This document shows positions 1-64,000 of a stretch of DNA of 64,000 nucleotides, piece after piece (within the stretch, counting starts at the first letter, position 1; each line of letters opens with the position of its first letter). Position numbers and translations under genes: made by a program. The notes below the pieces were generated by a model. That model saw only the letters and a list, made by a program, of their open reading frames with translations. It was not told the origin of the DNA and ran no database searches. The stretch covers positions 1 to 64,000 of the forward strand of contig NZ_GL883719.1 of the NCBI RefSeq assembly GCF_000205025.1, written 5' to 3'. The stretch comes from Parasutterella excrementihominis YIT 11859. Its GTDB lineage: Bacteria > Pseudomonadota > Gammaproteobacteria > Burkholderiales > Burkholderiaceae_F.

Positions 1-24
1 GAGAATGCTCATGCCGAGCACACC

Positions 25-52
25 AAAAAAGGCTGCCACTTGGACAGCCTTT
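25..52 (-). terminator. Rho-independent terminator after tRNA-Pro
   Basis: On the minus strand an 8-bp stem (AAAGGCTG at 45-52, CAGCCTTT at 28-35) closes a 9-nt loop and runs into a U-rich tail (A tract at 25-30 on the plus strand). It lies downstream of tRNA-Pro and probably ends the translation operon or the tRNA transcript. Confidence 0.8.
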
Positions 53-62
53 CGAGAATTTG

Positions 63-140
<78 letters not shown>

Positions 141-170
141 CTCAAGAACCGTGATATTACACGATTTTTT

Positions 171-596
171 TTAATTGTGCAAAAACTCTTCGATTTTTTC
201 TAAGTTATAGACGACAGAATCAAATTCTTCCCAATCGATTTCCGCCTGAGAAAAGGTCCCGGCTCCTTCAAAACCAGGGAAAGAAGTCTCCGGAAGCTGT
301 GGTGCAGATGCACCGGCTTTTGCTTCTCTGTCTTCTTTATTCAAAATTTCTCTTGCCGCATCAATACGATAGCCGTCTCCGTAGAGAAGCTCCCGTATTC
401 TGCGGGCAATCAAAATATCTTTTGCGCGGTAAGCACGCTGGCTTCCGCGCTTCATCGGTCTGAGCTGAGAAAATTCTTTTTCCCAAAACCTCAGGACATA
501 ATCTTTTACACCACAAAGTGCGCTCGCTTCCCGAATCGGAAAATACCTTTTCGAAGGTATCGGCGGCAATTCAGGAAGCTTTTTCTTTCTAGGCAT
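171..596 (-). CDS. MerR-family transcriptional regulator downstream of ihfA
   Basis: A 141-residue protein with a single N-terminal MerR-type winged helix-turn-helix at about residues 17-90. The segment [20 protein letters not shown] is the typical DNA-recognition start, followed by a wing with [17 protein letters not shown]. The C-terminal half is acidic and low in complexity and has no visible metal- or drug-binding domain, as is usual for the short MerR protein encoded after ihfA in many proteobacteria. It begins 6 bp after ihfA, so the two are probably co-transcribed. Family knowledge suggests a DNA-binding regulator; its targets and ligand cannot be read from the sequence. Confidence 0.85.
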
Positions 597-602
597 CCGC
601 TA

Positions 603-959
603 TCAAGCCTTTTGGCGGAGGTTGTAATCGATAAAGTCCGTCAGTTTCTTGGAAGGATGGAAGTAGACATCCAAACGGGTCGGAGCGTCAAACCATTCCT
701 TGGCCTCCGGATCAAAGAACATTTTATAGGCTCTTCCGCAGATTTCAAACCTGCCGAGTGTCGTGAGTTTTACTTCCTCTCCGGTTGCCAAAACATCCGA
801 AATGGTCTGGAAAAACTGAGTCACAAAAACTCGAGACATCTCGCGGCTGAAGCCGAGCTCTTCGAAGAGAACTTCTTCGAGCGTGCTGCGGTTCATTGTG
901 TTCTTATCCCCAAGCAACTCTTTGACGAGTTCAAAATTGTCAGGACCAATGTTTGCCAT
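603..959 (-). CDS. ihfA: Integration host factor alpha subunit, divergent
   Basis: A 118-residue HU/IHF-fold protein. By position (directly after pheT) and by its N-terminal helices (MNRSTLEEVLFEELGFSRE) it is the IHF alpha subunit, which with IHF beta bends DNA sharply for recombination, replication and promoter architecture. ATG at 959 follows AAGGGGA with good spacing and lies 9 bp after the pheT stop; Met22 would give the usual family length of about 97. The N-terminal 21 residues are therefore extra. The DNA-intercalating arm is atypical: the conserved RxGRNPKTGE stretch is replaced by FFDPEAKEWF, keeping the proline but losing the basic residues and the glycine. It may have altered DNA affinity or partner choice. 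Confidence 0.85.
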   Translation of the reverse strand: MANIGPDNFELVKELLGDKNTMNRSTLEEVLFEELGFSREMSRVFVTQFFQTISDVLATGEEVKLTTLGRFEICGRAYKMFFDPEAKEWFDAPTRLDVYFHPSKKLTDFIDYNLRQKA

Positions 960-968
960 GACTTCCCC

Positions 969-3380
969 TTAATCTCTCAAGACTGCACCCTCTTTAGCGA
1001 GGGCTTCTACCACAGCGGCGACGGCCTCATCAGCCTCTTCTTCAGAAAGCTGAGCATCCGGGCGCTGGAGCAACATGTTAAATGCAAGGCTCTTCTTCCC
1101 TACATTAGCACCATCCTGGGGTTTGTAAAGATCAAAGAGTTTGAAAGATGACAAACTCAGCAGGCGCGGATCCTTCTTCGCAGCCTTGCGAACGGCATCC
1201 ATCAGCTTCTGAACCGGAACTGCATCGTCAATGAATACGGCGATGTCGCGGGACATCGGCTGGAACTTAGACAGACTGCGGTTGACCGGTACTCCGATAT
1301 CAAGAAGCGCTTCTTCCTTGAGTTCAAAGACTATCGGAGAATGCGGCAGCTCATACTTATGAGCCAATTCCGGGTGAAGCTCACCGATAAATCCGATTTC
1401 TTCGCCGTCGAGATAAGCCGTGGCGGCGCGTCCCGGATGGAGTGCAGGATGGTTAGATTTTTCGAAGCGGAGATTGCGGCCCGGAAGCAACATCTCTACT
1501 GCGCCCTTTAAGTCGAAGAAGTCAAAGTTTCTGGCCTTCTCTCCCCACTGAGCGGGACGGGCAAAACCGTATACCAGTGCGGCAAGATGCAGCGGCTGAT
1601 ACACGCCTTCAACGGCGGAGTCGGAACCCTTAACGGAAGGATCACGCCTGAAGATGCGGCCCAATTCAAACAAAGCGGCTCTATCAGCCTTGCGATTGAG
1701 GTTGTACTTAAGGCGATCCACCAAACCTGAGATCAGCTGTGTTCTCATCACAGCCATTTGAGAAGCGATCGGATTCAAAACCTTGATCGGATCTTTCACT
1801 TCGGCAAAGTCTGCTTCAGCATCTTCACTGATGAAGGAATAGTTAATCAGTTCCTGGAAACCTAAACCAGCCATCTTCTTGCGAAGTTCATGACGGTCGA
1901 GTTTTGCTTCAGAACGTTCGAGCATAGCTACGCGAGCCAGCGGCGGAATTTCCGTCAGGTTCTGATAACCGTAAAGACGAGCAACTTCTTCGATCAGGTC
2001 TTCTTCAATCTCAATGTCAAAGCGATAGCTCGGCGCATCTACAACGAAGGTGTCTCCTTCTTTCTTGAAAGAGAAGCCTAAGCGAGTAAAGCACTCGGCC
2101 ATTTTGTCGTCGGAGATATCAGCACCGATGACTTTTCTGCAGCGGTCAGCTCTCATGCGAACGGGTTCGCGAACGGGCAGCTCTTCGATTTCGTCGACAA
2201 CCGGACCGACCTTGGTTTCAGAGGTACCGCAGATCTCGAGGATCAGGCGAGTGATGTATTCCATGTGATCCACATTGGACTGGAAATCCACACCGCGCTC
2301 AAAACGATAGGCAGCATCGGTCGAGAAGTTTAATTTTCTGCAGCGGCCCTGAATGGCTTTGGGCCACCAAAAGGCAGCTTCAATAAAGACATTCTTCGTC
2401 TCCAGCGAGACGGCGGCATGATCGCCGCCCATGATGCCGGCGATGGCTTCAATGCCGTTGTTGTCGCTGATCACTCCGAAATACGGATCGATATCGACGG
2501 TCTGACCGTTGAGCAGTTCGCCCTTCTCGCCTTCTTTACCCCAGCGAACAGTCAGCGGACCGTCAAGCTTATCGAGGTCAAAAATATGAGTCGGACGGCC
2601 GAGCTCGAGCATGACGTAATTGGAAATGTCCACCAACGCAGAAATCGAACGTTGTCCAGAACGTTCCAGGCGGTCCTTCATCCACTGAGGCGTCGGAGCC
2701 TTCGCATTTACGCCGCAGACCACACGGCCGGCGAACCGTCCGCAAAGATCCGGGGCCTCATTGCGTACTTCGTGAACGCGGTCGCAGGTGGCCGGAACCG
2801 GAGAGAAATCCGGGAGGGAAAGCTCGGCACCGGTCAGCGCTCTCAAATCGCGGCCGACACCGATCACGCTTAAAGCGTCACCGCGGTTCGGAGTTGCTTT
2901 GACTTCAATCTTCTTGTCATCTAGACGTTCGTAGACGCGAATGTCTTCTCCGACAGGCGCATCTTCCGGAAGAATCCACAAACCGGAATGATCTTCGCTG
3001 ATACCTAACTCTCGGCTGGAGCAGAGCATACCGTTGCTCTCGACACCGCGGAGTTTGGCTTTTTTAATCTTGAAATCGCCGGGGAGAACGGCGCCGATGG
3101 TGGCGCAGGGTACCTTGACGCCAGCCTTAACGTTCGGAGCTCCGCAGACGATCTGTACGGGCTCGCCCTTGCCGATATCGACTGTACAAACATGCAGTTT
3201 GTCTGCATTCGGATGCTGATCACAGGTCAGTACCTGAGCAACGATCACACCGGTGAAAGCCGGCGCAATCGGTTCGGCGCCTTCAACTTCCAGACCGCCC
3301 ATGGTCAGGGTTTCGCACAGCTCATCGCTGCTGAGGGCAGGATTGATGTAATGGCGCAGCCACTCTTCTGAAAATAACAT
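969..3380 (-). CDS. pheT: Phenylalanine--tRNA ligase beta subunit
   Basis: An 803-residue protein, normal for bacterial PheT. It forms the (alpha-beta)2 phenylalanyl-tRNA synthetase and carries the editing site that hydrolyses Tyr-tRNA(Phe). Visible domains are the N-terminal EMAP/tRNA-binding OB fold at about 40-150 (VCGAPNVKAG, GVESNGMLCS), the B3/B4 editing region at about 210-370 (LVDISNYVMLELGRPTHIFD), B5 at about 400-475, and a C-terminal anticodon-binding FDX-ACB domain (QPMSRDIAVFIDD onward). The ATG at 3380 follows AAAGGAT with good spacing. It lies 17 bp after pheS and ends 9 bp before ihfA, so all three look co-transcribed. Confidence 0.98.
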   Translation of the reverse strand: MLFSEEWLRHYINPALSSDELCETLTMGGLEVEGAEPIAPAFTGVIVAQVLTCDQHPNADKLHVCTVDIGKGEPVQIVCGAPNVKAGVKVPCATIGAVLPGDFKIKKAKLRGVESNGMLCSSRELGISEDHSGLWILPEDAPVGEDIRVYERLDDKKIEVKATPNRGDALSVIGVGRDLRALTGAELSLPDFSPVPATCDRVHEVRNEAPDLCGRFAGRVVCGVNAKAPTPQWMKDRLERSGQRSISALVDISNYVMLELGRPTHIFDLDKLDGPLTVRWGKEGEKGELLNGQTVDIDPYFGVISDNNGIEAIAGIMGGDHAAVSLETKNVFIEAAFWWPKAIQGRCRKLNFSTDAAYRFERGVDFQSNVDHMEYITRLILEICGTSETKVGPVVDEIEELPVREPVRMRADRCRKVIGADISDDKMAECFTRLGFSFKKEGDTFVVDAPSYRFDIEIEEDLIEEVARLYGYQNLTEIPPLARVAMLERSEAKLDRHELRKKMAGLGFQELINYSFISEDAEADFAEVKDPIKVLNPIASQMAVMRTQLISGLVDRLKYNLNRKADRAALFELGRIFRRDPSVKGSDSAVEGVYQPLHLAALVYGFARPAQWGEKARNFDFFDLKGAVEMLLPGRNLRFEKSNHPALHPGRAATAYLDGEEIGFIGELHPELAHKYELPHSPIVFELKEEALLDIGVPVNRSLSKFQPMSRDIAVFIDDAVPVQKLMDAVRKAAKKDPRLLSLSSFKLFDLYKPQDGANVGKKSLAFNMLLQRPDAQLSEEEADEAVAAVVEALAKEGAVLRD

Positions 3381-3397
3381 TTTTATCCTTTCGCCGA

Positions 3398-4414
3398 TTA
3401 GTTGAACTGTTTGAGGAAGCGGAGGTCGCCTTCGAAGAAAAGACGAAGGTCATCGATTCCGTAGCGGAGCATGGTCAGTCTTTCAAGACCGGAACCGAAA
3501 GCAAAACCGATGTAGCGTTCCGGATCTAAACCGAAGTTTCTGACGACATTCGGATGGACCTCGCCAGAGCCGCTGATTTCCAGCCATTTTCCTTTTCTAG
3601 GACCGCTGGTGAACATCATGTCCACTTCAGCGCTCGGCTCGGTGAACGGGAAGTAGCTCGGACGGAAGCGAACGATGAGGTCGTCCGTTTCAAAGAAGCG
3701 CTTCAGGAAGTCAACATAGACGCCCTTCAAGTCGGCAAAACTGATGTTTTCGTCGATCCAAAGACCTTCGACCTGGTGGAACATCGGGGAATGCGTTGCA
3801 TCGGAGTCCACGCGATAGGTCCTTCCCGGAGCGATGACCTTGATAGGCGGCTTGTGCTGACGGGCATAACGAACCTGCATCGGAGAGGTATGCGGTCTTA
3901 AAGGAAGCTGTTTGCCGGTTTCATCCTTCATGTCCACGTAGAACGTGTCCTGCATAGAGCGGGCCGGATGATTAGGCGGATTATTTAAAGCTGTAAAGGT
4001 GTACCAGTCGTTTTCAACTTCAGGGCCGTCGGCAACATCAAAGCCAATCGTTTTAAAGATTTCTTCGACGCGCATCCAGGTTCTCATGACCGGATGAATA
4101 CCGCCGTAGCCGAACGTACGTCCGGGGAGCGTGATATCGACCGATTCAGAGGTCAATTTACGGTTGAGTTCTTCGCGGGCCAAAGCTTCACGTCGATTAT
4201 TGAGCAGCGTTTCGACTTCACGTTTAGCTTTATTGATTTCGGCTCCGCGAGCGCGTTTTTCTTCGATGGACAGTTTTGCCATCCCCTTCAGCAATGCTGT
4301 CAAAGAACCGTTTTTGCCGAGATAGACCGCTTTCGCGTCTTCAAGGGCTGCCGGCGTTGCGGCCTGATCAAAAGCCTCTTTGGCAGATTGAATGATTAGA
4401 CTGAGATCTTCCAT
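3398..4414 (-). CDS. pheS: Phenylalanine--tRNA ligase alpha subunit
   Basis: A 338-residue catalytic alpha subunit of phenylalanyl-tRNA synthetase, which charges tRNA(Phe) with phenylalanine. The N-terminal about 90 residues are the coiled-coil tRNA-binding arm. The class II core shows motif 2 around [11 protein letters not shown] and motif 3 in the C-terminal [15 protein letters not shown]. Length is typical. The ATG at 4414 has no strong Shine-Dalgarno sequence. A strong terminator hairpin stands between rplT and this gene, so pheST expression probably depends on readthrough, attenuation or its own promoter. No phenylalanine-rich leader peptide like enterobacterial pheM was found. Confidence 0.98.
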
Positions 4415-4442
4415 ATTGGGTCAGTTGGATTTTTAGTAACCT

Positions 4443-4480
4443 GAAAAAACAAAAGCCTGGCATATCAAACCAGGCTTTTG
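4443..4480 (-). terminator. Terminator or attenuator hairpin between rplT and pheS
   Basis: A perfect 11-bp stem (CAAAAGCCTGG at 4450-4460 against CCAGGCTTTTG at 4470-4480 on the plus strand) with a 9-nt loop is followed on the minus strand by six U residues (A tract 4444-4449). A second imperfect hairpin (GTTTCAAG with CTTTGAAAC, about 4494-4523) precedes it in the transcript. Position matches the pheS attenuator of enterobacteria, but no Phe-codon leader ORF is visible. Confidence 0.8.
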
Positions 4481-4541
4481 TAGGTATTTTAGCAGTTTCA
4501 AAGCACTGAAAGTGGCTTGAAACCTGCGTGTCTGAAGCTAA

Positions 4542-4898
4542 TTAAGCAAGGCTAGCCTTAGCTTTAGCAACAACAGCGGCGAAACCTTCTTTATCGAAGA
4601 TAGCCATGTTGGACAGAACTTTACGGTCGAGTTCAATACCGGCTTTCTTGAGGCCGTTCATGAACTGGCTGTAGTTCATGCCGTTGGCACGAGCACCGGC
4701 GTTGATACGAGCAATCCACAGACGGCGGAATACGCGTTTCTTGTTGCGGCGATCGCGGTATGCGTACTGACCGGCACGCATAACTGCCTGCTTAGCGACA
4801 CGATAAACATTATTGCGGCGAAGGGTAAAGCCCTTGGACAGCGCAAATACTTTCTTATGACGGGCACGAGCCGTTACACCACGTTTTACTCGGGGCAT
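4542..4898 (-). CDS. rplT: 50S ribosomal protein L20
   Basis: A 118-residue basic protein matching L20 along its full length ([18 protein letters not shown] start, then [23 protein letters not shown], typical of its long N-terminal helix). L20 binds 23S rRNA early in 50S assembly and in other bacteria represses translation of rpmI-rplT by binding the operon mRNA. A GAGGAG ribosome-binding site lies upstream of ATG 4898. It follows rpmI by 18 bp in the conserved infC-rpmI-rplT order. Confidence 0.99.
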
Positions 4899-4916
4899 CT
4901 TATTCTCTCCTCTAAA

Positions 4917-5114
4917 TTAAGCGTAAGGCATCATCGCGCGGATTTCTTTTTTATCCGACTCGCTGATGGTTAACATGCCGCGCAGGTGACGTTTGTTCTT
5001 CGTCGTGCGCTTGGTGAGAATATGACGCTTGGTAGCGTGTGCACGCTTGATGGAGCCGCCGGAGCGAACTTTAAAACGCTTACTCGCAGCTTTTTTGGTT
5101 TTCATCTTGGGCAT
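4917..5114 (-). CDS. rpmI: 50S ribosomal protein L35
   Basis: A 65-residue, strongly basic L35 ([20 protein letters not shown] start; ends MMPYA). It is a structural protein of the 50S subunit. Length and sequence are typical. It is preceded by a 139-bp leader after infC that contains small hairpins and could hold an L20 autoregulatory site. The start ATG 5114 is preceded by AAGGAACTTAGGCAAA. Confidence 0.98.
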
Positions 5115-5151
5115 TTTGCCTAAGTTCCTTTTATTAGATGATTGCAGGCGC

Positions 5152-5166
5152 CCTCAGACACTGAGG
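5152..5166 (-). promoter_or_regulatory. Hairpin in infC-rpmI leader, possible L20 control site
   Basis: The 139-bp infC-rpmI gap can form a perfect 6-bp hairpin (CCTCAG, 3-nt loop, CTGAGG) about 40 nt upstream of rpmI, plus a weaker one further 5' (CTGC/GCAG near 5198-5210). In E. coli this leader carries the L20 translational operator. Only the stem is seen directly; L20 binding is inference from position. Confidence 0.35.
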
Positions 5167-5253
5167 ATCTTGTTCAGCCTGGTTTCACTTATTTTCTGCC
5201 CGAAAGCAGGGTCGTAATAATACTCCAAAACAAATCATTAATTTGTAAGAATA

Positions 5254-5775
5254 CTATTTCTTTTTCTTAGGAGCCAGAACCATAATCATCTGGCGACCTT
5301 CAAGTTTAGGAAAGGATTCGACCTGAGCAATATCAGCCAAATCTTCTTTCACTTTATTCAGGAGATCTGTACCAAATTCCTGGTGGGCCATTTCACGGCC
5401 TCTGTAGCGCAGTGTGACCTTTGCTTTATTACCGTCGGCTAAAAAACGAGTCAAAGCACGAAGTTTCGTGTCGTAGTCGTTCTTATCCGTCTGCGGACGG
5501 AACTTCACTTCCTTGACCTGAATGACCTTCTGCTTGGCCTTCTGTTCCTGTGCCTTCTTCTGCTCCTGATAGCGGAATTTACCGTAATCCATCAGACGGC
5601 AGACCGGAGGACGAGCGTTCGGCGCGACCTCCACTAAGTCAACATCTGCCTCTTCGGCCATGGCTAAAGCCTGAGAGGTCCTGACGATACCGATCATCTC
5701 GCCGTCAAGACCCGTCAAGCGAACTTCAGGGACGCGGATCTCGCCATTGATCCGGTGTGTACGTTCTTGAGCTAT
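5254..5775 (-). CDS. infC: Translation initiation factor IF-3 with AUA start codon
   Basis: A 173-residue IF-3 that prevents premature subunit joining and proofreads the start codon. The N domain has [19 protein letters not shown] and the linker-C domain has [19 protein letters not shown], both hallmarks. I choose ATA at 5775-5773 as the start: it gives the usual N-terminus ([12 protein letters not shown], close to other betaproteobacterial IF-3 proteins) and has GGAG six bases upstream (5785-5782). The TTG at 5787 overlaps that GGAG and has no site of its own. Rare AUU/AUA/AUC starts on infC are the known basis of IF-3 self-repression. The gene follows thrS within 20 bp. Confidence 0.93.
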
Positions 5776-5791
5776 TTTCGTCTCCAATTAG

Positions 5792-7717
5792 TTATTCAAT
5801 TTCGTTCACGTTGCGGCGCGTTGCCACATCTTCCTGAACGAGCTTAATAAAGTCTTCCACGCTCATGGCGCCAAGATCCTTGCCGCCGCGAACTCGAACC
5901 GCGACTTTACCTTCTGCCTTTTCCTTAGCTCCGACAACGAGGATGTAAGGAAGCTTCTGCAGGCTAAGTTCGCGAATCTTATATGTAATTTTGCCGTTTC
6001 GCAAATCTGCTTCGGCACGAAGACCCGCCTTTTTGAGCATAGAAACCACTTCTTTGGCGTAATCGGCCTGGTCGTCGGTAATGTTGGCAACGGCGACCTG
6101 AACCGGAGCAAGCCACGGAGGAAGCTGACCGGCATAGTGTTCAAGCAGCATGCCGATGAAGCGTTCCAAGCTGCCGACGATTGCGCGGTGGAGCATCACC
6201 GGAGTGGCTCTGCCGTTGCTTTCGGTCACATATTCGGCACCGAGGCGAGCCGGCATCTGGAAGTCGACCTGGATCGTACCGCACTGCCAACCGCGGCCTA
6301 AGGAGTCGCGCAGATGGTATTCAATCTTCGGACCGTAGAAAGCGCCTTCACCCGGAAGAATATCGTACTTGATGCCCGAAGCATCCAATGCATCCATCAG
6401 AGCTTTTTCTGCTTTATCCCAAGTTGCGTCGTCACCGATACGTTTTTCCGGACGTGTTGCAATCTTGTAGGAAATATCGGTAAAGCCGTAGTCGGCGTAA
6501 ACCTTCTGAACGAGCTTGGTGTAAGCGGTGCATTCGGAAAGAATCTGATCTTCTGTACAGAAGATGTGCCCATCGTCCTGAGTGAAACCGCGGACGCGCA
6601 TCAAGCCGTGCAGAGAGCCGGACGGTTCATTTCTGTGGCAGGCACCGAATTCACCGTAGCGGATCGGCAGATCGCGGTAGGAGCGAACGGCGCTGTTGAA
6701 AATTTGAATGTGGCCCGGGCAGTTCATCGGTTTCAGAGCGTAGTAACGGTTTTCCGACTCTGTCGTGAACATGTTTTCTTTGTACTTAGACCAGTGACCG
6801 GATTTTTCCCAGAGAGAACGGTCTAACAGCTGAGGAGCCTTAACCTCCTGATAGTCGTTGTCCTGGTAAACACGGCGCATGTACTGTTCAACCTGCTGCC
6901 AGAGTGCCCAGCCACGAGCGTGCCAGAAGATAAGACCCGGAGCTTCTTCCTGGAAATGGAAGAGATCGAGTTCCTTGCCGAGGCGGCGATGATCGCGCTT
7001 TTCTGCTTCTTCCAGCATATGGAGGTAAGCAGCCATATCGTCTTTCTTGGCCCAGGCGGTACCGTAAATTCTCTGCAGCATTTCATTCTTGCTGTCGCCT
7101 CTCCAGTAGGCACCGGCAAGCTTCATTAGCTTGTGAACTTTCAGACGGCCTGTGCTCGGGACGTGAGGTCCGCGGCAAAGGTCGACGTAGTCGCCCTGAC
7201 GGTACAGAGAAATAGTTTCACCTGCGGGAATAGAACCGATGATTTCGGCCTTGTAGTGTTCGCCGATGGAGTTGAAGTATTTGACGGCCTCGTCGCGGTC
7301 CATCTCTTCACGAACGATCGGAAGATCGCGTTTGACGATCTCGTCCATCTTCTTTTCGATGAGCGGCAGATCTTCGTTGGTCAGATGTTTCGGCAGAGAG
7401 AAGTCATAGTAGAAACCGTTTTCAATCACCGGCCCGATCGTGATCTGGGCTTCCGGATACAGTTCCTTGACTGCCTGAGCCATCAAGTGAGAGGTCGAAT
7501 GACGAATGATCTCAAGGCCCTCAGGGTCTTTGTCAGTCACAATCGAAACCGTACTGTTTTCGGTAATCGGGTGAGACAGGTCCACGAGTTTGCCGTTAAC
7601 TTTACCTGCCAAAGCAGCGCGAGCCAGGCCGGCGCCGATAGAGGCTGCAACGTCACCTACGGTAACCGGTGAATCGAATTCACGTTTGGAGCCGTCGGGC
7701 AGAGTTACTTCGATCAT
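5792..7717 (-). CDS. thrS: Threonine--tRNA ligase
   Basis: A 641-residue ThrRS of normal length. Domains in order: TGS at 1-62, the N2 editing domain with the zinc/editing motif [16 protein letters not shown] near residue 73 and the second-half motif around residue 180, the class II catalytic core with [31 protein letters not shown] and the motif 3 region [19 protein letters not shown], and a C-terminal anticodon-binding domain from about residue 535. GGAGA lies upstream of ATG 7717. First gene of the thrS-infC-rpmI-rplT-pheST-ihfA run. No obvious tRNA-like operator was identified in the 165-bp leader. Confidence 0.99.
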
Positions 7718-7742
7718 TAATCTTTCTCCAAAAATTCTTCAA

Positions 7743-7772
7743 ATTATTCGATTGGTTCGAGCGCGGACGCAA
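7743..7772 (-). promoter_or_regulatory. Candidate promoter for thrS operon
   Basis: On the minus strand TTGCGT (7772-7767) and AATAAT (7748-7743) are separated by 18 bp and lie 25 bp before the thrS start. The fit to sigma-70 is moderate and no experiment supports it. Confidence 0.35.
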
Positions 7773-7882
7773 AAAGGCCCAGCCGAACGTAAAAAGTAGA
7801 TTTTACCGTCTAACCGGAGCCTAATGCTGAGTCGCGCCTTACTTTTTCAGCCTTTCAGAGGCTTAATACTTAGCTTTAAAAC

Positions 7883-8173
7883 TTATTTCGTGGGTTTGTC
7901 CTTAAACGCTTTCCCGCTCAGGATGACGCCGAAAACCGACAGAACGGTAAGCCAAATACACTGACGGATAAACCAGTCGGTATTCACTGAGCCGATAACT
8001 TCGATCCAAAGGAGGAATTTAAGAATGATGTAGGTTGCCAAAATACCGATAAAGGCACCTATGACACAAGCCAACACCACCCCGAGAAAATTAGGAACTC
8101 TCTTCCGAAAAAAGAGGCCGGACAGAATTCCGATGCAAAACGACAGGATCAGCGTCAAAAATGAAATTAGCAC
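7883..8173 (-). CDS. Small membrane protein of unknown function
   Basis: A 96-residue hydrophobic protein. Three membrane segments are visible, at about residues 2-20, 28-55 and 68-85, with a short basic loop FRKRVPN after the first and a basic tail. The start is GTG 8173, with AAGGAG five bases upstream, which supports a real gene. I do not recognise a family. It is divergent from the M20 peptidase gene and separated from thrS by 165 bp. It could be a small transporter-like or membrane-stress protein, but nothing beyond topology supports this. Confidence 0.6.
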   Translation of the reverse strand: MLISFLTLILSFCIGILSGLFFRKRVPNFLGVVLACVIGAFIGILATYIILKFLLWIEVIGSVNTDWFIRQCIWLTVLSVFGVILSGKAFKDKPTK

Positions 8174-8257
8174 TTTCGCTCCTTATGCGATTTTCTTAAT
8201 ATGAATGTTGCAAGGATACCTATTCCAAATCTTCAATTACTGCAAAAAGGTCCGAAA

Positions 8258-9511
8258 ATGGAACACTTCTCTCCCAAGATTGTCGAAGCTGTAGAAACAG
8301 TCAAAACCAGCCCTTCCGTACAACGTGCTTTCGACTATGTGAAAGACCATCTCGAAGAAACGATTCGTGATCAGAAAGAACTCGTACTGATCGAAGCGCC
8401 GACCGGTCACGAAAAAGCCAAAGCTGAACGCTACCTTTCTATGCTTCGTGAGGCCGGTCTGGATGATATCTACATGGACGAGCACTTTAACGTCATCGGC
8501 AAGCTGCACGGAACCGGCAATACCGGCTGCAGTGTTTTACTCGAAGGCCATTTAGACACCGTATTTTCTTTCGGCGACGTCAAAGGGATTGAGACAGATG
8601 CCGAAGGACGTATCCACTGCCCCGGCATTTGCGACGACACCCGTGCTATCGCCGCCAACCTCGCTGTTCTGAGAGCTTTTAAAGCGGCAAATCTTCGACC
8701 CGTTCACGATATCTACTTCTGCGGTACGGTCTGCGAAGAAGGTCTCGGGGGCATGAAAGGCATGGCCTGGACACTTGACCAGCTCAAAGACAAAACCAAT
8801 CTGCTGGCCACAATTTCCATTGACGGCGCGACGGCAGAAATTTTTTACGCCAACGCCACCGGCATGATCGACCTTGAGGTCACGATTGAAGGCCCGGGCG
8901 GTCACGCGTGGACAGCGTGCGAACGCGTCAGCGCCATCCATACCGCAGGCTTGGCCATCGCGGAAATCGCCAAGATCGTTCCGCCGAAAGATCCTAAGAC
9001 AACTCTGACCGTCAGTTTGATCGAAGGCGGTCAGGCAATTCACGCCATCGCTCAGAAAGCAGTCTTCAAGATCAATGCTCGTTCAAATTCTCAGGCTGCA
9101 CTGAATGAAATAGAAGAACAAATCTATCATGCCATCCGCCGCGGCGTTGAAATCGAACAAAAGAAAGAAGGCGGCGAAGGAGAACTCAGTCTTTCGATCG
9201 AAAAGACGCTGGACGTCCCCGCAGGATCTCAGCCGGATGATGCAGCGATCATTCAGCTTGCCAAACTGGCCACTCAAGCCGTCGGCAGAAATTACAAATT
9301 CCTGCCGGGCGGCTGCACCAATACCAACATGTCTATCGAGCGCGGCATCCCTGCCGTGACACTCGGACGCGGCGGCGAAGAATACGGCACTCATACGCTT
9401 AAGGAATGGTTCAATCCGAAAGGCGTCTATGCCTGCGAACAGAAGTCCATTCTGATGCTGTCCGTACTCGCCGGATTAGACGGTGTTATTGCACCTCTGG
9501 ACAAAGCCTAA
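8258..9511 (+). CDS. M20-family metallopeptidase (peptidase T/ArgE-like)
   Basis: A 417-residue cytosolic zinc hydrolase of the M20 family, which cleaves small peptides or N-acyl amino acids. Metal and catalytic motifs are in order: LLEGHLDTVFSF (His and catalytic Asp), GICDDTRAIAANL (bridging Asp), CEEGLGG (catalytic Glu-Glu), SIDG (Asp), and the C-terminal GTHTLKEWF histidine. The GPGGHAW segment begins the lid/dimerisation domain. I start at ATG 8258 because AAGG lies seven bases upstream; ATG 8201 has no such site. Its stop overlaps the AAGGAG of the downstream NfeD gene, suggesting co-transcription. The substrate is not predictable. Confidence 0.9.
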   Translation: MEHFSPKIVEAVETVKTSPSVQRAFDYVKDHLEETIRDQKELVLIEAPTGHEKAKAERYLSMLREAGLDDIYMDEHFNVIGKLHGTGNTGCSVLLEGHLDTVFSFGDVKGIETDAEGRIHCPGICDDTRAIAANLAVLRAFKAANLRPVHDIYFCGTVCEEGLGGMKGMAWTLDQLKDKTNLLATISIDGATAEIFYANATGMIDLEVTIEGPGGHAWTACERVSAIHTAGLAIAEIAKIVPPKDPKTTLTVSLIEGGQAIHAIAQKAVFKINARSNSQAALNEIEEQIYHAIRRGVEIEQKKEGGEGELSLSIEKTLDVPAGSQPDDAAIIQLAKLATQAVGRNYKFLPGGCTNTNMSIERGIPAVTLGRGGEEYGTHTLKEWFNPKGVYACEQKSILMLSVLAGLDGVIAPLDKA

Positions 9512-9524
9512 AGGAGCGCATGAA

Positions 9525-9956
9525 GTGTTTTCTATGATTTATTTGTGGCTGATCGGAGCCGTCGTATTAGCCGGCGCCGACATTCTTCTCGGCACGATCT
9601 ACCTGCTCATTATTGCTGCAGCCGCATTGGCCGCCTTTATCTTTGCTTTGATCGGAGCGGGAATACTGTTTCAGCTGCTCGCGTTTGCCGTCTTTGCCAT
9701 TGCCGGCTGCGTTTATCTGTCCTATCGGAAAAGGAAAAACTCCGTAAGCACGGATGCCGACCATTTGCAGCACATCAACGACGGACACTCCGTCGAAGTC
9801 AAGGAATGGAAAAAAAACGGCAAAGCTCGAGTTTTCTATCGCGGAACCGTCTGGGATGCCAAACCGGAAAAAGGTTCACCGATGGTTCCCGGCCTTTGGG
9901 AGATCGTCGGGATGAGCGGAAATACTTTAATTATCAAACTCAAACAGGAGAAATAA
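9525..9956 (+). CDS. NfeD-family membrane protein
   Basis: A 143-residue NfeD-like protein with two to three membrane helices at about 5-65 and a soluble C-terminal OB-fold-like domain (VEVKEWKKNGKARVFYRGTVWDAKP, then LIIKLKQEK). NfeD proteins are partners of SPFH/stomatin proteins in bacterial membranes, and one is encoded directly downstream here. I start at GTG 9525, eight bases after AAGGAG (9511-9516); ATG 9534 would leave that site too far away. The gap to the SPFH gene is 1 bp. Confidence 0.88.
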   Translation: MFSMIYLWLIGAVVLAGADILLGTIYLLIIAAAALAAFIFALIGAGILFQLLAFAVFAIAGCVYLSYRKRKNSVSTDADHLQHINDGHSVEVKEWKKNGKARVFYRGTVWDAKPEKGSPMVPGLWEIVGMSGNTLIIKLKQEK

Positions 9957-9957
9957 T

Positions 9958-10923
9958 ATGGAAGCAATCGGAGGGTTCGCCGTATTCATCATGGTGCTGG
10001 CAGTCTTTGCCGTCATCTTCATTGCCAAATCGGTTCGCGTCGTTCCACAGCAGGAAGCCTGGGTCGTCGAACGATTTGGAAAATTTCATACCGTGCTTCA
10101 GCCGGGTCTGAATTTCATCATTCCGATTATCGACCGCGTTGCCTATCGCCAGACGCTCAAAGAAATTCCAATGGATACATCGAGCCAAATCTGCATTACC
10201 AAAGACAACACTCAGCTGCAAGTGGACGGTGTCCTCTACTTCCAGGTCACCAATCCGGAACTTGCCAGCTACGGAACATCCGACTTCGTGATGGCCATTA
10301 CACAACTTGCCCAGACTTCTCTCAGAAGCGTCATCGGCACGATGTCGCTCGATAAAACGTTCGAGGAACGCGAAGAGATCAACGCAAGAGTTGTTCAGGC
10401 GGTAGACGAAGCCGCTCAGACCTGGGGCGTGAAAGTCCTCCGTTATGAAATTAAGGATCTGACGCCGCCGAAAGAAATTCTGCGCGCGATGCAGCTGCAG
10501 ATTACGGCAGAGCGCGAAAAACGCGCTGTCATTGCCACTTCGGAAGGCCAGAAGCAAAAAGAAATCAATATTGCAGAAGGCGAAAGAGCGGCCATGATCG
10601 CCCAATCCGAAGGCGAGAAACAAGCCGCGATTAACAAGGCGGAAGGTGAAGCCCGCGCGATTGAAGCCGTCGCCAAGGCTCAAGCTGAGGCCATTCGTGC
10701 CGTTGCACAGGCTATCAGCCAGCCGCAAGGCATGCAGGCCGTCAATCTGCAAGTCGCGGAAAAGTACGTGGAAGCTTTCGGAAAAATTGCTAAGGAAGGT
10801 AATACGCTGCTTCTTCCGGCCAATCTCGCCGACATGGGCTCGATGGTCGCTTCAGCGATGACGATCATCCGCGAGCAAAACGGTAAGCCGGCCGCCGCCC
10901 CGGCCATCCCCAAGGTCGAATAA
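9958..10923 (+). CDS. SPFH/stomatin-like protein (QmcA family)
   Basis: A 321-residue membrane-anchored SPFH protein. One N-terminal membrane helix (about 6-26) is followed by the SPFH domain (VRVVPQQEAWVVERFGKFHTV through the conserved DLTPPKEI near 165), then a long coiled coil rich in AEGE/SEGEKQ repeats (about 175-240). Family members form large cages at the inner membrane and associate with proteases such as FtsH. AGGAG lies seven bases before the ATG. The NfeD gene immediately upstream is the expected partner. Confidence 0.93.
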   Translation: MEAIGGFAVFIMVLAVFAVIFIAKSVRVVPQQEAWVVERFGKFHTVLQPGLNFIIPIIDRVAYRQTLKEIPMDTSSQICITKDNTQLQVDGVLYFQVTNPELASYGTSDFVMAITQLAQTSLRSVIGTMSLDKTFEEREEINARVVQAVDEAAQTWGVKVLRYEIKDLTPPKEILRAMQLQITAEREKRAVIATSEGQKQKEINIAEGERAAMIAQSEGEKQAAINKAEGEARAIEAVAKAQAEAIRAVAQAISQPQGMQAVNLQVAEKYVEAFGKIAKEGNTLLLPANLADMGSMVASAMTIIREQNGKPAAAPAIPKVE

Positions 10924-10971
10924 GACGCCTATACGAAAATGCCCAGGAGCTTACGCTACCGGGCGAAATCT

Positions 10972-11048
10972 TGGTAGGCACAATTGGACTCGAACCAACG
11001 ACCCCCACCATGTCAAGGTGATGCTCTAACCAGCTGAGCTATGTGCCT
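10972..11048 (-). tRNA. tRNA-Val(GAC), copy 1
   Basis: A 77-nt tRNA with encoded CCA. Acceptor stem AGGCACA/TGTGCCT, D arm AGCTCAGCTGGTTAGAGC, T loop TTCGAGT. The anticodon stem TCACC/GGTGG encloses TTGACAT, giving anticodon GAC for valine codons GUC/GUU. Nearly identical to the next tRNA, differing only in the acceptor region (A-U versus G-type change near position 11043). Confidence 0.95.
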
Positions 11049-11102
11049 AAAATTGTCGTCTCTCAACTCGAGACAGCTTCTTCAAACCAAAACAAGAGGT
11101 TT

Positions 11103-11179
11103 TGGTAGGCACGATTGGACTCGAACCAACGACCCCCACCATGTCAAGGTGATGCTCTAACCAGCTGAGCTACGTGCCT
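11103..11179 (-). tRNA. tRNA-Val(GAC), copy 2
   Basis: The second 77-nt valine tRNA, anticodon GAC, with the same arms as copy 1 and a one-pair difference in the acceptor stem (AGGCACG/CGTGCCT). It is the upstream member of the minus-strand pair, 54 bp from copy 1, so both are probably processed from one transcript. Confidence 0.95.
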
Positions 11180-11246
11180 GAAGAAGTCGAAACTATACAG
11201 TCATTTTTTTAGTTGTGCAAGTCGAACGCAAGGCTGTTGCAAACTC

Positions 11247-13358
11247 TTACGTTCTTCTTGCTGAAAACACGCCTTTAACTTCGCGAATAGCGGCCAAAGT
11301 ACGGTTCAAATCGTCCTTGCCGTGAATTTCGATCGTGAATGTCATATGCACGTCGCCCTTGACGCGAACCGTCTGCATCGCAGAAATACTCTGTTTTTCT
11401 CGAGAAAGGATTTCAGAGATATCTTTAAGCAAGCCCATCCGGTCGGCTGCGATCACCAAAATCTGGACCGGGAAGACGGACGATTCATCCTGAGTCCAGG
11501 AGACTTCAATCAGACGATCTCTGCCCTCTTCGTCCAACGAACGAATGTTCGGGCAGTCGGCGCGGTGAACCGTTACGCCGCGTCCGCGTGTCACGAAACC
11601 GACGATCTCATCCGGGGGTACCGGATGGCAGCAACGAGCCAGTTGAGTCAGCAGTGAGTCGACGCCTACCACCAGAATCTTGCCTTTCTCGTGCTCGGAG
11701 GTTTTCTTAGGCGCTGCCGGTTCCAGCTTTTCCTCTTCCTGCGGGTTCTTCTGCGGACGAGGCGCTAAAACGTTTTCGATCGCTTTCTGACCAAGTTCGT
11801 CTTTTCCGGCAGCCAAACACAGGTCATCAACGGTGTTGAAACCTAAACGCTTAGCCAAATCTTCGAGCTTGACAGCGGTTTTACCCAAGCGCGCCAAGTC
11901 CTTGTCGATTTTTTCTCGGCCTGCCGTAAGTGCCTGCTCCATTTCCTGAGCATTGAACCACTGACGGACCTTCGTGCGGGATCTCGGAGAAGCCGTAAAG
12001 CCTAAGTCCGGGTTTAACCAGTCTCGGCTCGGAGCACCGACTTTGGCCGCAATAATCTCAACTGTTTGGCCGCTCTGAAGTTTGGTATTCAGTGGAACCA
12101 TCACACCGTCAACTTTGGCGCCGCGGCAGCGGTGGCCGAGTTCGGTATGCAGAAGGTAGGCGAAATCGATCGGCGTACTGCCGGCAGGAAGATCAAGGAC
12201 TTTGCCCTGCGGCGTCAGAACGTAGATATGTTCGTCTTTAGCGGCTTCCGGCGTCGGAGCAGCCTGAACGTCACTCTTCCAAGCCAGCATCTGGCGCAGC
12301 CAAGCCACACGATCTTCTTCGTGTTCTCCGGCCTTGCGTTTGGAGCCTTCTTTGTAACGCCAATGTGCGGCCACACCGAGTTCTGCGAACTCGTGCATCG
12401 CACGGGTTCGGATCTGGATCTCGAGCGGTTTTCCTCTGGAGCCCACAATCACGGTATGCAAAGACTGATAACCGTTGGGTTTCGGTTTTGCGATGTAATC
12501 GTCGAATTCTTTAGAGAGAACTTCGAAAGATTCCTGAATCAGCGAAAGCGTCTCATAACATTTTTCGACCGAATCCACGATGATGCGGATCGCTCGCACG
12601 TCGAAGAGCTGTTCGAACTTCAGGTTCTTCTTGCACATCTTCTTCCAGATGGAATAGATGTGTTTCGGACGTCCGGAAACCGAAGCCTGAATACCTCGAG
12701 AAGCCAGCAATGCCTGAATTCTGCGCACGGCTTCCTGAATAGAAGCAACACGTTCTTCACGGGTTTCTTCAAGGTTATTGGCAATCGTGTGGAAAACTTC
12801 AGGTTCGGTAAAGCGCAGAGACAGATCTTCGAGCTCCCATTTCATCTGCCAAATACCTAAGCGGTTGGCAAGCGGAGCGTAAAGCGCCAAAGTCTCGGCA
12901 CCGTATTCTTTTGCACCCGGAGCTTTGGTTGCTGCGAAGTAACGCAGCGTCTGAAGACGCGAAGCCAAACGCAGCAGTACCACGCGAAGGTCGGTACACA
13001 GAGCAAGCAGCAGACGGCGTACGGCGTCAGGCTGCTGACTGATGCGAGCCTCTCCCTCACGGGAGCGGGCTTTTTCGCTCACGTCAATAACGACTTTAAG
13101 ATTTGCGACGAGTTCGCAGACTTGTCTGCCGAAGTGCTTGGTCAGCCATTCCTTCGGATTTTTGAGCTGGTTCCAAACACAAAAAAGATAAGCTGCAGCC
13201 AGGAGGTCATCGTCATCGCGAATGCCGCGAAGGATATCCACGACGCCCTCGGCATGAGCCATTACGGACTCGCCTGTGAAAAGTTTCTGACCCTCGTAAA
13301 GAGGCTCAATGATACGACGGACATCAGCCAAATTAAGAGTCGGAGCAGATTCTTCCAT
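11247..13358 (-). CDS. relA: RelA-type (p)ppGpp synthetase
   Basis: A 703-residue long RSH protein that makes the stringent-response alarmone from GTP/GDP and ATP on stalled ribosomes. The N-terminal hydrolase domain has lost its catalytic HD pair (AAAYLFCVWNQL in its place, residues about 54-65), while the synthetase has the acidic EFDD motif (about 284) that marks RelA rather than the RxKD of bifunctional Rel/SpoT, followed by KPKPNGYQSLHT. Then come TGS (HIYVLTPQGKVLDLP), a conserved Cys-His region (ARCCHPVPPDE, VHRADCPNI) and a C-terminal ACT domain. ATG 13358 is preferred; the frame is also open from TTG 13376. A separate SpoT should exist elsewhere. Confidence 0.95.
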   Translation of the reverse strand: MEESAPTLNLADVRRIIEPLYEGQKLFTGESVMAHAEGVVDILRGIRDDDDLLAAAYLFCVWNQLKNPKEWLTKHFGRQVCELVANLKVVIDVSEKARSREGEARISQQPDAVRRLLLALCTDLRVVLLRLASRLQTLRYFAATKAPGAKEYGAETLALYAPLANRLGIWQMKWELEDLSLRFTEPEVFHTIANNLEETREERVASIQEAVRRIQALLASRGIQASVSGRPKHIYSIWKKMCKKNLKFEQLFDVRAIRIIVDSVEKCYETLSLIQESFEVLSKEFDDYIAKPKPNGYQSLHTVIVGSRGKPLEIQIRTRAMHEFAELGVAAHWRYKEGSKRKAGEHEEDRVAWLRQMLAWKSDVQAAPTPEAAKDEHIYVLTPQGKVLDLPAGSTPIDFAYLLHTELGHRCRGAKVDGVMVPLNTKLQSGQTVEIIAAKVGAPSRDWLNPDLGFTASPRSRTKVRQWFNAQEMEQALTAGREKIDKDLARLGKTAVKLEDLAKRLGFNTVDDLCLAAGKDELGQKAIENVLAPRPQKNPQEEEKLEPAAPKKTSEHEKGKILVVGVDSLLTQLARCCHPVPPDEIVGFVTRGRGVTVHRADCPNIRSLDEEGRDRLIEVSWTQDESSVFPVQILVIAADRMGLLKDISEILSREKQSISAMQTVRVKGDVHMTFTIEIHGKDDLNRTLAAIREVKGVFSARRT

Positions 13359-13464
13359 TCTTTTACCACTAAACAAAAGAAGGCAGTCCTGATACAGAAA
13401 CCACCTTCTACAAAAGGATGCGTAATTTTACCGAATCTGTCTGATTTGTCTAAATTTCGGCGCG

Positions 13465-13821
13465 TTAATCCACTACAACTGCGACTGTTGAAATCTGTAC
13501 TTTCCAAGACGGATCGGGAAGTGCAGACTCGAGGACGGATCGGGCCGGGGGATTGGTTTTGCTCACCCATTCTTCCCAAGCCTGATTCATCTCGGAAAAG
13601 TAGCCCATATTCGACAAGTAGACAGTGCAGCGAAGAATATGTTCTTTGTCCGACCCGGCTTTGGCCAACAGGTCGTCAATGGTTTTGAGAACTTCTGCGG
13701 TCTGTACTTTCGGATCTCGGTTACGGGCTAAATCCACTTGTCCGGAGATATAGACCACTCCGTCGCAGACCACCGCTTCACTGAAGCGGCGTCCGGGCTC
13801 GATACGTTTAATCTCGGGCAT
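13465..13821 (-). CDS. RidA-family enamine/imine deaminase-like protein
   Basis: A 118-residue YjgF/RidA/UK114 protein of normal length. RidA members trimerise and hydrolyse reactive enamine/imine intermediates released by PLP enzymes. The family signature is present as VYISGQVDL and the segment PARSVLESALPD, including the arginine that binds the substrate carboxylate in active members. It is the third gene of an apparent operon with the ACT-domain protein and UPF0210 protein, lying 15 bp after the latter. The pairing hints at removal of reactive intermediates made by that unknown pathway, which is inference. Confidence 0.9.
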   Translation of the reverse strand: MPEIKRIEPGRRFSEAVVCDGVVYISGQVDLARNRDPKVQTAEVLKTIDDLLAKAGSDKEHILRCTVYLSNMGYFSEMNQAWEEWVSKTNPPARSVLESALPDPSWKVQISTVAVVVD

Positions 13822-13836
13822 ATTGGTTTCCTTCTC

Positions 13837-15210
13837 TTAGTTCTTGAAGCTGTGAATCGGGGCCGGGATGCGTCCGCCGCGGTTGATGAAGCCAGCCGCC
13901 GAACCCTTTTGAACGGCCATAATATCGGCGCCGCCGAGCAGACCGCCGAATTCTGCACGTTCACCGACGGTCTTGCCGGGAACAGGAATCAAACGGACAG
14001 CCGTGGTCTTGGCATTGATCATACCGATGGCGCTTTCATCGGCAATGATGGCGGAGATTACGTCAGCCGGTGTGTCGCCCGGGATCGCGATCATATCGAG
14101 GCCGACAGAGCAAACGCAGGTCATGGCTTCGAGTTTTTCGAGTGTCAGGAGGCCTTTAGCGGCGGCATCGGCAATGGCCGCATCTTCACTCACGGGAATG
14201 AAGGCGCCGGAGAGTCCGCCGACGGAAGAGGAAGCAAAGACACCGCCCTTCTTCACGGCATCGTTCAGCATGGCGAGCACAGCAGTAGAGCCCGGGGCTC
14301 CGATAGAGGACAAACCGACGCTCTGGAAGATTTCACCGACAGAGTCGCCGACCTCAGGTGTCGGGGCCAGAGACAGGTCAGCCACACCGAAAGGCAGATT
14401 CATTTTTTCGGCAACTTCGGTGCCGATCAGCTGACCGACCTTCGTTACCTTAAAGGCAGTGGTCTTAATGATTTCAGCAATTTCTGTGATTGAGACCTGC
14501 TCGCCTCTTCTGCGAACGGCGCGGTCAATTGCTTTTTTCACAACGCCCGGACCGGAAACACCGACGCTGATCACGGCATCGGCTTCGCCGACGCCCAGAT
14601 AACCGCCGGCCATGAAAGGCACATCTTCCGGGATATTGCAGAAGACAACCAGCTTGCAGCAGCCGAGACCGTCGCGATCAGCAGTTGCGGCAGCAACATC
14701 CAGCACTCTGTGGCCCATCAGCTTCACTGCATCCATATTGATGCCGGTGCGGGTGCGCCCGACGTTGATGGAAGAGCAAACGTGATTGGTTGTTGCCAAA
14801 GCTTCGGGCAGCGCGTCAATCAGGTTTCTTTCTCCCGGAGTAATGCCTTTTTCGACCAAGGCACCGAAGCCGCCTAAGAAGTCAACGCCGGCGTCGGTGG
14901 CGCAGTCATCTAAAAGTTTGCAGACTTTGACCATCTGATCGCGGCTGTATCCGGCACAGACGGTTCCGATCGGAGAGACCGTAATACGTTTATTAACAAC
15001 GGGAATACCATAGCGGTCGCCGACTTCGTTGCAGATGGCAACGAGGTTCTTAGCATGGCGATTAATTTTGGAGCGGACGCGATAAGCGAAAGTTTCGAAG
15101 TTATCGCTTGCGCAATCGAATAAGTTCAAGCCCAGGGTCACGGTACGAACATCCAAATGTTCGCTTCTGAGCATATCCAGCGTGGAGATGACCTCGCGTT
15201 CTGTAAGCAT
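13837..15210 (-). CDS. UPF0210 / DUF711 PFL-fold family protein
   Basis: A 457-residue protein matching the UPF0210 family along its length (starts with EREVISTLDMLRSEHLDVRTVTLGLNL, ends with RGGRIPAPIHSFKN). The family is conserved in many anaerobic and gut bacteria; structures show a fold related to glycyl-radical enzymes, but the reaction is unknown. No radical-SAM activase is nearby and I see no classical glycyl-radical motif, so I do not call it a radical enzyme. It follows the ACT-domain gene by 20 bp, the usual family pairing, and precedes a RidA gene. Confidence 0.92.
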   Translation of the reverse strand: MLTEREVISTLDMLRSEHLDVRTVTLGLNLFDCASDNFETFAYRVRSKINRHAKNLVAICNEVGDRYGIPVVNKRITVSPIGTVCAGYSRDQMVKVCKLLDDCATDAGVDFLGGFGALVEKGITPGERNLIDALPEALATTNHVCSSINVGRTRTGINMDAVKLMGHRVLDVAAATADRDGLGCCKLVVFCNIPEDVPFMAGGYLGVGEADAVISVGVSGPGVVKKAIDRAVRRRGEQVSITEIAEIIKTTAFKVTKVGQLIGTEVAEKMNLPFGVADLSLAPTPEVGDSVGEIFQSVGLSSIGAPGSTAVLAMLNDAVKKGGVFASSSVGGLSGAFIPVSEDAAIADAAAKGLLTLEKLEAMTCVCSVGLDMIAIPGDTPADVISAIIADESAIGMINAKTTAVRLIPVPGKTVGERAEFGGLLGGADIMAVQKGSAAGFINRGGRIPAPIHSFKN

Positions 15211-15230
15211 TTGATTTATTCCTTTTTGAA

Positions 15231-15812
15231 TTAAGCGATAGACACACGATGAACCGCTTCAAAAATTCTGCGGTGCTGCATGCTCATGGAAAGATGACGG
15301 TCGTGGGCGATATCGGAAAGTGTTCTGCTCAGAGCCTTTCTGTCCACTTCGGGAGGAACCGTGACTTCAAACACCAGAAGAACACGCGGCTGCGGCAGAG
15401 GGTTGCCGGCATCGTCCAGTTTTACTTCAATTGTTCTGAAACTGTCGATGTTGATGCGGCCTTCATAAAACACTCTGGTAAACGCCGTCAGAATATCCCT
15501 GCTGTCGGTACCGTCCACAGTCAGAACGAACGGTTCGCCTTGGGTAACGGTAGCTTCGCCCGGAACGTAATCGCGGACGAGGACGGACATATCGAAGCCT
15601 TTGCCCCTCAGTGCTTCTTTAATAATCTTTGCGACTTCGTCGTCGCCAACACTCTCCGGCTTATCCACGATCATGATGGCGGAGTATTCATTTCTCACCG
15701 TCGTTTGATCCATATCGATGATGGAACAGCCGAGTTTGTTTAGAGTATCGGAGGTTGTGTAAACAACACCGAAGCTGTCGGGACCGGTGACAGCCACTAA
15801 AATTCGCTTCAC
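15231..15812 (-). CDS. ACT-domain protein (UPF0237/GcvR-like)
   Basis: A 193-residue protein with two ACT-type regulatory modules: one at about 3-85 (RILVAVTGPDSFGVVYTTSDTLNKLGC, a classic ACT opening) and one at about 95-180. ACT domains bind small ligands, often amino acids. Usual UPF0237 proteins are about 90 residues with one ACT, so this is a double-length form resembling GcvR. It is the first gene of the ACT-UPF0210-RidA operon and probably senses the metabolite handled by the UPF0210 protein. The 167-bp upstream gap to tatD contains no other gene. Confidence 0.88.
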   Translation of the reverse strand: MKRILVAVTGPDSFGVVYTTSDTLNKLGCSIIDMDQTTVRNEYSAIMIVDKPESVGDDEVAKIIKEALRGKGFDMSVLVRDYVPGEATVTQGEPFVLTVDGTDSRDILTAFTRVFYEGRINIDSFRTIEVKLDDAGNPLPQPRVLLVFEVTVPPEVDRKALSRTLSDIAHDRHLSMSMQHRRIFEAVHRVSIA

Positions 15813-15979
15813 GTTAATTTCCTAAAAGAATGAGTTTTGCCGCAGACTCGGATGTCATTTCCGATCTTGGCAATTTATAAGGACGAATTCTCCCGACTCG
15901 GCGACCGTAATCGTCGAGACAGTCTTTATATTAGCCAAGCAAAAGCCCTCTTTTAGGAAACAAAATGACTTTTTTCGTC

Positions 15980-16792
15980 TCAGGAGGCGGAAATTAACAC
16001 TCCGAATTTCGGGATCGCTTTGAGTGTGTTTTGAATGCTCTGTTCCGAGATTTCTTCTATCGTCGTATTTCTTAATTCCGCAGCAACTGCGCCGTAACAG
16101 GCCGTGTCCGCAAGGGCGCTTTCGGGGTTCTCTTTGTTTTCTTCGCGCACCCAGCTCGGCGGCATATCCGGACAATCCGTCTCAAGTACCCAGGCGTCAT
16201 CCGGGAGTTCAGACAAGATTTTGCGGATGCGCTTAGAGCCGTCATAGGACACCGCTCCGCCGTAGCCCAGCTTAAAACCGTTCTGCAGAAAAACCTGTGC
16301 CTGGGCCATACTGCCGTTAAACGCATGAATGATGCCGAGCTGCGGGGGCAGACGGCGAATGTATTTAAGCACGATATCCATCGCTTCACGGCCGTGAAGA
16401 CTCAGGGGGAGACCATATTTGCGGGCAAGTTTTAACTGCGTGGAAAACACTTCTTCCTGAACGTCATGCGGAACGCTGCAGGCTGCAGAGAAATCCAGTC
16501 CGCACTCGCCTACCGCTGCCAGACGAGGATCTTCTCTGTGCTCTTCCAGAAAGGCTTCCAACGCTGTCAGATCTTCTTTCCAGGAGTATCCGATGTAAAG
16601 CGGATGAATGCCGCAGGCGTAGGCTTGATCATATTCATAGGCACAGCGCCGAGCCTCTTCCAGATTACTGACACCGCTGGCACACACCAAAGAAGAGACG
16701 ACGCCGACTTTGCGGGCCTCCGAAACTTCTTTTTTCTGCTGTTCTTCGGGAAGAACAAATAAGTGGTTATGGGTGTCAATCCAGCGAAGCAT
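15980..16792 (-). CDS. TatD-family metal-dependent hydrolase
   Basis: A 270-residue TIM-barrel hydrolase of the TatD family (3'-5' DNA/RNA exonuclease activity or D-aminoacyl-tRNA deacylation reported for members). Metal-binding residues are all visible: the N-terminal DTHNHL, GECGLDF, SLHGR, HAFNGS and the C-terminal ETDCPDMPP aspartate. Length is normal. It abuts lolD (0-bp gap), so it is likely translated from the lolC-lolD mRNA; the functional link is unclear. Confidence 0.92.
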   Translation of the reverse strand: MLRWIDTHNHLFVLPEEQQKKEVSEARKVGVVSSLVCASGVSNLEEARRCAYEYDQAYACGIHPLYIGYSWKEDLTALEAFLEEHREDPRLAAVGECGLDFSAACSVPHDVQEEVFSTQLKLARKYGLPLSLHGREAMDIVLKYIRRLPPQLGIIHAFNGSMAQAQVFLQNGFKLGYGGAVSYDGSKRIRKILSELPDDAWVLETDCPDMPPSWVREENKENPESALADTACYGAVAAELRNTTIEEISEQSIQNTLKAIPKFGVLISAS

Positions 16793-17482
16793 TTAGTTTT
16801 CCTCAGGCAAGATGCATCCGTTCTTTAAACGCACGACACGATCGCATCGCGCGGCAATATCCGGATCATGCGTCACAATGACCAAGGCAAGGCCCTGAGA
16901 GGACGACAATTTGAGCAGATAGTCGATAACGACTTCGGCCGTCTCACCGTCCAGGTTGCCGGTGGGCTCGTCGGCCAAAAGACACAGCGGAGAGCCGCTC
17001 ACGGCTCGGGCAATGGCGACACGCTGGCGTTCGCCGCCGGAAAGCTGACTCGGCAGATGATCCACGCGGTCGGCAAGACCCATGGCTTTGAGCAGGCTTT
17101 CCGCTCTTTTTTGCGCGACGGAAGCTTTTTCACGGCGGATTTTGAGCGGCATCGCCACGTTTTCCATGGCCGTAAATTCCGGCAGCAGATGGTGGAACTG
17201 ATACACAAAGCCGAGTTTGCGGTTGCGCAGCTCGGTTAAGCGCTGCTCGGAGAGTTCGGCGATGTTTTCTCCGCCGATTTCGATCAAACCTTTATCAAAA
17301 CGGTCCAGACCGCCGATGCACTGCAGGAGCGTTGTTTTACCAGAGCCGGATGTGCCCACGATTGCCACCGACTCGCCCTCGTGAACTTCCAGATTGACGT
17401 CTTTCAAAACATGCAAAAGTCGGCCGCCCTCTTTATAGCTTTTCTGCAGGCCGACAGCCTTTAATACGACGTTGTTATTCAT
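16793..17482 (-). CDS. lolD: Lipoprotein-releasing ABC transporter ATPase LolD
   Basis: A 229-residue ABC ATPase powering release of outer-membrane lipoproteins from the inner membrane to LolA. Walker A is GTSGSGKTTLLQ, the signature is LSGGERQRVAIARA and Walker B is CLLADEPTGNLDG. FVYQFHHLLPEFTAMENVAMPL is characteristic of LolD/MacB-type ATPases. It overlaps the end of the permease gene by 8 bp, the usual lolC-lolD order. Confidence 0.97.
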   Translation of the reverse strand: MNNNVVLKAVGLQKSYKEGGRLLHVLKDVNLEVHEGESVAIVGTSGSGKTTLLQCIGGLDRFDKGLIEIGGENIAELSEQRLTELRNRKLGFVYQFHHLLPEFTAMENVAMPLKIRREKASVAQKRAESLLKAMGLADRVDHLPSQLSGGERQRVAIARAVSGSPLCLLADEPTGNLDGETAEVVIDYLLKLSSSQGLALVIVTHDPDIAARCDRVVRLKNGCILPEEN

Positions 17483-18749
17483 ATCTCAGTGCCTCAGCCG
17501 GTTGAATGTTTGCCGCTCTCCAGCTCGGATAGACAGTGGCCGCAAGAGCCAGCAAGAAAGAAAAGACGGCGATCGGGATCACATCGGATGCCCTCGGATC
17601 ACTCGGCATTGCCGAGATAAAGTAGATTTCTTTGGGCAGGAACTGAACGCCGAACAGCTGTTCGATCGCGCCTACGATGGAGCCCACATTGCAGGCAATG
17701 AGAAGCCCCACGCCGACACCGATCAGCACGCCGGCGGTTCCGATGAAGGCGCCCTGAACCATAAAGATGCGCATGATCGAACCGCGCGTTGCGCCTTGGG
17801 TTCGAAGGATTGCGATGTCGCTGCGTTTGGAGTTGACGGTCATCACTAATGAAGAGACTAGACCAAACGCGCCTACTAAAACGATCAGGAACAAAATGAT
17901 GCCCATCATGCGTTTTTCGACTTGAACGGCCGCAAACCAAGTCCGATTCTGACGAGACCAATCGGTTGCCAAAAGACCCGGCGGCATTTGATTATTGAGT
18001 TCAGCGGCGACTCTCGGTGCATCCTGCATGTTGGAGAGCTTCAGTCGAATGCCTCCGGGTGTTTGAGTACGCATGAGTTTTTCGGCGTCCGTGAGATTGA
18101 TGAAGCTCATTGCACTGTCAAACTCGTAGTGGCCGGAATTAAAGACGCCTGCGACCGTGAACTGGCGCATGCGAGGCATGGTTCCGGCCGGCGTGAACTG
18201 TCCCTGAGGTACCATCACGTTGACCTTTTCTCCGGGGATCACGCCGAGCATTCTGGCTAAGTCCGTGCCGAGAATGATCTTGAATTCACCGGGTTTTAAA
18301 TCAGAGAGGCGCCCGATCTTCATATTTTTTGCGACATCGCTGACCTGAGATTCCGTCTCAGGATCAATGCCGTTGAGCTGGACACCGCGCACGTTGGTGC
18401 CGCTCGTGAGCAGTCCCTGCCCCCTTAAGAAAGGCGCTGCGCCGATGATCTCTGGCTGCTGCTTCTTCAGTTCTGCGGCAGTCTTCTGCCAGTCCGGAAT
18501 CGGAGCTCCGATCGAAAGCACTTCGGCATGCGAAAGCACGGAGAGCATCTTGTCTCGAACTTCTTTCTGGAAACCGTTCATCACGGATAAGACTATGATG
18601 AGGGCCATGACGCCCAAGGCTATGGAAGCCATCGACATGGCTGATATGAACGATACGAATCCGTCGCTGCGTCCTTTGCGGCGCGACAGTGTATATCGCA
18701 GACCGATCATCCACTCGAAGGGCAGACCGGATAAAGGTTTATTTTTCAC
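17475..18749 (-). CDS. lolC: Lipoprotein-releasing permease LolC/LolE
   Basis: A 424-residue inner-membrane permease. It has the MacB/FtsX topology: one helix at about 28-60 (GFVSFISAMSMASIALGVMALIIVLSVMNGF, a LolC/E hallmark), a large periplasmic domain to about 280, then three helices before the C-terminal ALRYE. Only one lol permease gene is present, so it probably forms a homodimer (LolF-type) as in many betaproteobacteria. It overlaps lolD by 8 bp and is divergent from the RpfE-like gene. Confidence 0.95.
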   Translation of the reverse strand: MKNKPLSGLPFEWMIGLRYTLSRRKGRSDGFVSFISAMSMASIALGVMALIIVLSVMNGFQKEVRDKMLSVLSHAEVLSIGAPIPDWQKTAAELKKQQPEIIGAAPFLRGQGLLTSGTNVRGVQLNGIDPETESQVSDVAKNMKIGRLSDLKPGEFKIILGTDLARMLGVIPGEKVNVMVPQGQFTPAGTMPRMRQFTVAGVFNSGHYEFDSAMSFINLTDAEKLMRTQTPGGIRLKLSNMQDAPRVAAELNNQMPPGLLATDWSRQNRTWFAAVQVEKRMMGIILFLIVLVGAFGLVSSLVMTVNSKRSDIAILRTQGATRGSIMRIFMVQGAFIGTAGVLIGVGVGLLIACNVGSIVGAIEQLFGVQFLPKEIYFISAMPSDPRASDVIPIAVFSFLLALAATVYPSWRAANIQPAEALRYE

Positions 18750-18815
18750 AAATTTTATCCAACTAAACGTTCAGGCTATTCTAGCTGTGAGATCAAACAA
18801 TTAGAATTTAAGGCT

Positions 18816-19859
18816 ATGCCCGCATGTATATTTTTATTGCCCAATTCTCTGCCTTCTCCTAATGAAATTAAAGCGTTAGGAAAGGACGCCTATCCGCCCG
18901 TTTTGCGGAATTTCCTTGAAGGTTTCGGAGAACCGAAGGTCGCCACGATTTTTGAAAACCCGGCGCTCAGCGGTTTTGCTTCGATGCAGTGGGTATGGAT
19001 GCTTCTGACTCAGCGCGAAAATCTTGCCCCGTCCGCTCCCTATCTTTGGAAAGGTCTTGGAGGTCCGAAAGTCCATCAGGAATTTTGGGCTTTAAACGGC
19101 TACCGCAAAGAAAACGGCGTGCTTAAAAGCGCCGGTGATGTCTTTGATATCGATGAAGAGTGCGACCTCAGAGACCTTTTGAATCCGATTGCTCGTCAGT
19201 TTAATTTTGAAGTGCAGGTTTTGGACGGACGCTTTTTCCTCGCGCGCAAAAAAGCATGGCAGGTTCTGATTACTCCGTGGCTTGCTCAGGAAGACAAACC
19301 GGCAGCACAGCCGGCTGGTCCCGAAGCCGCTGAATGGACTGAAATCACTCGAGTCATCGAAGAAAGTCTTGCAAAAAGCGTTTTCAATGAATACAGAGCA
19401 AAAGCCGGACGGCCTCCGGTTGAAGGTTTCTGGATCAACGGCGGAGCTTTTGAGGAGCAGCTTCTTCCCTACACTCAGATTCGCTGTGCTCTGACAAGCG
19501 ATCCCACGATTCGCGGGATCTCTGAGGCGGCGGGCATTGCGCGGGCCTACATTAAATCTTCGACGGCTGTTTGGCCCGACTGTCCTGAAGGCGACCGTCT
19601 CTGCATCCTGGATGACTTTAACGATCCATCCGTCAAAACGGATCCTGCGCGCTGGAGTGCCGCATGGACACGCGCCGTTAAGCGCATGGAGCACCTGACC
19701 GCCACGGCAAAAGGATTTGAAAAATATCATCCCCGCCTGGTCACCTCCGATGGTCTGCGCGTCAGCGTCATTGAAAAACTTCAGGAACAAAAATCTTCTT
19801 TTGCCTTTTGGAAGAGCCCAAAAAATTACACAGAAGCATGGCTGAACTCCGGCCGCTAA
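18816..19859 (+). CDS. RpfE-like conserved protein upstream of recJ
   Basis: A 347-residue cytosolic protein with no clear catalytic motif. It resembles the RpfE / phosphoglycerate-mutase-like hypothetical proteins found directly upstream of recJ in beta- and gammaproteobacteria (Xanthomonas rpfE is one), with an N-terminal LLPNSLPSPNE and a C-terminal part holding FWINGGA and WPDCPEGDRLCILDDF. The assignment rests on neighbourhood and weak recall rather than a domain I can prove. It ends 16 bp before recJ, suggesting one transcript. The role is unknown. Confidence 0.75.
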   Translation: MPACIFLLPNSLPSPNEIKALGKDAYPPVLRNFLEGFGEPKVATIFENPALSGFASMQWVWMLLTQRENLAPSAPYLWKGLGGPKVHQEFWALNGYRKENGVLKSAGDVFDIDEECDLRDLLNPIARQFNFEVQVLDGRFFLARKKAWQVLITPWLAQEDKPAAQPAGPEAAEWTEITRVIEESLAKSVFNEYRAKAGRPPVEGFWINGGAFEEQLLPYTQIRCALTSDPTIRGISEAAGIARAYIKSSTAVWPDCPEGDRLCILDDFNDPSVKTDPARWSAAWTRAVKRMEHLTATAKGFEKYHPRLVTSDGLRVSVIEKLQEQKSSFAFWKSPKNYTEAWLNSGR

Positions 19860-19875
19860 AGAACACTAAAAAGTT

Positions 19876-21594
19876 ATGACCAAAATAACGATTCGCCGAT
19901 TTGACCGAAATGTCGTTCAGGCGCTCACCAACCGCGGCTTTCCCGAACCTCTGGCCCGCGCTTTAGCGGCCAGACACGTCACCAGCCCGTCCGACCTTGA
20001 TTACGAATTCAAGGAAATGCTTTCTCCGTGGGACCTTAAAAACTGCAGAGAAGCCGGAGAAGCGATTGCCGATGCCATCTGGAAACAGAAAAAGATCGTA
20101 ATCATTGGGGACTACGACTGTGACGGCGCGACTGCTGTTTCCGTCGGTATTCTGGGACTGCAGGCGCTCGGCGCCTTCAATGTCTCTTATTTAATCCCGG
20201 ACCGTGACAAGGACGGCTACGGCCTGTCTCCTCAGCTTGTCGATCGAGCAGCCGCTGCCGGCGCCGAACTCATCATTACCGTAGACAACGGAATTTCTTC
20301 GGTGGCTGCGGTTGAACATGCTAAAACCCTCGGAATCGAGGCCGTCGTTACCGACCACCACCTGCCCGGCGATGAAATCCCCGACACCCTCGTCGTCAAT
20401 CCGAATCAGCGCGGAGATACCTTCCCGAGCAAATCTTTGGCGGGTGTGGGCGTCATCTTTTACGTGTTAATCGCCGTGCGCTCCGCACTCCGCGCCAAAG
20501 GCGCTTACCCGAACGGAAAACAGCCTAATCTTCAGCATCTCATTGATTTGGTGGCCTTGGGTACGGTTGCCGACGTTGTCCCGTTAGACCGCAACAACCG
20601 AATCCTCGTTTCCAAAGGCTTGGACAGCATTCGCGCCGGCAAAATGCAGCCCGGCGTGAGCGCCCTGCTCTCCGTAGCAGGCAAGAATGCGCATCGCATC
20701 AGTGCCAATGACTTGGGCTACATCCTCGGGCCCCGCATCAACGCCGCAGGTCGTTTGGACAGCATCAACAAGGGTGTTGAGTGTCTGACAAGCTACGACT
20801 ACAACACGGCGCTCTTTTACGCAAAAGAACTCGACCAAATCAATGCCGAGCGCCGCAACCGCGAAGTATCCATGCAGTCCGACGCTATTCTGTCCCTACA
20901 GACGATTTCCGTCGATGACAGCAATTCCATCGTTCTTAAGGGTGACGACTGGCACGCCGGCATCATCGGTTTAGTAGCCTCCCGCATCAAAGAACAAACT
21001 TATCGCCCGGTCATTGCGTTTGCTCCGTCGGAAGAAAACGGCGAGCATGTGCTTAAAGGCTCGGGGCGCTCTATTCCCGGCATTCATCTGCGCGATGCAT
21101 TGGATCGTGTCAGCAAACTGAGTCCGGGGCTGATCCTGAAATTCGGCGGTCACGCGATGGCTGCAGGTCTTACGATCCGTAAGGATGCATTTGATGAATT
21201 CAAGGAGCTCTTTGCCCGCGCTGTCAAAGAACTTTCCGATCCGGAAATGTTCGAGCGCAACATCGTCACAGACGGCGAGCTCAGAGCTTCCGACTTCAAC
21301 ATTGAACTCGTTGAAGCCATCCGCAAGCACGTCTGGGGTCAGGCTTTCCCGGAACCGCTCTTTGCCAATCAGTTCAAGGTACTTTCTCAGAGAGTCTTGA
21401 AAGATCAGCATCTGAAGCTCTCTCTTGAAGTCGACGGCAGAGAGATTCAGGCCATTTGGTTCCGCCACAAACGCGAACTGCCTCCGACCGTGCGTTTAGC
21501 TTACAAGCTCGACATCAATGACTTCCGAGGACGTCAGTCGGTGCAGCTCATCATCGAAGGTATGGAAGACGAGTTTGAGGACTGGACGGCCTAG
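19876..21594 (+). CDS. recJ: Single-stranded-DNA-specific exonuclease RecJ
   Basis: A 572-residue RecJ, 5'-3' ssDNA exonuclease of the RecF and mismatch-repair pathways. DHH motifs are clear: IIGDYDCDGATAVSV (motif I), ITVDNGISS, VVTDHHLPG (DHH), LVALGTVADVVPL, and the DHHA1 domain with the GGHAMAAG signature near residue 420. A C-terminal OB fold follows. Length matches the family. Confidence 0.98.
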   Translation: MTKITIRRFDRNVVQALTNRGFPEPLARALAARHVTSPSDLDYEFKEMLSPWDLKNCREAGEAIADAIWKQKKIVIIGDYDCDGATAVSVGILGLQALGAFNVSYLIPDRDKDGYGLSPQLVDRAAAAGAELIITVDNGISSVAAVEHAKTLGIEAVVTDHHLPGDEIPDTLVVNPNQRGDTFPSKSLAGVGVIFYVLIAVRSALRAKGAYPNGKQPNLQHLIDLVALGTVADVVPLDRNNRILVSKGLDSIRAGKMQPGVSALLSVAGKNAHRISANDLGYILGPRINAAGRLDSINKGVECLTSYDYNTALFYAKELDQINAERRNREVSMQSDAILSLQTISVDDSNSIVLKGDDWHAGIIGLVASRIKEQTYRPVIAFAPSEENGEHVLKGSGRSIPGIHLRDALDRVSKLSPGLILKFGGHAMAAGLTIRKDAFDEFKELFARAVKELSDPEMFERNIVTDGELRASDFNIELVEAIRKHVWGQAFPEPLFANQFKVLSQRVLKDQHLKLSLEVDGREIQAIWFRHKRELPPTVRLAYKLDINDFRGRQSVQLIIEGMEDEFEDWTA

Positions 21595-21637
21595 CGGTTT
21601 TCTGTCGTGCAAACAAACTTACACAATTGACAAAAAA

Positions 21638-21680
21638 CGGACCCATTTCCGCCCGCTCAACGAGTTAAGGATTGGGTCCG
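21638..21680. repeat. 8-bp inverted repeat in prfB leader
   Basis: CGGACCCA (21638-21645) and TGGGTCCG (21673-21680) are perfect inverted copies separated by 27 bp, inside the 131-bp recJ-prfB gap. The right arm lies in the spacer of the candidate prfB promoter, so it may be an operator or an RNA hairpin. Confidence 0.6.
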
Positions 21681-21692
21681 CTCTTATATAAT
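21665..21692 (+). promoter_or_regulatory. Candidate prfB promoter
   Basis: A perfect -10 hexamer TATAAT (21687-21692) stands 16 bp after a weak -35 TTAAGG (21665-21670), 33 bp before the prfB ATG. Confidence 0.45.
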
Positions 21693-21725
21693 TGAGGGTT
21701 CTTTTTAATATCAACGCGTTAAGAA

Positions 21726-22830
21726 ATGGAAGTTGAACGTTTAAACCTAATCGGCACCACCGCCGAGGACCTTCAAGCTCGCACTGAAGAGCTGCGGAGG
21801 TATCTTTGACTACGATCAGAAAGAGCGTCGTTTAGAAGAAGTTAATCAAGCGCTCGAGGACCCGAGCATCTGGTCTGATCAAGAGCGAGCTCAGCAGCTG
21901 AGCAAAGAAAAGAAACGTCTCGAAGACGTTGTCCTTACCATCAAACACCTAACTACCGGCCTTTCCGATGCTTTGGAATTATTTGAAATGGCCAAAGAAG
22001 AGGACGATGACGCCTCTCTGGAAGCGGTAGAAGCCGATATCAACAACCTCAAGAAAGAGGTCGAACATCTCGAATTCCAGCGCATGTTCAATCAGGAACA
22101 TGACGAAGCCAACTGCTTCCTGGAAATTCAGGCCGGCGCCGGCGGAACCGAAGCGCAGGACTGGGCGAGCATGCTTGAGCGCATGTATATCAAGTTTGCG
22201 GAACGCCAAAGCTTTAAGCCCGAGATTGTTGAAGAAACCGAAGGAGATGTGGCCGGCATTAAAGGCTGCACGATCAAAATCACAGGCGACTATGCCTACG
22301 GCTGGCTCAGAACCGAAACCGGTATTCACCGCTTAGTTCGCAAGAGCCCGTTCGACTCCAACGCACGCCGTCATACTTCTTTTGCTTCTGTGTTCGTCGT
22401 TCCCGAAGTCGACGATTCTTTCGAAATCGAAGTCAATCCGGCCGATCTGCGCATTGACACGTTCCGCGCCTCCGGCGCCGGCGGTCAGCACATTCAGAAG
22501 ACCGACTCCGCCGTCCGTATCACGCATATTCCGACCGGCATAGTCGCTGTCAGCCAGACCAGCCGAAGCCAGCATCAGAACAAGGAAGAGGCCATGACGA
22601 TTTTGAAGAGCCGTCTTTATGAAGCCGAGCTCCGCAAACGCCAGGCTACCCAGCAGGCATTGGAAGACAACAAGAGCGACATTTCCTGGGGTCACCAGAT
22701 CCGTTCTTACGTGTTGGATCAGTCCCGCGTCAAAGACCTGCGTACCAATGTCGAAACCGGCAACACGACTGCCGTTTTAGACGGTGCTTTGGAATCCTTT
22801 ATCGAGGCCAGCCTCAAGCAAGGAGTTTGA
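21726..22830 (+). CDS. prfB: Peptide chain release factor 2, +1 programmed frameshift
   Basis: RF2, about 367 residues, which releases peptides at UGA and UAA. The first 27 codons (ATG 21726) end at an in-frame TGA (21807-21809); the rest is read in the +1 frame from GAC 21808 to the stop at 22830. The core has the SPF codon-recognition tripeptide (VRKSPFDSN) and the catalytic GGQ ([18 protein letters not shown]). Joined length agrees with E. coli RF2. The frameshift makes RF2 limit its own synthesis. The next gene starts 2 bp after the stop. Confidence 0.97.
21794..21810 (+). promoter_or_regulatory. prfB programmed +1 frameshift signal
   Basis: The site reads GCGGAGGTATCTTTGAC: a Shine-Dalgarno-like CGGAGG three bases before the slippery CUU codon, then UGA with the weak-termination C context. 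It is the same arrangement as in E. coli prfB (AGGGGGTATCTTTGAC). Confidence 0.95.
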
Positions 22831-22832
22831 GC

Positions 22833-23600
22833 GTGAAGACTCTCACCATTATTACCGGCGCCTCTAAAGGGCTCGGCTTTGAATTAACCCGTCAGTCGCT
22901 TAAGGCCGGCGACACCGTCGTGACGATGGAACGCCGTCCTTCCAAGGCTTTGGTGGAAGAAGCCGATAAGATCGGCTGCAATTTCATCCAGTTTACGGCT
23001 GACCTGCTTGACCGTAAAGGCGCCGTCGAGCTTTTGATGTGGCTGCTTTCCGATAAGGAATACGCCGAACATGACCGTCTGATTCTGATCAACAACGCCG
23101 GCGTGCTGGGTCCTGTCGGTCCGATCGAAAACGCTTCCCCGCAGGTTGCCGTTGACTGCATTCGCGTTAACTTTGAAATCCCGGTGCTTCTGACTCAGGC
23201 TTTCCTGAATGAAACGCGCAGCTGGAAAGGCGAGCGCCGCGTCATGAATATCTCTTCCGGCGCCGGCCGCAAGTCCGTTCCGGGCTGGGCCATGTACTGT
23301 TCAACCAAAGCAGCGCTTGACCGCTTTACCGCCGTCACAGCTGAAGATCAGCTTGGCAAACCCAATCCCGCACGCCTTAGCGCCGTCGCTCCGGGCGTTG
23401 TGAACACTGGCATGCAGGGCAGCATCCGTGCTTCGTCTAAGGAAGATTTTCCGAACGTTGACCGGTTTATCGACTTAGAGAAAGACGGAAAACTTCAGAG
23501 CCCCGAAGACACTGCCAAACGACTTTTAAATTACCTCAACAGCGACGAGTTCGGCAAAGAGCCCATCTCGGATATTCGCAATATTTCTGTTGGAGACTAA
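22833..23600 (+). CDS. SDR-family oxidoreductase
   Basis: A 255-residue short-chain dehydrogenase/reductase. The nucleotide-binding TGASKGLG is at the N-terminus, NNAG near residue 90, and the catalytic Ser-Tyr-Lys lies in [28 protein letters not shown] after beta-2 suggests NADP(H). It looks like the sepiapterin/benzil-reductase-like subgroup, but the substrate is unknown. I start at GTG 22833 because AGGAG lies seven bases upstream; TTG 22827 is too close to that site. It lies between prfB and lysS in one tight plus-strand run. Confidence 0.88.
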
Positions 23601-23601
23601 A

Positions 23602-25125
23602 GTGGAAAACCAGAAAGAAACCGTCAAAAAAGAAGACGTTCTTGAGACTGAGAACCATATCATTGCCGAACGTTTAGCCAAACTCGACAAACTCAGAGCC
23701 GAAGGCGTTGCTTATCCGAATGATTTCGTTCAGAAAGACCGCATTGAAGAAGTGCGCGCTGCCAACGGCAGCAAAACTCCGGAAGAGCTTGAAGCTGCTC
23801 CGGTCGAAGTCACCGTCGCCGGCCGCGTCATGCTCAAGCGCGTCATGGGCAAAGCCAGCTTCCTGACCGTTAAAGACGGTACCGATCACATCCAGTTCTT
23901 CATCACCAAGGCTGAAGTCGGCGATGAAACTTACGACTTCTTCAAGAAGATGGTTGATATCGGAGATATCGTCGGCGCTACAGGCACACTGTTCTTCACC
24001 AAGACCGGCGAGCTTTCCGTCCGCGTTAAGAACTTCCGTCTGCTGACCAAGAACATTCGTCCGCTCCCCGACAAATTCCACGGTCTCTCCGATCCGGAAA
24101 CCCGTTATCGTCAGCGCTATGTTGACCTGATCATGAACGAAAGCACACGTCGCACCTTCATGATCCGTTCCAAGGCCATCGCCGAAACCCGTAAATTCAT
24201 GATGGAACATCACTTCATGGAAGTGGAAACTCCGATGCTCCATCCGATCCCCGGCGGTGCGAACGCTAAGCCGTTCATCACACACCACAATGCGCTCGAC
24301 ATGGATATGTATCTGCGTATTGCTCCGGAACTTTATCTGAAGCGCTTAGTGGTCGGCGGCTTTGAACGCGTTTTTGAACTCAACCGCTCCTTCCGCAACG
24401 AAGGCGTTGACGTTCGCCACAACCCTGAATTCACAATGATGGAGTTCTATGCAGCCTACAAGGAATACCACTGGCTCATGGACTACACCGAAAAACTTCT
24501 GCGCACCGTCGCTGAAAAGACTATCGGTACCGCTGTCATTCAGTATCAGGGTCATACCATCGACCTCACAAAACCGTTTGATCGCCTGACTGCTAAGGAA
24601 GCCGTTCTGAAGTACGCTCCTCAGTACACCCCTGAGCAGCTCGAAGACAAGGACTTCATGCAGGAAGAACTCAAGCGCCTGGGTGAACCTGCTAAGGCTG
24701 ACGCCGGCGTCGGCGCTTTGCAGATGGCCATATTTGAAGCCGTTGCTGAATCCAAACTCATTCAGCCGACTTACATCATTGACTACCCGGTTGAAATTTC
24801 TCCGCTGGCTCGCGCCTCCGACAAGGTTCCCGGCATCACCGAGCGTTTCGAACTCTTCATGGCCGGTCGCGAAACCGCCAACGGCTTCTCCGAGCTGAAC
24901 GACCCGCAGGATCAGGCTGCTCGCTTCATGGCTCAGGCAAAACTGAAAGCCAGCGGCGATGATGAAGCCATGTATTACGACGCCGACTACGTCCGCGCAC
25001 TGGAATACGGTCTGCCTCCGACAGGCGGCTGCGGCGTGGGCTTAGACCGCTTTGTCATGCTGCTTACCGACTCTCCGAGCATCCGTGACGTTCTGCTCTT
25101 CCCGCATATGCGTCCTGAGGCCTAA
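23602..25125 (+). CDS. lysS: Lysine--tRNA ligase (class II)
   Basis: A 507-residue LysRS of usual length. An N-terminal OB-fold anticodon-binding domain ([23 protein letters not shown]) precedes the class II core: motif 1 around [15 protein letters not shown], motif 2 [22 protein letters not shown], motif 3 [16 protein letters not shown] start at GTG 23602, six bases after GGAG (23592-23595), just after the SDR stop; the TTG at 23590 lacks a site. The recJ-prfB-lysS neighbourhood is conserved in proteobacteria. Confidence 0.98.
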
Positions 25126-25130
25126 GAATC

Positions 25131-25970
25131 ATGAGCGAAAGGAAGCTGAAAATCGCCGCTCTGTTAAAAGAGCTTTACGACATGGCCGAAGTTCCCGTGC
25201 CCTCCTCTCGTATTCCGTTTTACTTTAACGACGTACGAGCCGGGCACATTGAACGAACTGATGCCGAGTTTTTAGCGAGTACCTTTCGCTTCTGTGACGT
25301 CCGTCCGGATGCTTTCGTATTTACCGCGGAAGACTCCGGACAGGCTTCGCGCCGTCTGGCAGCGATTTCGCACCTTTATAAAGGCACGGACAAAGTCTTT
25401 GCCTGGCGAGATGAACTGCTTTCCGTTACTGCTTCGGATGACATTGCCTGCGAGTCGCCTTTGACTGTTATTGAGCGTGCAATGTGCCGTCCCTTCGCCT
25501 TTAACACCTTTGCCGTTCACTTGAATCCGTTCACGCGTGACGGCAGGATGTGGGTGGCTCAGCGTTCTTTCAAGAAAGCGATCGGCCCTGGTTATTGGGA
25601 TAACTGTGCTGCGGGTCTAGTCGGAGCAGGCGAGCCTTTCGGGCTTGCTATGGAACGCGAAGCATTTGAAGAAGCCGGTGTGACACCGGGTTCCCTTGAA
25701 ATCTCTTTTAGCGCGCGCAATATCATTTCGCGTCCCGTTCATGAAGGCTGGATGCGAGAAATCGCTTACATCTGCAATGCTTATGTTGAAGACTCTTTCC
25801 ATCCTCACAACATGGACGGCGAGGTCGAGCGCTTTGAACTCTTAGAACCCGAAGCGATTATTGAGCGCATAGAAAAAGGACGATTCACATTCGAATCGTC
25901 CCTTGCTGTTTTAGCCGGCTTAGCCTGGCAGGAAGGCCTGCTTGATCTTTTGGATCAGCCGGCCGTCTAA
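25131..25970 (+). CDS. Nudix hydrolase with DUF4743 N-terminal region
   Basis: A 279-residue two-part protein. Residues 1-110 match the N-terminal region of DUF4743-type Nudix proteins, often annotated as thiamine-pyrophosphokinase-related. The C-terminal half has a perfect Nudix box near 160-182: G-x5-E-x7-REAFEEAGV, with all metal-binding glutamates present. It probably hydrolyses a nucleotide- or cofactor-linked diphosphate. It starts 5 bp after lysS and its stop is 3 bp from the convergent iscX. The substrate is inferred only by family. Confidence 0.88.
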   Translation: MSERKLKIAALLKELYDMAEVPVPSSRIPFYFNDVRAGHIERTDAEFLASTFRFCDVRPDAFVFTAEDSGQASRRLAAISHLYKGTDKVFAWRDELLSVTASDDIACESPLTVIERAMCRPFAFNTFAVHLNPFTRDGRMWVAQRSFKKAIGPGYWDNCAAGLVGAGEPFGLAMEREAFEEAGVTPGSLEISFSARNIISRPVHEGWMREIAYICNAYVEDSFHPHNMDGEVERFELLEPEAIIERIEKGRFTFESSLAVLAGLAWQEGLLDLLDQPAV

Positions 25971-25973
25971 ACG

Positions 25974-26174
25974 CTAATCTCTTTCGTCCATCCAAGCGAC
26001 CAGAATGGCTTCCAGTATTTTTTCGTTGCTTGCTTCTGGATCATCATCAAAATCCGGGAGCGCGACGATCATTGCATGCATCTTCTCAAAGCTGATCGTC
26101 AGCGGATCTAAGTCCGGATTTTCGTCATACAGCTCTTCCGCAATCGCACGCGGATCCTTCCAAGTCAGCTTCAT
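25974..26174 (-). CDS. iscX: Fe-S assembly protein IscX
   Basis: A 66-residue acidic IscX (also YfhJ), full length, starting [29 protein letters not shown]. It binds IscS and iron and tunes cluster assembly. It is the last gene of the isc operon and overlaps fdx by one base. Confidence 0.95.
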
Positions 26175-26512
26175 TACTCGTTCTCTCTGGCGTGATTACG
26201 GGAGTATTTCGGAATTTCAACGGTAATGTCTTCTTTGCCGACTTTTGTCTGGCAAGTCAGGCGTGAGTTCGATTTCAGACCCCAAGCCTGGTCAAGCAGA
26301 TCTTCTTCATCGTCTTCTGCCGGTTCCAAAGAATCAAAGCCCTTGTCGATGTAGCAGTGGCAAGTCGTGCAGGCGCAGGAGAACTCGCAGGCGTGGTCAA
26401 TATTGACGCCGTTTGCGACCAAAGCTTTAGCTAAGTTTGCACCTTCGGGGACTTCAAACTCAGCCCCGTTCGGACAGATTCCAGGATGCGGTAAAATGGT
26501 TACTTTCGGCAT
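26174..26512 (-). CDS. fdx: ISC-type [2Fe-2S] ferredoxin
   Basis: A 112-residue adrenodoxin-like ferredoxin that supplies electrons for cluster assembly on IscU. Cysteine ligands are seen as [10 protein letters not shown] (C-x5-C-x2-C pattern) and the distal LTCQTK. Length and operon position (hscA-fdx-iscX) are standard. Confidence 0.96.
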
Positions 26513-26514
26513 TT

Positions 26515-28374
26515 TTAAACCTCGTCAACAGATTTGCCTTGGAGTGCTTCCAAGATCGTACGGTTCATTCGACGTGCAGCAAAGTCTTTCGTTCCCTCGG
26601 ACAGCGCTGAAATCGAATTTTTAATTTCATCTTTGTCATCTTGCGCGCGAACCGTCTCGAGATGTTGAATCATGGCGTCGATCTGAGCGCGCTCAGCCTC
26701 ATTGAGAAGGTCGGCGTCGGACGACAATGCGGAATAAATGCTTTCCAAAAGGCGAGCGGCTTCCACTTTCTGCTCGCGTAATTCGCGAAGCTTCATATCT
26801 TCTTCGGCGTGACCAAAGGAATCTTCCAGCATGCGGCTGATTTCATCTTCCGACAGACCGTAAGAAGGTTTGACCGTGACAGATGCTTCCACGCCCGTGG
26901 TTTGTTCGCGGGCCGTGACCGACAACAGTCCGTCAGCATCCACCTGGAACGTCACACGAATACGAGCGGCTCCTGCAACTTTCGGCGGAATACCGCGCAA
27001 AGAGAATTTGGCCAAAGAACGGCACTCTTCTACCAAGTCACGTTCACCCTGAAGGACATGGATCGACATCGCGGTCTGACCGTCCTTGAAGGTTGTGAAG
27101 TCCTGAGCCATGGCTACAGGAATCGGCGTGTTGCGGGGAATGACTTTTTCAACGAGACCGCCCATGGTTTCAAGACCCAAGGAAAGCGGCGTGACGTCAA
27201 GAAGCAGCCAGTCTTCGTCGCTGCGGTTGCCGGCAAGCAGGTTTGCCTGAAGCGCAGCGCCGATTGCCACCACTTCATCCGGGTCAATATCGGTAAGCGG
27301 TTCGCGGTCAAAATAATCGGCCACTGCCTTGCGGATGCAGGGCATGCGCGTTGAGCCGCCGACAAGCACGACACCTTTTACTTCATCGCGTTTGAGACCT
27401 GCGTCCTTTAATGTCTGTTTCGTGGCTTCGATGGTTCTTGCTACTAAGTGGTGCGTGATCGAATCAAAGACTTCGCGCGTAATCGTGACATTGATGATTC
27501 TGTCGCCGGAAATCTTGGCGTGAATCGTTGCTTTCTTTTCCGTCGTCAGCGTTTCTTTGGCTGCCTTGGCTTTTGCCATCAGCATGCGGCTGTCGGAATG
27601 CGTCAGCAGCGGACGACCTGCCTGGTCAATGACCCAGCAGTAGAGACGCTGGTCAAAATCATCGCCGCCTAACTGGCTGTTGCCGCCGGTGGCGAGCACC
27701 TCAAAAACGCCTTTGCGCAGACGGAGGACGGAGACGTCAAACGTGCCGCCGCCCAAGTCATAAACGATGTAAAGACCTTCGGCGCCGGTATCGAGGCCGT
27801 AAGCCAAAGCTGCCGCCGTCGGTTCGCTCAAAAGACGAAGAACATTCAGACCGGCAAGCTTTGCGGCGTCTTTAGTCGCCTGACGCTGAGCGTCATCAAA
27901 GTAAGCCGGTACCGTCACAACAGCGCCGACAAGTTCGCCGCCTAAGGCGTCTTCGGCGCGTTTTTTAAGGACTTTTAAGATTTCTGCTGATACTTCAACC
28001 GGACTCTTCGCGCCTTGTGCCGTGTTGAGCTTCACCATGCCCTCGCCTTTGATGAAGTCATAGGGCATGTAGCGGTTATTCTGCAGCTCAGAAGCGCTTC
28101 GGCCCATCAAACGCTTGACACTTGAGATCGTGTTGAGCGGATCTGCTTCTGCACGTGAACGGGCTTCTTCACCAACAACCACGCATCCATTCTTTTCGTA
28201 GTGGACAACAGAAGGAAGCAGTTTCTGATTCTTTTCGTCAACGAGAACTTCGGGAGAACCGTTTCTAACGGTGGCCGCCAATGAATTCGTGGTGCCCAAA
28301 TCAATACCGACAGCAAACCGCTCTTCGTGCGGTGCTGTCGACATTCCCGGTTCGGCAATTTGCAGAAGTGACAT
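26515..28374 (-). CDS. hscA: Hsp70-type chaperone HscA
   Basis: A 619-residue specialised Hsp70 that, with HscB, helps transfer clusters from IscU. The ATPase domain opens with [14 protein letters not shown] and has the phosphate loop [15 protein letters not shown] and [11 protein letters not shown]. The substrate domain follows the interdomain linker ([14 protein letters not shown]), and the usual C-terminal lid is present. It overlaps hscB by one base and is 2 bp from fdx. Confidence 0.97.
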
Positions 28375-28874
28375 TATTCAAAATCCAGTAGCTGGCGATT
28401 TAAAAACATAACCTTTTTTAAATCTTCTGCCGCCAGCGAGACATCAGATTTCACATCGAACGCGTCTACCACCTCGTTGAGCAGCTCGTCCTTTTCTTTT
28501 TCAATCGCTTTCTTCAGCACTTCCAGCTCAGCCGTATTCCCGGAATCCTTTGCATCTGAGATCGCCTCTCGGCGTTCCAGCTGCTCAAGAAGAAACTCTT
28601 CAGAAATCGAACCGCTGCTGTCTTCGTCAATGAGGTGTCCTCGCAGCGCGCAAAGGGCTTTACCTCGCTGGATCGGATCGCTGAGCTTCTGAAAAGCGTC
28701 ATTAATCAGCGTTGCCCACTGCTGAGCAACGCGCTTTTCAGTATCGCTTGCCGAAGCAAAACGGTCGGGATGAACCTTTTTTTGGATTTCAAAATACTTT
28801 TCATCCAACTTTTGTTTATCGATTCTGAACTGTGGTTTCAAACCGAAAATTTCAAAAGGATTCATCGCCGCCAT
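28374..28874 (-). CDS. hscB: J-domain co-chaperone HscB
   Basis: A 166-residue DnaJ-type co-chaperone that delivers IscU to HscA. The J domain (about 1-75) contains the essential HPD in [10 protein letters not shown]; a C-terminal three-helix IscU-binding domain follows. GGAG stands five bases before the ATG at 28874. Length is typical. Confidence 0.96.
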
Positions 28875-28890
28875 AGCGCCTCCGTTTCAG

Positions 28891-29214
28891 TTAGACATGG
28901 AAAGACTTGCCGCAGCCGCAGCTTTCTTTCTCGTTCGGGTTCTTGAATTTGAATCCAGTATTGAGACCTTCACGGACAAAGTCCAGTTCGGTTCCGTTGA
29001 TATAGGGCAGGCTCTTGGGATCAACAATTACTTTGATCCCGTAGCTTTCGTACACCTGATCTTCGGGTTCGATTTTGTCTGCAAACTCTAATGCGTAAGC
29101 CATACCGGAGCAGCCGCTGGTTTTGACACCGACTCTGAGGCCGACGCCTTTGCCACGTTTGCGAAGGAATTCTTCAACGTGAGAAGCTGCTTTTTCTGTC
29201 AATGTAACCGACAT
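28891..29214 (-). CDS. iscA: A-type Fe-S carrier IscA
   Basis: A 107-residue carrier with the three invariant cysteines, GCSGMAY and the C-terminal [11 protein letters not shown]. It passes iron-sulfur clusters to apo-targets. The start codon overlaps the iscU stop (TAATG), with AAGGAT upstream, so translation is probably coupled. Confidence 0.97.
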
Positions 29215-29609
29215 TATTTATCCTTAATCTGAGCCTGTTTCTGGCGATAGTCTTCCACTGCGGCCTTGATGGCGTCTTCCGCAAGAATGGAACAGTGGAT
29301 TTTGACGGGAGGAAGCTCAAGTTCTTCGGCAATTGCCGTATTTTTGAGCTGTTCGGCTTCTTCCAAGGTCTTGCCCTTGATCAGTTCGGTGACCAAAGAG
29401 CTGGAAGCGATGGCACTGGTGCAGCCGTAGGTTTTGAACTTAGCGTCTTCGATCACGCCGTTGTCGTTGACCTTGATCTGCAGGCTTAAAACGTCGCCGC
29501 AGGCGGGGGCGCCGCGTGTACCGGTTCCGACGTTCGGATCGTTTTTATCCAGTCTGCCGACATTTCTGGGGTGCTGGAAATGATCCATCACTTTATCGCT
29601 GTATTGCAT
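29214..29609 (-). CDS. iscU: Fe-S cluster scaffold IscU
   Basis: A 131-residue scaffold on which IscS-derived sulfur and iron are assembled. The three cluster cysteines are in [19 protein letters not shown] and [11 protein letters not shown], and the HscA recognition motif LPPVK directly precedes the third. Length and order (iscS-iscU-iscA) are standard. Confidence 0.98.
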
Positions 29610-29624
29610 TCTTTTCTTTCCTTG

Positions 29625-30833
29625 TTAGTGTTCTGTCCATTTAACTTGTTTCATGTCCACGCCTTCCTTGTACATCTCCCAAAGCGGGGACATTTCACGA
29701 AGCTGTGCAACCTTTTCTTTGATGAGCTTGACGGTGTAGTCAATCTCTTCTTCCGTCGTGAAACGGCCTAAGCTGAAGCGAATGGAGCTGTGGGCGAGTT
29801 CGTCATCAATACCGAGGGCACGCAGAACGTAGGACGGTTCCAAGCTGGCCGAGGTGCAGGCAGAACCGGAGGAAACTGCGATTTCAGGGCAGCTGGCCAT
29901 GAGGGCTTCACCTTCAACAAACGCGAAGCTGACGTTGAGGTTGAAAGGAGCTCTGTGTTCCATGCTTCCGTTGACATGAACGGCTTCGATTTCGCTCAAG
30001 CCTTTCCAAAGTCTGTCGCGAAGAGCGCCGATACGCTTCATTTCCTCGTCCATTTCCAGGCGGCACAGTCTGTAGGCTTCGCCCATACCGACGATCTGGT
30101 GTGTGGCGAGTGTGCCTGAGCGCATGCCTCTTTCGTGACCGCCGCCGTGAATGATGGCTTCAATACGAGCACGCGGTTTGCGGCGAACATAAAGAGCGCC
30201 CATTCCCTTCGGTCCGTAGAGCTTGTGGGCGGAAAGGCTCATCAGATCAACCTTGAGTTTTTCCATATCCAGAGGGATCTTGCCGGCGGCCTGAGTGGCG
30301 TCGACGTGGAACAGGATTCCGCGTTCACGGCACATTTCACCGATTTTTTCGATGTCTTGAATGACGCCGATTTCATTGTTGACGGCCATCACGGAAACCA
30401 AGGTAGTATCTGGACGCATGGCTTTGGCCAAAGCGTCGAGGTCCAAAAGTCCGTCCTTGCCGACGTCCATGTATGTCACTTCAAAGCCTTCGCGTTCAAG
30501 TTCTCGCATGGAGTCCAGCACGGCTTTGTGTTCGGTCTTTACCGTGATTAAATGCTTGCCTTTGTCCTTATGGAAACGAGCTGCACCTTTGATCGCGAGG
30601 TTGTCGCTTTCGGTGGCGCCGCTAGTCCAAACGATTTCTTTCGGATCGGCATTGATTAGTGCTGCAACTTCGGCACGGGCGTTTTCAACAGCTTCTTTAG
30701 CCTTCCAGCCGTATTCGTGGCTCGTGCTGGCAGCGTTGCCGAAATTCTCGTAGAGGAAAGGAATCATCTTATCGACGACACGAGGATCCACAGGCGTAGT
30801 CGCAGAATAATCAAGGTAAATAGGGAACTTCAT
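29625..30833 (-). CDS. iscS: Cysteine desulfurase IscS
   Basis: A 402-residue PLP enzyme that takes sulfur from cysteine for Fe-S clusters and tRNA thiolation. The PLP lysine is in [18 protein letters not shown], and the persulfide cysteine loop is [22 protein letters not shown] start at ATG 30833, six bases after GGAG; the four codons before it would use a TTG overlapping that site. The gene lies 35 bp after iscR. Confidence 0.98.
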
Positions 30834-30868
30834 GATTAGCTCCAATGAAGAGATAAATTGGGGATTTA

Positions 30869-31324
30869 TTAAACCTTCGGTTTGATAATGGATACGGGGC
30901 TTAAGCCCTGATCTTTGAGCTTTTTCTTGTCAGCCAGGTTTTTCAGCGAGATCCCTTTCAGGAACTTGCGGATTTCCTCGTTGAGGCTTTCCCAAAGATC
31001 GAATGTGATGCACTCACCTTCTCCGTCGCAGACGGCTCTGTTTTTATCGCAGCTGGCTTTCTCGAGAGGGTCGTCCACGGCTTCCAAAATATCGATCACC
31101 GTGATCTGATCCGCAGGTTTGGCCAAACGGTATCCGCCGGCAGGGCCGCGCACACCTTCAAGGAGGCCGGCTCTGCGCAGCTTTCCGAAGATCTGCTCAA
31201 GATAGGCGCTTGAAAGATGACGTCTGTCCCCGATCGCAGCGATGGATACGTACTCTTCCGGGTCATGGAGAGCAATATCAAGCATTGCGGTGACGGCAAA
31301 ACGGCCTTTAGTAGTGAGTTTCAT
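30869..31324 (-). CDS. iscR: Fe-S-responsive Rrf2-family regulator IscR
   Basis: A 151-residue Rrf2 regulator that, as holo-protein, represses the isc operon when clusters are plentiful. The winged helix is at about 1-80 ([33 protein letters not shown]). Three cysteines at the expected spacing ([21 protein letters not shown]) are ready to hold a [2Fe-2S] cluster with the downstream histidine position absent or replaced. Two palindromes in its promoter are its likely operators. Confidence 0.96.
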
Positions 31325-31329
31325 CTTTA

Positions 31330-31350
31330 TTCCGATCCATTTAGTCGGAA
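31330..31350 (-). promoter_or_regulatory. IscR-type palindrome B at the isc start site
   Basis: TTCCGA-N9-TCGGAA, reading TTCCGACTAAATGGATCGGAA on the coding strand across two short pieces (31350-31345 and 31335-31330). It directly follows the -10 box and covers the expected transcription start. The shape resembles type 1 IscR sites. Confidence 0.6.
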
Positions 31351-31379
31351 ATAATAGACCGTTTTATTTCCGAGCGCAA
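31351..31379 (-). promoter_or_regulatory. isc operon promoter
   Basis: -35 TTGCGC (31379-31374), 17-bp spacer, -10 TATTAT (31356-31351) on the minus strand. It lies between and under the two palindromes, the layout expected of a repressor-controlled promoter. Confidence 0.65.
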
Positions 31380-31388
31380 TAGTCGGAA
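31368..31388 (-). promoter_or_regulatory. IscR-type palindrome A over the -35 box
   Basis: The second TTCCGA-N9-TCGGAA palindrome, its arms at 31388-31383 and 31373-31368, straddles the -35 hexamer. Centre-to-centre distance to palindrome B is 38 bp. Confidence 0.6.
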
Positions 31389-31390
31389 TT

Positions 31391-31413
31391 GAAAAAGCCC
31401 TCCGAAGAGGGCT
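31391..31413 (-). terminator. Terminator after LMW phosphatase
   Basis: On the minus strand AGCCCTC, a TTCG tetraloop and GAGGGCT form a perfect 7-bp stem (31413-31396), followed by UUUUC. It separates the phosphatase from the isc promoter. Confidence 0.88.
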
Positions 31414-31438
31414 AAGAAGGAAAATGAATTTTCAGCGG

Positions 31439-31936
31439 CTACAGAGCTGAGCCGGGAATGTAGACGGAAGCGCGTTTCTTAACAACTTCAAGCAGGCCTT
31501 CGCAGGCGTCCTCACAGTAATCAAGTACCGTGTTGAAGCCTTCGTTGCCGCCGTAATACGGATCAGGCACCACGGCCGTGTCGTATTCGGTTGCATAGCG
31601 CATCAGGAGCGCCAGCTTGTGTTTGTACATCGGAGGGCAGATCTGCTGCATGGCGGTCAGATTTTCCCAGTCCATCGCCAAAATGAAGTCGCACTCTCTA
31701 AAGTCGTCGGATGTAATCTGACGAGCCCTAAGTTCGGATAAGTCATATCCGCGCTTACGGCCTGCAATCTGAGCGCGCACGTCCGGCGCCTCTCCGACGT
31801 GATAACCATGTGTACCGGCAGAATCCACGATTACTTTGTCAGTCAGTCCGGCTTCCTTCACCATTTTCTTAAAAACTGCTTCAGCCGTAGGGGAACGACA
31901 AATGTTCCCCATGCACACAAATAAAACTTTTACCAT
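31439..31936 (-). CDS. Low-molecular-weight protein-tyrosine phosphatase
   Basis: A 165-residue cytosolic phosphatase. The P-loop CMGNICRSPTA (Cx5R-ST) is at the N-terminus (VKVLFVCMGNICRSPTAEAV) and the catalytic acid motif DPYYGG near residue 125. I start at ATG 31936, which gives the usual family N-terminus; the frame is open further upstream but those 33 residues are not family-like. It lies between uvrB and iscR in an order I recall from other Burkholderiales. Confidence 0.92.
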   Translation of the reverse strand: MVKVLFVCMGNICRSPTAEAVFKKMVKEAGLTDKVIVDSAGTHGYHVGEAPDVRAQIAGRKRGYDLSELRARQITSDDFRECDFILAMDWENLTAMQQICPPMYKHKLALLMRYATEYDTAVVPDPYYGGNEGFNTVLDYCEDACEGLLEVVKKRASVYIPGSAL

Positions 31937-32079
31937 GTTTTTTGCATTCTTCTTAATTGACGAATTAATCACACCTCTCTCGCGTACACCGCAGGCAGGT
32001 TGCAATAGCTTACGAGCCCCAAACGCTTTTTGCAAAAATGTATAGGGTAATTACCAATAATTCAACTCAAAATGAGCAC

Positions 32080-34134
32080 CTATACGTTCTCTTTTGCACC
32101 TTCCTCATCTTTTCCGGGCGTCGCGCCGAAAACTTGTTTACGAATTGAAGCCAATTTATCACGGACTTCCGAGGCTTTTTCGAATTCGAGATTCTTAGCA
32201 TGCTCAAACATTTCGTTTTCGAGCCGTTTGATTTCGCGTGCCAGTTCCTTCGGACCCATTTTTTCGTAATCCTGACCGTCCACCAATCCGAATTCATTTT
32301 CGAGGTTATCGCTCTTGTAGACACCGTCAATAATGTCACGGATTTCTTTCTTGACGCTCTTCGGCGTGATGTTATGCGCCACGTTGTAAGCAGTCTGCTT
32401 TTCTCTGCGTCGAGCCGTTTCGTCCATCGCTCGGCGCATGGAGTCCGTAATCGTATCGGCGTATAGAATGGCTTTGCCTTCAACGTTTCGCGCGGCACGG
32501 CCGATCGTCTGAATAAGAGAACGTTCGCTTCGCAGGAAGCCTTCCTTATCAGCATCTAAGATCGCGATCAGTGCCACTTCCGGAATATCCAAGCCTTCTC
32601 TCAATAAGTTAATGCCGATCAGAACATCGAAGACACCGGCACGAAGGTCTCGAATAATTTCTACGCGTTCCACCGTATCGATGTCCGAGTGCAGGTAACG
32701 CACCTTGATACCGTTGTCCTGCAGGAAGTCGGTTAAGTCTTCTGCCATGCGCTTGGTCAGCGTTGTAATCAGAATGCGCTGGCCCTTCGGAATTCTTTCT
32801 TTGATTTCGCCGAGCACATCGTCAACCTGAGTCGTAGCCGGACGTACTTCTACTTCCGGGTCTACGAGGCCGGTCGGGCGCACCACCTGCTCCACGATCT
32901 GAGAAGAATGATTCAGCTCGTAGTCTGCAGGAGTGGCCGAGACAAAGATCGCTCGGCGCATCTTGCTTTCGAATTCGTCAAAACGAAGCGGACGATTGTC
33001 TTTAGCGCTCGGAAGACGGAAGCCGTAGGTGACGAGGGTTTCTTTTCTGGCACTGTCGCCGCGGTACATACCGCCGATCTGACCTAACAGAACGTGAGAT
33101 TCGTCGAAGAACATCAGCGCATCTTTCGGCAGATAGTCGATCAAGGTAGGAGGCGGCTCTCCGGGCAGACCGCCGGCCAAGTGGCGGCTGTAGTTCTCAA
33201 TGCCTTTGCAGAAGCCCACTTCGTGGAGCATTTCTAAGTCAAAGAGCGTTCTTTCGCGGATGCGCTGCGCCTCAAGCAACTTGCCGCTCTCGATGAATTT
33301 TGTCTCCTGGTCTCTGAGCTCATCCTTGATGGCTTCAATCGCTCGGAGAATATCGTTTCTCGGCGTGACATAGTTAGACGTCGGATAGATCGCGAAGCGG
33401 TCTACCTTCTGGCGTGTTTTACCGGTCAGCGGATCGAAGAAATACATTGCTTCGATTTCGTCATCAAAGAGTTCGATACGGAGCGCCATTTCCGAGTGTT
33501 CGGCTGGGAACACGTCAATCGTGTCACCGCGGACGCGGAACTTACCTCGCGTAAATTCCATGTCGTTGCGTTCGTACTGGATGCGGACCAAGTGCGAGAT
33601 CAAGTCGCGCTGTTCAATCTTATCACCGACTTTCAGGATAAGACGCATCTCGGTATAGGACTCCGGCTTACCGATACCGTAGATGGCAGACACGGTCGCG
33701 ACAATGATCACATCACGGCGTTCGAGCACGCTCTTTGAAGCCGACAGACGCATCTGCTCGATGTGTTCATTGATAGCAGAATCTTTTTCAATAAACAGAT
33801 CACGCTGAGGGACGTAAGCTTCGGGCTGATAGTAGTCGTAGTAACTGACGAAATACTCCACCGCGTTGTTTGGGAAAAAGTCCCTCATTTCCGCGTAGAG
33901 CTGAGCGGCAAGGGTTTTATTCGGCGCCATGATGAGCGTCGGCAGACCGGTTCGAGCGATAACGTTCGCCATGGTGTAGGTTTTGCCGCTACCCGTCACG
34001 CCAAGCAGCGTCTGGGCCGTCAGGCCGTCCTCGATGCCTTCGACGAGTTCTTTGATTGCCTGAGGCTGATCTCCGGCCGCCTCAAAGGGCTGATGCAGTT
34101 CAAACGGAGAATTAGGGAATCTGATGACTTTCAA
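32080..34134 (-). CDS. uvrB: Excinuclease ABC subunit B
   Basis: A 684-residue helicase-like damage-verification subunit of UvrABC nucleotide excision repair. Walker [14 protein letters not shown], the aromatic beta-hairpin region [23 protein letters not shown], helicase motifs SATPADYEL and QTIGRAARN, and a C-terminal UVR domain ([25 protein letters not shown]) are all present. The start is TTG 34134; an in-frame TAG lies only 15 nt upstream and no ATG gives the family N-terminus, so a rare start is forced. No clear LexA box was seen in the leader. Confidence 0.97.
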
Positions 34135-34665
34135 GGTGGTGTCTGCCTAAAGAATCCTTTGAATTTGAAAAGTTTAGAACGAATCCTAAGACATCGGTTT
34201 TCCGATCATCCGATCTGGTCAGATTGCCTCGACCTCAGTCTTCTCTGCTTTAGATGAGTTCTAAGGAGACATCCATTTTAAGTTCACTTTCAAACCAAAC
34301 CCCTCTCAATTAAGCTTCGGCACCTTATTTTCTCAAGCACGCAGGGTGATTTAAATATCAATAATTCAAATTTATAAAATCACCCTTGGCTGGACACTCT
34401 CGGAATAAAATAAAAATTAGCACATTACATAAGCTGATGAGGTTTGTTTTCGGAAAAAGTAAAACATCGGTCTGAAACAACTCCTTAACTTTCTAGAAGG
34501 ATATATCCTTAAAAAATCCTCTCTATTCCAAATTTAATCTTTGTTTAATATTTATCAACCATTATCATCAACCCCTCTAATTATAAAATCCCATTTTGAG
34601 TTTATTTTTTGCTAATTAGCTAATTTATAAGAATTTTCATCTTCTCTAAATTTCGTAACAATCTA
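34135..34665. other. AT-rich intergenic region between uvrB and the speF leader
   Basis: About 530 bp, clearly richer in A and T than the flanking genes. It holds no convincing gene. A 14-bp perfect palindrome AAGGATATATCCTT lies at 34497-34510 and a CTAATTAG-type palindrome near 34611-34620. The base composition and the odd neighbours suggest acquired sequence, but no transposase, integrase or target duplication is visible. Confidence 0.6.
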
Positions 34666-34694
34666 TTGACTTCTAGAAATTTTGCTGTCAGAAT
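34666..34694 (+). promoter_or_regulatory. Candidate promoter of the speF leader
   Basis: TTGACT (34666-34671), 17-bp spacer, CAGAAT (34689-34694). Predicted start near 34701, giving a leader of about 350 nt before speF, long like the enterobacterial speF leader. The -10 box is weak (4 of 6). Confidence 0.4.
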
Positions 34695-34698
34695 GCTT

Positions 34699-34720
34699 AT
34701 GTCTGTTGTTTGACAGACAT
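34699..34720 (+). repeat. 8-bp hairpin at the predicted 5' end of the speF leader
   Basis: ATGTCTGT (34699-34706), a 6-nt loop and ACAGACAT (34713-34720) make a perfect stem. It would form at the very 5' end of the transcript or act as a DNA operator next to the candidate promoter. Confidence 0.6.
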
Positions 34721-34725
34721 GACAA

Positions 34726-35028
34726 TTGGGATTACTGCTATGTGCATATTTAAGCCTATTCAACATAGGCATGCGCCGCACGTTACACCTCACGCGGTTT
34801 ACGATGCGTGATTGCTTCTCCTTCAATAAATTCCTCTCCGAATCCGACATCTGGCCCTCCGGCCGATTCTTTATCGGTTCGGCTCGAATTGCTTTTCTCT
34901 TAATTTCTTCCGCGAAATCTCTTAGTGTTCAAGCCTTTTTGACGCTTGTTCATAGGGGGGGGGTATTTCCGAGAAAAGCCAATACCACAATTCATTTAAT
35001 TACGATGCGGATTTATTTACCTTATTAA
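34726..35028 (+). CDS. Putative SpeFL-like leader ORF upstream of speF
   Basis: A 100-codon frame (TTG 34726; ATG 34771 is an alternative) ending 22 nt before the speF start. At 34774-34833 it encodes the gapless pattern RRTxHx3Fx2Rx2FxFx2F. As I remember the 34-residue E. coli ornithine-sensing arrest peptide SpeFL, this matches nine positions from Arg12-Arg13 to Phe31, including the RRxxH sensor and the phenylalanines of the effector part. In E. coli SpeFL stalls the ribosome with ornithine and turns on speF. Here there is no stop at the equivalent codon; the frame runs on and crosses nine G residues. No good ribosome-binding site is visible. An overlapping 23-codon frame (ATG 34740 to TGA 34811, histidine-rich) is an alternative leader peptide. 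Confidence 0.45.
   Translation: MGLLLCAYLSLFNIGMRRTLHLTRFTMRDCFSFNKFLSESDIWPSGRFFIGSARIAFLLISSAKSLSVQAFLTLVHRGGVFPRKANTTIHLITMRIYLPY
34955..34963 (+). repeat. G9 homopolymer in the speF leader
   Basis: Nine consecutive G residues, a tract prone to slipped-strand mispairing. Within the leader frame, G9 gives a stop at 35026-35028; loss of one G gives TAA at 34997-34999; gain of one G carries translation past the speF start to TGA at 35085-35087. Confidence 0.85.
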
Positions 35029-35050
35029 ATAAATCTGGAGGACTACTATT

Positions 35051-37246
35051 ATGCAAAAACTTAAAGTCGCAGCTTCTGCATTACTGAAAGATAAACTTCA
35101 GGTTGAACGTGAAGTCGTTTGCCTCTCAAATGCTGACTTTACTGAAGTCTCCGCTGTTGTTATCGACATTGAAGACTATCGGAAAGGCGGGTTAAACAAG
35201 GTTAATGCCACCGCCTTGGAAATTCCTGTTTTTCTTTATCTCCGCGATGAAGACACCACTCCGGAAGAACTCGTCGGTCACGTGGTCGGTGTGATCAACG
35301 ATGACCTTACAGACAGACGTCTTTTCGGCCGTCAAATCGATGAAGCTGCCAAACGCTACGAAGACAAGCTCCTTCCTCCTTTCTTCGGTGCCCTCGCCCA
35401 ATACGTATACAAAGGAAAGTCCCAGTTTGACTGCCCGGGACATCAGGGAGGCGCATACTTCCGCCGCCATCCGGCCGGCCGCGCATTCTATGACTTTTTC
35501 GGTGAAGAGCTTTTCCGCTCTGACCTTTGCAATGCTGACGTTGCGATGGGCGACCTTCTAATTCATGAAGGTGCACCGCTAACCGCTCAAAAAGCTGCCG
35601 CTAAGGTATTCAATGCCGATAAGACTTATTTCGTTTTGAACGGAACCTCCGCCTCTAACAAAGTTGTATTAAATGCGGCTTTAACTCCCGGTGACTTGGT
35701 TTTGTATGATCGAAACAACCACAAGTCAATTAACCACGGAGCTCTTTTGCAAGCCGGCGCTACTCCGATTTATCTTGAAACTGCCCGCAACCCCTTCGGA
35801 TTTATCGGCGGCATTGACGAAAAATGTTTTGACGAAGAGTATCTCCGCAGCCTAGTTAGAGAAAAATGTCCTGAAAAAGCGGATGCCAAGCGCCCCTTCC
35901 GTCTTGCAGTCATCCAACTCGGCACTTATGACGGCACGATTTATAACGCTCGCCAAGTTGTGGACAAAATCGGCCACCTTTGTGATTACATTCTCTTCGA
36001 CTCCGCATGGGTAGGCTACGAGCAATTCATTCCAATGATGCGTGACTGTTCCCCGCTTCTTCTCGAGTTAGGACCGGAAGACCCCGGCATCTTCGTCACT
36101 CAGTCCGTTCATAAGCAGCAAGCAGGTTTTTCTCAGACTTCACAAATTCGCAAAAAGGACTCTCACATTAAGGGACAAGACCGTTATATTCCTCACAAAG
36201 TGTTGAATAACGCTTTCATGATGCATGCATCAACCAGTCCGTTTTACCCGCTGTTTGCTTCTTTGGACGTCAACGCAAAAATGCAAGAAGGAGAAGCCGG
36301 CCGTAGACTTTGGGCTGACTGCGTTAAGACAGTTGTTGATGCTCGCAAATTACTGCTTGAAACCTGTCATTACATCAAACCGTTTATTCCTTCTAAAGTT
36401 CGCGGCTCCGATTGGAAGTCTTACCCAACGGATTTGATTGCCCAAGACCTGGAATTCTTCAAATTTGTTCCGGGTCAGAAATGGCATTCTTTCGAGGGAT
36501 ATGGGGAGAACCAATATTTTGTAGATCCCTGCAAATTTATGCTGACGACTCCGGGCATCGATGTTGAGACCGGCGAATACGAAAATTTTGGCGTTCCGGC
36601 AACGATTTTGGCTAATTACTTGCGCGATAACGGCATCATCCCCGAAAAGAATGACCTCAATTCCATTCTTTTCCTCATGACTCCCGCAGAAAATAAAGAA
36701 AAAATGGATCACCTGGTTAGCCAGATCGCTCGCTTTGAAAAATACCTCGATGATGACGCTCCCTTAGAAGAGGTTCTGCCCAATCTTTACAAAGCTTACG
36801 AATCTCGCTACCGCAACTATTCCATCCGTCAGCTCTGCCAAGAAATGCATGACTTCTACAAGGAGCGGAATATTAAAGAGATTCAAAAGGAAATGTTCCG
36901 TACAGAATTCATGCCTAAGAGCGTCATTAATCCTCAAGAAGCCCACTTTGCATTCCTGCGCGGCCAAGCCGAGCTCGTCCGTCTGGAAGATGCAGAAGGA
37001 AGGGTTGCTGCTGAAGGCGCTCTGCCCTACCCACCGGGAGTCTTGTGCTGCTTCCCGGGTGAAGTTTGGGGCGGACCCGTGCTCAAGTATTTCTTAGCTT
37101 GGCAGGAAGCCATGGGACGGATGCCTGGATTTGCACCCGAACTTCAAGGTGTTTATGTCGAAGACAACGGCAGGGGCGGTAAACAAGTTTACTGCTATGT
37201 ACTAAAAGAAGATGCTGTCGAACGTCTGACTGCTAAAGGTAAATAA
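35051..37246 (+). CDS. speF: Inducible-type ornithine decarboxylase
   Basis: A 731-residue fold-type I PLP decarboxylase converting ornithine to putrescine and CO2, consuming a proton. It aligns closely with E. coli SpeC/SpeF over its length: the wing domain, FDCPGHQGGAYFRRHPAGR, FRSDLCNADVAMGDLLIHEG, LFDSAWVGYEQF, the PLP lysine in TQSVHKQQAGFSQTSQI, and the C-terminal EGALPYPPGVLCCFPGEVWGG. The neighbouring potE and the leader indicate the inducible SpeF role in acid resistance. GGAGG lies nine bases before the ATG. The gene and potE sit between uvrB and an aminotransferase. Confidence 0.96.
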   Translation: MQKLKVAASALLKDKLQVEREVVCLSNADFTEVSAVVIDIEDYRKGGLNKVNATALEIPVFLYLRDEDTTPEELVGHVVGVINDDLTDRRLFGRQIDEAAKRYEDKLLPPFFGALAQYVYKGKSQFDCPGHQGGAYFRRHPAGRAFYDFFGEELFRSDLCNADVAMGDLLIHEGAPLTAQKAAAKVFNADKTYFVLNGTSASNKVVLNAALTPGDLVLYDRNNHKSINHGALLQAGATPIYLETARNPFGFIGGIDEKCFDEEYLRSLVREKCPEKADAKRPFRLAVIQLGTYDGTIYNARQVVDKIGHLCDYILFDSAWVGYEQFIPMMRDCSPLLLELGPEDPGIFVTQSVHKQQAGFSQTSQIRKKDSHIKGQDRYIPHKVLNNAFMMHASTSPFYPLFASLDVNAKMQEGEAGRRLWADCVKTVVDARKLLLETCHYIKPFIPSKVRGSDWKSYPTDLIAQDLEFFKFVPGQKWHSFEGYGENQYFVDPCKFMLTTPGIDVETGEYENFGVPATILANYLRDNGIIPEKNDLNSILFLMTPAENKEKMDHLVSQIARFEKYLDDDAPLEEVLPNLYKAYESRYRNYSIRQLCQEMHDFYKERNIKEIQKEMFRTEFMPKSVINPQEAHFAFLRGQAELVRLEDAEGRVAAEGALPYPPGVLCCFPGEVWGGPVLKYFLAWQEAMGRMPGFAPELQGVYVEDNGRGGKQVYCYVLKEDAVERLTAKGK

Positions 37247-37256
37247 GCCGCGTGCG

Positions 37257-37274
37257 CGGAAGCTCGCGCTTCCG
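37257..37274 (+). repeat. Intercistronic hairpin between speF and potE
   Basis: CGGAAGC, loop TCGC, GCTTCCG: a perfect 7-bp GC-rich stem without a following U tract. It probably stabilises or partly attenuates the speF-potE mRNA rather than ending it. Confidence 0.65.
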
Positions 37275-37313
37275 TGCTGCCTCTCTACACAGAACATACT
37301 TGAGGATATTTTT

Positions 37314-38624
37314 ATGTCTCAGCAAAACCGTACCAAGATGTCAGTCACTCAGCTGACTCTTCTCACTGCTATTAATATGATGGGCTCCGGCATCGTCATG
37401 CTGCCGACCAAACTGGCTGAAATTGGAACAATTTCTATTCTTTCCTGGCTCATCACTGCCGTGGGATCCTTGTGTTTAGCCTATGCCTTTGCCAAGTGCG
37501 GCATGTTTAGTAAACGTCCGGGTATGGGCGGCTATTCTGAATATGCCTTCGGCAAAGCCGGCAACTTCATGGCTAACTACACTTATGGTGTTTCGCTTCT
37601 TTTTGCCAACATCGCTATCGCGATTACCTGTGTCGGCTATGGGGCCGAATTTTTGGAAATTGAACTAACTCCGGTTCAAGTTTGCCTTTCTACGATCGTC
37701 GTACTTTGGATCTGTACGTCCGCAAACTTTATGGGGGCCTCGCTCACCGGAAAATTTAGTGCCTTAGCCGTTTGGTGCGTCATCCTTCCCGTGTTGCTTT
37801 TAACCGTTATCGGCTGGTTCTGGTTCAGTCCTACGATGTATGTCGAAGCCTGGAATCCGCACAACGAACCTTTCTTCTCCGCTGTCGGGGCTTCAATCTC
37901 TATGACGCTATGGGCCTTCTTAGGACTTGAGAGCGCCTGTGCCAACAGTGATGCCGTTGACAATCCCGAGAAGAATGTTCCTATTGCCGTGCTGGCCGCT
38001 ACCATTGGTGTTGCTATTATCTATATTGTCTCCACCAATATCATCGCGGGTATCGTTCCGAATGCCGAGTTGGTTAAATCAAACGCTCCCTTCGGCCTGA
38101 CCTTTACCATGATGTTCAACTCTACCATCGGCAAGATCGTCACTTTCCTTCTTGTTCTTTCCTGCGCAGGCTCTACACTGGGTTGGCAGTTCACGATTGC
38201 TAAGGTATTTCAGCAGTCTGCAATCGACGGTTTCTTCCCGAAGTGCTTTGCTAAAGTCAACAAATGGAAAGCTCCAGTGCTCGGTATGATTATCATTACG
38301 GCCATTCAAACCGGCTTCTGTTTCATGACGATTAGCCCCGAACTGTTCAAACAATTCAACCGGTTGGTAGATCTCGCCGTAGTAACCAATATCATGCCTT
38401 ATCTGCTGTCAATGGCGGCTGTTGCCGTCATCATGAAAGTCGCAAAAGTGGAGCCCTCCAAGGCCAAACTTTACAACGTCATTGCAATCATCGGCGCCAT
38501 CTACAGCTTCTACGCACTCTTCTCTACCGGAATCACAGAAGTTTTCTACGGCTCTTTAGCCACATTCCTCGGATGGACGCTTTGGGGACTGATTGCACCT
38601 AGATTCGCCAGCAACGAAGCTTGA
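37314..38624 (+). CDS. potE: Putrescine-ornithine antiporter PotE
   Basis: A 436-residue APC-superfamily transporter with about 12 membrane helices. It is very close to E. coli PotE from MSVTQLTLLTAINMMGSGIVMLPTKLAE to the C-terminal LGWTLWGLIAPRF, including FAKCGMFSKRPGMGGYSEYAFGKAGNFMANYTYG and the FLGLESACANSDAV segment. It imports ornithine in exchange for putrescine made by SpeF, completing a proton-consuming cycle. GAGGAT lies before the ATG; a strong terminator follows. Confidence 0.96.
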   Translation: MSQQNRTKMSVTQLTLLTAINMMGSGIVMLPTKLAEIGTISILSWLITAVGSLCLAYAFAKCGMFSKRPGMGGYSEYAFGKAGNFMANYTYGVSLLFANIAIAITCVGYGAEFLEIELTPVQVCLSTIVVLWICTSANFMGASLTGKFSALAVWCVILPVLLLTVIGWFWFSPTMYVEAWNPHNEPFFSAVGASISMTLWAFLGLESACANSDAVDNPEKNVPIAVLAATIGVAIIYIVSTNIIAGIVPNAELVKSNAPFGLTFTMMFNSTIGKIVTFLLVLSCAGSTLGWQFTIAKVFQQSAIDGFFPKCFAKVNKWKAPVLGMIIITAIQTGFCFMTISPELFKQFNRLVDLAVVTNIMPYLLSMAAVAVIMKVAKVEPSKAKLYNVIAIIGAIYSFYALFSTGITEVFYGSLATFLGWTLWGLIAPRFASNEA

Positions 38625-38643
38625 TAGCAATTTGCTCTCAGTT

Positions 38644-38676
38644 AAAGGACTGCCCGTGCGGCGGTCCTTTTTATTT
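38644..38676 (+). terminator. Terminator after potE
   Basis: An 11-bp stem (AAAGGACTGCC at 38644-38654 against GGCGGTCCTTT at 38660-38670, one T-G pair) with a 5-nt loop runs into TTTTTATTT. Confidence 0.92.
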
Positions 38677-38785
38677 GCGGTCTCACAGGTTCAGGAGTTT
38701 AAATATTTCGTTAGAAAAACGATTTTGCCGCCAATTTTGAATTAGGCTAAGTAATTGACATTTTTTAACACCTCTAGAGAATCTC

Positions 38786-39988
38786 ATGTCCAAATCCATT
38801 TTTGATGTTGTCGGACAAGCTCCCGACGATCCCATTCTCGGCCTCAACGAAGCTTTCAAATCCGACCCCCGCGACAAGAAAGTTAATCTGAGTATCGGCG
38901 TGTACAGCACCGAAGACGGCAAAGTACCTCTTCTGCGCGTCGTTGCCGAAGCCGAGAAGAGAATCCTTGAAGCCGGCGAGCCTCATACTTATCTTCCGAT
39001 CTCCGGTATTCCTACTTTTAACGCCGGCGTTCAGAAGCTGATTTTCGGTGCCGATTCTCCGATCATCAAAGAAAAGCATGCCGTTACCGTTCAATCTCTC
39101 GGCGGTACCGGTGCTCTTAAAGTCGGCGCAGACTTCCTTGCAGCTATTCTCAAAGATCCGGAAGCCGTTGTCAGCACACCGACATGGCAGAACCACGTTG
39201 CAATTTTTGAACAAGCTGGTTTCAAAGTCGGCAAGTATCCGTACTATGACAAAGAAAACAACGGCGTCGACTTCCCTGCCATGCTTAAGAGCCTCAGCGG
39301 TTTGAAAGAAAACACCGTTGTGATTCTGCATGCCTGCTGCCACAATCCCACAGGCTATGACCTGACTCAAGAACAATGGGCCCAGGTTGTTGACGTCTGC
39401 GTTAAGAACAAGCTGATTCCGTTCCTCGATATTGCTTACCAGGGCTTCGGTGACGGTCTTGAAGAGGATGCCGGCTCCATCCGTCAATTTGCCGATGCAG
39501 GCATTCCTTTCTTCGTCTCTAGCTCTTTCTCCAAGTCCTTCTCTCTTTACGGCGAACGTATCGGTGCACTGACCGTCGTCTGCAAAGACCAGGAAGAAGC
39601 CTCCCGTGTCCTGAGCAAACTGAAAGCTTTGATTCGTGCCAACTACTCCAATCCTCCCGCCCACGGCGCCAAGATTGTTGCTCGGGTACTCAATGATCCT
39701 GAACTCATGAAGCAGTGGCATGAAGATTTGGGCGAAATGCGCGAACGTATCAAAGAGATGCGTAAGGATCTGGCTTCCGAGCTCAAAGCACTCGGCGCCA
39801 AGAAAGACTTTGACTTTGTCACTCAGCAGAAGGGCATGTTCTCCTTCTCTGGCCTGAACCCCGAACAGGTTCAGCGTCTGAAAGACGAATTCGGCGTCTA
39901 CATCGTTAAGAGCGGCCGTATGTGTGTTGCTTCTTTGAACAAAGACAACGTGAAATACACGGCAGAAGCCATTAAAGAAGTGCTCTAA
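38786..39988 (+). CDS. Aromatic/aspartate aminotransferase (TyrB/AspC family)
   Basis: A 400-residue class I PLP aminotransferase exchanging amino groups between aspartate or aromatic amino acids and 2-oxoglutarate. Family features: NLSIGVYSTEDGKVPLL, TYLPISGIPTFN, HACCHNPTGYDLT, FLDIAYQGFGDG, the PLP lysine in SSSFSKSFSLYGERIGAL, and RANYSNPPAHGA near the arginine-binding end. Sequence alone does not separate TyrB from AspC. In other Burkholderiales, as I recall, this gene stands next to uvrB, which would make speF-potE an insertion. A terminator follows. Confidence 0.95.
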   Translation: MSKSIFDVVGQAPDDPILGLNEAFKSDPRDKKVNLSIGVYSTEDGKVPLLRVVAEAEKRILEAGEPHTYLPISGIPTFNAGVQKLIFGADSPIIKEKHAVTVQSLGGTGALKVGADFLAAILKDPEAVVSTPTWQNHVAIFEQAGFKVGKYPYYDKENNGVDFPAMLKSLSGLKENTVVILHACCHNPTGYDLTQEQWAQVVDVCVKNKLIPFLDIAYQGFGDGLEEDAGSIRQFADAGIPFFVSSSFSKSFSLYGERIGALTVVCKDQEEASRVLSKLKALIRANYSNPPAHGAKIVARVLNDPELMKQWHEDLGEMRERIKEMRKDLASELKALGAKKDFDFVTQQKGMFSFSGLNPEQVQRLKDEFGVYIVKSGRMCVASLNKDNVKYTAEAIKEVL

Positions 39989-40012
39989 GCTCTAAACTAC
40001 GCGTTTCTACGG

Positions 40013-40041
40013 AAGGCTCCGAAAAAATCGGAGCCTTTTTA
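40013..40041 (+). terminator. Terminator after the aminotransferase
   Basis: A perfect 10-bp stem AAGGCTCCGA (40013-40022) with TCGGAGCCTT (40028-40037), loop AAAAA, followed by T residues. Confidence 0.95.
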
Positions 40042-40128
40042 CATTTTTAAATTTCCTTTTGAATCAAGGAGTTCATGAGAGAGTGAATATAAAAACAAAA
40101 AAGAATGAAAAAATTTTTAGTTTTTGAT

Positions 40129-40157
40129 TTGCACGACTTCAAAAACTTGTATATAGT
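40129..40157 (+). promoter_or_regulatory. tRNA-Asn promoter
   Basis: TTGCAC (40129-40134), 17-bp spacer, TATAGT (40152-40157), 15 bp before the tRNA. An A/T-rich upstream stretch could act as an UP element. Confidence 0.65.
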
Positions 40158-40171
40158 CTCGTCTTGTTGAT

Positions 40172-40247
40172 TCCCCGATAGCTCAGTCGGTAGAGCGACG
40201 GACTGTTAATCCGCAGGTCGTTGGTTCAAGTCCAACTCGGGGAGCCA
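40172..40247 (+). tRNA. tRNA-Asn(GTT)
   Basis: A 76-nt tRNA with encoded CCA. Acceptor stem TCCCCGA/TCGGGGA, D arm AGCTCAGTCGGTAGAGC, anticodon loop CTGTTAA (anticodon GTT, asparagine), T loop TTCAAGT. It has its own promoter and terminator. Confidence 0.97.
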
Positions 40248-40254
40248 GAATTCT

Positions 40255-40288
40255 GAAAAGCGCATCGTAAAGAATGCGCTTTTCTTTT
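40255..40288 (+). terminator. Terminator after tRNA-Asn
   Basis: An 11-bp perfect stem GAAAAGCGCAT (40255-40265) with ATGCGCTTTTC (40274-40284), 8-nt loop, then TTTT. Confidence 0.93.
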
Positions 40289-40375
40289 GCCAAAATTGGT
40301 TCGCACCGACTCCGCTTTCTCAAGTCGAAATCAAGCCGCCCATGTTTAGACGGACGGCCCATCGGAATCCTGAGA

Positions 40376-40696
40376 TTAATTCTTCAGACAATCAGACATA
40401 AACTTCTTGCGAAGCTCGCCCTTCAGTGCTTTCTCTTTAGCCTCCTTGCTGCACTTGACCATTTTTTCCTGCTGTTGGGTAAGTTTCTTTTTTCCGTCAT
40501 CAACTTTCTTGGACAAGCACTCCTTCATGAATTCCTTACGCTTATCGCCGTGAAGATCCTTAGCCGCAGCTTCTTTGCTGCAGTAAGACATCTTATTTTG
40601 CTGAGCGGTGAGATGTTCGGAAGTGTCTTTTGCGATGGCCGGATTCATGCATACGGCAAAACCCAGGAGAGAGGCAATCAAAACCAAACGTTTCAT
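40376..40696 (-). CDS. psiF: PsiF-repeat secreted protein
   Basis: A 106-residue protein with a signal peptide (MKRLVLIASLLGFAVCMNPAIA, cleaved near AIA-KD) and two PsiF repeats of about 35 residues (LTAQQNKMSYCSKEAAAKDLHGDKRKEFMKECL and the second LTQQQEKMVKCSKEAKEKALKGELRKKFMSDCL are each split here by family spacing of two cysteines). PsiF is a phosphate-starvation-induced periplasmic protein of unknown role. ATG 40696 follows AAGGGA by six bases and gives the standard length. No convincing Pho box was found upstream. Confidence 0.9.
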   Translation of the reverse strand: MKRLVLIASLLGFAVCMNPAIAKDTSEHLTAQQNKMSYCSKEAAAKDLHGDKRKEFMKECLSKKVDDGKKKLTQQQEKMVKCSKEAKEKALKGELRKKFMSDCLKN

Positions 40697-40746
40697 AATC
40701 AGTCCCTTAAAAGGTTGCAAAGAAGTTGATATCTCCTTTATAACTC

Positions 40747-40860
40747 TTTAGAGGTAAAAGCTTTAGGCAAAAATCCAAGATTGAGCATGAAAACTTCCGT
40801 GCTCATCTTCTTGCCAAGACGGGTAATTTCCTTCCTTTGCCTAATAGTCCTACCTCTAAA
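40747..40860. repeat. 114-bp MITE-like element with 25-bp terminal inverted repeats
   Basis: The arms at 40747-40771 and 40836-40860 match as TTTAGAGGTA-N6-TTAGGCAAA and its reverse complement, 19 of 25 bases identical with all differences in the N6. An inner hairpin (GAGCA 40783-40787, TGCTC 40800-40804, extended by AAGAT/ATCTT) lies in the middle. TA dinucleotides at both ends fit the TA target duplication of mariner/IS630-type MITEs. It lies between psiF and a divergent unknown gene. A long RNA or operator hairpin is an alternative. Confidence 0.6.
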
Positions 40861-40971
40861 TATCGGGTTTTTTCTGTCTCTTCTCCGAAAATCAGCGGTT
40901 TTTTCTCTCTAAAATAAGTTCATGTTCAGCGCGTGTTCTCGGCGAACCGCAGGCATTTTTACGGATAACCA

Positions 40972-41481
40972 ATGAATACATCTGAATATTTAACTTTGAT
41001 GAGGGATCGACTCACCGCAGCTTTCGATTTCAAAGAGCCGCCTCAAGGACTCAATCCTCAGCCGGCGCTTTGGGCAGTACATAATCGAACTTCAGAAAAG
41101 TACTTCCTCTCAAAAAGCATCTCGTTATACACAGTGAACAATGACGAGTATGTCGGGCTTTATGGCTGTACTGACAAAATCAAGGAAACAGACATCGAAG
41201 CCGTTTTCGAACAGTTCAAAAGACTGATTTCGGAACTACCGACGGACGAAAAGCATATGTCCTCAATTTTCACTGCGGCGTTGATTTCCAAAGAGGAAAT
41301 TGACCTGAAGATTGTTGAGACGGCGTCTGCCAAAAAGTTTCATAAAGACTTTTGGTTCTCTCTTCGCGGTTGGGCCGATCTAGCCTTCATTTTGGTCGAT
41401 CTTAAAAACGAAAAGATTTATTCCAATTCGTTCGGCAAAAGGACTGTTAGAAACTTCGGATTCCCCAAGAAGTCTGACTAA
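40972..41481 (+). CDS. Uncharacterised soluble protein upstream of cstA
   Basis: A 169-residue protein I do not recognise. It has no signal peptide or membrane helix. Mixed alpha/beta composition is suggested, with a C-terminal segment WFSLRGWADLAFILVDLKN and a basic tail (GKRTVRNFGFPKKSD). A weak GGAT lies before ATG 40972. It precedes cstA by 33 bp on the same strand, so it might be co-transcribed with the transporter. Confidence 0.6.
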   Translation: MNTSEYLTLMRDRLTAAFDFKEPPQGLNPQPALWAVHNRTSEKYFLSKSISLYTVNNDEYVGLYGCTDKIKETDIEAVFEQFKRLISELPTDEKHMSSIFTAALISKEEIDLKIVETASAKKFHKDFWFSLRGWADLAFILVDLKNEKIYSNSFGKRTVRNFGFPKKSD

Positions 41482-41520
41482 TAGCTTTATTTAATTTATC
41501 TCAAACACCTAGGAATGGAA

Positions 41521-43179
41521 ATGAACGGTTTTACCTTACTTATCGGCTCAGCGGTCATCTTTCTGATCGCCTATGTCGTTTACGGCTCCTGGCTTGCCAA
41601 GCAATGGGGCATCGACCCGAAACGCAAAACACCAGCAGAAACTCAGAAGGACGGCATTGACTACCTTCCGACAAAACCGGCTGTTCTTCTCGGTCACCAC
41701 TTCTCTTCAATCGCAGGCGCCGGCCCGATCGTCGGCCCGATTACCGCGGCTGTTTTCGGATGGGTTCCCGTCACACTGTGGATTATCGTCGGCAGCGTCT
41801 TCTTCGGCGGCGTGCATGACTACGGTTCTTTGGTGGCTTCTTTGCGTCATAAAGGCAAGAGTATCGGCCAAATTATCGAAGCCAACATCGGTGAAAGAGC
41901 CAAGATTCTCTTCGCCATCTTTGCCTGGATTACATTGCTGGTTGTGATTGCAGCCTTCGCCAACATCGTTGCTGCTACTTTCGTGGCCAACCCTAGCGCC
42001 GGCACATCCTCCTTACTCTTCATTCTGCTTGCTGTCGCTTTCGGCCTGCTCGTCTACCGTACCGGCATATCTCTTTTCCTCGGTACAGTCCTGGGCCTCA
42101 TCGGCATGGCTGCCGCTTTCTACATCGGTCATATCTTCCCGATCGTCCTTTCTAAAGACATGTGGCTCCTGATCATGATGGGCTACATCTTTGTTGCCTC
42201 CATCGCACCGGTTTGGATTCTTCTGCAGCCTCGCGACTACCTGAACTCCTTCCTGCTTTATCTGATGATCATTGCCGCCTTCCTCGGCATCTGCTTCTAT
42301 CAGCCGACCATGGAGATTTCTCCGTTTGTAGGCTTTGATCTCGGGCACGGTCAGTGGCTCTTCCCGGTTCTGTTCGTTACTGTTGCCTGCGGTGCGATTT
42401 CCGGCTTCCATTCTCTGGTTAGCTCCGGTACCAGCTCCAAGCAGCTTGATAACGAAAAGAACGCCAAGCTCATCGGCTACGGCTCCATGCTGATTGAAGG
42501 CCTCCTGGCAATCTGCGCCATCATTTCCGTCGCTTACGTTGCTGCTGACAAACTGCCGGCTCTCCTGAAAGCCGGCGGCCCGGTCAACGCCTTCTCTCAA
42601 GGCACTGCAACCTTTATGACAGCGCTGGGTCTTGATTTCAATCTGTCTAAGGAGTTCGTTGCTCTGACGATTTCCGCCTTTGCGCTCACTACTCTTGACA
42701 CCGCAACCCGTCTCGGCCGCTTCATCTTCCAAGAACTGGTTACACGTCCTGTCGAAAGCCGCAACGGCGGTAAGGAACAGCCCATCGCTGCTTTCCTCGG
42801 CAACCGTTACGTCGCAACGGCGATCACGATCGCTCTGGCCTGGTACATGTCCGTCGGTTCTTACCTCACGATTTGGCCGATTTTCGGTACTGCAAACCAG
42901 ATGCTTGCCGCTCTGTCTCTGCTCGCTATCGCCGCATGGCTCAGAAAAGAAAACAGAAAGACATTCATGGTCACGATCCCGATGTACTTCATGTTTGCCG
43001 TCACCTTCTGCTCTCTTGGTCAGCTGATCTACGCCAACCTCGGCAAGAACTGGCTGATCGTCGGCATCTCCGCCGGTCAGGCTGTTCTGTCTGCAGCTCT
43101 GTTCATTGAAGCCTACCGAGTCTTCAGCAACGACAAAGGTCAGATCCCGAGTAACCTTAAAGCTCAAAATCAAGAGTAA
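41521..43179 (+). CDS. cstA: CstA-family carbon starvation transporter
   Basis: A 552-residue polytopic membrane protein of the short CstA class (E. coli CstA and BtsT are about 700). The family N-terminal signature is clear: GIDYLPTKPAVLLGHHFSSIAGAGPIVGP, then FFGGVHDYGSLVASLRHKGKSIG, and later HSLVSSGTSSKQL and TLDTATRLGRF. Members import pyruvate or peptides during carbon limitation. I start at ATG 41521, six bases after AGGA; the ATG at 41515 directly abuts that site. A terminator follows. Confidence 0.93.
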   Translation: MNGFTLLIGSAVIFLIAYVVYGSWLAKQWGIDPKRKTPAETQKDGIDYLPTKPAVLLGHHFSSIAGAGPIVGPITAAVFGWVPVTLWIIVGSVFFGGVHDYGSLVASLRHKGKSIGQIIEANIGERAKILFAIFAWITLLVVIAAFANIVAATFVANPSAGTSSLLFILLAVAFGLLVYRTGISLFLGTVLGLIGMAAAFYIGHIFPIVLSKDMWLLIMMGYIFVASIAPVWILLQPRDYLNSFLLYLMIIAAFLGICFYQPTMEISPFVGFDLGHGQWLFPVLFVTVACGAISGFHSLVSSGTSSKQLDNEKNAKLIGYGSMLIEGLLAICAIISVAYVAADKLPALLKAGGPVNAFSQGTATFMTALGLDFNLSKEFVALTISAFALTTLDTATRLGRFIFQELVTRPVESRNGGKEQPIAAFLGNRYVATAITIALAWYMSVGSYLTIWPIFGTANQMLAALSLLAIAAWLRKENRKTFMVTIPMYFMFAVTFCSLGQLIYANLGKNWLIVGISAGQAVLSAALFIEAYRVFSNDKGQIPSNLKAQNQE

Positions 43180-43205
43180 GTCAGTAGTTACTCACTCCTA
43201 AAATT

Positions 43206-43241
43206 ACGGCCTTCGCCTAAAAAGTGAAGGCCGTTTCGTTT
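43206..43241 (+). terminator. Terminator after cstA
   Basis: A perfect 9-bp stem ACGGCCTTC (43206-43214) with GAAGGCCGT (43226-43234), 11-nt loop, followed by TTCGTTT. Confidence 0.85.
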
Positions 43242-43621
43242 AGGTTGCTTAGAAACACTGGGCCTTCTGCCAGACTATTCCTGGCTGAGAATTTCCGGAT
43301 TCAGTATCTCCAACTCATCAATTAAAAAGCCCGCGACTGCAAACCGTTGTTTTCTCTTTAAAGCTCTTTCGGCCCATCATCGAGCCACTAGAGATGCTTT
43401 TTAGAGAGGCGGCTTGAAGCTCTTTGCTGTCATTGGACAACATACAAATGTCTCGAAAAACAACTCTGTTATAGAGGGGAAATTGGAAGAGCGTCCTTCC
43501 GACTCCAGCCAAAACAAAATTCTCGCCCAGAGCCTTCTGTAATCTGAACGGGAATTTAGCTTTTGTCGGTGACTGTCTCCATAGAACATCAAACAGCGAA
43601 CAGAACAGTCATCAACAGAAA
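43242..43621. other. Intergenic region between cstA and yggT
   Basis: About 380 bp between convergent genes. Short open frames on the minus strand (43318-43512, 43401-43592) have no ribosome-binding site and no family likeness. I see no gene, tRNA or clear repeat here. Confidence 0.6.
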
Positions 43622-44152
43622 TTAAGTCAAGGGAGCGAGCAGCGCTAAAACAATATTGGCAACCAAGAAGAAGACGATCGCAGAAAAATCAATGTTCTTC
43701 CAAACCGGAATAAATTTCTTAATCGGTGCCAGGAAGGGGTAGCAGAGATAACTCAGCGTACGGTAAAGAGCGCTTGTTTGGTTTACCCAAGAGAGAATGC
43801 AGAAAAGCAATGCGGCAAACATTGCAAGTTCAATGGCCCAGTACACCACCAGAACGGCGGAACCAAAGAAAAATGGGAAAAATCCCCCGGCCCCCGAGCC
43901 CATCAGCCAGTGGAAGAACTGATAAATGACGGCGACTAAGTAGCAGACAAAAATTGAAGGCCAGTCAATGGTCGGCGTTCTCGGAATGAATTTAGAGACC
44001 GAACCGACAGCCCACTGCGTCGTGGTATAGGCGAAAGAAGTGATCGGATCGTTTCCGGGAGCACGCAAAAACTTTAAATAAGCTCTTAACAAGAGCAGGC
44101 ACGCGAAAACCGTGCAAAGAAGTCTAAGGGTTAATAAAAAAATCGCGGACAC
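43622..44152 (-). CDS. yggT: YggT-family integral membrane protein
   Basis: A 176-residue protein with two YggT modules, each with a pair of membrane helices (about 5-25 and 60-80, then 98-120 and 150-172). The second ends with the family-typical YPFLAPIKKFIPVWKNIDFSAIVFFL. YggT proteins are linked to osmotic tolerance and cell division but the function is not settled. It stands alone on the minus strand, 99 bp from ampD. Confidence 0.88.
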   Translation of the reverse strand: MSAIFLLTLRLLCTVFACLLLLRAYLKFLRAPGNDPITSFAYTTTQWAVGSVSKFIPRTPTIDWPSIFVCYLVAVIYQFFHWLMGSGAGGFFPFFFGSAVLVVYWAIELAMFAALLFCILSWVNQTSALYRTLSYLCYPFLAPIKKFIPVWKNIDFSAIVFFLVANIVLALLAPLT

Positions 44153-44251
44153 TTTCTGATCCTCTCGTTTTACTTGTTTTGTTGTTAATCATTCTAAATG
44201 AGGCGGCGGTCAACAATGCAGAATTTTGGCCTGAACCGCTCAATTAGACGT

Positions 44252-44818
44252 TTAGACGTAAGGAAAACACAACGGCTTACCGGTCGTGCAGAGACTCTCA
44301 TACGTAAGCCAGTCGAAAGCAGGGCCCGGATCCGTCTTGCGAAGCGGTGCGATCATGGAATGGCCCGTGACGTATTTGATAGGATAAGCTTCGGCAAGTG
44401 CATCGGTGAGGCGCCCGAGCGTTTCATATTGCGCCTGCTCATAGGGCGCTGAATCTGTACCTTCCAATTCCACGCCGATCGAGAAGTCATTGCAGTTCTC
44501 ACGGCCCTCGTAAGAGGAAACGCCGGCATGCCAGGCACGGTCCAAACAGGAAACGTACTGGAACAGGCGTCCACTCCGATCAATAAAGAAGTGTGAAGAA
44601 ACGCGCAGTCCTTCTAAATCTTGGTAGGACGGATGCTTGCAGCAGTCAAGCGTTCCGCAGAAAAGCGCGTCGACATCTCCGGTTCCGAACTGGCCGGCTG
44701 GCAAACTGATGTTGTGTATCACCAGAAGAGAAATCTCCTCGCCTTCCGGCCGCTCGTTGAAATGCTCGGAGGGCCGAATTGCCGCTTCGTCACACCAGCC
44801 GTTAGGAAAAATTCGCAT
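44252..44818 (-). CDS. ampD: 1,6-anhydro-N-acetylmuramyl-L-alanine amidase AmpD
   Basis: A 188-residue cytosolic zinc amidase of peptidoglycan recycling, which removes the stem peptide from anhydro-MurNAc. Zinc ligands are visible in LLVIHNISLPAGQ (His), VTGHSMIAPLRKTDPGPAFDW (His, Lys, Asp). I start at ATG 44818 because it overlaps the stop of the preceding gene (TGATG) and gives the normal N-terminus; the longer frame adds 14 unrelated residues. Loss of AmpD derepresses AmpC in species that have it. Confidence 0.95.
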   Translation of the reverse strand: MRIFPNGWCDEAAIRPSEHFNERPEGEEISLLVIHNISLPAGQFGTGDVDALFCGTLDCCKHPSYQDLEGLRVSSHFFIDRSGRLFQYVSCLDRAWHAGVSSYEGRENCNDFSIGVELEGTDSAPYEQAQYETLGRLTDALAEAYPIKYVTGHSMIAPLRKTDPGPAFDWLTYESLCTTGKPLCFPYV

Positions 44819-45084
44819 CAGTGCGCCTTCGGGCCTTTCATTGCGTGCTGGCGGCAGCAATAGTACTTCCCATTGCTGTATACAGCTTCACTGATCGGAA
44901 CATACAAGCCGCAGTTCGCGCACGAAACCATCTTTTCGCCCGGCATATCGTTTTTGTGTTCCGCAAGATTGGCTTTTTCCTGTTTATCCAGGCGCTTTTC
45001 AAGCTGAATCTGCTTTAAGCGCATGGAACGCCAGGCAAAGTAAATAACGGCAACGATAAGAACAAAGAAAATGATCCTGGACAT
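44818..45084 (-). CDS. PP0621-family zinc-ribbon membrane protein
   Basis: An 88-residue protein with one N-terminal membrane helix (RIIFFVLIVAVIYFAW), a charged linker and a small metal-binding module SCANCGLYVPISEA with YYCCRQHA. This matches the PP0621 family often encoded next to ampD in beta- and gammaproteobacteria. It overlaps ampD by one base and lies 3 bp from the ccsA-like gene, so the three form one operon. Function unknown. Confidence 0.85.
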   Translation of the reverse strand: MSRIIFFVLIVAVIYFAWRSMRLKQIQLEKRLDKQEKANLAEHKNDMPGEKMVSCANCGLYVPISEAVYSNGKYYCCRQHAMKGPKAH

Positions 45085-45087
45085 GAC

Positions 45088-45921
45088 TTAGGCTCCCGGA
45101 ACAACTTCCATAACAAAGCGAACGCCGATATAAGAAACCATCAGAACGCAGAAGCCGATAACGGTCCAAAGAGCGGCAAACTTTCCTCTCCAGCCTCTGA
45201 GATGATGTCCGAGAAGCAGGATTCCGAAGATGACCCAGGCCATGCAGGTGGTGACAGTCTTGTGGTCAAAACGGAAGGCTTGGCCGAAAAGTTCCTGAGA
45301 ATAGACAGCACCGAACAGAATCGCAGCGGTCAGAACAATGAACCCGACCCAGATCAAACGGAAAAGGATTTTCTCCATTTCCATCATGGAAGGCATGTTG
45401 TCCAAAATATTGACGTGCTTTGCGCCCTCGTGAGTAACAAAGTCCTTGGCGCGGACTCTCTTATGAACGGCCATTAAAAGCAGTCCTTGGATAAGCGCCA
45501 TCGTCATCACGCTGTACGCAAGAATCGCCAGAAGCAGATGCAGTCTGAAAGGGCCGCTCGCGGTTTCCGGCGCTAAGGGAGAACCAGGCAGCAGAAGCGG
45601 CAAAAGCATGCTAACCGCAGAAAGCGGCAGAACAAAAACCAGCATGGCGCCGATCTTAGAGAAGAAACTTTCCAAGAGCAGCAGGAACGTGCAGGTGAAC
45701 AGCGTAATCGTCAGCGCTAGCGCCATTCCAAAGTGCGGAGTCCCGTACAGGAACAAAGCCTCGTAAATCAGGTAAGCCTGGATCATAAGACCTGCGCAAA
45801 TCAGGGGGCGAATCCAGAATTTCTCCGTAGGTTCAGGCTCTTGCAACGTTTTGTAAATTCCGAAGGCTGCGGCTAAATACAATACGGCCGCAAAAACGTA
45901 AAATATGGCATTCAATGTCAT
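45088..45921 (-). CDS. CcsA/YpjD-like cytochrome c assembly membrane protein
   Basis: A 277-residue protein with about eight membrane helices and the cytochrome_c_asm fold (LHLLLAILAYSVMTMALIQGLLL; final WVIFGILLLGHHLRGWRGKFAALW). The histidines in these segments resemble haem ligands. It is like the YpjD/CcsA proteins encoded divergently from ffh in many proteobacteria (E. coli ypjD). The exact role is uncertain because no other ccm/ccs genes are near. Confidence 0.88.
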   Translation of the reverse strand: MTLNAIFYVFAAVLYLAAAFGIYKTLQEPEPTEKFWIRPLICAGLMIQAYLIYEALFLYGTPHFGMALALTITLFTCTFLLLLESFFSKIGAMLVFVLPLSAVSMLLPLLLPGSPLAPETASGPFRLHLLLAILAYSVMTMALIQGLLLMAVHKRVRAKDFVTHEGAKHVNILDNMPSMMEMEKILFRLIWVGFIVLTAAILFGAVYSQELFGQAFRFDHKTVTTCMAWVIFGILLLGHHLRGWRGKFAALWTVIGFCVLMVSYIGVRFVMEVVPGA

Positions 45922-45937
45922 CGTTACGACTCTTTTT

Positions 45938-45966
45938 TATATAGTTGATCGTATTGTATGACTTAA
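45938..45966 (-). promoter_or_regulatory. Candidate promoter for the ccsA-like operon
   Basis: TTAAGT (45966-45961), 17-bp spacer and TATATA (45943-45938) on the minus strand, 17 bp before the ATG. Confidence 0.45.
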
Positions 45967-45988
45967 CTCTTTCCTTTGAATTAATGTA

Positions 45989-47383
45989 ATGCTCGATTCT
46001 CTTACTCAGCGTCTTACCAAAGTCGTCAAAACCATTCGCGGACAAGCTCGTCTGACCGAATCCAACATGCAGGACATGCTGCGTGAAATTCGTATTGCCC
46101 TCCTCGAGGCAGACGTTGCCATTCCCGTGGTCAAAGATCTCATTGCAAGAATTAAAGAAAAAGCCCTCGGAACCGAAGTTCAGACAAGCTTAACTCCGGG
46201 CCAGGCATTGGTCGGCATTGTTCACGACGAATTAACAAAAGTTATCGGCGGAGAGGATCCTGAAAATGTTCGCGAGATCAACCTCGCTACCCAGCCTCCC
46301 GCAATCATCCTGTTAGCCGGCCTTCAAGGTGCCGGTAAAACGACGACCGCCGGCAAGCTCGGTAAATGGCTCAAAGAAGAAAAGAAGAAAAAAGTTCTGA
46401 CAGTTTCCGCCGACGTGTACCGTCCTGCCGCTATTGATCAGCTGCAAACAGTTTCTCAGCAGGCCAACATTGACTTCTTCCCGAGTACCCCGAACGAAAA
46501 ACCGCTCGATATTGCCCGCAAGGCCCTCGAATACGCAAAGCTTCATTACTACGACGTGCTCATCGTCGATACGGCCGGTCGCTTAGCGATCGACGAGCAG
46601 ATGATGAATGAGGTCAGCGATCTGGAAAAATTCTTAAATCCGATCGAAACCTTCTTCGTGGTCGACGCCATGGTCGGTCAGGACGCAGTCAACACCGCGA
46701 AAGCCTTCGGCGAAAAACTTCCGCTAACCGGCGTGATTCTGACTAAGGTCGACGGCGACTCCAGAGGTGGTGCAGCGCTTTCCGTTCGCATGGTCACCGG
46801 TAAGCCCATCAAATTTATGGGCGTTGGTGAAAAACTCAACGGTTTCCAGCGTTTTGATCCGCAGGCCATGGCCGGACGAATCCTCGGCATGGGCGACATC
46901 GTTTCTCTTGTCGATGAAGTCCGCAAGAACGTGGATATCGAAAAAGCCCAGAAGTTCGCTGAAAAAATGCGTAAGGGCGACGATTTCACACTCGAAGACT
47001 TCAAGGATCAGCTCGCTCAGGTCAAAAACATGGGCAGTTTCTCTTCCTTAATTGAGAAACTGCCGGCACAGTTCGCCCAAGCTGCCGGCCAGGTTGACGA
47101 CGAACAGGCTAAGAAACAGCTCGCCCGTACTGAAGCCATCATTGATTCGATGACACCGCATGAACGCAGAAAACCCGAAATCATCAAAGCAAGCCGCAAG
47201 CGCAGAATCGCTGCCGGCGCCGGCACTACCGTTCAGGAAGTCAATCGTCTGCTCAAACAGTTTGAGCAGAGCCGCGAAATGATGAAGATGATGAAAAAAG
47301 GCGGCATGGGCAAAATGATGCGCGCTTTCAGAAGCCTTAGCGGCCGCTTCCCGGGTATGGGCGGCATGGGCGGAGGCTTCTAG
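45989..47383 (+). CDS. ffh: Signal recognition particle protein Ffh
   Basis: A 464-residue SRP GTPase that takes nascent inner-membrane proteins to FtsY. N and G domains at 1-295 show GLQGAGKTTTAGKLG, DTAGR and TKVDGDSRGG; the methionine-rich M domain, which binds 4.5S RNA and signal peptides, ends in MMKMMKKGGMGKMMR and a glycine/methionine tail. Length is normal. Its stop overlaps the GTG of ruvC. Confidence 0.98.
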   Translation: MLDSLTQRLTKVVKTIRGQARLTESNMQDMLREIRIALLEADVAIPVVKDLIARIKEKALGTEVQTSLTPGQALVGIVHDELTKVIGGEDPENVREINLATQPPAIILLAGLQGAGKTTTAGKLGKWLKEEKKKKVLTVSADVYRPAAIDQLQTVSQQANIDFFPSTPNEKPLDIARKALEYAKLHYYDVLIVDTAGRLAIDEQMMNEVSDLEKFLNPIETFFVVDAMVGQDAVNTAKAFGEKLPLTGVILTKVDGDSRGGAALSVRMVTGKPIKFMGVGEKLNGFQRFDPQAMAGRILGMGDIVSLVDEVRKNVDIEKAQKFAEKMRKGDDFTLEDFKDQLAQVKNMGSFSSLIEKLPAQFAQAAGQVDDEQAKKQLARTEAIIDSMTPHERRKPEIIKASRKRRIAAGAGTTVQEVNRLLKQFEQSREMMKMMKKGGMGKMMRAFRSLSGRFPGMGGMGGGF

Positions 47384-47988
47384 TGAGCCAAAAGGCTGTT
47401 CGTATTCTCGGAATTGACCCGGGGCTTAATCACACCGGCTACGGCTTTGTAGATTTTGTACCCGGTCATTTCACCTATGTCGCCTCCGGTGTTTTGAATG
47501 TACCCGCAGGCGAACTTTCCGACAGACTGGGATTCATTTTTAAGTCCTTGTCGGCTTTGATCGAGGAGCATCATCCGAATGTCGCTTCGATTGAAAAAAC
47601 TTTCTTGAATACGAATGCCCAGTCCAGCATGCTGCTGTCACACGCAAGAGGCGCTGCGATGTGTGCTGTCGCATGTCACTCTATCCTATGCAAAGAAATC
47701 AGCACTCGCGAGATTAAAAAATCCGTAACCGGCTACGGCGCCGCTGACAAAGAACAAGTGCAGCAAATGGTTCTAAGGCATCTGAAGCTTGAGGACACGC
47801 GCTTCAGTCCGGACGAGTCGGATGCTCTGGCAACCGCGATCTGCTACGGCAGCTCCAGTATCCTGCTCGGCCTCGTACCGACACTCGGAACCAAGGCCGG
47901 CAGCAGCGGAACCGGTGTATCCCGCAGAGGCTCAAGTGCTCGCCGCTCAAGAAACGAGTGGACGAAACGTTATGAAGGAAAGGTCTAA
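47383..47988 (+). CDS. ruvC: Holliday junction resolvase RuvC
   Basis: A 201-residue endonuclease that cuts Holliday junctions symmetrically. The acidic active site is seen in RILGIDPGLNHTGYG, ASIEKTFLNTN and FSPDESDALATAIC. Beyond the usual about 170 residues there is a basic, Ser/Arg-rich C-terminal tail (VSRRGSSARRSRNEWTKR). The GTG start overlaps the last base of the ffh stop. Confidence 0.97.
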   Translation: MSQKAVRILGIDPGLNHTGYGFVDFVPGHFTYVASGVLNVPAGELSDRLGFIFKSLSALIEEHHPNVASIEKTFLNTNAQSSMLLSHARGAAMCAVACHSILCKEISTREIKKSVTGYGAADKEQVQQMVLRHLKLEDTRFSPDESDALATAICYGSSSILLGLVPTLGTKAGSSGTGVSRRGSSARRSRNEWTKRYEGKV

Positions 47989-47991
47989 CTA

Positions 47992-48561
47992 ATGATTGCA
48001 ACCATTCGAGGAAAAATTCTTCAAAAAAATCCTCCGCAAGTTGTTATTGAGTGCGGCGGACTGGGCTACGAGATCGATGTCCCGATGTCCACTTTCTACA
48101 ATCTTCCGAACATCGGCGAAGAAGTGTTTCTGGAAACCGTCATGATCGTTCGTGAAGATGCGCAGCTGCTTTACGGCTTTTTAACTTCTCAGGAAAAATC
48201 AGTGTTCCGGCAGCTTCTGAAAGTGAGCGGCATCGGTCCGAGAATTTCGCTCGCCATGCTCTCCTCTATGTCTGCAGAAGATATCGGAAACGCCATTGCC
48301 AATAATGAAATCGGACTTTTGACGATGGTTCCCGGCATCGGTAAGAAAACGGCCGAACGTCTCGTTCTTGAGCTGAAGGACAAGATGGTCGTCACTTCTG
48401 CGCCCACGGTTTCTTCCGTTCAGACAGAGGTCATCCAGGCTTTGGTTGCGTTGGGTTTCAGCGAACGCGAAGCTCGCGGCGCTGCGAAAAACGTCCCTGC
48501 AGATGCCGACGCCTCCGAAGGCATTCGTCTCTGTCTGCGTCAACTTGCTCAGAAAGGTTAA
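47992..48561 (+). CDS. ruvA: Holliday junction helicase subunit RuvA
   Basis: A 189-residue tetramer-forming DNA-junction binding subunit. An N-terminal OB fold (MIATIRGKILQKNPPQVVIECGG), two helix-hairpin-helix motifs (LLKVSGIGPRISLAML, LTMVPGIGKKTAERLV) and the C-terminal RuvB-binding helices (ALVALGFSEREARGAAK) are all in place. It begins 3 bp after ruvC. Confidence 0.98.
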   Translation: MIATIRGKILQKNPPQVVIECGGLGYEIDVPMSTFYNLPNIGEEVFLETVMIVREDAQLLYGFLTSQEKSVFRQLLKVSGIGPRISLAMLSSMSAEDIGNAIANNEIGLLTMVPGIGKKTAERLVLELKDKMVVTSAPTVSSVQTEVIQALVALGFSEREARGAAKNVPADADASEGIRLCLRQLAQKG

Positions 48562-48564
48562 TCC

Positions 48565-49605
48565 ATGGCGGACAGCAATTCGATTCTTTCCTCTGAAAGA
48601 AAAGAAAAAGAAGAAGTCATCGACAAGGCCCTTCGTCCGACACGTCTCAAAGACTATGCCGGCCAAGACGGTATTCGTGAGCAGTTAGATCTGTTCATCA
48701 CGGCTGCACGCAATCGCGGAGAAGCTCTGGATCACGTTTTGCTCTTCGGCCCTCCGGGCTTAGGTAAAACGACACTGGCAAACATCATCGCCAACGAACT
48801 CGGCGTCAAGCTTCGTCAAACGTCGGGCCCTGTTTTAGAAAAGGCCGGGGACTTGGCTGCCATGCTTACAAGTTTGGAGCCGCATGATGTTCTCTTCATT
48901 GACGAAATCCATCGTCTCTCGCCGGTCGTCGAAGAAATTCTTTATCCGGCCTTAGAGGACTTCAAGCTCGACATCATGATCGGCGAAGGCCCTGCTGCCC
49001 GTTCGATCAAAATCGATCTTCCGCATTTCACGCTTGTGGGTGCCACGACACGTGCAGGTTCATTGACCAAACCGCTGCAGGATCGTTTCGGTATTCGTGC
49101 CCAGCTTCAGTACTACTCGCCTGAAGACCTGACAACCATTGTGCTGCGCTCCATGCACCTGCTAAATATGCCGGCAGATAAAGGCGCAGCCGGTGAGATT
49201 GCACGCCGCTCCCGCGGTACACCTCGAATCGCAAACAGATTGCTTCGACGTATTCGCGACTTTTCCGAAGTCCGTCATCAGGGTCAATTGTCCGAACAAA
49301 TCGCAAAAGACGCCCTTACCATGCTAGAAGTCGATCCGATCGGCTTAGACAGCCTCGACTGCCAATTCCTGCTTGCGATCATTGAAAAATTCCAAGGCGG
49401 TCCCGTCGGTATCGAAAACCTGGCTTCCGCTGTCGGTGAGGAGTCTGATACGCTTCAAGATATGGTCGAGCCTTATCTGATCAAAGAAGGTTTTGTTCAG
49501 AGGACACCAAGGGGACGCGTGGCGACACCGCGCGCATACAGCCATTTCGGGCTCGATAGAAAACATAAAGATTTGGGATTTTTATTCGATGACGACCAAT
49601 ATTAG
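48565..49605 (+). CDS. ruvB: Holliday junction helicase subunit RuvB
   Basis: A 346-residue AAA+ motor for branch migration. Walker [16 protein letters not shown], Walker [12 protein letters not shown], sensor 1 VGATTRAG and the C-terminal winged helix ([25 protein letters not shown]) are all present. It begins 3 bp after ruvA; the next gene overlaps its last 17 bases. Confidence 0.98.
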
Positions 49606-50311
49606 TTCTTACAACTTGTCCGAGCGTCAGGTGCAGCTGGACTTGTCCGTTCTTCCCTACGATTTTGAAGAGAACGTCAAGACATTGAGCGAACAAGCGC
49701 GTCAGGCCTGGAACGACGTTCAAGATTTGGAAGCTTCTGCCTGCCCTGACAATAAGGCTCAAATCACGATCACGATGCACCCGTCCTTTGCTTCTCAGAT
49801 TTACTTCCCTGAGGAGTTTTTGCTTGTCATGGGATTGGACTGCGTCGGCGTACGTCAGGTTCAGTGCTTCCCGCGCGACACTTCAAGCTGCGATACTGAA
49901 GACGGAGAAATTACCGTTGCGCTCGTCTGCGTCGGAAAGAGACAGGACATCCAGGCCATTCCCGGCAAACTGGAAAAAGTTGTCTCAGACACACTCGTCG
50001 GAAAACAGATTCGAACCATTGAAAGTATTGAAGCCGTCTCTATCTATGACCGCTTGGATATTCCCAACGATTACTTCGAGGACCATTTCTTAGTCGGTGT
50101 TTATGTGACGCCCGGAAAAACAATCGAAGAATCCAAGGAAGACTTTAAAAATTACGCTCAGAAAAACGATCTTGAAGTACACCCCAACTTCTTAGTCGAC
50201 AAGGACGGTGTCTTCTATGTGCTTCTGCGCGGTGCCCGCTACAAACTCGATGCTATCGGCGACTACGCCTACACCTTCTGTGTACGTGTCCCGCCGCTGA
50301 AAAAAGCCTGA
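49589..50311 (+). CDS. Uncharacterised protein between ruvB and recC
   Basis: A 240-residue cytosolic protein I do not recognise. It has no membrane helix or signal peptide and no obvious catalytic motif; composition suggests alpha/beta with many acidic residues. I start at ATG 49589, which overlaps ruvB by 17 bp; the upstream open frame lies wholly inside ruvB. Its place between two recombination operons, with a short gap to recC (56 bp), makes co-expression with DNA repair genes likely but gives no function. Confidence 0.7.
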
Positions 50312-50367
50312 CTCAGCGCCACACAACTAAACTAAAACGTCGGCTTTTCCTTTTAGGAGGGTCCTCA

Positions 50368-53300
50368 GTGATTTCTACTTTTTACTCGAACTCGTTCGAA
50401 GTTCTTCGAACGGTTCTTGCCACAAAAATCGGTTTTAATCTGGAGGACCTGCGAAACAGTAATGCCTCCTTTTTTGAGCAAATCAAGGTTATCGTCCCGA
50501 CGCCGATGATCGAGGACAACCTCAACCGCTTCTTCGCGGATCACTTCGGAGCCACTCCGGGGATTGAATTCTCTAACGTAGCCAGCTGGATGTTCAAAGT
50601 TCTCGGACAGTCTCTCTCCAACGCTGAAACATCTCAGGTCATGGACTGGACTTTTTACGAGATCCTGCGTCAAAAGCAAAACAAAAAGGCTTTCCCTGAA
50701 GAAGAAAAGCGTCTTTATGAATACATTCAGACATTGGACCCCGTCGGTGTGTTGGAATTTGCCCGTCATCTGAACACAGTTTTCATTACTTACGGTTCCT
50801 ATCGCTTTGACTGGCTGCAACAGTGGGCTTTAGAGAAATTCAAATTCAACCATAAGGTACACCCGCTTCCGGTACCAAATGCAAAGGCAGAAGAAGAGCG
50901 ATTGAAGAAAAACGCTGACTTTTTGTGGCAAAAGCGTCTTTGGCAAGAATTAATCGAACAGACCGGCGCAGAAAGCGAAGGAAAAATCTTCGGGTGGCTT
51001 GAAAATACTATTGAGCGAATCCGGAAGAACAAACCGGTTGAGAACAGTCTTCCGATTCATCTTTTTCTGCCGTTCTCGATTCCGCCTAACTTACTGCCTC
51101 TGATTCGAGCTTATGAAGATTCTCCTGCAGAGCTTAATCTGTACATTCTTAATCCGTGCGCCGAGTACTGGTTTGAGTCCGTTCCGAAAGCGCAGTTCGA
51201 CTGGTCCGAGAATTTCAAAGTCGACAACAGCTGCCTGAACTATCTGTTGACAAATGCAGCAAGCACGAGAGCCGCTATTGACCGATTGGACAGCTTCCTT
51301 TTTTCCGAGGAAGAAGCTTCGGCAATCGAAACGGATATCTCTGATAAAGACAAACAGAACCGTCAAAAGGCATTCGTCAAACAGCCGGGGTCTCGGGAAT
51401 TTGTAACCTCAGAAAAAACTTTCGACCATTCCGAAGAAGAAATAAAAACCAAGGTTAGTGCCGAGACAGCTTCCGCATATCTGGAGTATCCCTCCAAGTC
51501 GTTTCTGCATAGCTTTCAAAACTCCATTCTTAGAATGGACAGCACGCTGCTGCCCATTGAGCCTGCCGAGAAAGATGTCAGTCTTCGCATTCTCAAGGCG
51601 CCCTCTTTTGTCCGAGAAGTCGAAGCCACCATCGACATTCTCCAGAATTGGCTCACAGATAAAAAACGCGGCCTAAAACCTTCCGATGTTTTGGTCGTAG
51701 TTCCGGACATCGAAAAGGCAGCTCCTATCATTGAAGGCGTCATGGCATCACTGCCGAAAGATCTTTATATCCCTTGGAAGATCATCGGTCTCAGCGAAGA
51801 AAAACAGAATGCGCTTGCAGATGCGTTTGTGGGCTTGGGCAAACTCTTGATGTCCGATTTCTCAGCCAGAGAATTCTTTGATTGGCTGGAGAAACTCCCC
51901 GTACAACAGCAGTGGGACCTGTCCTTAGACGACATCTCTGTCATTCAGACTTGGCTTTATTCTGCGGGATACTCTGTCGGAATCGATCATGAACAGCTCG
52001 CGGCGCTGAATTTCACTGACGAAGACACGTCCTTTCAGGACGCCATGGAACGGCTTTCTCTCGGCTTTTTCCTTGATGAAGCTTCCCCTCTGCCCTTCAA
52101 GAGTGTTCTTCCTATTCGAGGAGATGAGGAAGCCGGTTTTGATGTCGTTTCCGACGGCTCGGGCCGCTTGCTCCAAGCGCTTTCTCAACTTTATCTGAAC
52201 CTTGCCGATCAGCGTCGTGAACTGCTCGCTTCCGAATTTGCACTCCCCGCAGAGGCCTGGAGAGAAGCTCTGTTAGGTATGAAAGAGCGTTTCTTCGGAA
52301 ACAACTGTGATCCTGAAGAGTCCTATAACTTCTCAGAAATCATCGAGACAGTCTGCAAAGGCATGGCTGCCGCTTTCGGCGGCACGGAAAAAACCGTCAG
52401 TTTCGATGTTGTATTAAGCGAGCTGCGAAGTGAACTCTCCAAAACAAAGCGCGATGTACCGAGCTCCGGAACGATGACCTTCGCATCCATTTCACTTGCC
52501 AGAGGAATACCCTACAAGGTCATTTGCTGTTTGGGTTTCGATGAGAAAAGCGGGTTCCCGGGAACACCTAAGTTTGAAGAATTTGACTTGACCAAGGATC
52601 ACCGCCGCCGCGGTGACCGAGACGCAAGAAAGGACAATAACGCTGTCTTCCTTGACACGCTTCTCAGCGCTCGAGAAAACCTTTTGATTTCCTACACAAT
52701 CGGAACGAAACCGCAAAGCGAAAATAATCCGTCGCTCGTCATTGATAATTTCAAGAATTACTTCCTTTCTCATGCCATGAGCGTAGGGATGGAGGACGGC
52801 ACAGCTCAGGAAAAGGCAGACGAGCTTTGGAAGAGCATCGTAACTAAGGTTCCTTTGAATCGCTTCTCCATGAGAAATTTCTTAGAGGAAGCAAAATCTC
52901 TAGACAAACGAGAAAACAACTTGTTCTGGAAGAGCCCTCGGAAAGACGTCCTCGATTCAATCGAACATGCCTATAGGAACCCGGGCGCCAAGGAACCGAT
53001 GTTTGCCAACACCGAGATTCCTGCTGAGAAACTTCCCAAAACGATGCAGCACCCGGTGCTCCGCGAACTGCAGGTTAATTTCCTCATAAAGTTCCTGACC
53101 TCTTACAACGAATGGGCGGCAACGCTGCTCAAGCTTGAATCATCAGATTTCGAAGCCGACGAAAGAATGATCGTCCCTTCTAAGGACGACAAGCTTATGC
53201 ACTCAGAGGTCAGCCGAAAATTTCTTTCTTTGCTTGAGAATAACTTCTCTGATCAAGAGGCGCTCAATCTTTTGAACCTTAATCCGAAGTACGGCATTGA

Positions 53301-53934
53301 AAGTGTCCGACGTGCGGTTCTCAGTTTTGAAACCTCAGAGGTTGCCGACGCTCACGCCGCAAGGAAACAATTTGAGGAGACTGAGACTTTAAAACCCCTC
53401 TCGGCGGGACTTGATTATCGAGTTCCGACTGCAGTTTCTAGCTTCGTCAATCGGCTCACAGACAAAACGGATCTCTTCCTTTGGAAAACGGAAGATGAGT
53501 CCTTGCGCGTCAAGCTCGGCGTCTTTTGCTCTGCGTCGGAACAAAACCGAGAAGTATTGCGCCAAATTATTTGGACCGAAGCCGGGGAACCCTACGATTT
53601 ACTCATCTTTAACGAAAGTTCAGACACAGATCATTTCGTCATTTCTTACTCTTCGATTATTCAGAACCATGGCGGCGAACCGCTTAAAGCGTTCTTGAGG
53701 TTATTTGAGTGTCACTGCAAGCACGCACTTGGAATGAATGCCTCGGATGACGCACTGCTTTGGCAGGGTGTCTCAGAGGAAAGCGTAAGAAAAGCTGCTG
53801 ATTTATCTAAGGCTCTCAAAGAAGAACTCAGCGATTACTACAAACTCCTCAAAGGTGATGGCAGAAAGAAAGACATCTACCTTTCAGAAGCATTCGAAGC
53901 GTTAATTGAATTCATTCAAAAACTTAAACCTTAA
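50368..53934 (+). CDS. recC: Exodeoxyribonuclease V gamma subunit RecC
   Basis: A 1188-residue RecC, the inactive-helicase/nuclease scaffold that reads Chi in RecBCD. The N-terminal region VIVPTPMIEDNLNRFFADHFG and IEFSNVASWMFKVLG match the family, as does ISLARGIPYKVICCLGFDEKSGFPGT in the second half. The start is GTG 50368 with AGGAGG upstream. Identity is low compared with E. coli but gene order and length are convincing. It is followed 11 bp later by recB. Confidence 0.93.
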   Translation: MISTFYSNSFEVLRTVLATKIGFNLEDLRNSNASFFEQIKVIVPTPMIEDNLNRFFADHFGATPGIEFSNVASWMFKVLGQSLSNAETSQVMDWTFYEILRQKQNKKAFPEEEKRLYEYIQTLDPVGVLEFARHLNTVFITYGSYRFDWLQQWALEKFKFNHKVHPLPVPNAKAEEERLKKNADFLWQKRLWQELIEQTGAESEGKIFGWLENTIERIRKNKPVENSLPIHLFLPFSIPPNLLPLIRAYEDSPAELNLYILNPCAEYWFESVPKAQFDWSENFKVDNSCLNYLLTNAASTRAAIDRLDSFLFSEEEASAIETDISDKDKQNRQKAFVKQPGSREFVTSEKTFDHSEEEIKTKVSAETASAYLEYPSKSFLHSFQNSILRMDSTLLPIEPAEKDVSLRILKAPSFVREVEATIDILQNWLTDKKRGLKPSDVLVVVPDIEKAAPIIEGVMASLPKDLYIPWKIIGLSEEKQNALADAFVGLGKLLMSDFSAREFFDWLEKLPVQQQWDLSLDDISVIQTWLYSAGYSVGIDHEQLAALNFTDEDTSFQDAMERLSLGFFLDEASPLPFKSVLPIRGDEEAGFDVVSDGSGRLLQALSQLYLNLADQRRELLASEFALPAEAWREALLGMKERFFGNNCDPEESYNFSEIIETVCKGMAAAFGGTEKTVSFDVVLSELRSELSKTKRDVPSSGTMTFASISLARGIPYKVICCLGFDEKSGFPGTPKFEEFDLTKDHRRRGDRDARKDNNAVFLDTLLSARENLLISYTIGTKPQSENNPSLVIDNFKNYFLSHAMSVGMEDGTAQEKADELWKSIVTKVPLNRFSMRNFLEEAKSLDKRENNLFWKSPRKDVLDSIEHAYRNPGAKEPMFANTEIPAEKLPKTMQHPVLRELQVNFLIKFLTSYNEWAATLLKLESSDFEADERMIVPSKDDKLMHSEVSRKFLSLLENNFSDQEALNLLNLNPKYGIESVRRAVLSFETSEVADAHAARKQFEETETLKPLSAGLDYRVPTAVSSFVNRLTDKTDLFLWKTEDESLRVKLGVFCSASEQNREVLRQIIWTEAGEPYDLLIFNESSDTDHFVISYSSIIQNHGGEPLKAFLRLFECHCKHALGMNASDDALLWQGVSEESVRKAADLSKALKEELSDYYKLLKGDGRKKDIYLSEAFEALIEFIQKLKP

Positions 53935-53945
53935 TCGGAGTATTT

Positions 53946-56900
53946 ATGCTTTATAAAGAATTTGATGCTGCCACAACGCCGATTGAGGGGCGCATGCTTT
54001 TGGAAGCCAGCGCCGGCACCGGAAAAACGTATTCCTTGATGCGAGTGCTGCTCAGGCTTTTAGTCGAGAAAGGAATCGAACTAGATCGTATTTTGGTCGT
54101 GACATTCACGAATGCAGCCACTGATGAGTTGTCCTCTCGTTTGCGCAGCAACCTGACGGAACTGATTGAACAAATTAGGCTGAACAAGAGCGGAAGCTTC
54201 AACGATCTGCTGGATAGTTGGGGAGAAAAGAAATATTCTCAGGACATAATTCTTGAAAAACTGCAAACAGCGCTGAATAAGATTGACGACGCTGCCATTT
54301 TTACTATTCACGGCTTTTGCCAACGAATCCTTCAGGACTTTGTCTTTTCTTCAAAGGGAAACTACGACTTTGAGATCGGAGATGATTCAAACGCTAAAGA
54401 TAAAGCGCTGAGTACTTTTCTTCGTACAAACCTTCCGAAGGCCTATCCAGGCTACCCTACGGAACAACTGTCTCTGGCTCGAGACATTCCTTGGGAAGAT
54501 ATTCTGACAACTGCTGCCGGTTTGAGCAGAAGCATGCCGCTCACCCGGCAAATGAAGCTGATGAAAGATGCGAATCAAAAGCCCGAAGACGAAACCACTC
54601 GGTTTTTTGAAACTTTCATTGATCAGGCAACAAAACTCTACGAAGAAAACAAGAAAGATGAACGTCTTTTTACGTTCGATGACCTGCTGATCGAAGCAGA
54701 AGAACGCATTGTTAAAGATCCGGAATTCACCAAGGCAATTCAGAACCTTTACGGCGCTGCTTTGATTGACGAATTTCAGGATACGGACCCGATTCAATAC
54801 TCGATTTTCAAACACCTGTTCTTAGAGGATCCGGAGAACTCCAAACCCGTTATCTTTGTCGGTGATCCGAAACAGTCTATTTATCGCTTCAGGAACGCAA
54901 GTCTTGAAACGTATCTGTTAGCCAAAAACGAAATCAACAACCCTTATCAGTTAGTAAAGAATTATCGTTCTACTCCTGGGATCATTGCCGGAGTTAATGC
55001 GTACTTCAATCCGGAAGGGAAAGGTTCCCGCGGCGGCTTTTTGAATCAGGCCCTTTCTTATTCGCCGGTGAAGTTTAATAAGAAAAAACTACCGCTCCTC
55101 TTAGAGAAAGACGGCAAAGTCGAACCCCTTTCCTCTTTCGCTTTCTGGTCCAATGCCGACACTAAGGCCTTGTCCAATGCAGAGACACTTCGCGATATGG
55201 AGGCTATTGCCATCGCAGAGGAAATCGAATCCTTGCTAAAGGAAAATGTCCTCTATGACGGCCGGAGACTGAGACCCAGCGATATCGCGATTTTGGTTGC
55301 AAAGCGCTTCCATGCTGACAAGGTTATTGAAGAGCTGCGCAGGCGGGGCATTCGCACCCTTCGGTCTTCGAATGAAAATGTCTTATGTTCCAAAGAAGCG
55401 CACGAACTTAAGAGCGTTCTAGAGGCTATGTACGATCCGAGAGATACTCGTCTTGTGGCTGCGGCTCAGGCAACCAGGATTTTCGGCGACTCGCTGAATG
55501 ACTTATTGAATAACGATGCGGCCTCCGCGCAGGCACGTCTGTTATTGGAAAACTCAGCAAAAATCTACGAGAAGAGCGGAATTATCGCTGCTGTTTCGAA
55601 CCTATTTGCCGGCGCCAAAACCGAAGAGCGTTTACTGCAATACGGAGGAGAACGCGCCCTCACGAATTATCAGCACATCTTGGAGCTTCTTCATCAGCAG
55701 CACAACACCATTGATAGTCTTCAGGGACTGCTGCGCTGGTTAAAACAAGAACAAAAAAAGAGCAACGACAGCTACACTCTGAGACGTGAAACCGATTCCG
55801 ATGTTGTTCGAGTTGAGACTATTCACAGCAGTAAAGGCCTTCAATACCCTGTTGTTTATTACCTTGACCGGCCGATAAGCTTTTCCAAAGGTCAGAAATT
55901 TAGAGATGATGCGACAGGCGTCATTACCTTCTATGAAACCGAACAGAAGGCACCGGACGACTTCATTGAGAAATCATATGAGGAGTCCATGAGACTGCTG
56001 TATGTCGCTATGACGCGAGCCACAGCAAGGGTGGTTCTTCCCTATTTCTTCAAGAAAACTAAGAACGGAGCGCCTCACGGCAGCGTCGGCGGAAAAAATC
56101 CGCTTGCTCAGGCTATCAGCGGAGAAACGTCCGGCGGATTGGCCATTATTGGCGGTTTAAACCGACTGCGGGAGGCTTTGAGCCCGAAGGAAGCGTCGGC
56201 AAGAGAAGTCAGAAAGGCCTTGCTTGACGGAATTTCCGAGTACAACAAGAACAGCGCACATCCTCTCATGCTCTCTGAGAAAGCTTTAAATGCTTACACT
56301 CCTTTTGAGATCCGTTTTGACTTCGAACCCGGCAAATATGGAGACTCCGAAGTCTCCTTCAGACAACCGCCGGAGCATCTTGATCTCAGAGCCGGTCGCG
56401 GTGAGAAGCAAAATCGTTCTTGGATTTCTTCCAGTTTCACAAGCTTGTTGAGGACCATGGAAGCACAGGACTCCGCCGTCATCACTGATGAGTCGGAAGC
56501 TCTTGAGTCAGAGGAAACTGTCGCGGAATCGAAAGAAGAGGACGTATTGGAAGTCCTCAAAGGCACCCAAAGCGCTGCCGAATTCGGCACGAAAGTCCAC
56601 GAATTATTAGAAAAGATTTTCGACAAAAATTTCCATAACTGGAAGAACAGAGTCTACAAATTTTTAGATGATCGTTTTAAGGGTTATGTCGCCCCAGAAA
56701 CTGAAGAACGAAAGGCCGAAATCGAGACTAAAACGGAAGAGTTCTTCGAAAATTTATTCGAAGCAAAGATTCTGCCCTCCGCGCCGGGCTTCCATCTCTC
56801 TCAGCTTTTTAAAAATCTTAAAGATTGCCGTCCGGAATTGAAATTCATGCTTTCCGTCGGAGCTCCGATAAAGGGCAGAGAACGTCTGACGGCGAGTCTT

Positions 56901-57371
56901 TTGGCTGAAACGCTAACGGCCTTTGATTCTCGTTATAAAGACTTTCATTTGTCAGAACTTGATATGCGCGGTTATCTCACGGGCTCCATCGACTTAGCTT
57001 TTGCCGCTGACGGCAAATATTGGGTCATCGACTGGAAGACGAACAAAATTGATTACCGCAACAACACTCCTGAGCTCTATACGCCGGAAGCCGTGAACGC
57101 CTTGATGAAAAATAATCACTACGAGCTTCAGTTGGCGCTCTATCTCGTTGCGCTCAAACGAATGCTCGAAGTTCGTTTAAATCTGCCGGAAGGTACGGGT
57201 TATAAAGCCATCGGAGGGGCGGTTTACTGCTTCCTGCGCGGCATCGACAGGAATGCGCGTGGAACGTACTTTGAACGTCCAAAAGATGCCCTTATCGAAT
57301 GTTTAGACGACTTCCTGAAAAACGGATTCAGTCGCGAACTCCTGGAATCTCGTGCCAAAGGAGCAGTTTGA
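53946..57371 (+). CDS. recB: Exodeoxyribonuclease V beta subunit RecB
   Basis: A 1141-residue 3'-5' helicase and nuclease. UvrD-type motifs: LEASAGTGKTYSLMRV (Walker A), LIDEFQDTDPIQYSIF, FVGDPKQSIYRFRNA, TIHSSKGLQYPVVYY, YVAMTRATARV. The C-terminal nuclease domain has the catalytic VIDWKTNKIDYRN and QLALYLVAL. GGAG precedes the ATG. Together with RecC and RecD it processes double-strand ends. Confidence 0.97.
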   Translation: MLYKEFDAATTPIEGRMLLEASAGTGKTYSLMRVLLRLLVEKGIELDRILVVTFTNAATDELSSRLRSNLTELIEQIRLNKSGSFNDLLDSWGEKKYSQDIILEKLQTALNKIDDAAIFTIHGFCQRILQDFVFSSKGNYDFEIGDDSNAKDKALSTFLRTNLPKAYPGYPTEQLSLARDIPWEDILTTAAGLSRSMPLTRQMKLMKDANQKPEDETTRFFETFIDQATKLYEENKKDERLFTFDDLLIEAEERIVKDPEFTKAIQNLYGAALIDEFQDTDPIQYSIFKHLFLEDPENSKPVIFVGDPKQSIYRFRNASLETYLLAKNEINNPYQLVKNYRSTPGIIAGVNAYFNPEGKGSRGGFLNQALSYSPVKFNKKKLPLLLEKDGKVEPLSSFAFWSNADTKALSNAETLRDMEAIAIAEEIESLLKENVLYDGRRLRPSDIAILVAKRFHADKVIEELRRRGIRTLRSSNENVLCSKEAHELKSVLEAMYDPRDTRLVAAAQATRIFGDSLNDLLNNDAASAQARLLLENSAKIYEKSGIIAAVSNLFAGAKTEERLLQYGGERALTNYQHILELLHQQHNTIDSLQGLLRWLKQEQKKSNDSYTLRRETDSDVVRVETIHSSKGLQYPVVYYLDRPISFSKGQKFRDDATGVITFYETEQKAPDDFIEKSYEESMRLLYVAMTRATARVVLPYFFKKTKNGAPHGSVGGKNPLAQAISGETSGGLAIIGGLNRLREALSPKEASAREVRKALLDGISEYNKNSAHPLMLSEKALNAYTPFEIRFDFEPGKYGDSEVSFRQPPEHLDLRAGRGEKQNRSWISSSFTSLLRTMEAQDSAVITDESEALESEETVAESKEEDVLEVLKGTQSAAEFGTKVHELLEKIFDKNFHNWKNRVYKFLDDRFKGYVAPETEERKAEIETKTEEFFENLFEAKILPSAPGFHLSQLFKNLKDCRPELKFMLSVGAPIKGRERLTASLLAETLTAFDSRYKDFHLSELDMRGYLTGSIDLAFAADGKYWVIDWKTNKIDYRNNTPELYTPEAVNALMKNNHYELQLALYLVALKRMLEVRLNLPEGTGYKAIGGAVYCFLRGIDRNARGTYFERPKDALIECLDDFLKNGFSRELLESRAKGAV

Positions 57372-57372
57372 A

Positions 57373-59319
57373 ATGATTTCGCAAAACCAAAATTCATTTG
57401 AAAACCTCGGCACCATTCTGCTTGACCTTTTAACTCGTCGAGGAAAAACCATTACAGAAGAGCTAAGAGACGCATTGGCGTTCTTCATGCTGCATCTCGG
57501 ACAAGCCGAACACCTCGGAGGTTTATGTGCCGAGCTTGATGCAACGCCGCAAAATAAAAAGTACGCGGAGCTGCTCAGGGAAGCTGAGCTGCTAACAGAC
57601 AGCAGCAACAAAATTGCTGACGAACCTAACAACCTTTCTGTCGCTCCTACGCCTTTTCTTCTTGACGAGAGCGAACCGAAAAAGCTGAGAATTTATTCCC
57701 GCCGCAATTTTTGCTCTGAAAGCCGTTTGGCCGCAGGTATTCACGGTATGTGCTCTACAAGCGCCAGCGACGTCAACGAGGTAAAAGAGGCCTTAGCACA
57801 GCTGGAACAGACGTTAAAGAATGCACGAGAAAACGGCGACAAGAAAGCCTACTCTTTAAATCCTCTGCAGCTGGAAGCCGCCGAACTTGCAGTTTCGGAG
57901 AAATTCTCCGTTATTTGCGGCGGTCCCGGTACCGGCAAAACAACCACCGTTGTGAAATTCATTGAAGCCTTTTTGGAAATACATCCGAAGGGCATCATTC
58001 AAATGTGTGCCCCAACCGGAAAGGCCACAAGTCGTCTTCTTGAATCCGTAAAAAATCAAGCGGATGCCGGTCCGTCCTCTGCACCTTACTACCCTGCCGT
58101 TCGCAAGGCCCTTGCGGAAGATAGACTGACTTCTTTGACGATCCATAAATTGCTCGTCACGGATTTATCCAACGGCAAACGACCTTCAGCAGACAATCCG
58201 ATCGAAGCAGATCTGCTAATCGTGGATGAGAGCTCAATGATTGACTCCGCCCTTGCGTTAAAACTTATCAGATCAATTGATCCAACCAAAACGCAAACTG
58301 TGTTTTTAGGCGACAAGCATCAGCTGGCAGCCGTCGGACCTGGTTCGGTGTTTGCTGACATCTCCGACAATTCGGGTGTTTTGAAAGGCCACATTGTTGA
58401 ATTAAAAGAGAGCATTCGCTTCAACGACAAATCCGCTATCGGCAGATTGGCGCAGCGCATGCTGGCCTTCGAAGAAGGAAGAGAAGCCGGCATTTCGGAC
58501 TTTATTTCAGAAGTTGAGTACACGGACGATCAACCTTTTGAAGGATTTAAAGATACCGGCGTGTTTTTCAAATCTGCAGGTAGAAATCTTCCTCTGCAGG
58601 CTCAGAAGTGGTTAGAGGAAAAACTCGATTCCTACTGCAACGCAGTCGAAAACTTAAACCTGACTTTAACTTTGAACGATAAAAACGAAGTGGATTCAAG
58701 ATCAGCCAACTTCGAAAACCTTCCTAATGATGTACAACAAGCTCTTAAAGACGTCTGGAACGAACTGAGTACTTTCCGTCCGTTGTGCGCACAACGTGAA
58801 GGTCCGACCGGCGTCAATGCCGTCAATGATTATTGCGAAGATTTTGTTAAAACGGCTTTCATAGTTCCATCCGCAGACGACATGTACAACGGCAAGGTCA
58901 TCATTGTTCGTCAAAACGACTCCGGCCTTGGTGTCGCCAACGGCGACGTCGCTGTTATTTTCGGCTTGAAGACGGCTGATTCCGACAAACCGATGTGGTA
59001 TGCATTCATCGGTGATCTGAAGAAAATCGTTCCGGCTCAGCTGCTGCCGAAATATGACACCGCCTTTGCAATCACCATCCATCAATCGCAGGGTTCCGGC
59101 TTCCGTGATGTAGCCATCTTCCTGCCAACACTAAGTGCCGGAAGTGATGCTGCCTCTTTATGCACGCGCGAACTTCTTTATACCGGCATTACTCGCTCGG
59201 AAAAAACGTGCCAGATTTTCGGGGCTAAGGATGCCCTAGACATGTCGTTAAAGACCGTCACGCAGCGCAGCGGAGGACTGCCTCAGCGGCTTAAAGAACG
59301 TTTCAGCGAACAAGGATAA
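57373..59319 (+). CDS. recD: Exodeoxyribonuclease V alpha subunit RecD
   Basis: A 648-residue 5'-3' SF1B helicase. Walker A ICGGPGTGKTTTVVKF, Walker B LIVDESSMID, GDKHQLAAVGPGSVFADI, and the C-terminal AITIHQSQGSGF and YTGITRSEK. I start at ATG 57373, nine bases after AAAGGAG and 1 bp beyond the recB stop; the GTG 57352 alternative precedes that site. Order recC-recB-recD is the usual betaproteobacterial form, and a hairpin follows. Confidence 0.96.
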   Translation: MISQNQNSFENLGTILLDLLTRRGKTITEELRDALAFFMLHLGQAEHLGGLCAELDATPQNKKYAELLREAELLTDSSNKIADEPNNLSVAPTPFLLDESEPKKLRIYSRRNFCSESRLAAGIHGMCSTSASDVNEVKEALAQLEQTLKNARENGDKKAYSLNPLQLEAAELAVSEKFSVICGGPGTGKTTTVVKFIEAFLEIHPKGIIQMCAPTGKATSRLLESVKNQADAGPSSAPYYPAVRKALAEDRLTSLTIHKLLVTDLSNGKRPSADNPIEADLLIVDESSMIDSALALKLIRSIDPTKTQTVFLGDKHQLAAVGPGSVFADISDNSGVLKGHIVELKESIRFNDKSAIGRLAQRMLAFEEGREAGISDFISEVEYTDDQPFEGFKDTGVFFKSAGRNLPLQAQKWLEEKLDSYCNAVENLNLTLTLNDKNEVDSRSANFENLPNDVQQALKDVWNELSTFRPLCAQREGPTGVNAVNDYCEDFVKTAFIVPSADDMYNGKVIIVRQNDSGLGVANGDVAVIFGLKTADSDKPMWYAFIGDLKKIVPAQLLPKYDTAFAITIHQSQGSGFRDVAIFLPTLSAGSDAASLCTRELLYTGITRSEKTCQIFGAKDALDMSLKTVTQRSGGLPQRLKERFSEQG

Positions 59320-59339
59320 TTTCTCTTTCTGAGGGAAGA

Positions 59340-59380
59340 AGCCGAGCCGGTTAATCGAACCGAATCGGCTCTTCTCTTTC
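59340..59380 (+). terminator. Probable terminator after recD
   Basis: AGCCGA (59340-59345) with TCGGCT (59365-59370) and inner GGTT/AACC make a two-part stem with a small symmetric internal loop, followed by a pyrimidine-rich CTTCTCTTTCTT. The tail is not a pure U tract, so some readthrough into the Doc module is plausible. Confidence 0.6.
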
Positions 59381-59387
59381 TTGAACT

Positions 59388-59516
59388 ATGACAGATAGAA
59401 AATCAGTTCCTCAAAAACAGGAGCTCCGCCCAAATACTAAAGAGCAAATGCTCAAACGCTTTAAAGAAAATTTAAACACCTTCAAAAAGACGTTTGATTA
59501 TCTCAAAGACAAATGA
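59388..59516 (+). CDS. 42-residue basic ORF preceding the Doc-like toxin (possible antitoxin)
   Basis: A 42-residue, lysine-rich, probably helical protein (MTDRKSVPQKQELRPNTKEQ start; ends KTFDYLKDK). Its stop overlaps the doc start as ATGA, the coupled layout of toxin-antitoxin pairs. It is far shorter than Phd (about 73) and lacks both a visible DNA-binding region and the (S/T)xxxE(G/N) inhibitory helix of Fic antitoxins. No ribosome-binding site precedes the ATG. Antitoxin function is inference from position only. Confidence 0.5.
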   Translation: MTDRKSVPQKQELRPNTKEQMLKRFKENLNTFKKTFDYLKDK

Positions 59517-59857
59517 GTACACCATTAGATATTGATGCGGTGGTCTTGATCAACGAAGCTCTCACCGGCAATCGCTGCTCAGAAGAAAGAAAACAGCGAG
59601 TAGGCGGATGTCTGTCCAGCTATTCCTATTACGACACCGTCAGAGAGCAGATAACAAGCATCGTCGTCAGCCTTCTCAAAGGTCATTTCTTTCAGGACGG
59701 CAACAAAAGGACGGCGCTGGCGATTTACTTGGATCTGTGCCAAAACAATGGAATCAAGTTCTTGTCGGATCAAGACCGCTTAGGCGATGTTTTAATAGAC
59801 ATCGCTGCCAACCAGCGAGGCATCACTGAAAACACACGATTGCTCTTTCCGGATTAA
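59513..59857 (+). CDS. Doc-like Fic-fold toxin
   Basis: A 114-residue single-domain Fic/Doc protein. The active-site motif at His58 is HFFQDGNKRTAL, close to Doc (HxFxDANKRTAL) with the glycine of canonical Fic but without Fic's second arginine, which suggests Doc-type phosphotransfer (to EF-Tu in P1 Doc) rather than AMPylation. Later LxxNGIKFL is also Doc-like. It overlaps the 42-codon ORF by four bases. It may be a mobile stress module beside the recD terminator, or a remnant. Confidence 0.8.
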   Translation: MSTPLDIDAVVLINEALTGNRCSEERKQRVGGCLSSYSYYDTVREQITSIVVSLLKGHFFQDGNKRTALAIYLDLCQNNGIKFLSDQDRLGDVLIDIAANQRGITENTRLLFPD

Positions 59858-59914
59858 AAAAGAAGTACCTCCTCGAGTTTGGCCTTTTAACAGTCTAATT
59901 TCCAAAAAAGACGT

Positions 59915-60035
59915 TTTCTTTGACACCAAGAATCCCAATACTTAAAAGATAGATCATCTTTAATTCGGTCTTTTAAAAACAAAAATCCCCTCCAAATTTT
60001 TATTTCATCTTTCGCTTATTTCGCTAAAACAGGCC
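59915..60035. repeat. Imperfect 121-bp direct repeat, copy 1
   Basis: AT-rich sequence beginning TTTCTTTGAC and ending near AACAGGCC. It aligns without gaps over the first 100 bases with copy 2 at 60151-60271 at about 81% identity. It lies in the convergent gap between the Doc-like gene and the ABC transporter and contains no gene. Confidence 0.75.
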
Positions 60036-60095
60036 GTTACTCTATCCGGATTGAAAAGAGAAACTCGTTCTCAAGCTCGTCTACTCACGATATAT

Positions 60096-60134
60096 GTTCA
60101 ATACTTGTTCAATCGTGTTCAATTTCTGCTCAAT
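60096..60134. repeat. Four phased GTTCAAT heptamers
   Basis: GTTCAAT at 60096, 60107 and 60117 and GCTCAAT at 60128: spacings of 11, 10 and 11 bp, one helical turn each. Iteron-like array between the two 121-bp repeats; it may be a binding site for an oligomeric DNA-binding protein. Confidence 0.65.
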
Positions 60135-60150
60135 TCTCAAAAATTGAGGC

Positions 60151-60271
60151 TTTCTTTGACAGCAAAAATACCAATACTTAGAGGTTAAACTATCTTTAAT
60201 TCTATCCTTTAAAGATAAAACTCCCCTCTGAATTTTTATTTCGTCCTTCGCTGAATTTCGCTAACAGAGCC
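60151..60271. repeat. Imperfect 121-bp direct repeat, copy 2
   Basis: Second copy, beginning TTTCTTTGAC. It holds a hairpin ATCTTTAA/TTAAAGAT that is partly lost in copy 1. A separate stem CTCAATT/AATTGAG (60129-60148) directly precedes it. Confidence 0.75.
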
Positions 60272-60327
60272 TAGAACGTCTTTCCGTATCCAGACGCGTC
60301 TTTCGGCTTTGTGGGAACTTCTTGTTC

Positions 60328-62139
60328 TTACTTCAGAGAGTCGAAATTCGGAACTGCTTCCAGCAAGCGACAGGTGTAAGGATCTTTCGGACGATTAAGG
60401 ATTTCTGCCGCCGATCCTGCTTCTACCACTTCTCCGGACTTCATCACAATGACTTCATCGGCAAGGTAACGAACGACGCCGAAGTTATGAGTGATGAACA
60501 AGTACGAGATATCTCGGCTTCTTTGGATTTCGTTCAAAAGATTCAGGATTTGGGCCTGCACGGAAACATCCAAAGCCGATGTCGGTTCATCACAAATCAG
60601 AAGTTTGGGTTCGACCACCAACGCACGAGCTATCGCCAAGCGCTGTCTTTGTCCGCCCGAGAACTCATGCGGATACCGATTCAATGAATCGGAACGAAGC
60701 CCGCAAAGACCGATGACATCTTCAATTCTTCCGAGCGCTTCACTCGCAGGAATATCAGGGTGCAGGCTCTCCAACCCTTCAAGCAGAATTTCCTTAACAC
60801 GCATTCTCGGATTCAAACTGGAGAATGGATCTTGGAAAATAACCTGCATATCGACGCGGGCTTGTCGAAGATCGGGACCGTTCAAGCTGCCTAAGTCTTT
60901 TCCGTTCAAGAGCGCAGAACCAGTGATTTTTGCCTGCAGTCGGAGAAGTTGGAGGATACCTCGGGCCACCGTGGTTTTGCCGCTGCCGCTTTCTCCGATC
61001 AATGCCGTTGTCAGCCCTCTGCGCACATCGAATGAGACATTGTTGACGGCTTTGGCGTATTCCGTCGGACGCAGAAAACCGCCGCGAATCGGAAACCAAA
61101 CGCTGTAATTCTTGACTTCAAGAATGCGAGGCACATCTTTCTGCTCTCGCTCAACAACAACGTCACTTCGCGGAAGTTCGACCGGATCATTTTCAGGAAA
61201 CAGGCAGCGAACTTTTCGGTCTCCAATCTCCTGCAGGACAACTTTATGCTGAGAACATTCGGGACGAGCTTTTTTACAGCGCTCGGCAAATCGGCATCCA
61301 TGGAACTCTCGATTCAAGCGAGGAACCATGCCCGGTATTGCCTCGAGCATCTGGCTCTTTTGCTTTCCTTCAGGAAGCGCCTTCAAAAGATTGCGCGCAT
61401 AAGGATGCAATGGCTTGGAGAAGAACTCACGTGCTGAAGCTTCTTCCACCAGCTCACCGGCATACATCAGCCCTACCCTGGCTGCGACCTGAGCCACAAC
61501 AGCCAAATCATGTGTAATCAGCAGAATGCCGATGTTTTCGGTTTCCTTGAGATGCTTTAAAAGATCAAGAATCTGAGCTTGAACGGAAACGTCCAGCGCC
61601 GTCGTCGGTTCGTCTGCAATCAAATAGTTCGGCTCGGCCGCTAGTGCAATAGCGATCATAACGCGCTGCTTTTGACCGCCGGAGAGTTCAAACGGGAATG
61701 ATTTCATTCTGCGTTCGGGCTCAGGGATTCCGACTTTTTTCAGCCAGTCGAGTGCTTTTGCTCGCGCTTCTTCGCCGCGCAGCGGTGTATGAAGAAGAAT
61801 TGTCTCGACAATTTGATCCCCGACAGTCATCACCGGGTTTAACGACGTCGCCGGTTCCTGGAAAATCAAACTGATCTTGAAAGAGCGAATATTGCGCATC
61901 GCAGCTTCCGGCAAACCCATGATTTCTGTTCCGTCAACGGTAACAACACCGCTCGAGACTCGTCCGGAGCTCGGAAGCAATCTCAGCAGAGAAAAAGCCG
62001 TCATAGATTTGCCGCACCCGGACTCTCCGACTAAAGCGCAGATTTCGCCTCGATTAAGCGTCAGGCTCAAACCGTCTACAACGCGAACCGTATCCTCGGA
62101 AGTGAGGATTTCAGTCACCATATTAGAAATACGGAGCAT
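60328..62139 (-). CDS. Peptide-type ABC transporter, fused double ATPase (DppD-DppF / YejF-like)
   Basis: A 603-residue protein with two complete ATPase domains. First: Walker A GESGCGKSMTAFSLL, signature LSGGQKQRVMIAIALA, Walker B YLIADEPTTALDV. Second: GESGSGKTTVARGIL, FSGGQRQRLAIARAL, LLICDEPTSALDV. Between them is an oligopeptide-transporter C-terminal region with cysteines (GCRFAERCKKARPEC), found in Opp/Dpp ATPases. The fused form is like YejF. The ATG overlaps the upstream permease stop (TAATG). The substrate is probably a peptide or microcin-like compound, unproven. Confidence 0.92.
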   Translation of the reverse strand: MLRISNMVTEILTSEDTVRVVDGLSLTLNRGEICALVGESGCGKSMTAFSLLRLLPSSGRVSSGVVTVDGTEIMGLPEAAMRNIRSFKISLIFQEPATSLNPVMTVGDQIVETILLHTPLRGEEARAKALDWLKKVGIPEPERRMKSFPFELSGGQKQRVMIAIALAAEPNYLIADEPTTALDVSVQAQILDLLKHLKETENIGILLITHDLAVVAQVAARVGLMYAGELVEEASAREFFSKPLHPYARNLLKALPEGKQKSQMLEAIPGMVPRLNREFHGCRFAERCKKARPECSQHKVVLQEIGDRKVRCLFPENDPVELPRSDVVVEREQKDVPRILEVKNYSVWFPIRGGFLRPTEYAKAVNNVSFDVRRGLTTALIGESGSGKTTVARGILQLLRLQAKITGSALLNGKDLGSLNGPDLRQARVDMQVIFQDPFSSLNPRMRVKEILLEGLESLHPDIPASEALGRIEDVIGLCGLRSDSLNRYPHEFSGGQRQRLAIARALVVEPKLLICDEPTSALDVSVQAQILNLLNEIQRSRDISYLFITHNFGVVRYLADEVIVMKSGEVVEAGSAAEILNRPKDPYTCRLLEAVPNFDSLK

Positions 62140-63554
62140 TACTTTTTCCTCCCGATTTTGAGGACCAGTCTCGGGTCAAATGCTTCCCGAACGGCAGACG
62201 CAAACAAGTTGGCAGACAACACAAGTGTGAGCATGAAAGTGAAAGCCGCGCAAAGGTTCCACCAGACAACCGGTGTGCGGGAAAGTTCAAGACGTCCGGC
62301 ATTAATCATGGAACCGAAACTGTGTGTCGTCGGATCAACGCCGACACCGACGTAAGAAAGCACCGCTTCATATAGAACAATGCCGGAGAAATCCAATACC
62401 GCCACAATCAAAATGATGTGGATCACGTTGGGCAGCACATGACGCTTCATGATCTTAAACGGCCCTAATCCGAAGGCACGAGCCGCTTGGATATAGTCCA
62501 GCTGAGAAATCTTTAAGGTCTCGGCGCGAAGGAGACGTGCGAGCGTGGCCCAGCCCGTCAGACCGATGATGATTGAAAGCATGAACAGACGAAGGTCGGC
62601 TCTCTCAATGCCGGTCGCATACATGCCGGGATGAGAATCAATGAACACCTGAATCATCAGCACGGAAGCCGCAATCAAAAGAACGCTCGGAATTGAAGAC
62701 AACGTCGTGTAAAGGTACTGAATTAAGTCGTCTACCCAGCCCTTGAAGAATCCGGCACAAATTCCCAGAACCACGGCAAACGGAAGCGTCGTCAACGTCG
62801 CCAGAGTTCCGATCACAAGCGCTGTACGCACCGACTTAAAGGCTTGATACAGGACATCGTTGCCTGTTTGATCTGTCCCCATCACGTGGTAATACGGCCA
62901 AAGCGCGCCGATCAGGCACCCGAGGACGATTAAAACAGAGCAGGTCGTAAGGACTGCTTCATAAGGAACTTCATCGCGGCGCTTAAATAGCGTACGCACC
63001 TCTCCCTTGAATGAGCGATCTTTATATCGAGCAATCAGTCCGACCGTTAAGAACCACAGCAAAGCGCTAAGCACGAGTCCTGCACCTAGCCCGCAGGCCG
63101 ATTTAACGATGATGTCTTCTGCCCAATCGGCGTTATTTTTGAGGTGCGCTCCTCCGGCTTTCAGCGGTTCGTAATCGCGCACGGGTTTGCCGTCTTCAAA
63201 GCGGGAAATTTTTTCAAATGTCTGAGTCGCAAGCGGCATCGAATAAGACTTCTCTTCGGCAGAAGAGGCTTTGCCTAGCGCTTTATCCAACAGGGAATAA
63301 GCCTTGACGTCATAGATCGGGCGCCCGGCCTGAACATCAATGACCGGACGAAAGTGCACAGAATCTACGACGGAGAGCAGAAGGAAGAAACACAGCAGCG
63401 AAAGCGAGCACAGCGAGGCGCCGGAACTCACAACATAGCGCCATCGTGCTTTGAGCTCTTCGGAGCGGGCAACATGAATCAGATAAAACGTTAGTGCCGC
63501 AAGAAGGACGACAATCACGATATCCGTTGGAAGCAAAACAAATTTAGGCATCAT
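62139..63554 (-). CDS. Peptide ABC transporter permease (DppC/YejE-like) with long N-terminal extension
   Basis: A 471-residue permease. The C-terminal half is a normal binding-protein-dependent permease with the EAA-like motif (IQAARAFGLGPFKIMKRHVLPN) and the GTDQTGNDVLYQ start seen in DppC/YejE. About 200 extra N-terminal residues, compared with the usual 300-340, carry two or three membrane helices and a periplasmic loop (about 70-145). It overlaps the upstream permease by four bases and the ATPase by one, so the three are one operon. Confidence 0.9.
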   Translation of the reverse strand: MMPKFVLLPTDIVIVVLLAALTFYLIHVARSEELKARWRYVVSSGASLCSLSLLCFFLLLSVVDSVHFRPVIDVQAGRPIYDVKAYSLLDKALGKASSAEEKSYSMPLATQTFEKISRFEDGKPVRDYEPLKAGGAHLKNNADWAEDIIVKSACGLGAGLVLSALLWFLTVGLIARYKDRSFKGEVRTLFKRRDEVPYEAVLTTCSVLIVLGCLIGALWPYYHVMGTDQTGNDVLYQAFKSVRTALVIGTLATLTTLPFAVVLGICAGFFKGWVDDLIQYLYTTLSSIPSVLLIAASVLMIQVFIDSHPGMYATGIERADLRLFMLSIIIGLTGWATLARLLRAETLKISQLDYIQAARAFGLGPFKIMKRHVLPNVIHIILIVAVLDFSGIVLYEAVLSYVGVGVDPTTHSFGSMINAGRLELSRTPVVWWNLCAAFTFMLTLVLSANLFASAVREAFDPRLVLKIGRKK

Positions 63555-64000
63555 TTCAAACGGATCCTCGGGTCGGCAATCGTGTAAGCTACGTCCGTCA
63601 AAATCAGACCGATAACATACAGCACGGTTCCTACAAAAACCATGGTACGGACAATGGCGAAGTCCTGAGCATTAATCGCGTCAATCGTGAAGCTGCCTAA
63701 GCCCGGAATGCCGAAGAAGCTTTCCATCACTAAGGAGCCTAAAAACAGCATCGGAAGCACGGCAACCGTTGAAGTCAGAATCGGCAGGCTGGCGTTGCGC
63801 AGAACGTGTTTAAACAGGACGGCCGTTTCGCTTAAGCCCTTCGCGCGAGCGGTACGAACGTAATCCTTGTTGATTTCTTCCAGGAACATCGAGCGGTACA
63901 GCAGCGCATCGCCTCCGATGCGAGAGAAAACGCCGATCGCAATCGGAAGAATCAGGAACGAAATCATGGCCGTTCCCGTCTCAAAACCTGAGATCGGAAC
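63551..64000 (-). CDS. Peptide ABC transporter permease (DppB/YejB-like), partial
   Basis: The 3' part of a permease gene that runs off the window; 149 residues are visible. It has the EAA loop (DYVRTARAKGLSETAVLFKHVLRNA) and the conserved C-terminal FFGIPGLGSFTIDAINAQDFAIVR and DVAYTIADPRIRLK of DppB-type permeases. The first in-frame ATG at 63967 is internal, because the frame is open to the edge with family-like residues (VPISGFETGTA). A substrate-binding protein gene may lie beyond the end. Confidence 0.92.
   Translation of the reverse strand, partial: VPISGFETGTAMISFLILPIAIGVFSRIGGDALLYRSMFLEEINKDYVRTARAKGLSETAVLFKHVLRNASLPILTSTVAVLPMLFLGSLVMESFFGIPGLGSFTIDAINAQDFAIVRTMVFVGTVLYVIGLILTDVAYTIADPRIRLK

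Follow-up and report, generated by a model that had tools for sequence, protein, structure and literature searches.

The gene directly behind pheT in Parasutterella excrementihominis YIT 11859 encodes a member of the HU/IHF family at the operon place of ihfA, and its product has exchanged nearly all conserved residues of the DNA-binding arm for a partly aromatic and acidic sequence. The window in which it lies is the stretch of 64,000 nucleotides at the start of contig NZ_GL883719.1. A second ihfA with a canonical arm is carried elsewhere in the same genome, and displacement of the operon copy by this second copy is well supported. We read the window gene as a retained, displaced ihfA whose product would fold and dimerize, would lack the DNA grip of IHF, and may modulate IHF or HU, with partner and function being what we infer; whether this functional reading is right appears to us an evenly balanced matter.

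The gene order of the locus, pheS-pheT-ORF-merR-tRNA-Pro (Table 1), is the classic setting of ihfA, and in the 49 other genomes used from outside the genus the match to IhfA adjoins the match to pheT. The window protein passes the superfamily cut-off of Pfam Bac_DNA_binding (PF00216; 51.3 bits over residues 22-109, cut-off 22.4), while its best NCBIfam model, ihfA NF001401, scores it at 54.9 bits, far below the cut-off of 111, and TIGR00987 at 49.7 bits, below its cut-off of 120.25. Between pheS and the gene at 4542-4898 stands a strong terminator-like hairpin of 13 pairs followed by a T run (4449-4481, minus strand), so that pheS, pheT, and the ORF may form a unit of their own. Promoter-like sites (2 found, 4.0 expected) and terminator-like sites (9 found, 7.2 expected) were not clearly more numerous than chance.

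Table 1. Features of the pheST locus and of the diverged ihfA paralog (window coordinates).
Feature	Position	Strand	Basis
tRNA-Pro (ggg)	63..139	minus	
MerR-family regulator; downstream in both genus mates too	171..596	minus	Pfam, locus comparison
Diverged pheT-linked IhfA paralog, 118 aa, ATG start	603..959	minus	ORF list, Pfam/NCBIfam matches, alignment
Altered DNA arm, residues 76-93 (E. coli IhfA 57-74)	681..734	minus	alignment
Codon of Pro84, retained arm-tip proline (E. coli Pro65)	708..710	minus	alignment
N-terminal extension, residues 1-21	897..959	minus	common in relatives examined
Shine-Dalgarno-like AAGGGG immediately 5' of the ATG; shares bases with the pheT stop codon	965..970	minus	by eye
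pheT, directly upstream of the paralog	969..3380	minus	named by eye from sequence and gene order
pheS	3398..4414	minus	named by eye from sequence and gene order

The altered arm was assessed in an alignment of 62 rows, consisting of the window protein, 53 other IhfA proteins, seven HU or IhfB proteins, and E. coli IhfA. Rows came from 51 of the 60 other genomes used (one pheT-linked copy each from 49 genomes, two rows from G001, and one from G002), those without rows being G005, G013, G020, G030, G032, G033, G053, G055, and G056, which had an identical core, no fetched locus, or no pheT match. Columns with at least 90% agreement among the 53 other IhfA rows were counted as conserved, giving 39 columns, 27 outside the arm and 12 within it. 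The initial annotation had described an IhfA homolog in which the RxGRNPKTGE arm is replaced and the proline kept, and the alignment bears this out: the window protein reads KMFFDPEAKE where the canonical arm reads RPGRNPKTGE, and retains only two of the 12 conserved arm residues (Pro84 and Glu88) against 18 of the 27 outside the arm (Fisher p = 0.006). The length of the arm is unchanged and the core of 95 columns is free of insertions and gaps. The same annotation drew attention to 21 residues ahead of the usual start; these are present (19 to 21, depending on the count) but are not unusual, as 32 of the 53 other IhfA rows have at least 18 residues before the E. coli IhfA start when each open frame is read from its first ATG (G035 not measured) and some others have none, so that the extension is common among relatives and no novelty.

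The loss of conserved residues is accompanied by a change of charge. The arm of the window protein has a net charge of -1, where the remaining 61 rows range from +2 to +6, and its core a net charge of -5, where they range from -1 to +8; the core pI of 4.80 is the lowest of the set, the next lowest being 5.88. Residues 1-95 of E. coli IhfA include 19 basic positions, of which eight are still basic in the window protein, among them Arg95 and Lys64, and 11 are not, with Phe and Glu standing at the equivalents of Arg63 and Lys66. The protein thus resembles E. coli IhfA/HimA (PDB 1IHF chain A) in family, core length, arm-tip proline, and, judged from the relatives examined, operon place behind pheT, with 27% core identity, and differs from it in the replacement of 10 of the 12 conserved arm residues, its acidity, and its score far under the ihfA cut-off. 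General divergence alone does not account for the arm, since the IhfA of G011 is equally diverged outside it (18 of 27) yet keeps nine of the 12 arm residues, which argues against arm loss as a mere by-product. In the genus of the same family to which G011 belongs (g10), the diverged pheT-linked IhfA proteins of G011 (L048), G025 (L045), and G035 (L046) keep 9, 11, and 10 of the 12, respectively; in that of G011 the arm reads RPARNPWTGE and the core pI is 6.35.

Fold prediction with AlphaFold2 from an alignment of 20 relatives (of 39 fetched) gave an HU/IHF-like model with a mean pLDDT of 75.8, in which strands 78-83 and 88-93 flank Pro84 and residues 1-19 fall below 50. The best PDB matches of this model were HU and IHF chains with Z of about 10 (1ihf_A: Z 10.2, rmsd 5.5, 96 aligned). 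The aligned relatives carry canonical arms, so the modeled arm may be inherited from those rows; prediction without an alignment yielded a poor model (46.6) that lacked an arm.

The genome (G000) contains seven HU/IHF genes. The initial annotation had set its reading against the presence of a second canonical ihfA, and such a gene was found on contig C23, with the arm ERPGRNPKSGE and a score of 113.7 bits to NF001401, above the cut-off, and 96.9 bits to TIGR00987, below that model's stricter cut-off of 120.25. The C23 product is related to IhfA and extended at its N-terminus, as is the window protein (28% core identity between the two); unlike the latter, the C23 product is basic and has the RPGRNPKSGE arm. 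A canonical IhfB is encoded on contig C4 (142.9 bits, cut-off 115). Four further proteins are HU-like, the HU naming resting on inspection by eye and on neighboring genes. One of the HU-like genes, L005 (G000:C89:196-462), has a partly altered arm, RVICNPHTGE instead of RxGRNPxTGE, and on the same contig a reverse transcriptase, by eye group II intron maturase-like (L001, 2376-3266), is encoded downstream of the HU gene that is linked to lon. The NF001401 cut-off was passed in 38 of 41 genomes searched and twice in none of them, a count that leaves room for second copies below the cut-off, such as the unlinked copy of G001 at 107.9 bits.

All three species of the genus that were examined carry an unlinked ihfA like that of C23, and these genes form one clade (support 99/97) with core identities of 75-87%. 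Around the copies on C23 and on C31 of G002, gene order is conserved over a stretch in which one gene is turned; by eye this stretch includes an ABC-transporter block, exporter and regulator genes of LysE-like and LysR-like type, respectively, and a PLP enzyme; the unlinked copy of G001 lies on a short contig and has only the LysE-like gene as a common neighbor. The grouping of this clade with copies of genus g16 is weak (92/75) and involves long branches, and the tree does not settle between duplication and transfer. With the canonical ihfA on C23, a normal IhfB, and the second copy in all three species, the IHF of the cell is probably normal and the canonical-arm copy has probably taken over, leaving the window gene as a displaced copy. 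This weakens the functional reading of the window gene given in the initial annotation. The effects on recombination and promoter control once proposed, which took its product to be the IHF alpha of the cell, lose their footing, and the proposed difference in DNA bending or partner specificity stands as a fair reading of the arm where it concerns altered DNA binding by the window protein, but not as a change to cellular IHF.

The pheT-linked copy has met different fates within the genus. In G001, whose pheT is 72.5% identical to that of the window, it is an open but eroded frame with 31% identity to the window protein; diverged at the same locus like the window gene, it differs in keeping seven of 12 arm residues (21 of 27 outside the arm) and an arm that is still basic. 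In G002 (pheT 77.3% identical), about 180 bp separate pheT from merR and ihfA is absent, and queries of this gap with the window protein and the G001 copy gave no meaningful remnant (best E 8.6); the gene is thus dispensable in the genus. In the tree the branch lengths are 10 for the window row, 4.46 for the linked copy of G001, and 0-0.56 for the unlinked copies, and the window row carries a long-branch warning and is not placed.

Conservation of the altered arm within the family, which had been suggested as a check, was not found. Among the relatives from the 67 family genomes whose arms were compared, none has the arm form of the window protein: the other arms of the 62-row set and those of new loci L142 and L143 are canonical or near-canonical, and that of the G001 pheT-linked copy is partly kept (the arms of G075, G076, and G078 were outside the comparison). 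Sixteen of these genomes match at E 1e-9 or better, with only the window itself above 47 bits. A search of 399 genomes of the order at E 1e-12 returned three matches, the window and L150 and L151 (52.6 and 52.0 bits), both with RPGRNPKTGE, and a search of 398 genomes of the phylum matched the window alone. The three samples overlap, and a lower-scoring, unrelated arm-less IhfA would be missed by them. Plasmids gave 22 matching records (10 listed, at 29-34% identity), phages 11 (10 listed, at 29-33%), and other genome contigs two loci, both with canonical arms. Neither the family, order, and phylum genomes nor the plasmid and phage matches listed contained a relative closer than ordinary IhfA. 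Viral contigs gave no match to the window protein as single query and 37 loci with an alignment query, in a scan that required a pattern on the arm itself and so could not detect other arm-less forms. Phage ancestry was also weighed and rejected: phrog_379 scores the window protein at 59.4 bits and four IhfA relatives tested at 75.8-85.7 bits, so that the match is no sign of phage descent. Several IhfA proteins per strain are already known from the Acidithiobacillia, with eight in one strain and identities of 27.8-94.1%; the portion of that account drawn on here describes basic proteins, partly linked to mobile elements, and mentions no arm loss (PMC10561277). In the open-access literature searched, judged by titles and abstract openings, no report of an arm-less IhfA was found; nor did that literature yield a paper on IHF in Parasutterella or Sutterellaceae.

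It may be asked whether the window gene is a gene at all, or a redundant copy drifting toward the loss seen in G002, its intact frame being due to luck or youth. The absence from G002 and the erosion in G001 are in keeping with such decay, and neutral simulations from three starting ihfA genes (substitutions only, no indels, down to 31% identity) left 231, 142, and 199 of 3000 runs stop-free, that is, 5-8%, which is common enough to make the intact frame by itself weak evidence. The same simulations speak against decay, since none of 9000 runs kept as many of the 27 core residues as the window protein, that is, 18 or more (means 7-8, maximum 15), as do the indel-free core of 95 columns, the plausible ribosome site, and gene-like codon usage. 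On a codon score built from pheT, pheS, and the gene at 5792-7717, the window ORF reaches 0.653, compared with 0.681 for infC, 0.528 for merR, and 0.32 and 0.37 for its shifted frames. An open frame of 179 aa that overlaps the gene in antisense (612-1151, plus strand), probably by chance, scores 0.546, above merR, so this score separates genes from other frames only partly. With one sequence of the arm-less form available, selection cannot be measured as dN/dS; the pattern of change, the simulation, and codon usage together point to a folded protein that has probably been under selection over most of its divergence, although recent decay after long constraint could explain part of the kept features. 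A simple pseudogene is therefore probably not what the window holds, and ongoing decay seems to us rather unlikely, if worth keeping in mind.

Bending by IHF is described, in the portions of two accounts used here, as the work of a pair of arms, each of which inserts the proline at its tip, together with DNA wrapped on a basic body (PMC9519438, PMC9820253). The window protein might on this basis still be a working IHF alpha of re-tuned specificity, whose aromatic, acidic arm inserts its proline, perhaps with a changed choice of site or partner. Pro84 at the tip of an arm of unchanged length and the retained basic positions are compatible with this, and the proline and the eight basic positions may permit a degree of DNA binding; the negative charge of the arm, the Phe and Glu at two formerly basic positions, the acidic core, and the canonical-arm copy in the same genome make such a working IHF alpha unlikely. 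An error of sequencing or assembly in the arm is barely credible: the genome is a draft of 93 contigs, but the canonical arm is absent from both other frames of the minus strand at the ORF, so that the arm is not explained by a frameshift gone unnoticed, codon usage is gene-like, and the changes are distributed over the whole protein. The reading we prefer, of a displaced ihfA retained in another role, starts from the gain by the genus of a second, canonical-armed ihfA, the operon copy being presumably the older by gene order. Freed from IHF duty, the operon copy would have lost the DNA-gripping chemistry of its arm and much of its basic surface and kept its core residues. Since the proline is present but the basic arm and the net basic body are gone, the product is expected to dimerize without an IHF-like grip on DNA, most likely by means of the HU/IHF body and with itself, IhfB, or an HU as partner; a dimer lacking one or both working arms would bind or bend DNA weakly and may thereby tune IHF or HU. 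That a DNA-blind, acidic IhfA paralog acts outright as an anti-IHF, pairing with IhfB or HU and removing the partner from service, is a long shot.

Within a single genus, the ihfA behind pheT is thus found eroded, absent, or re-shaped, with an unlinked copy retaining the IHF arm, which offers a small, self-contained example from nature of a gene being replaced and lost and cautions that operon place alone is insufficient for naming a gene ihfA. Should an anti-IHF role prove true, it would constitute a natural dominant-negative switch that was built out of a nucleoid protein and whose gene immediately follows pheT. If the arm-less form dimerizes, it would show a route from a nucleoid protein to a regulator of its own family.
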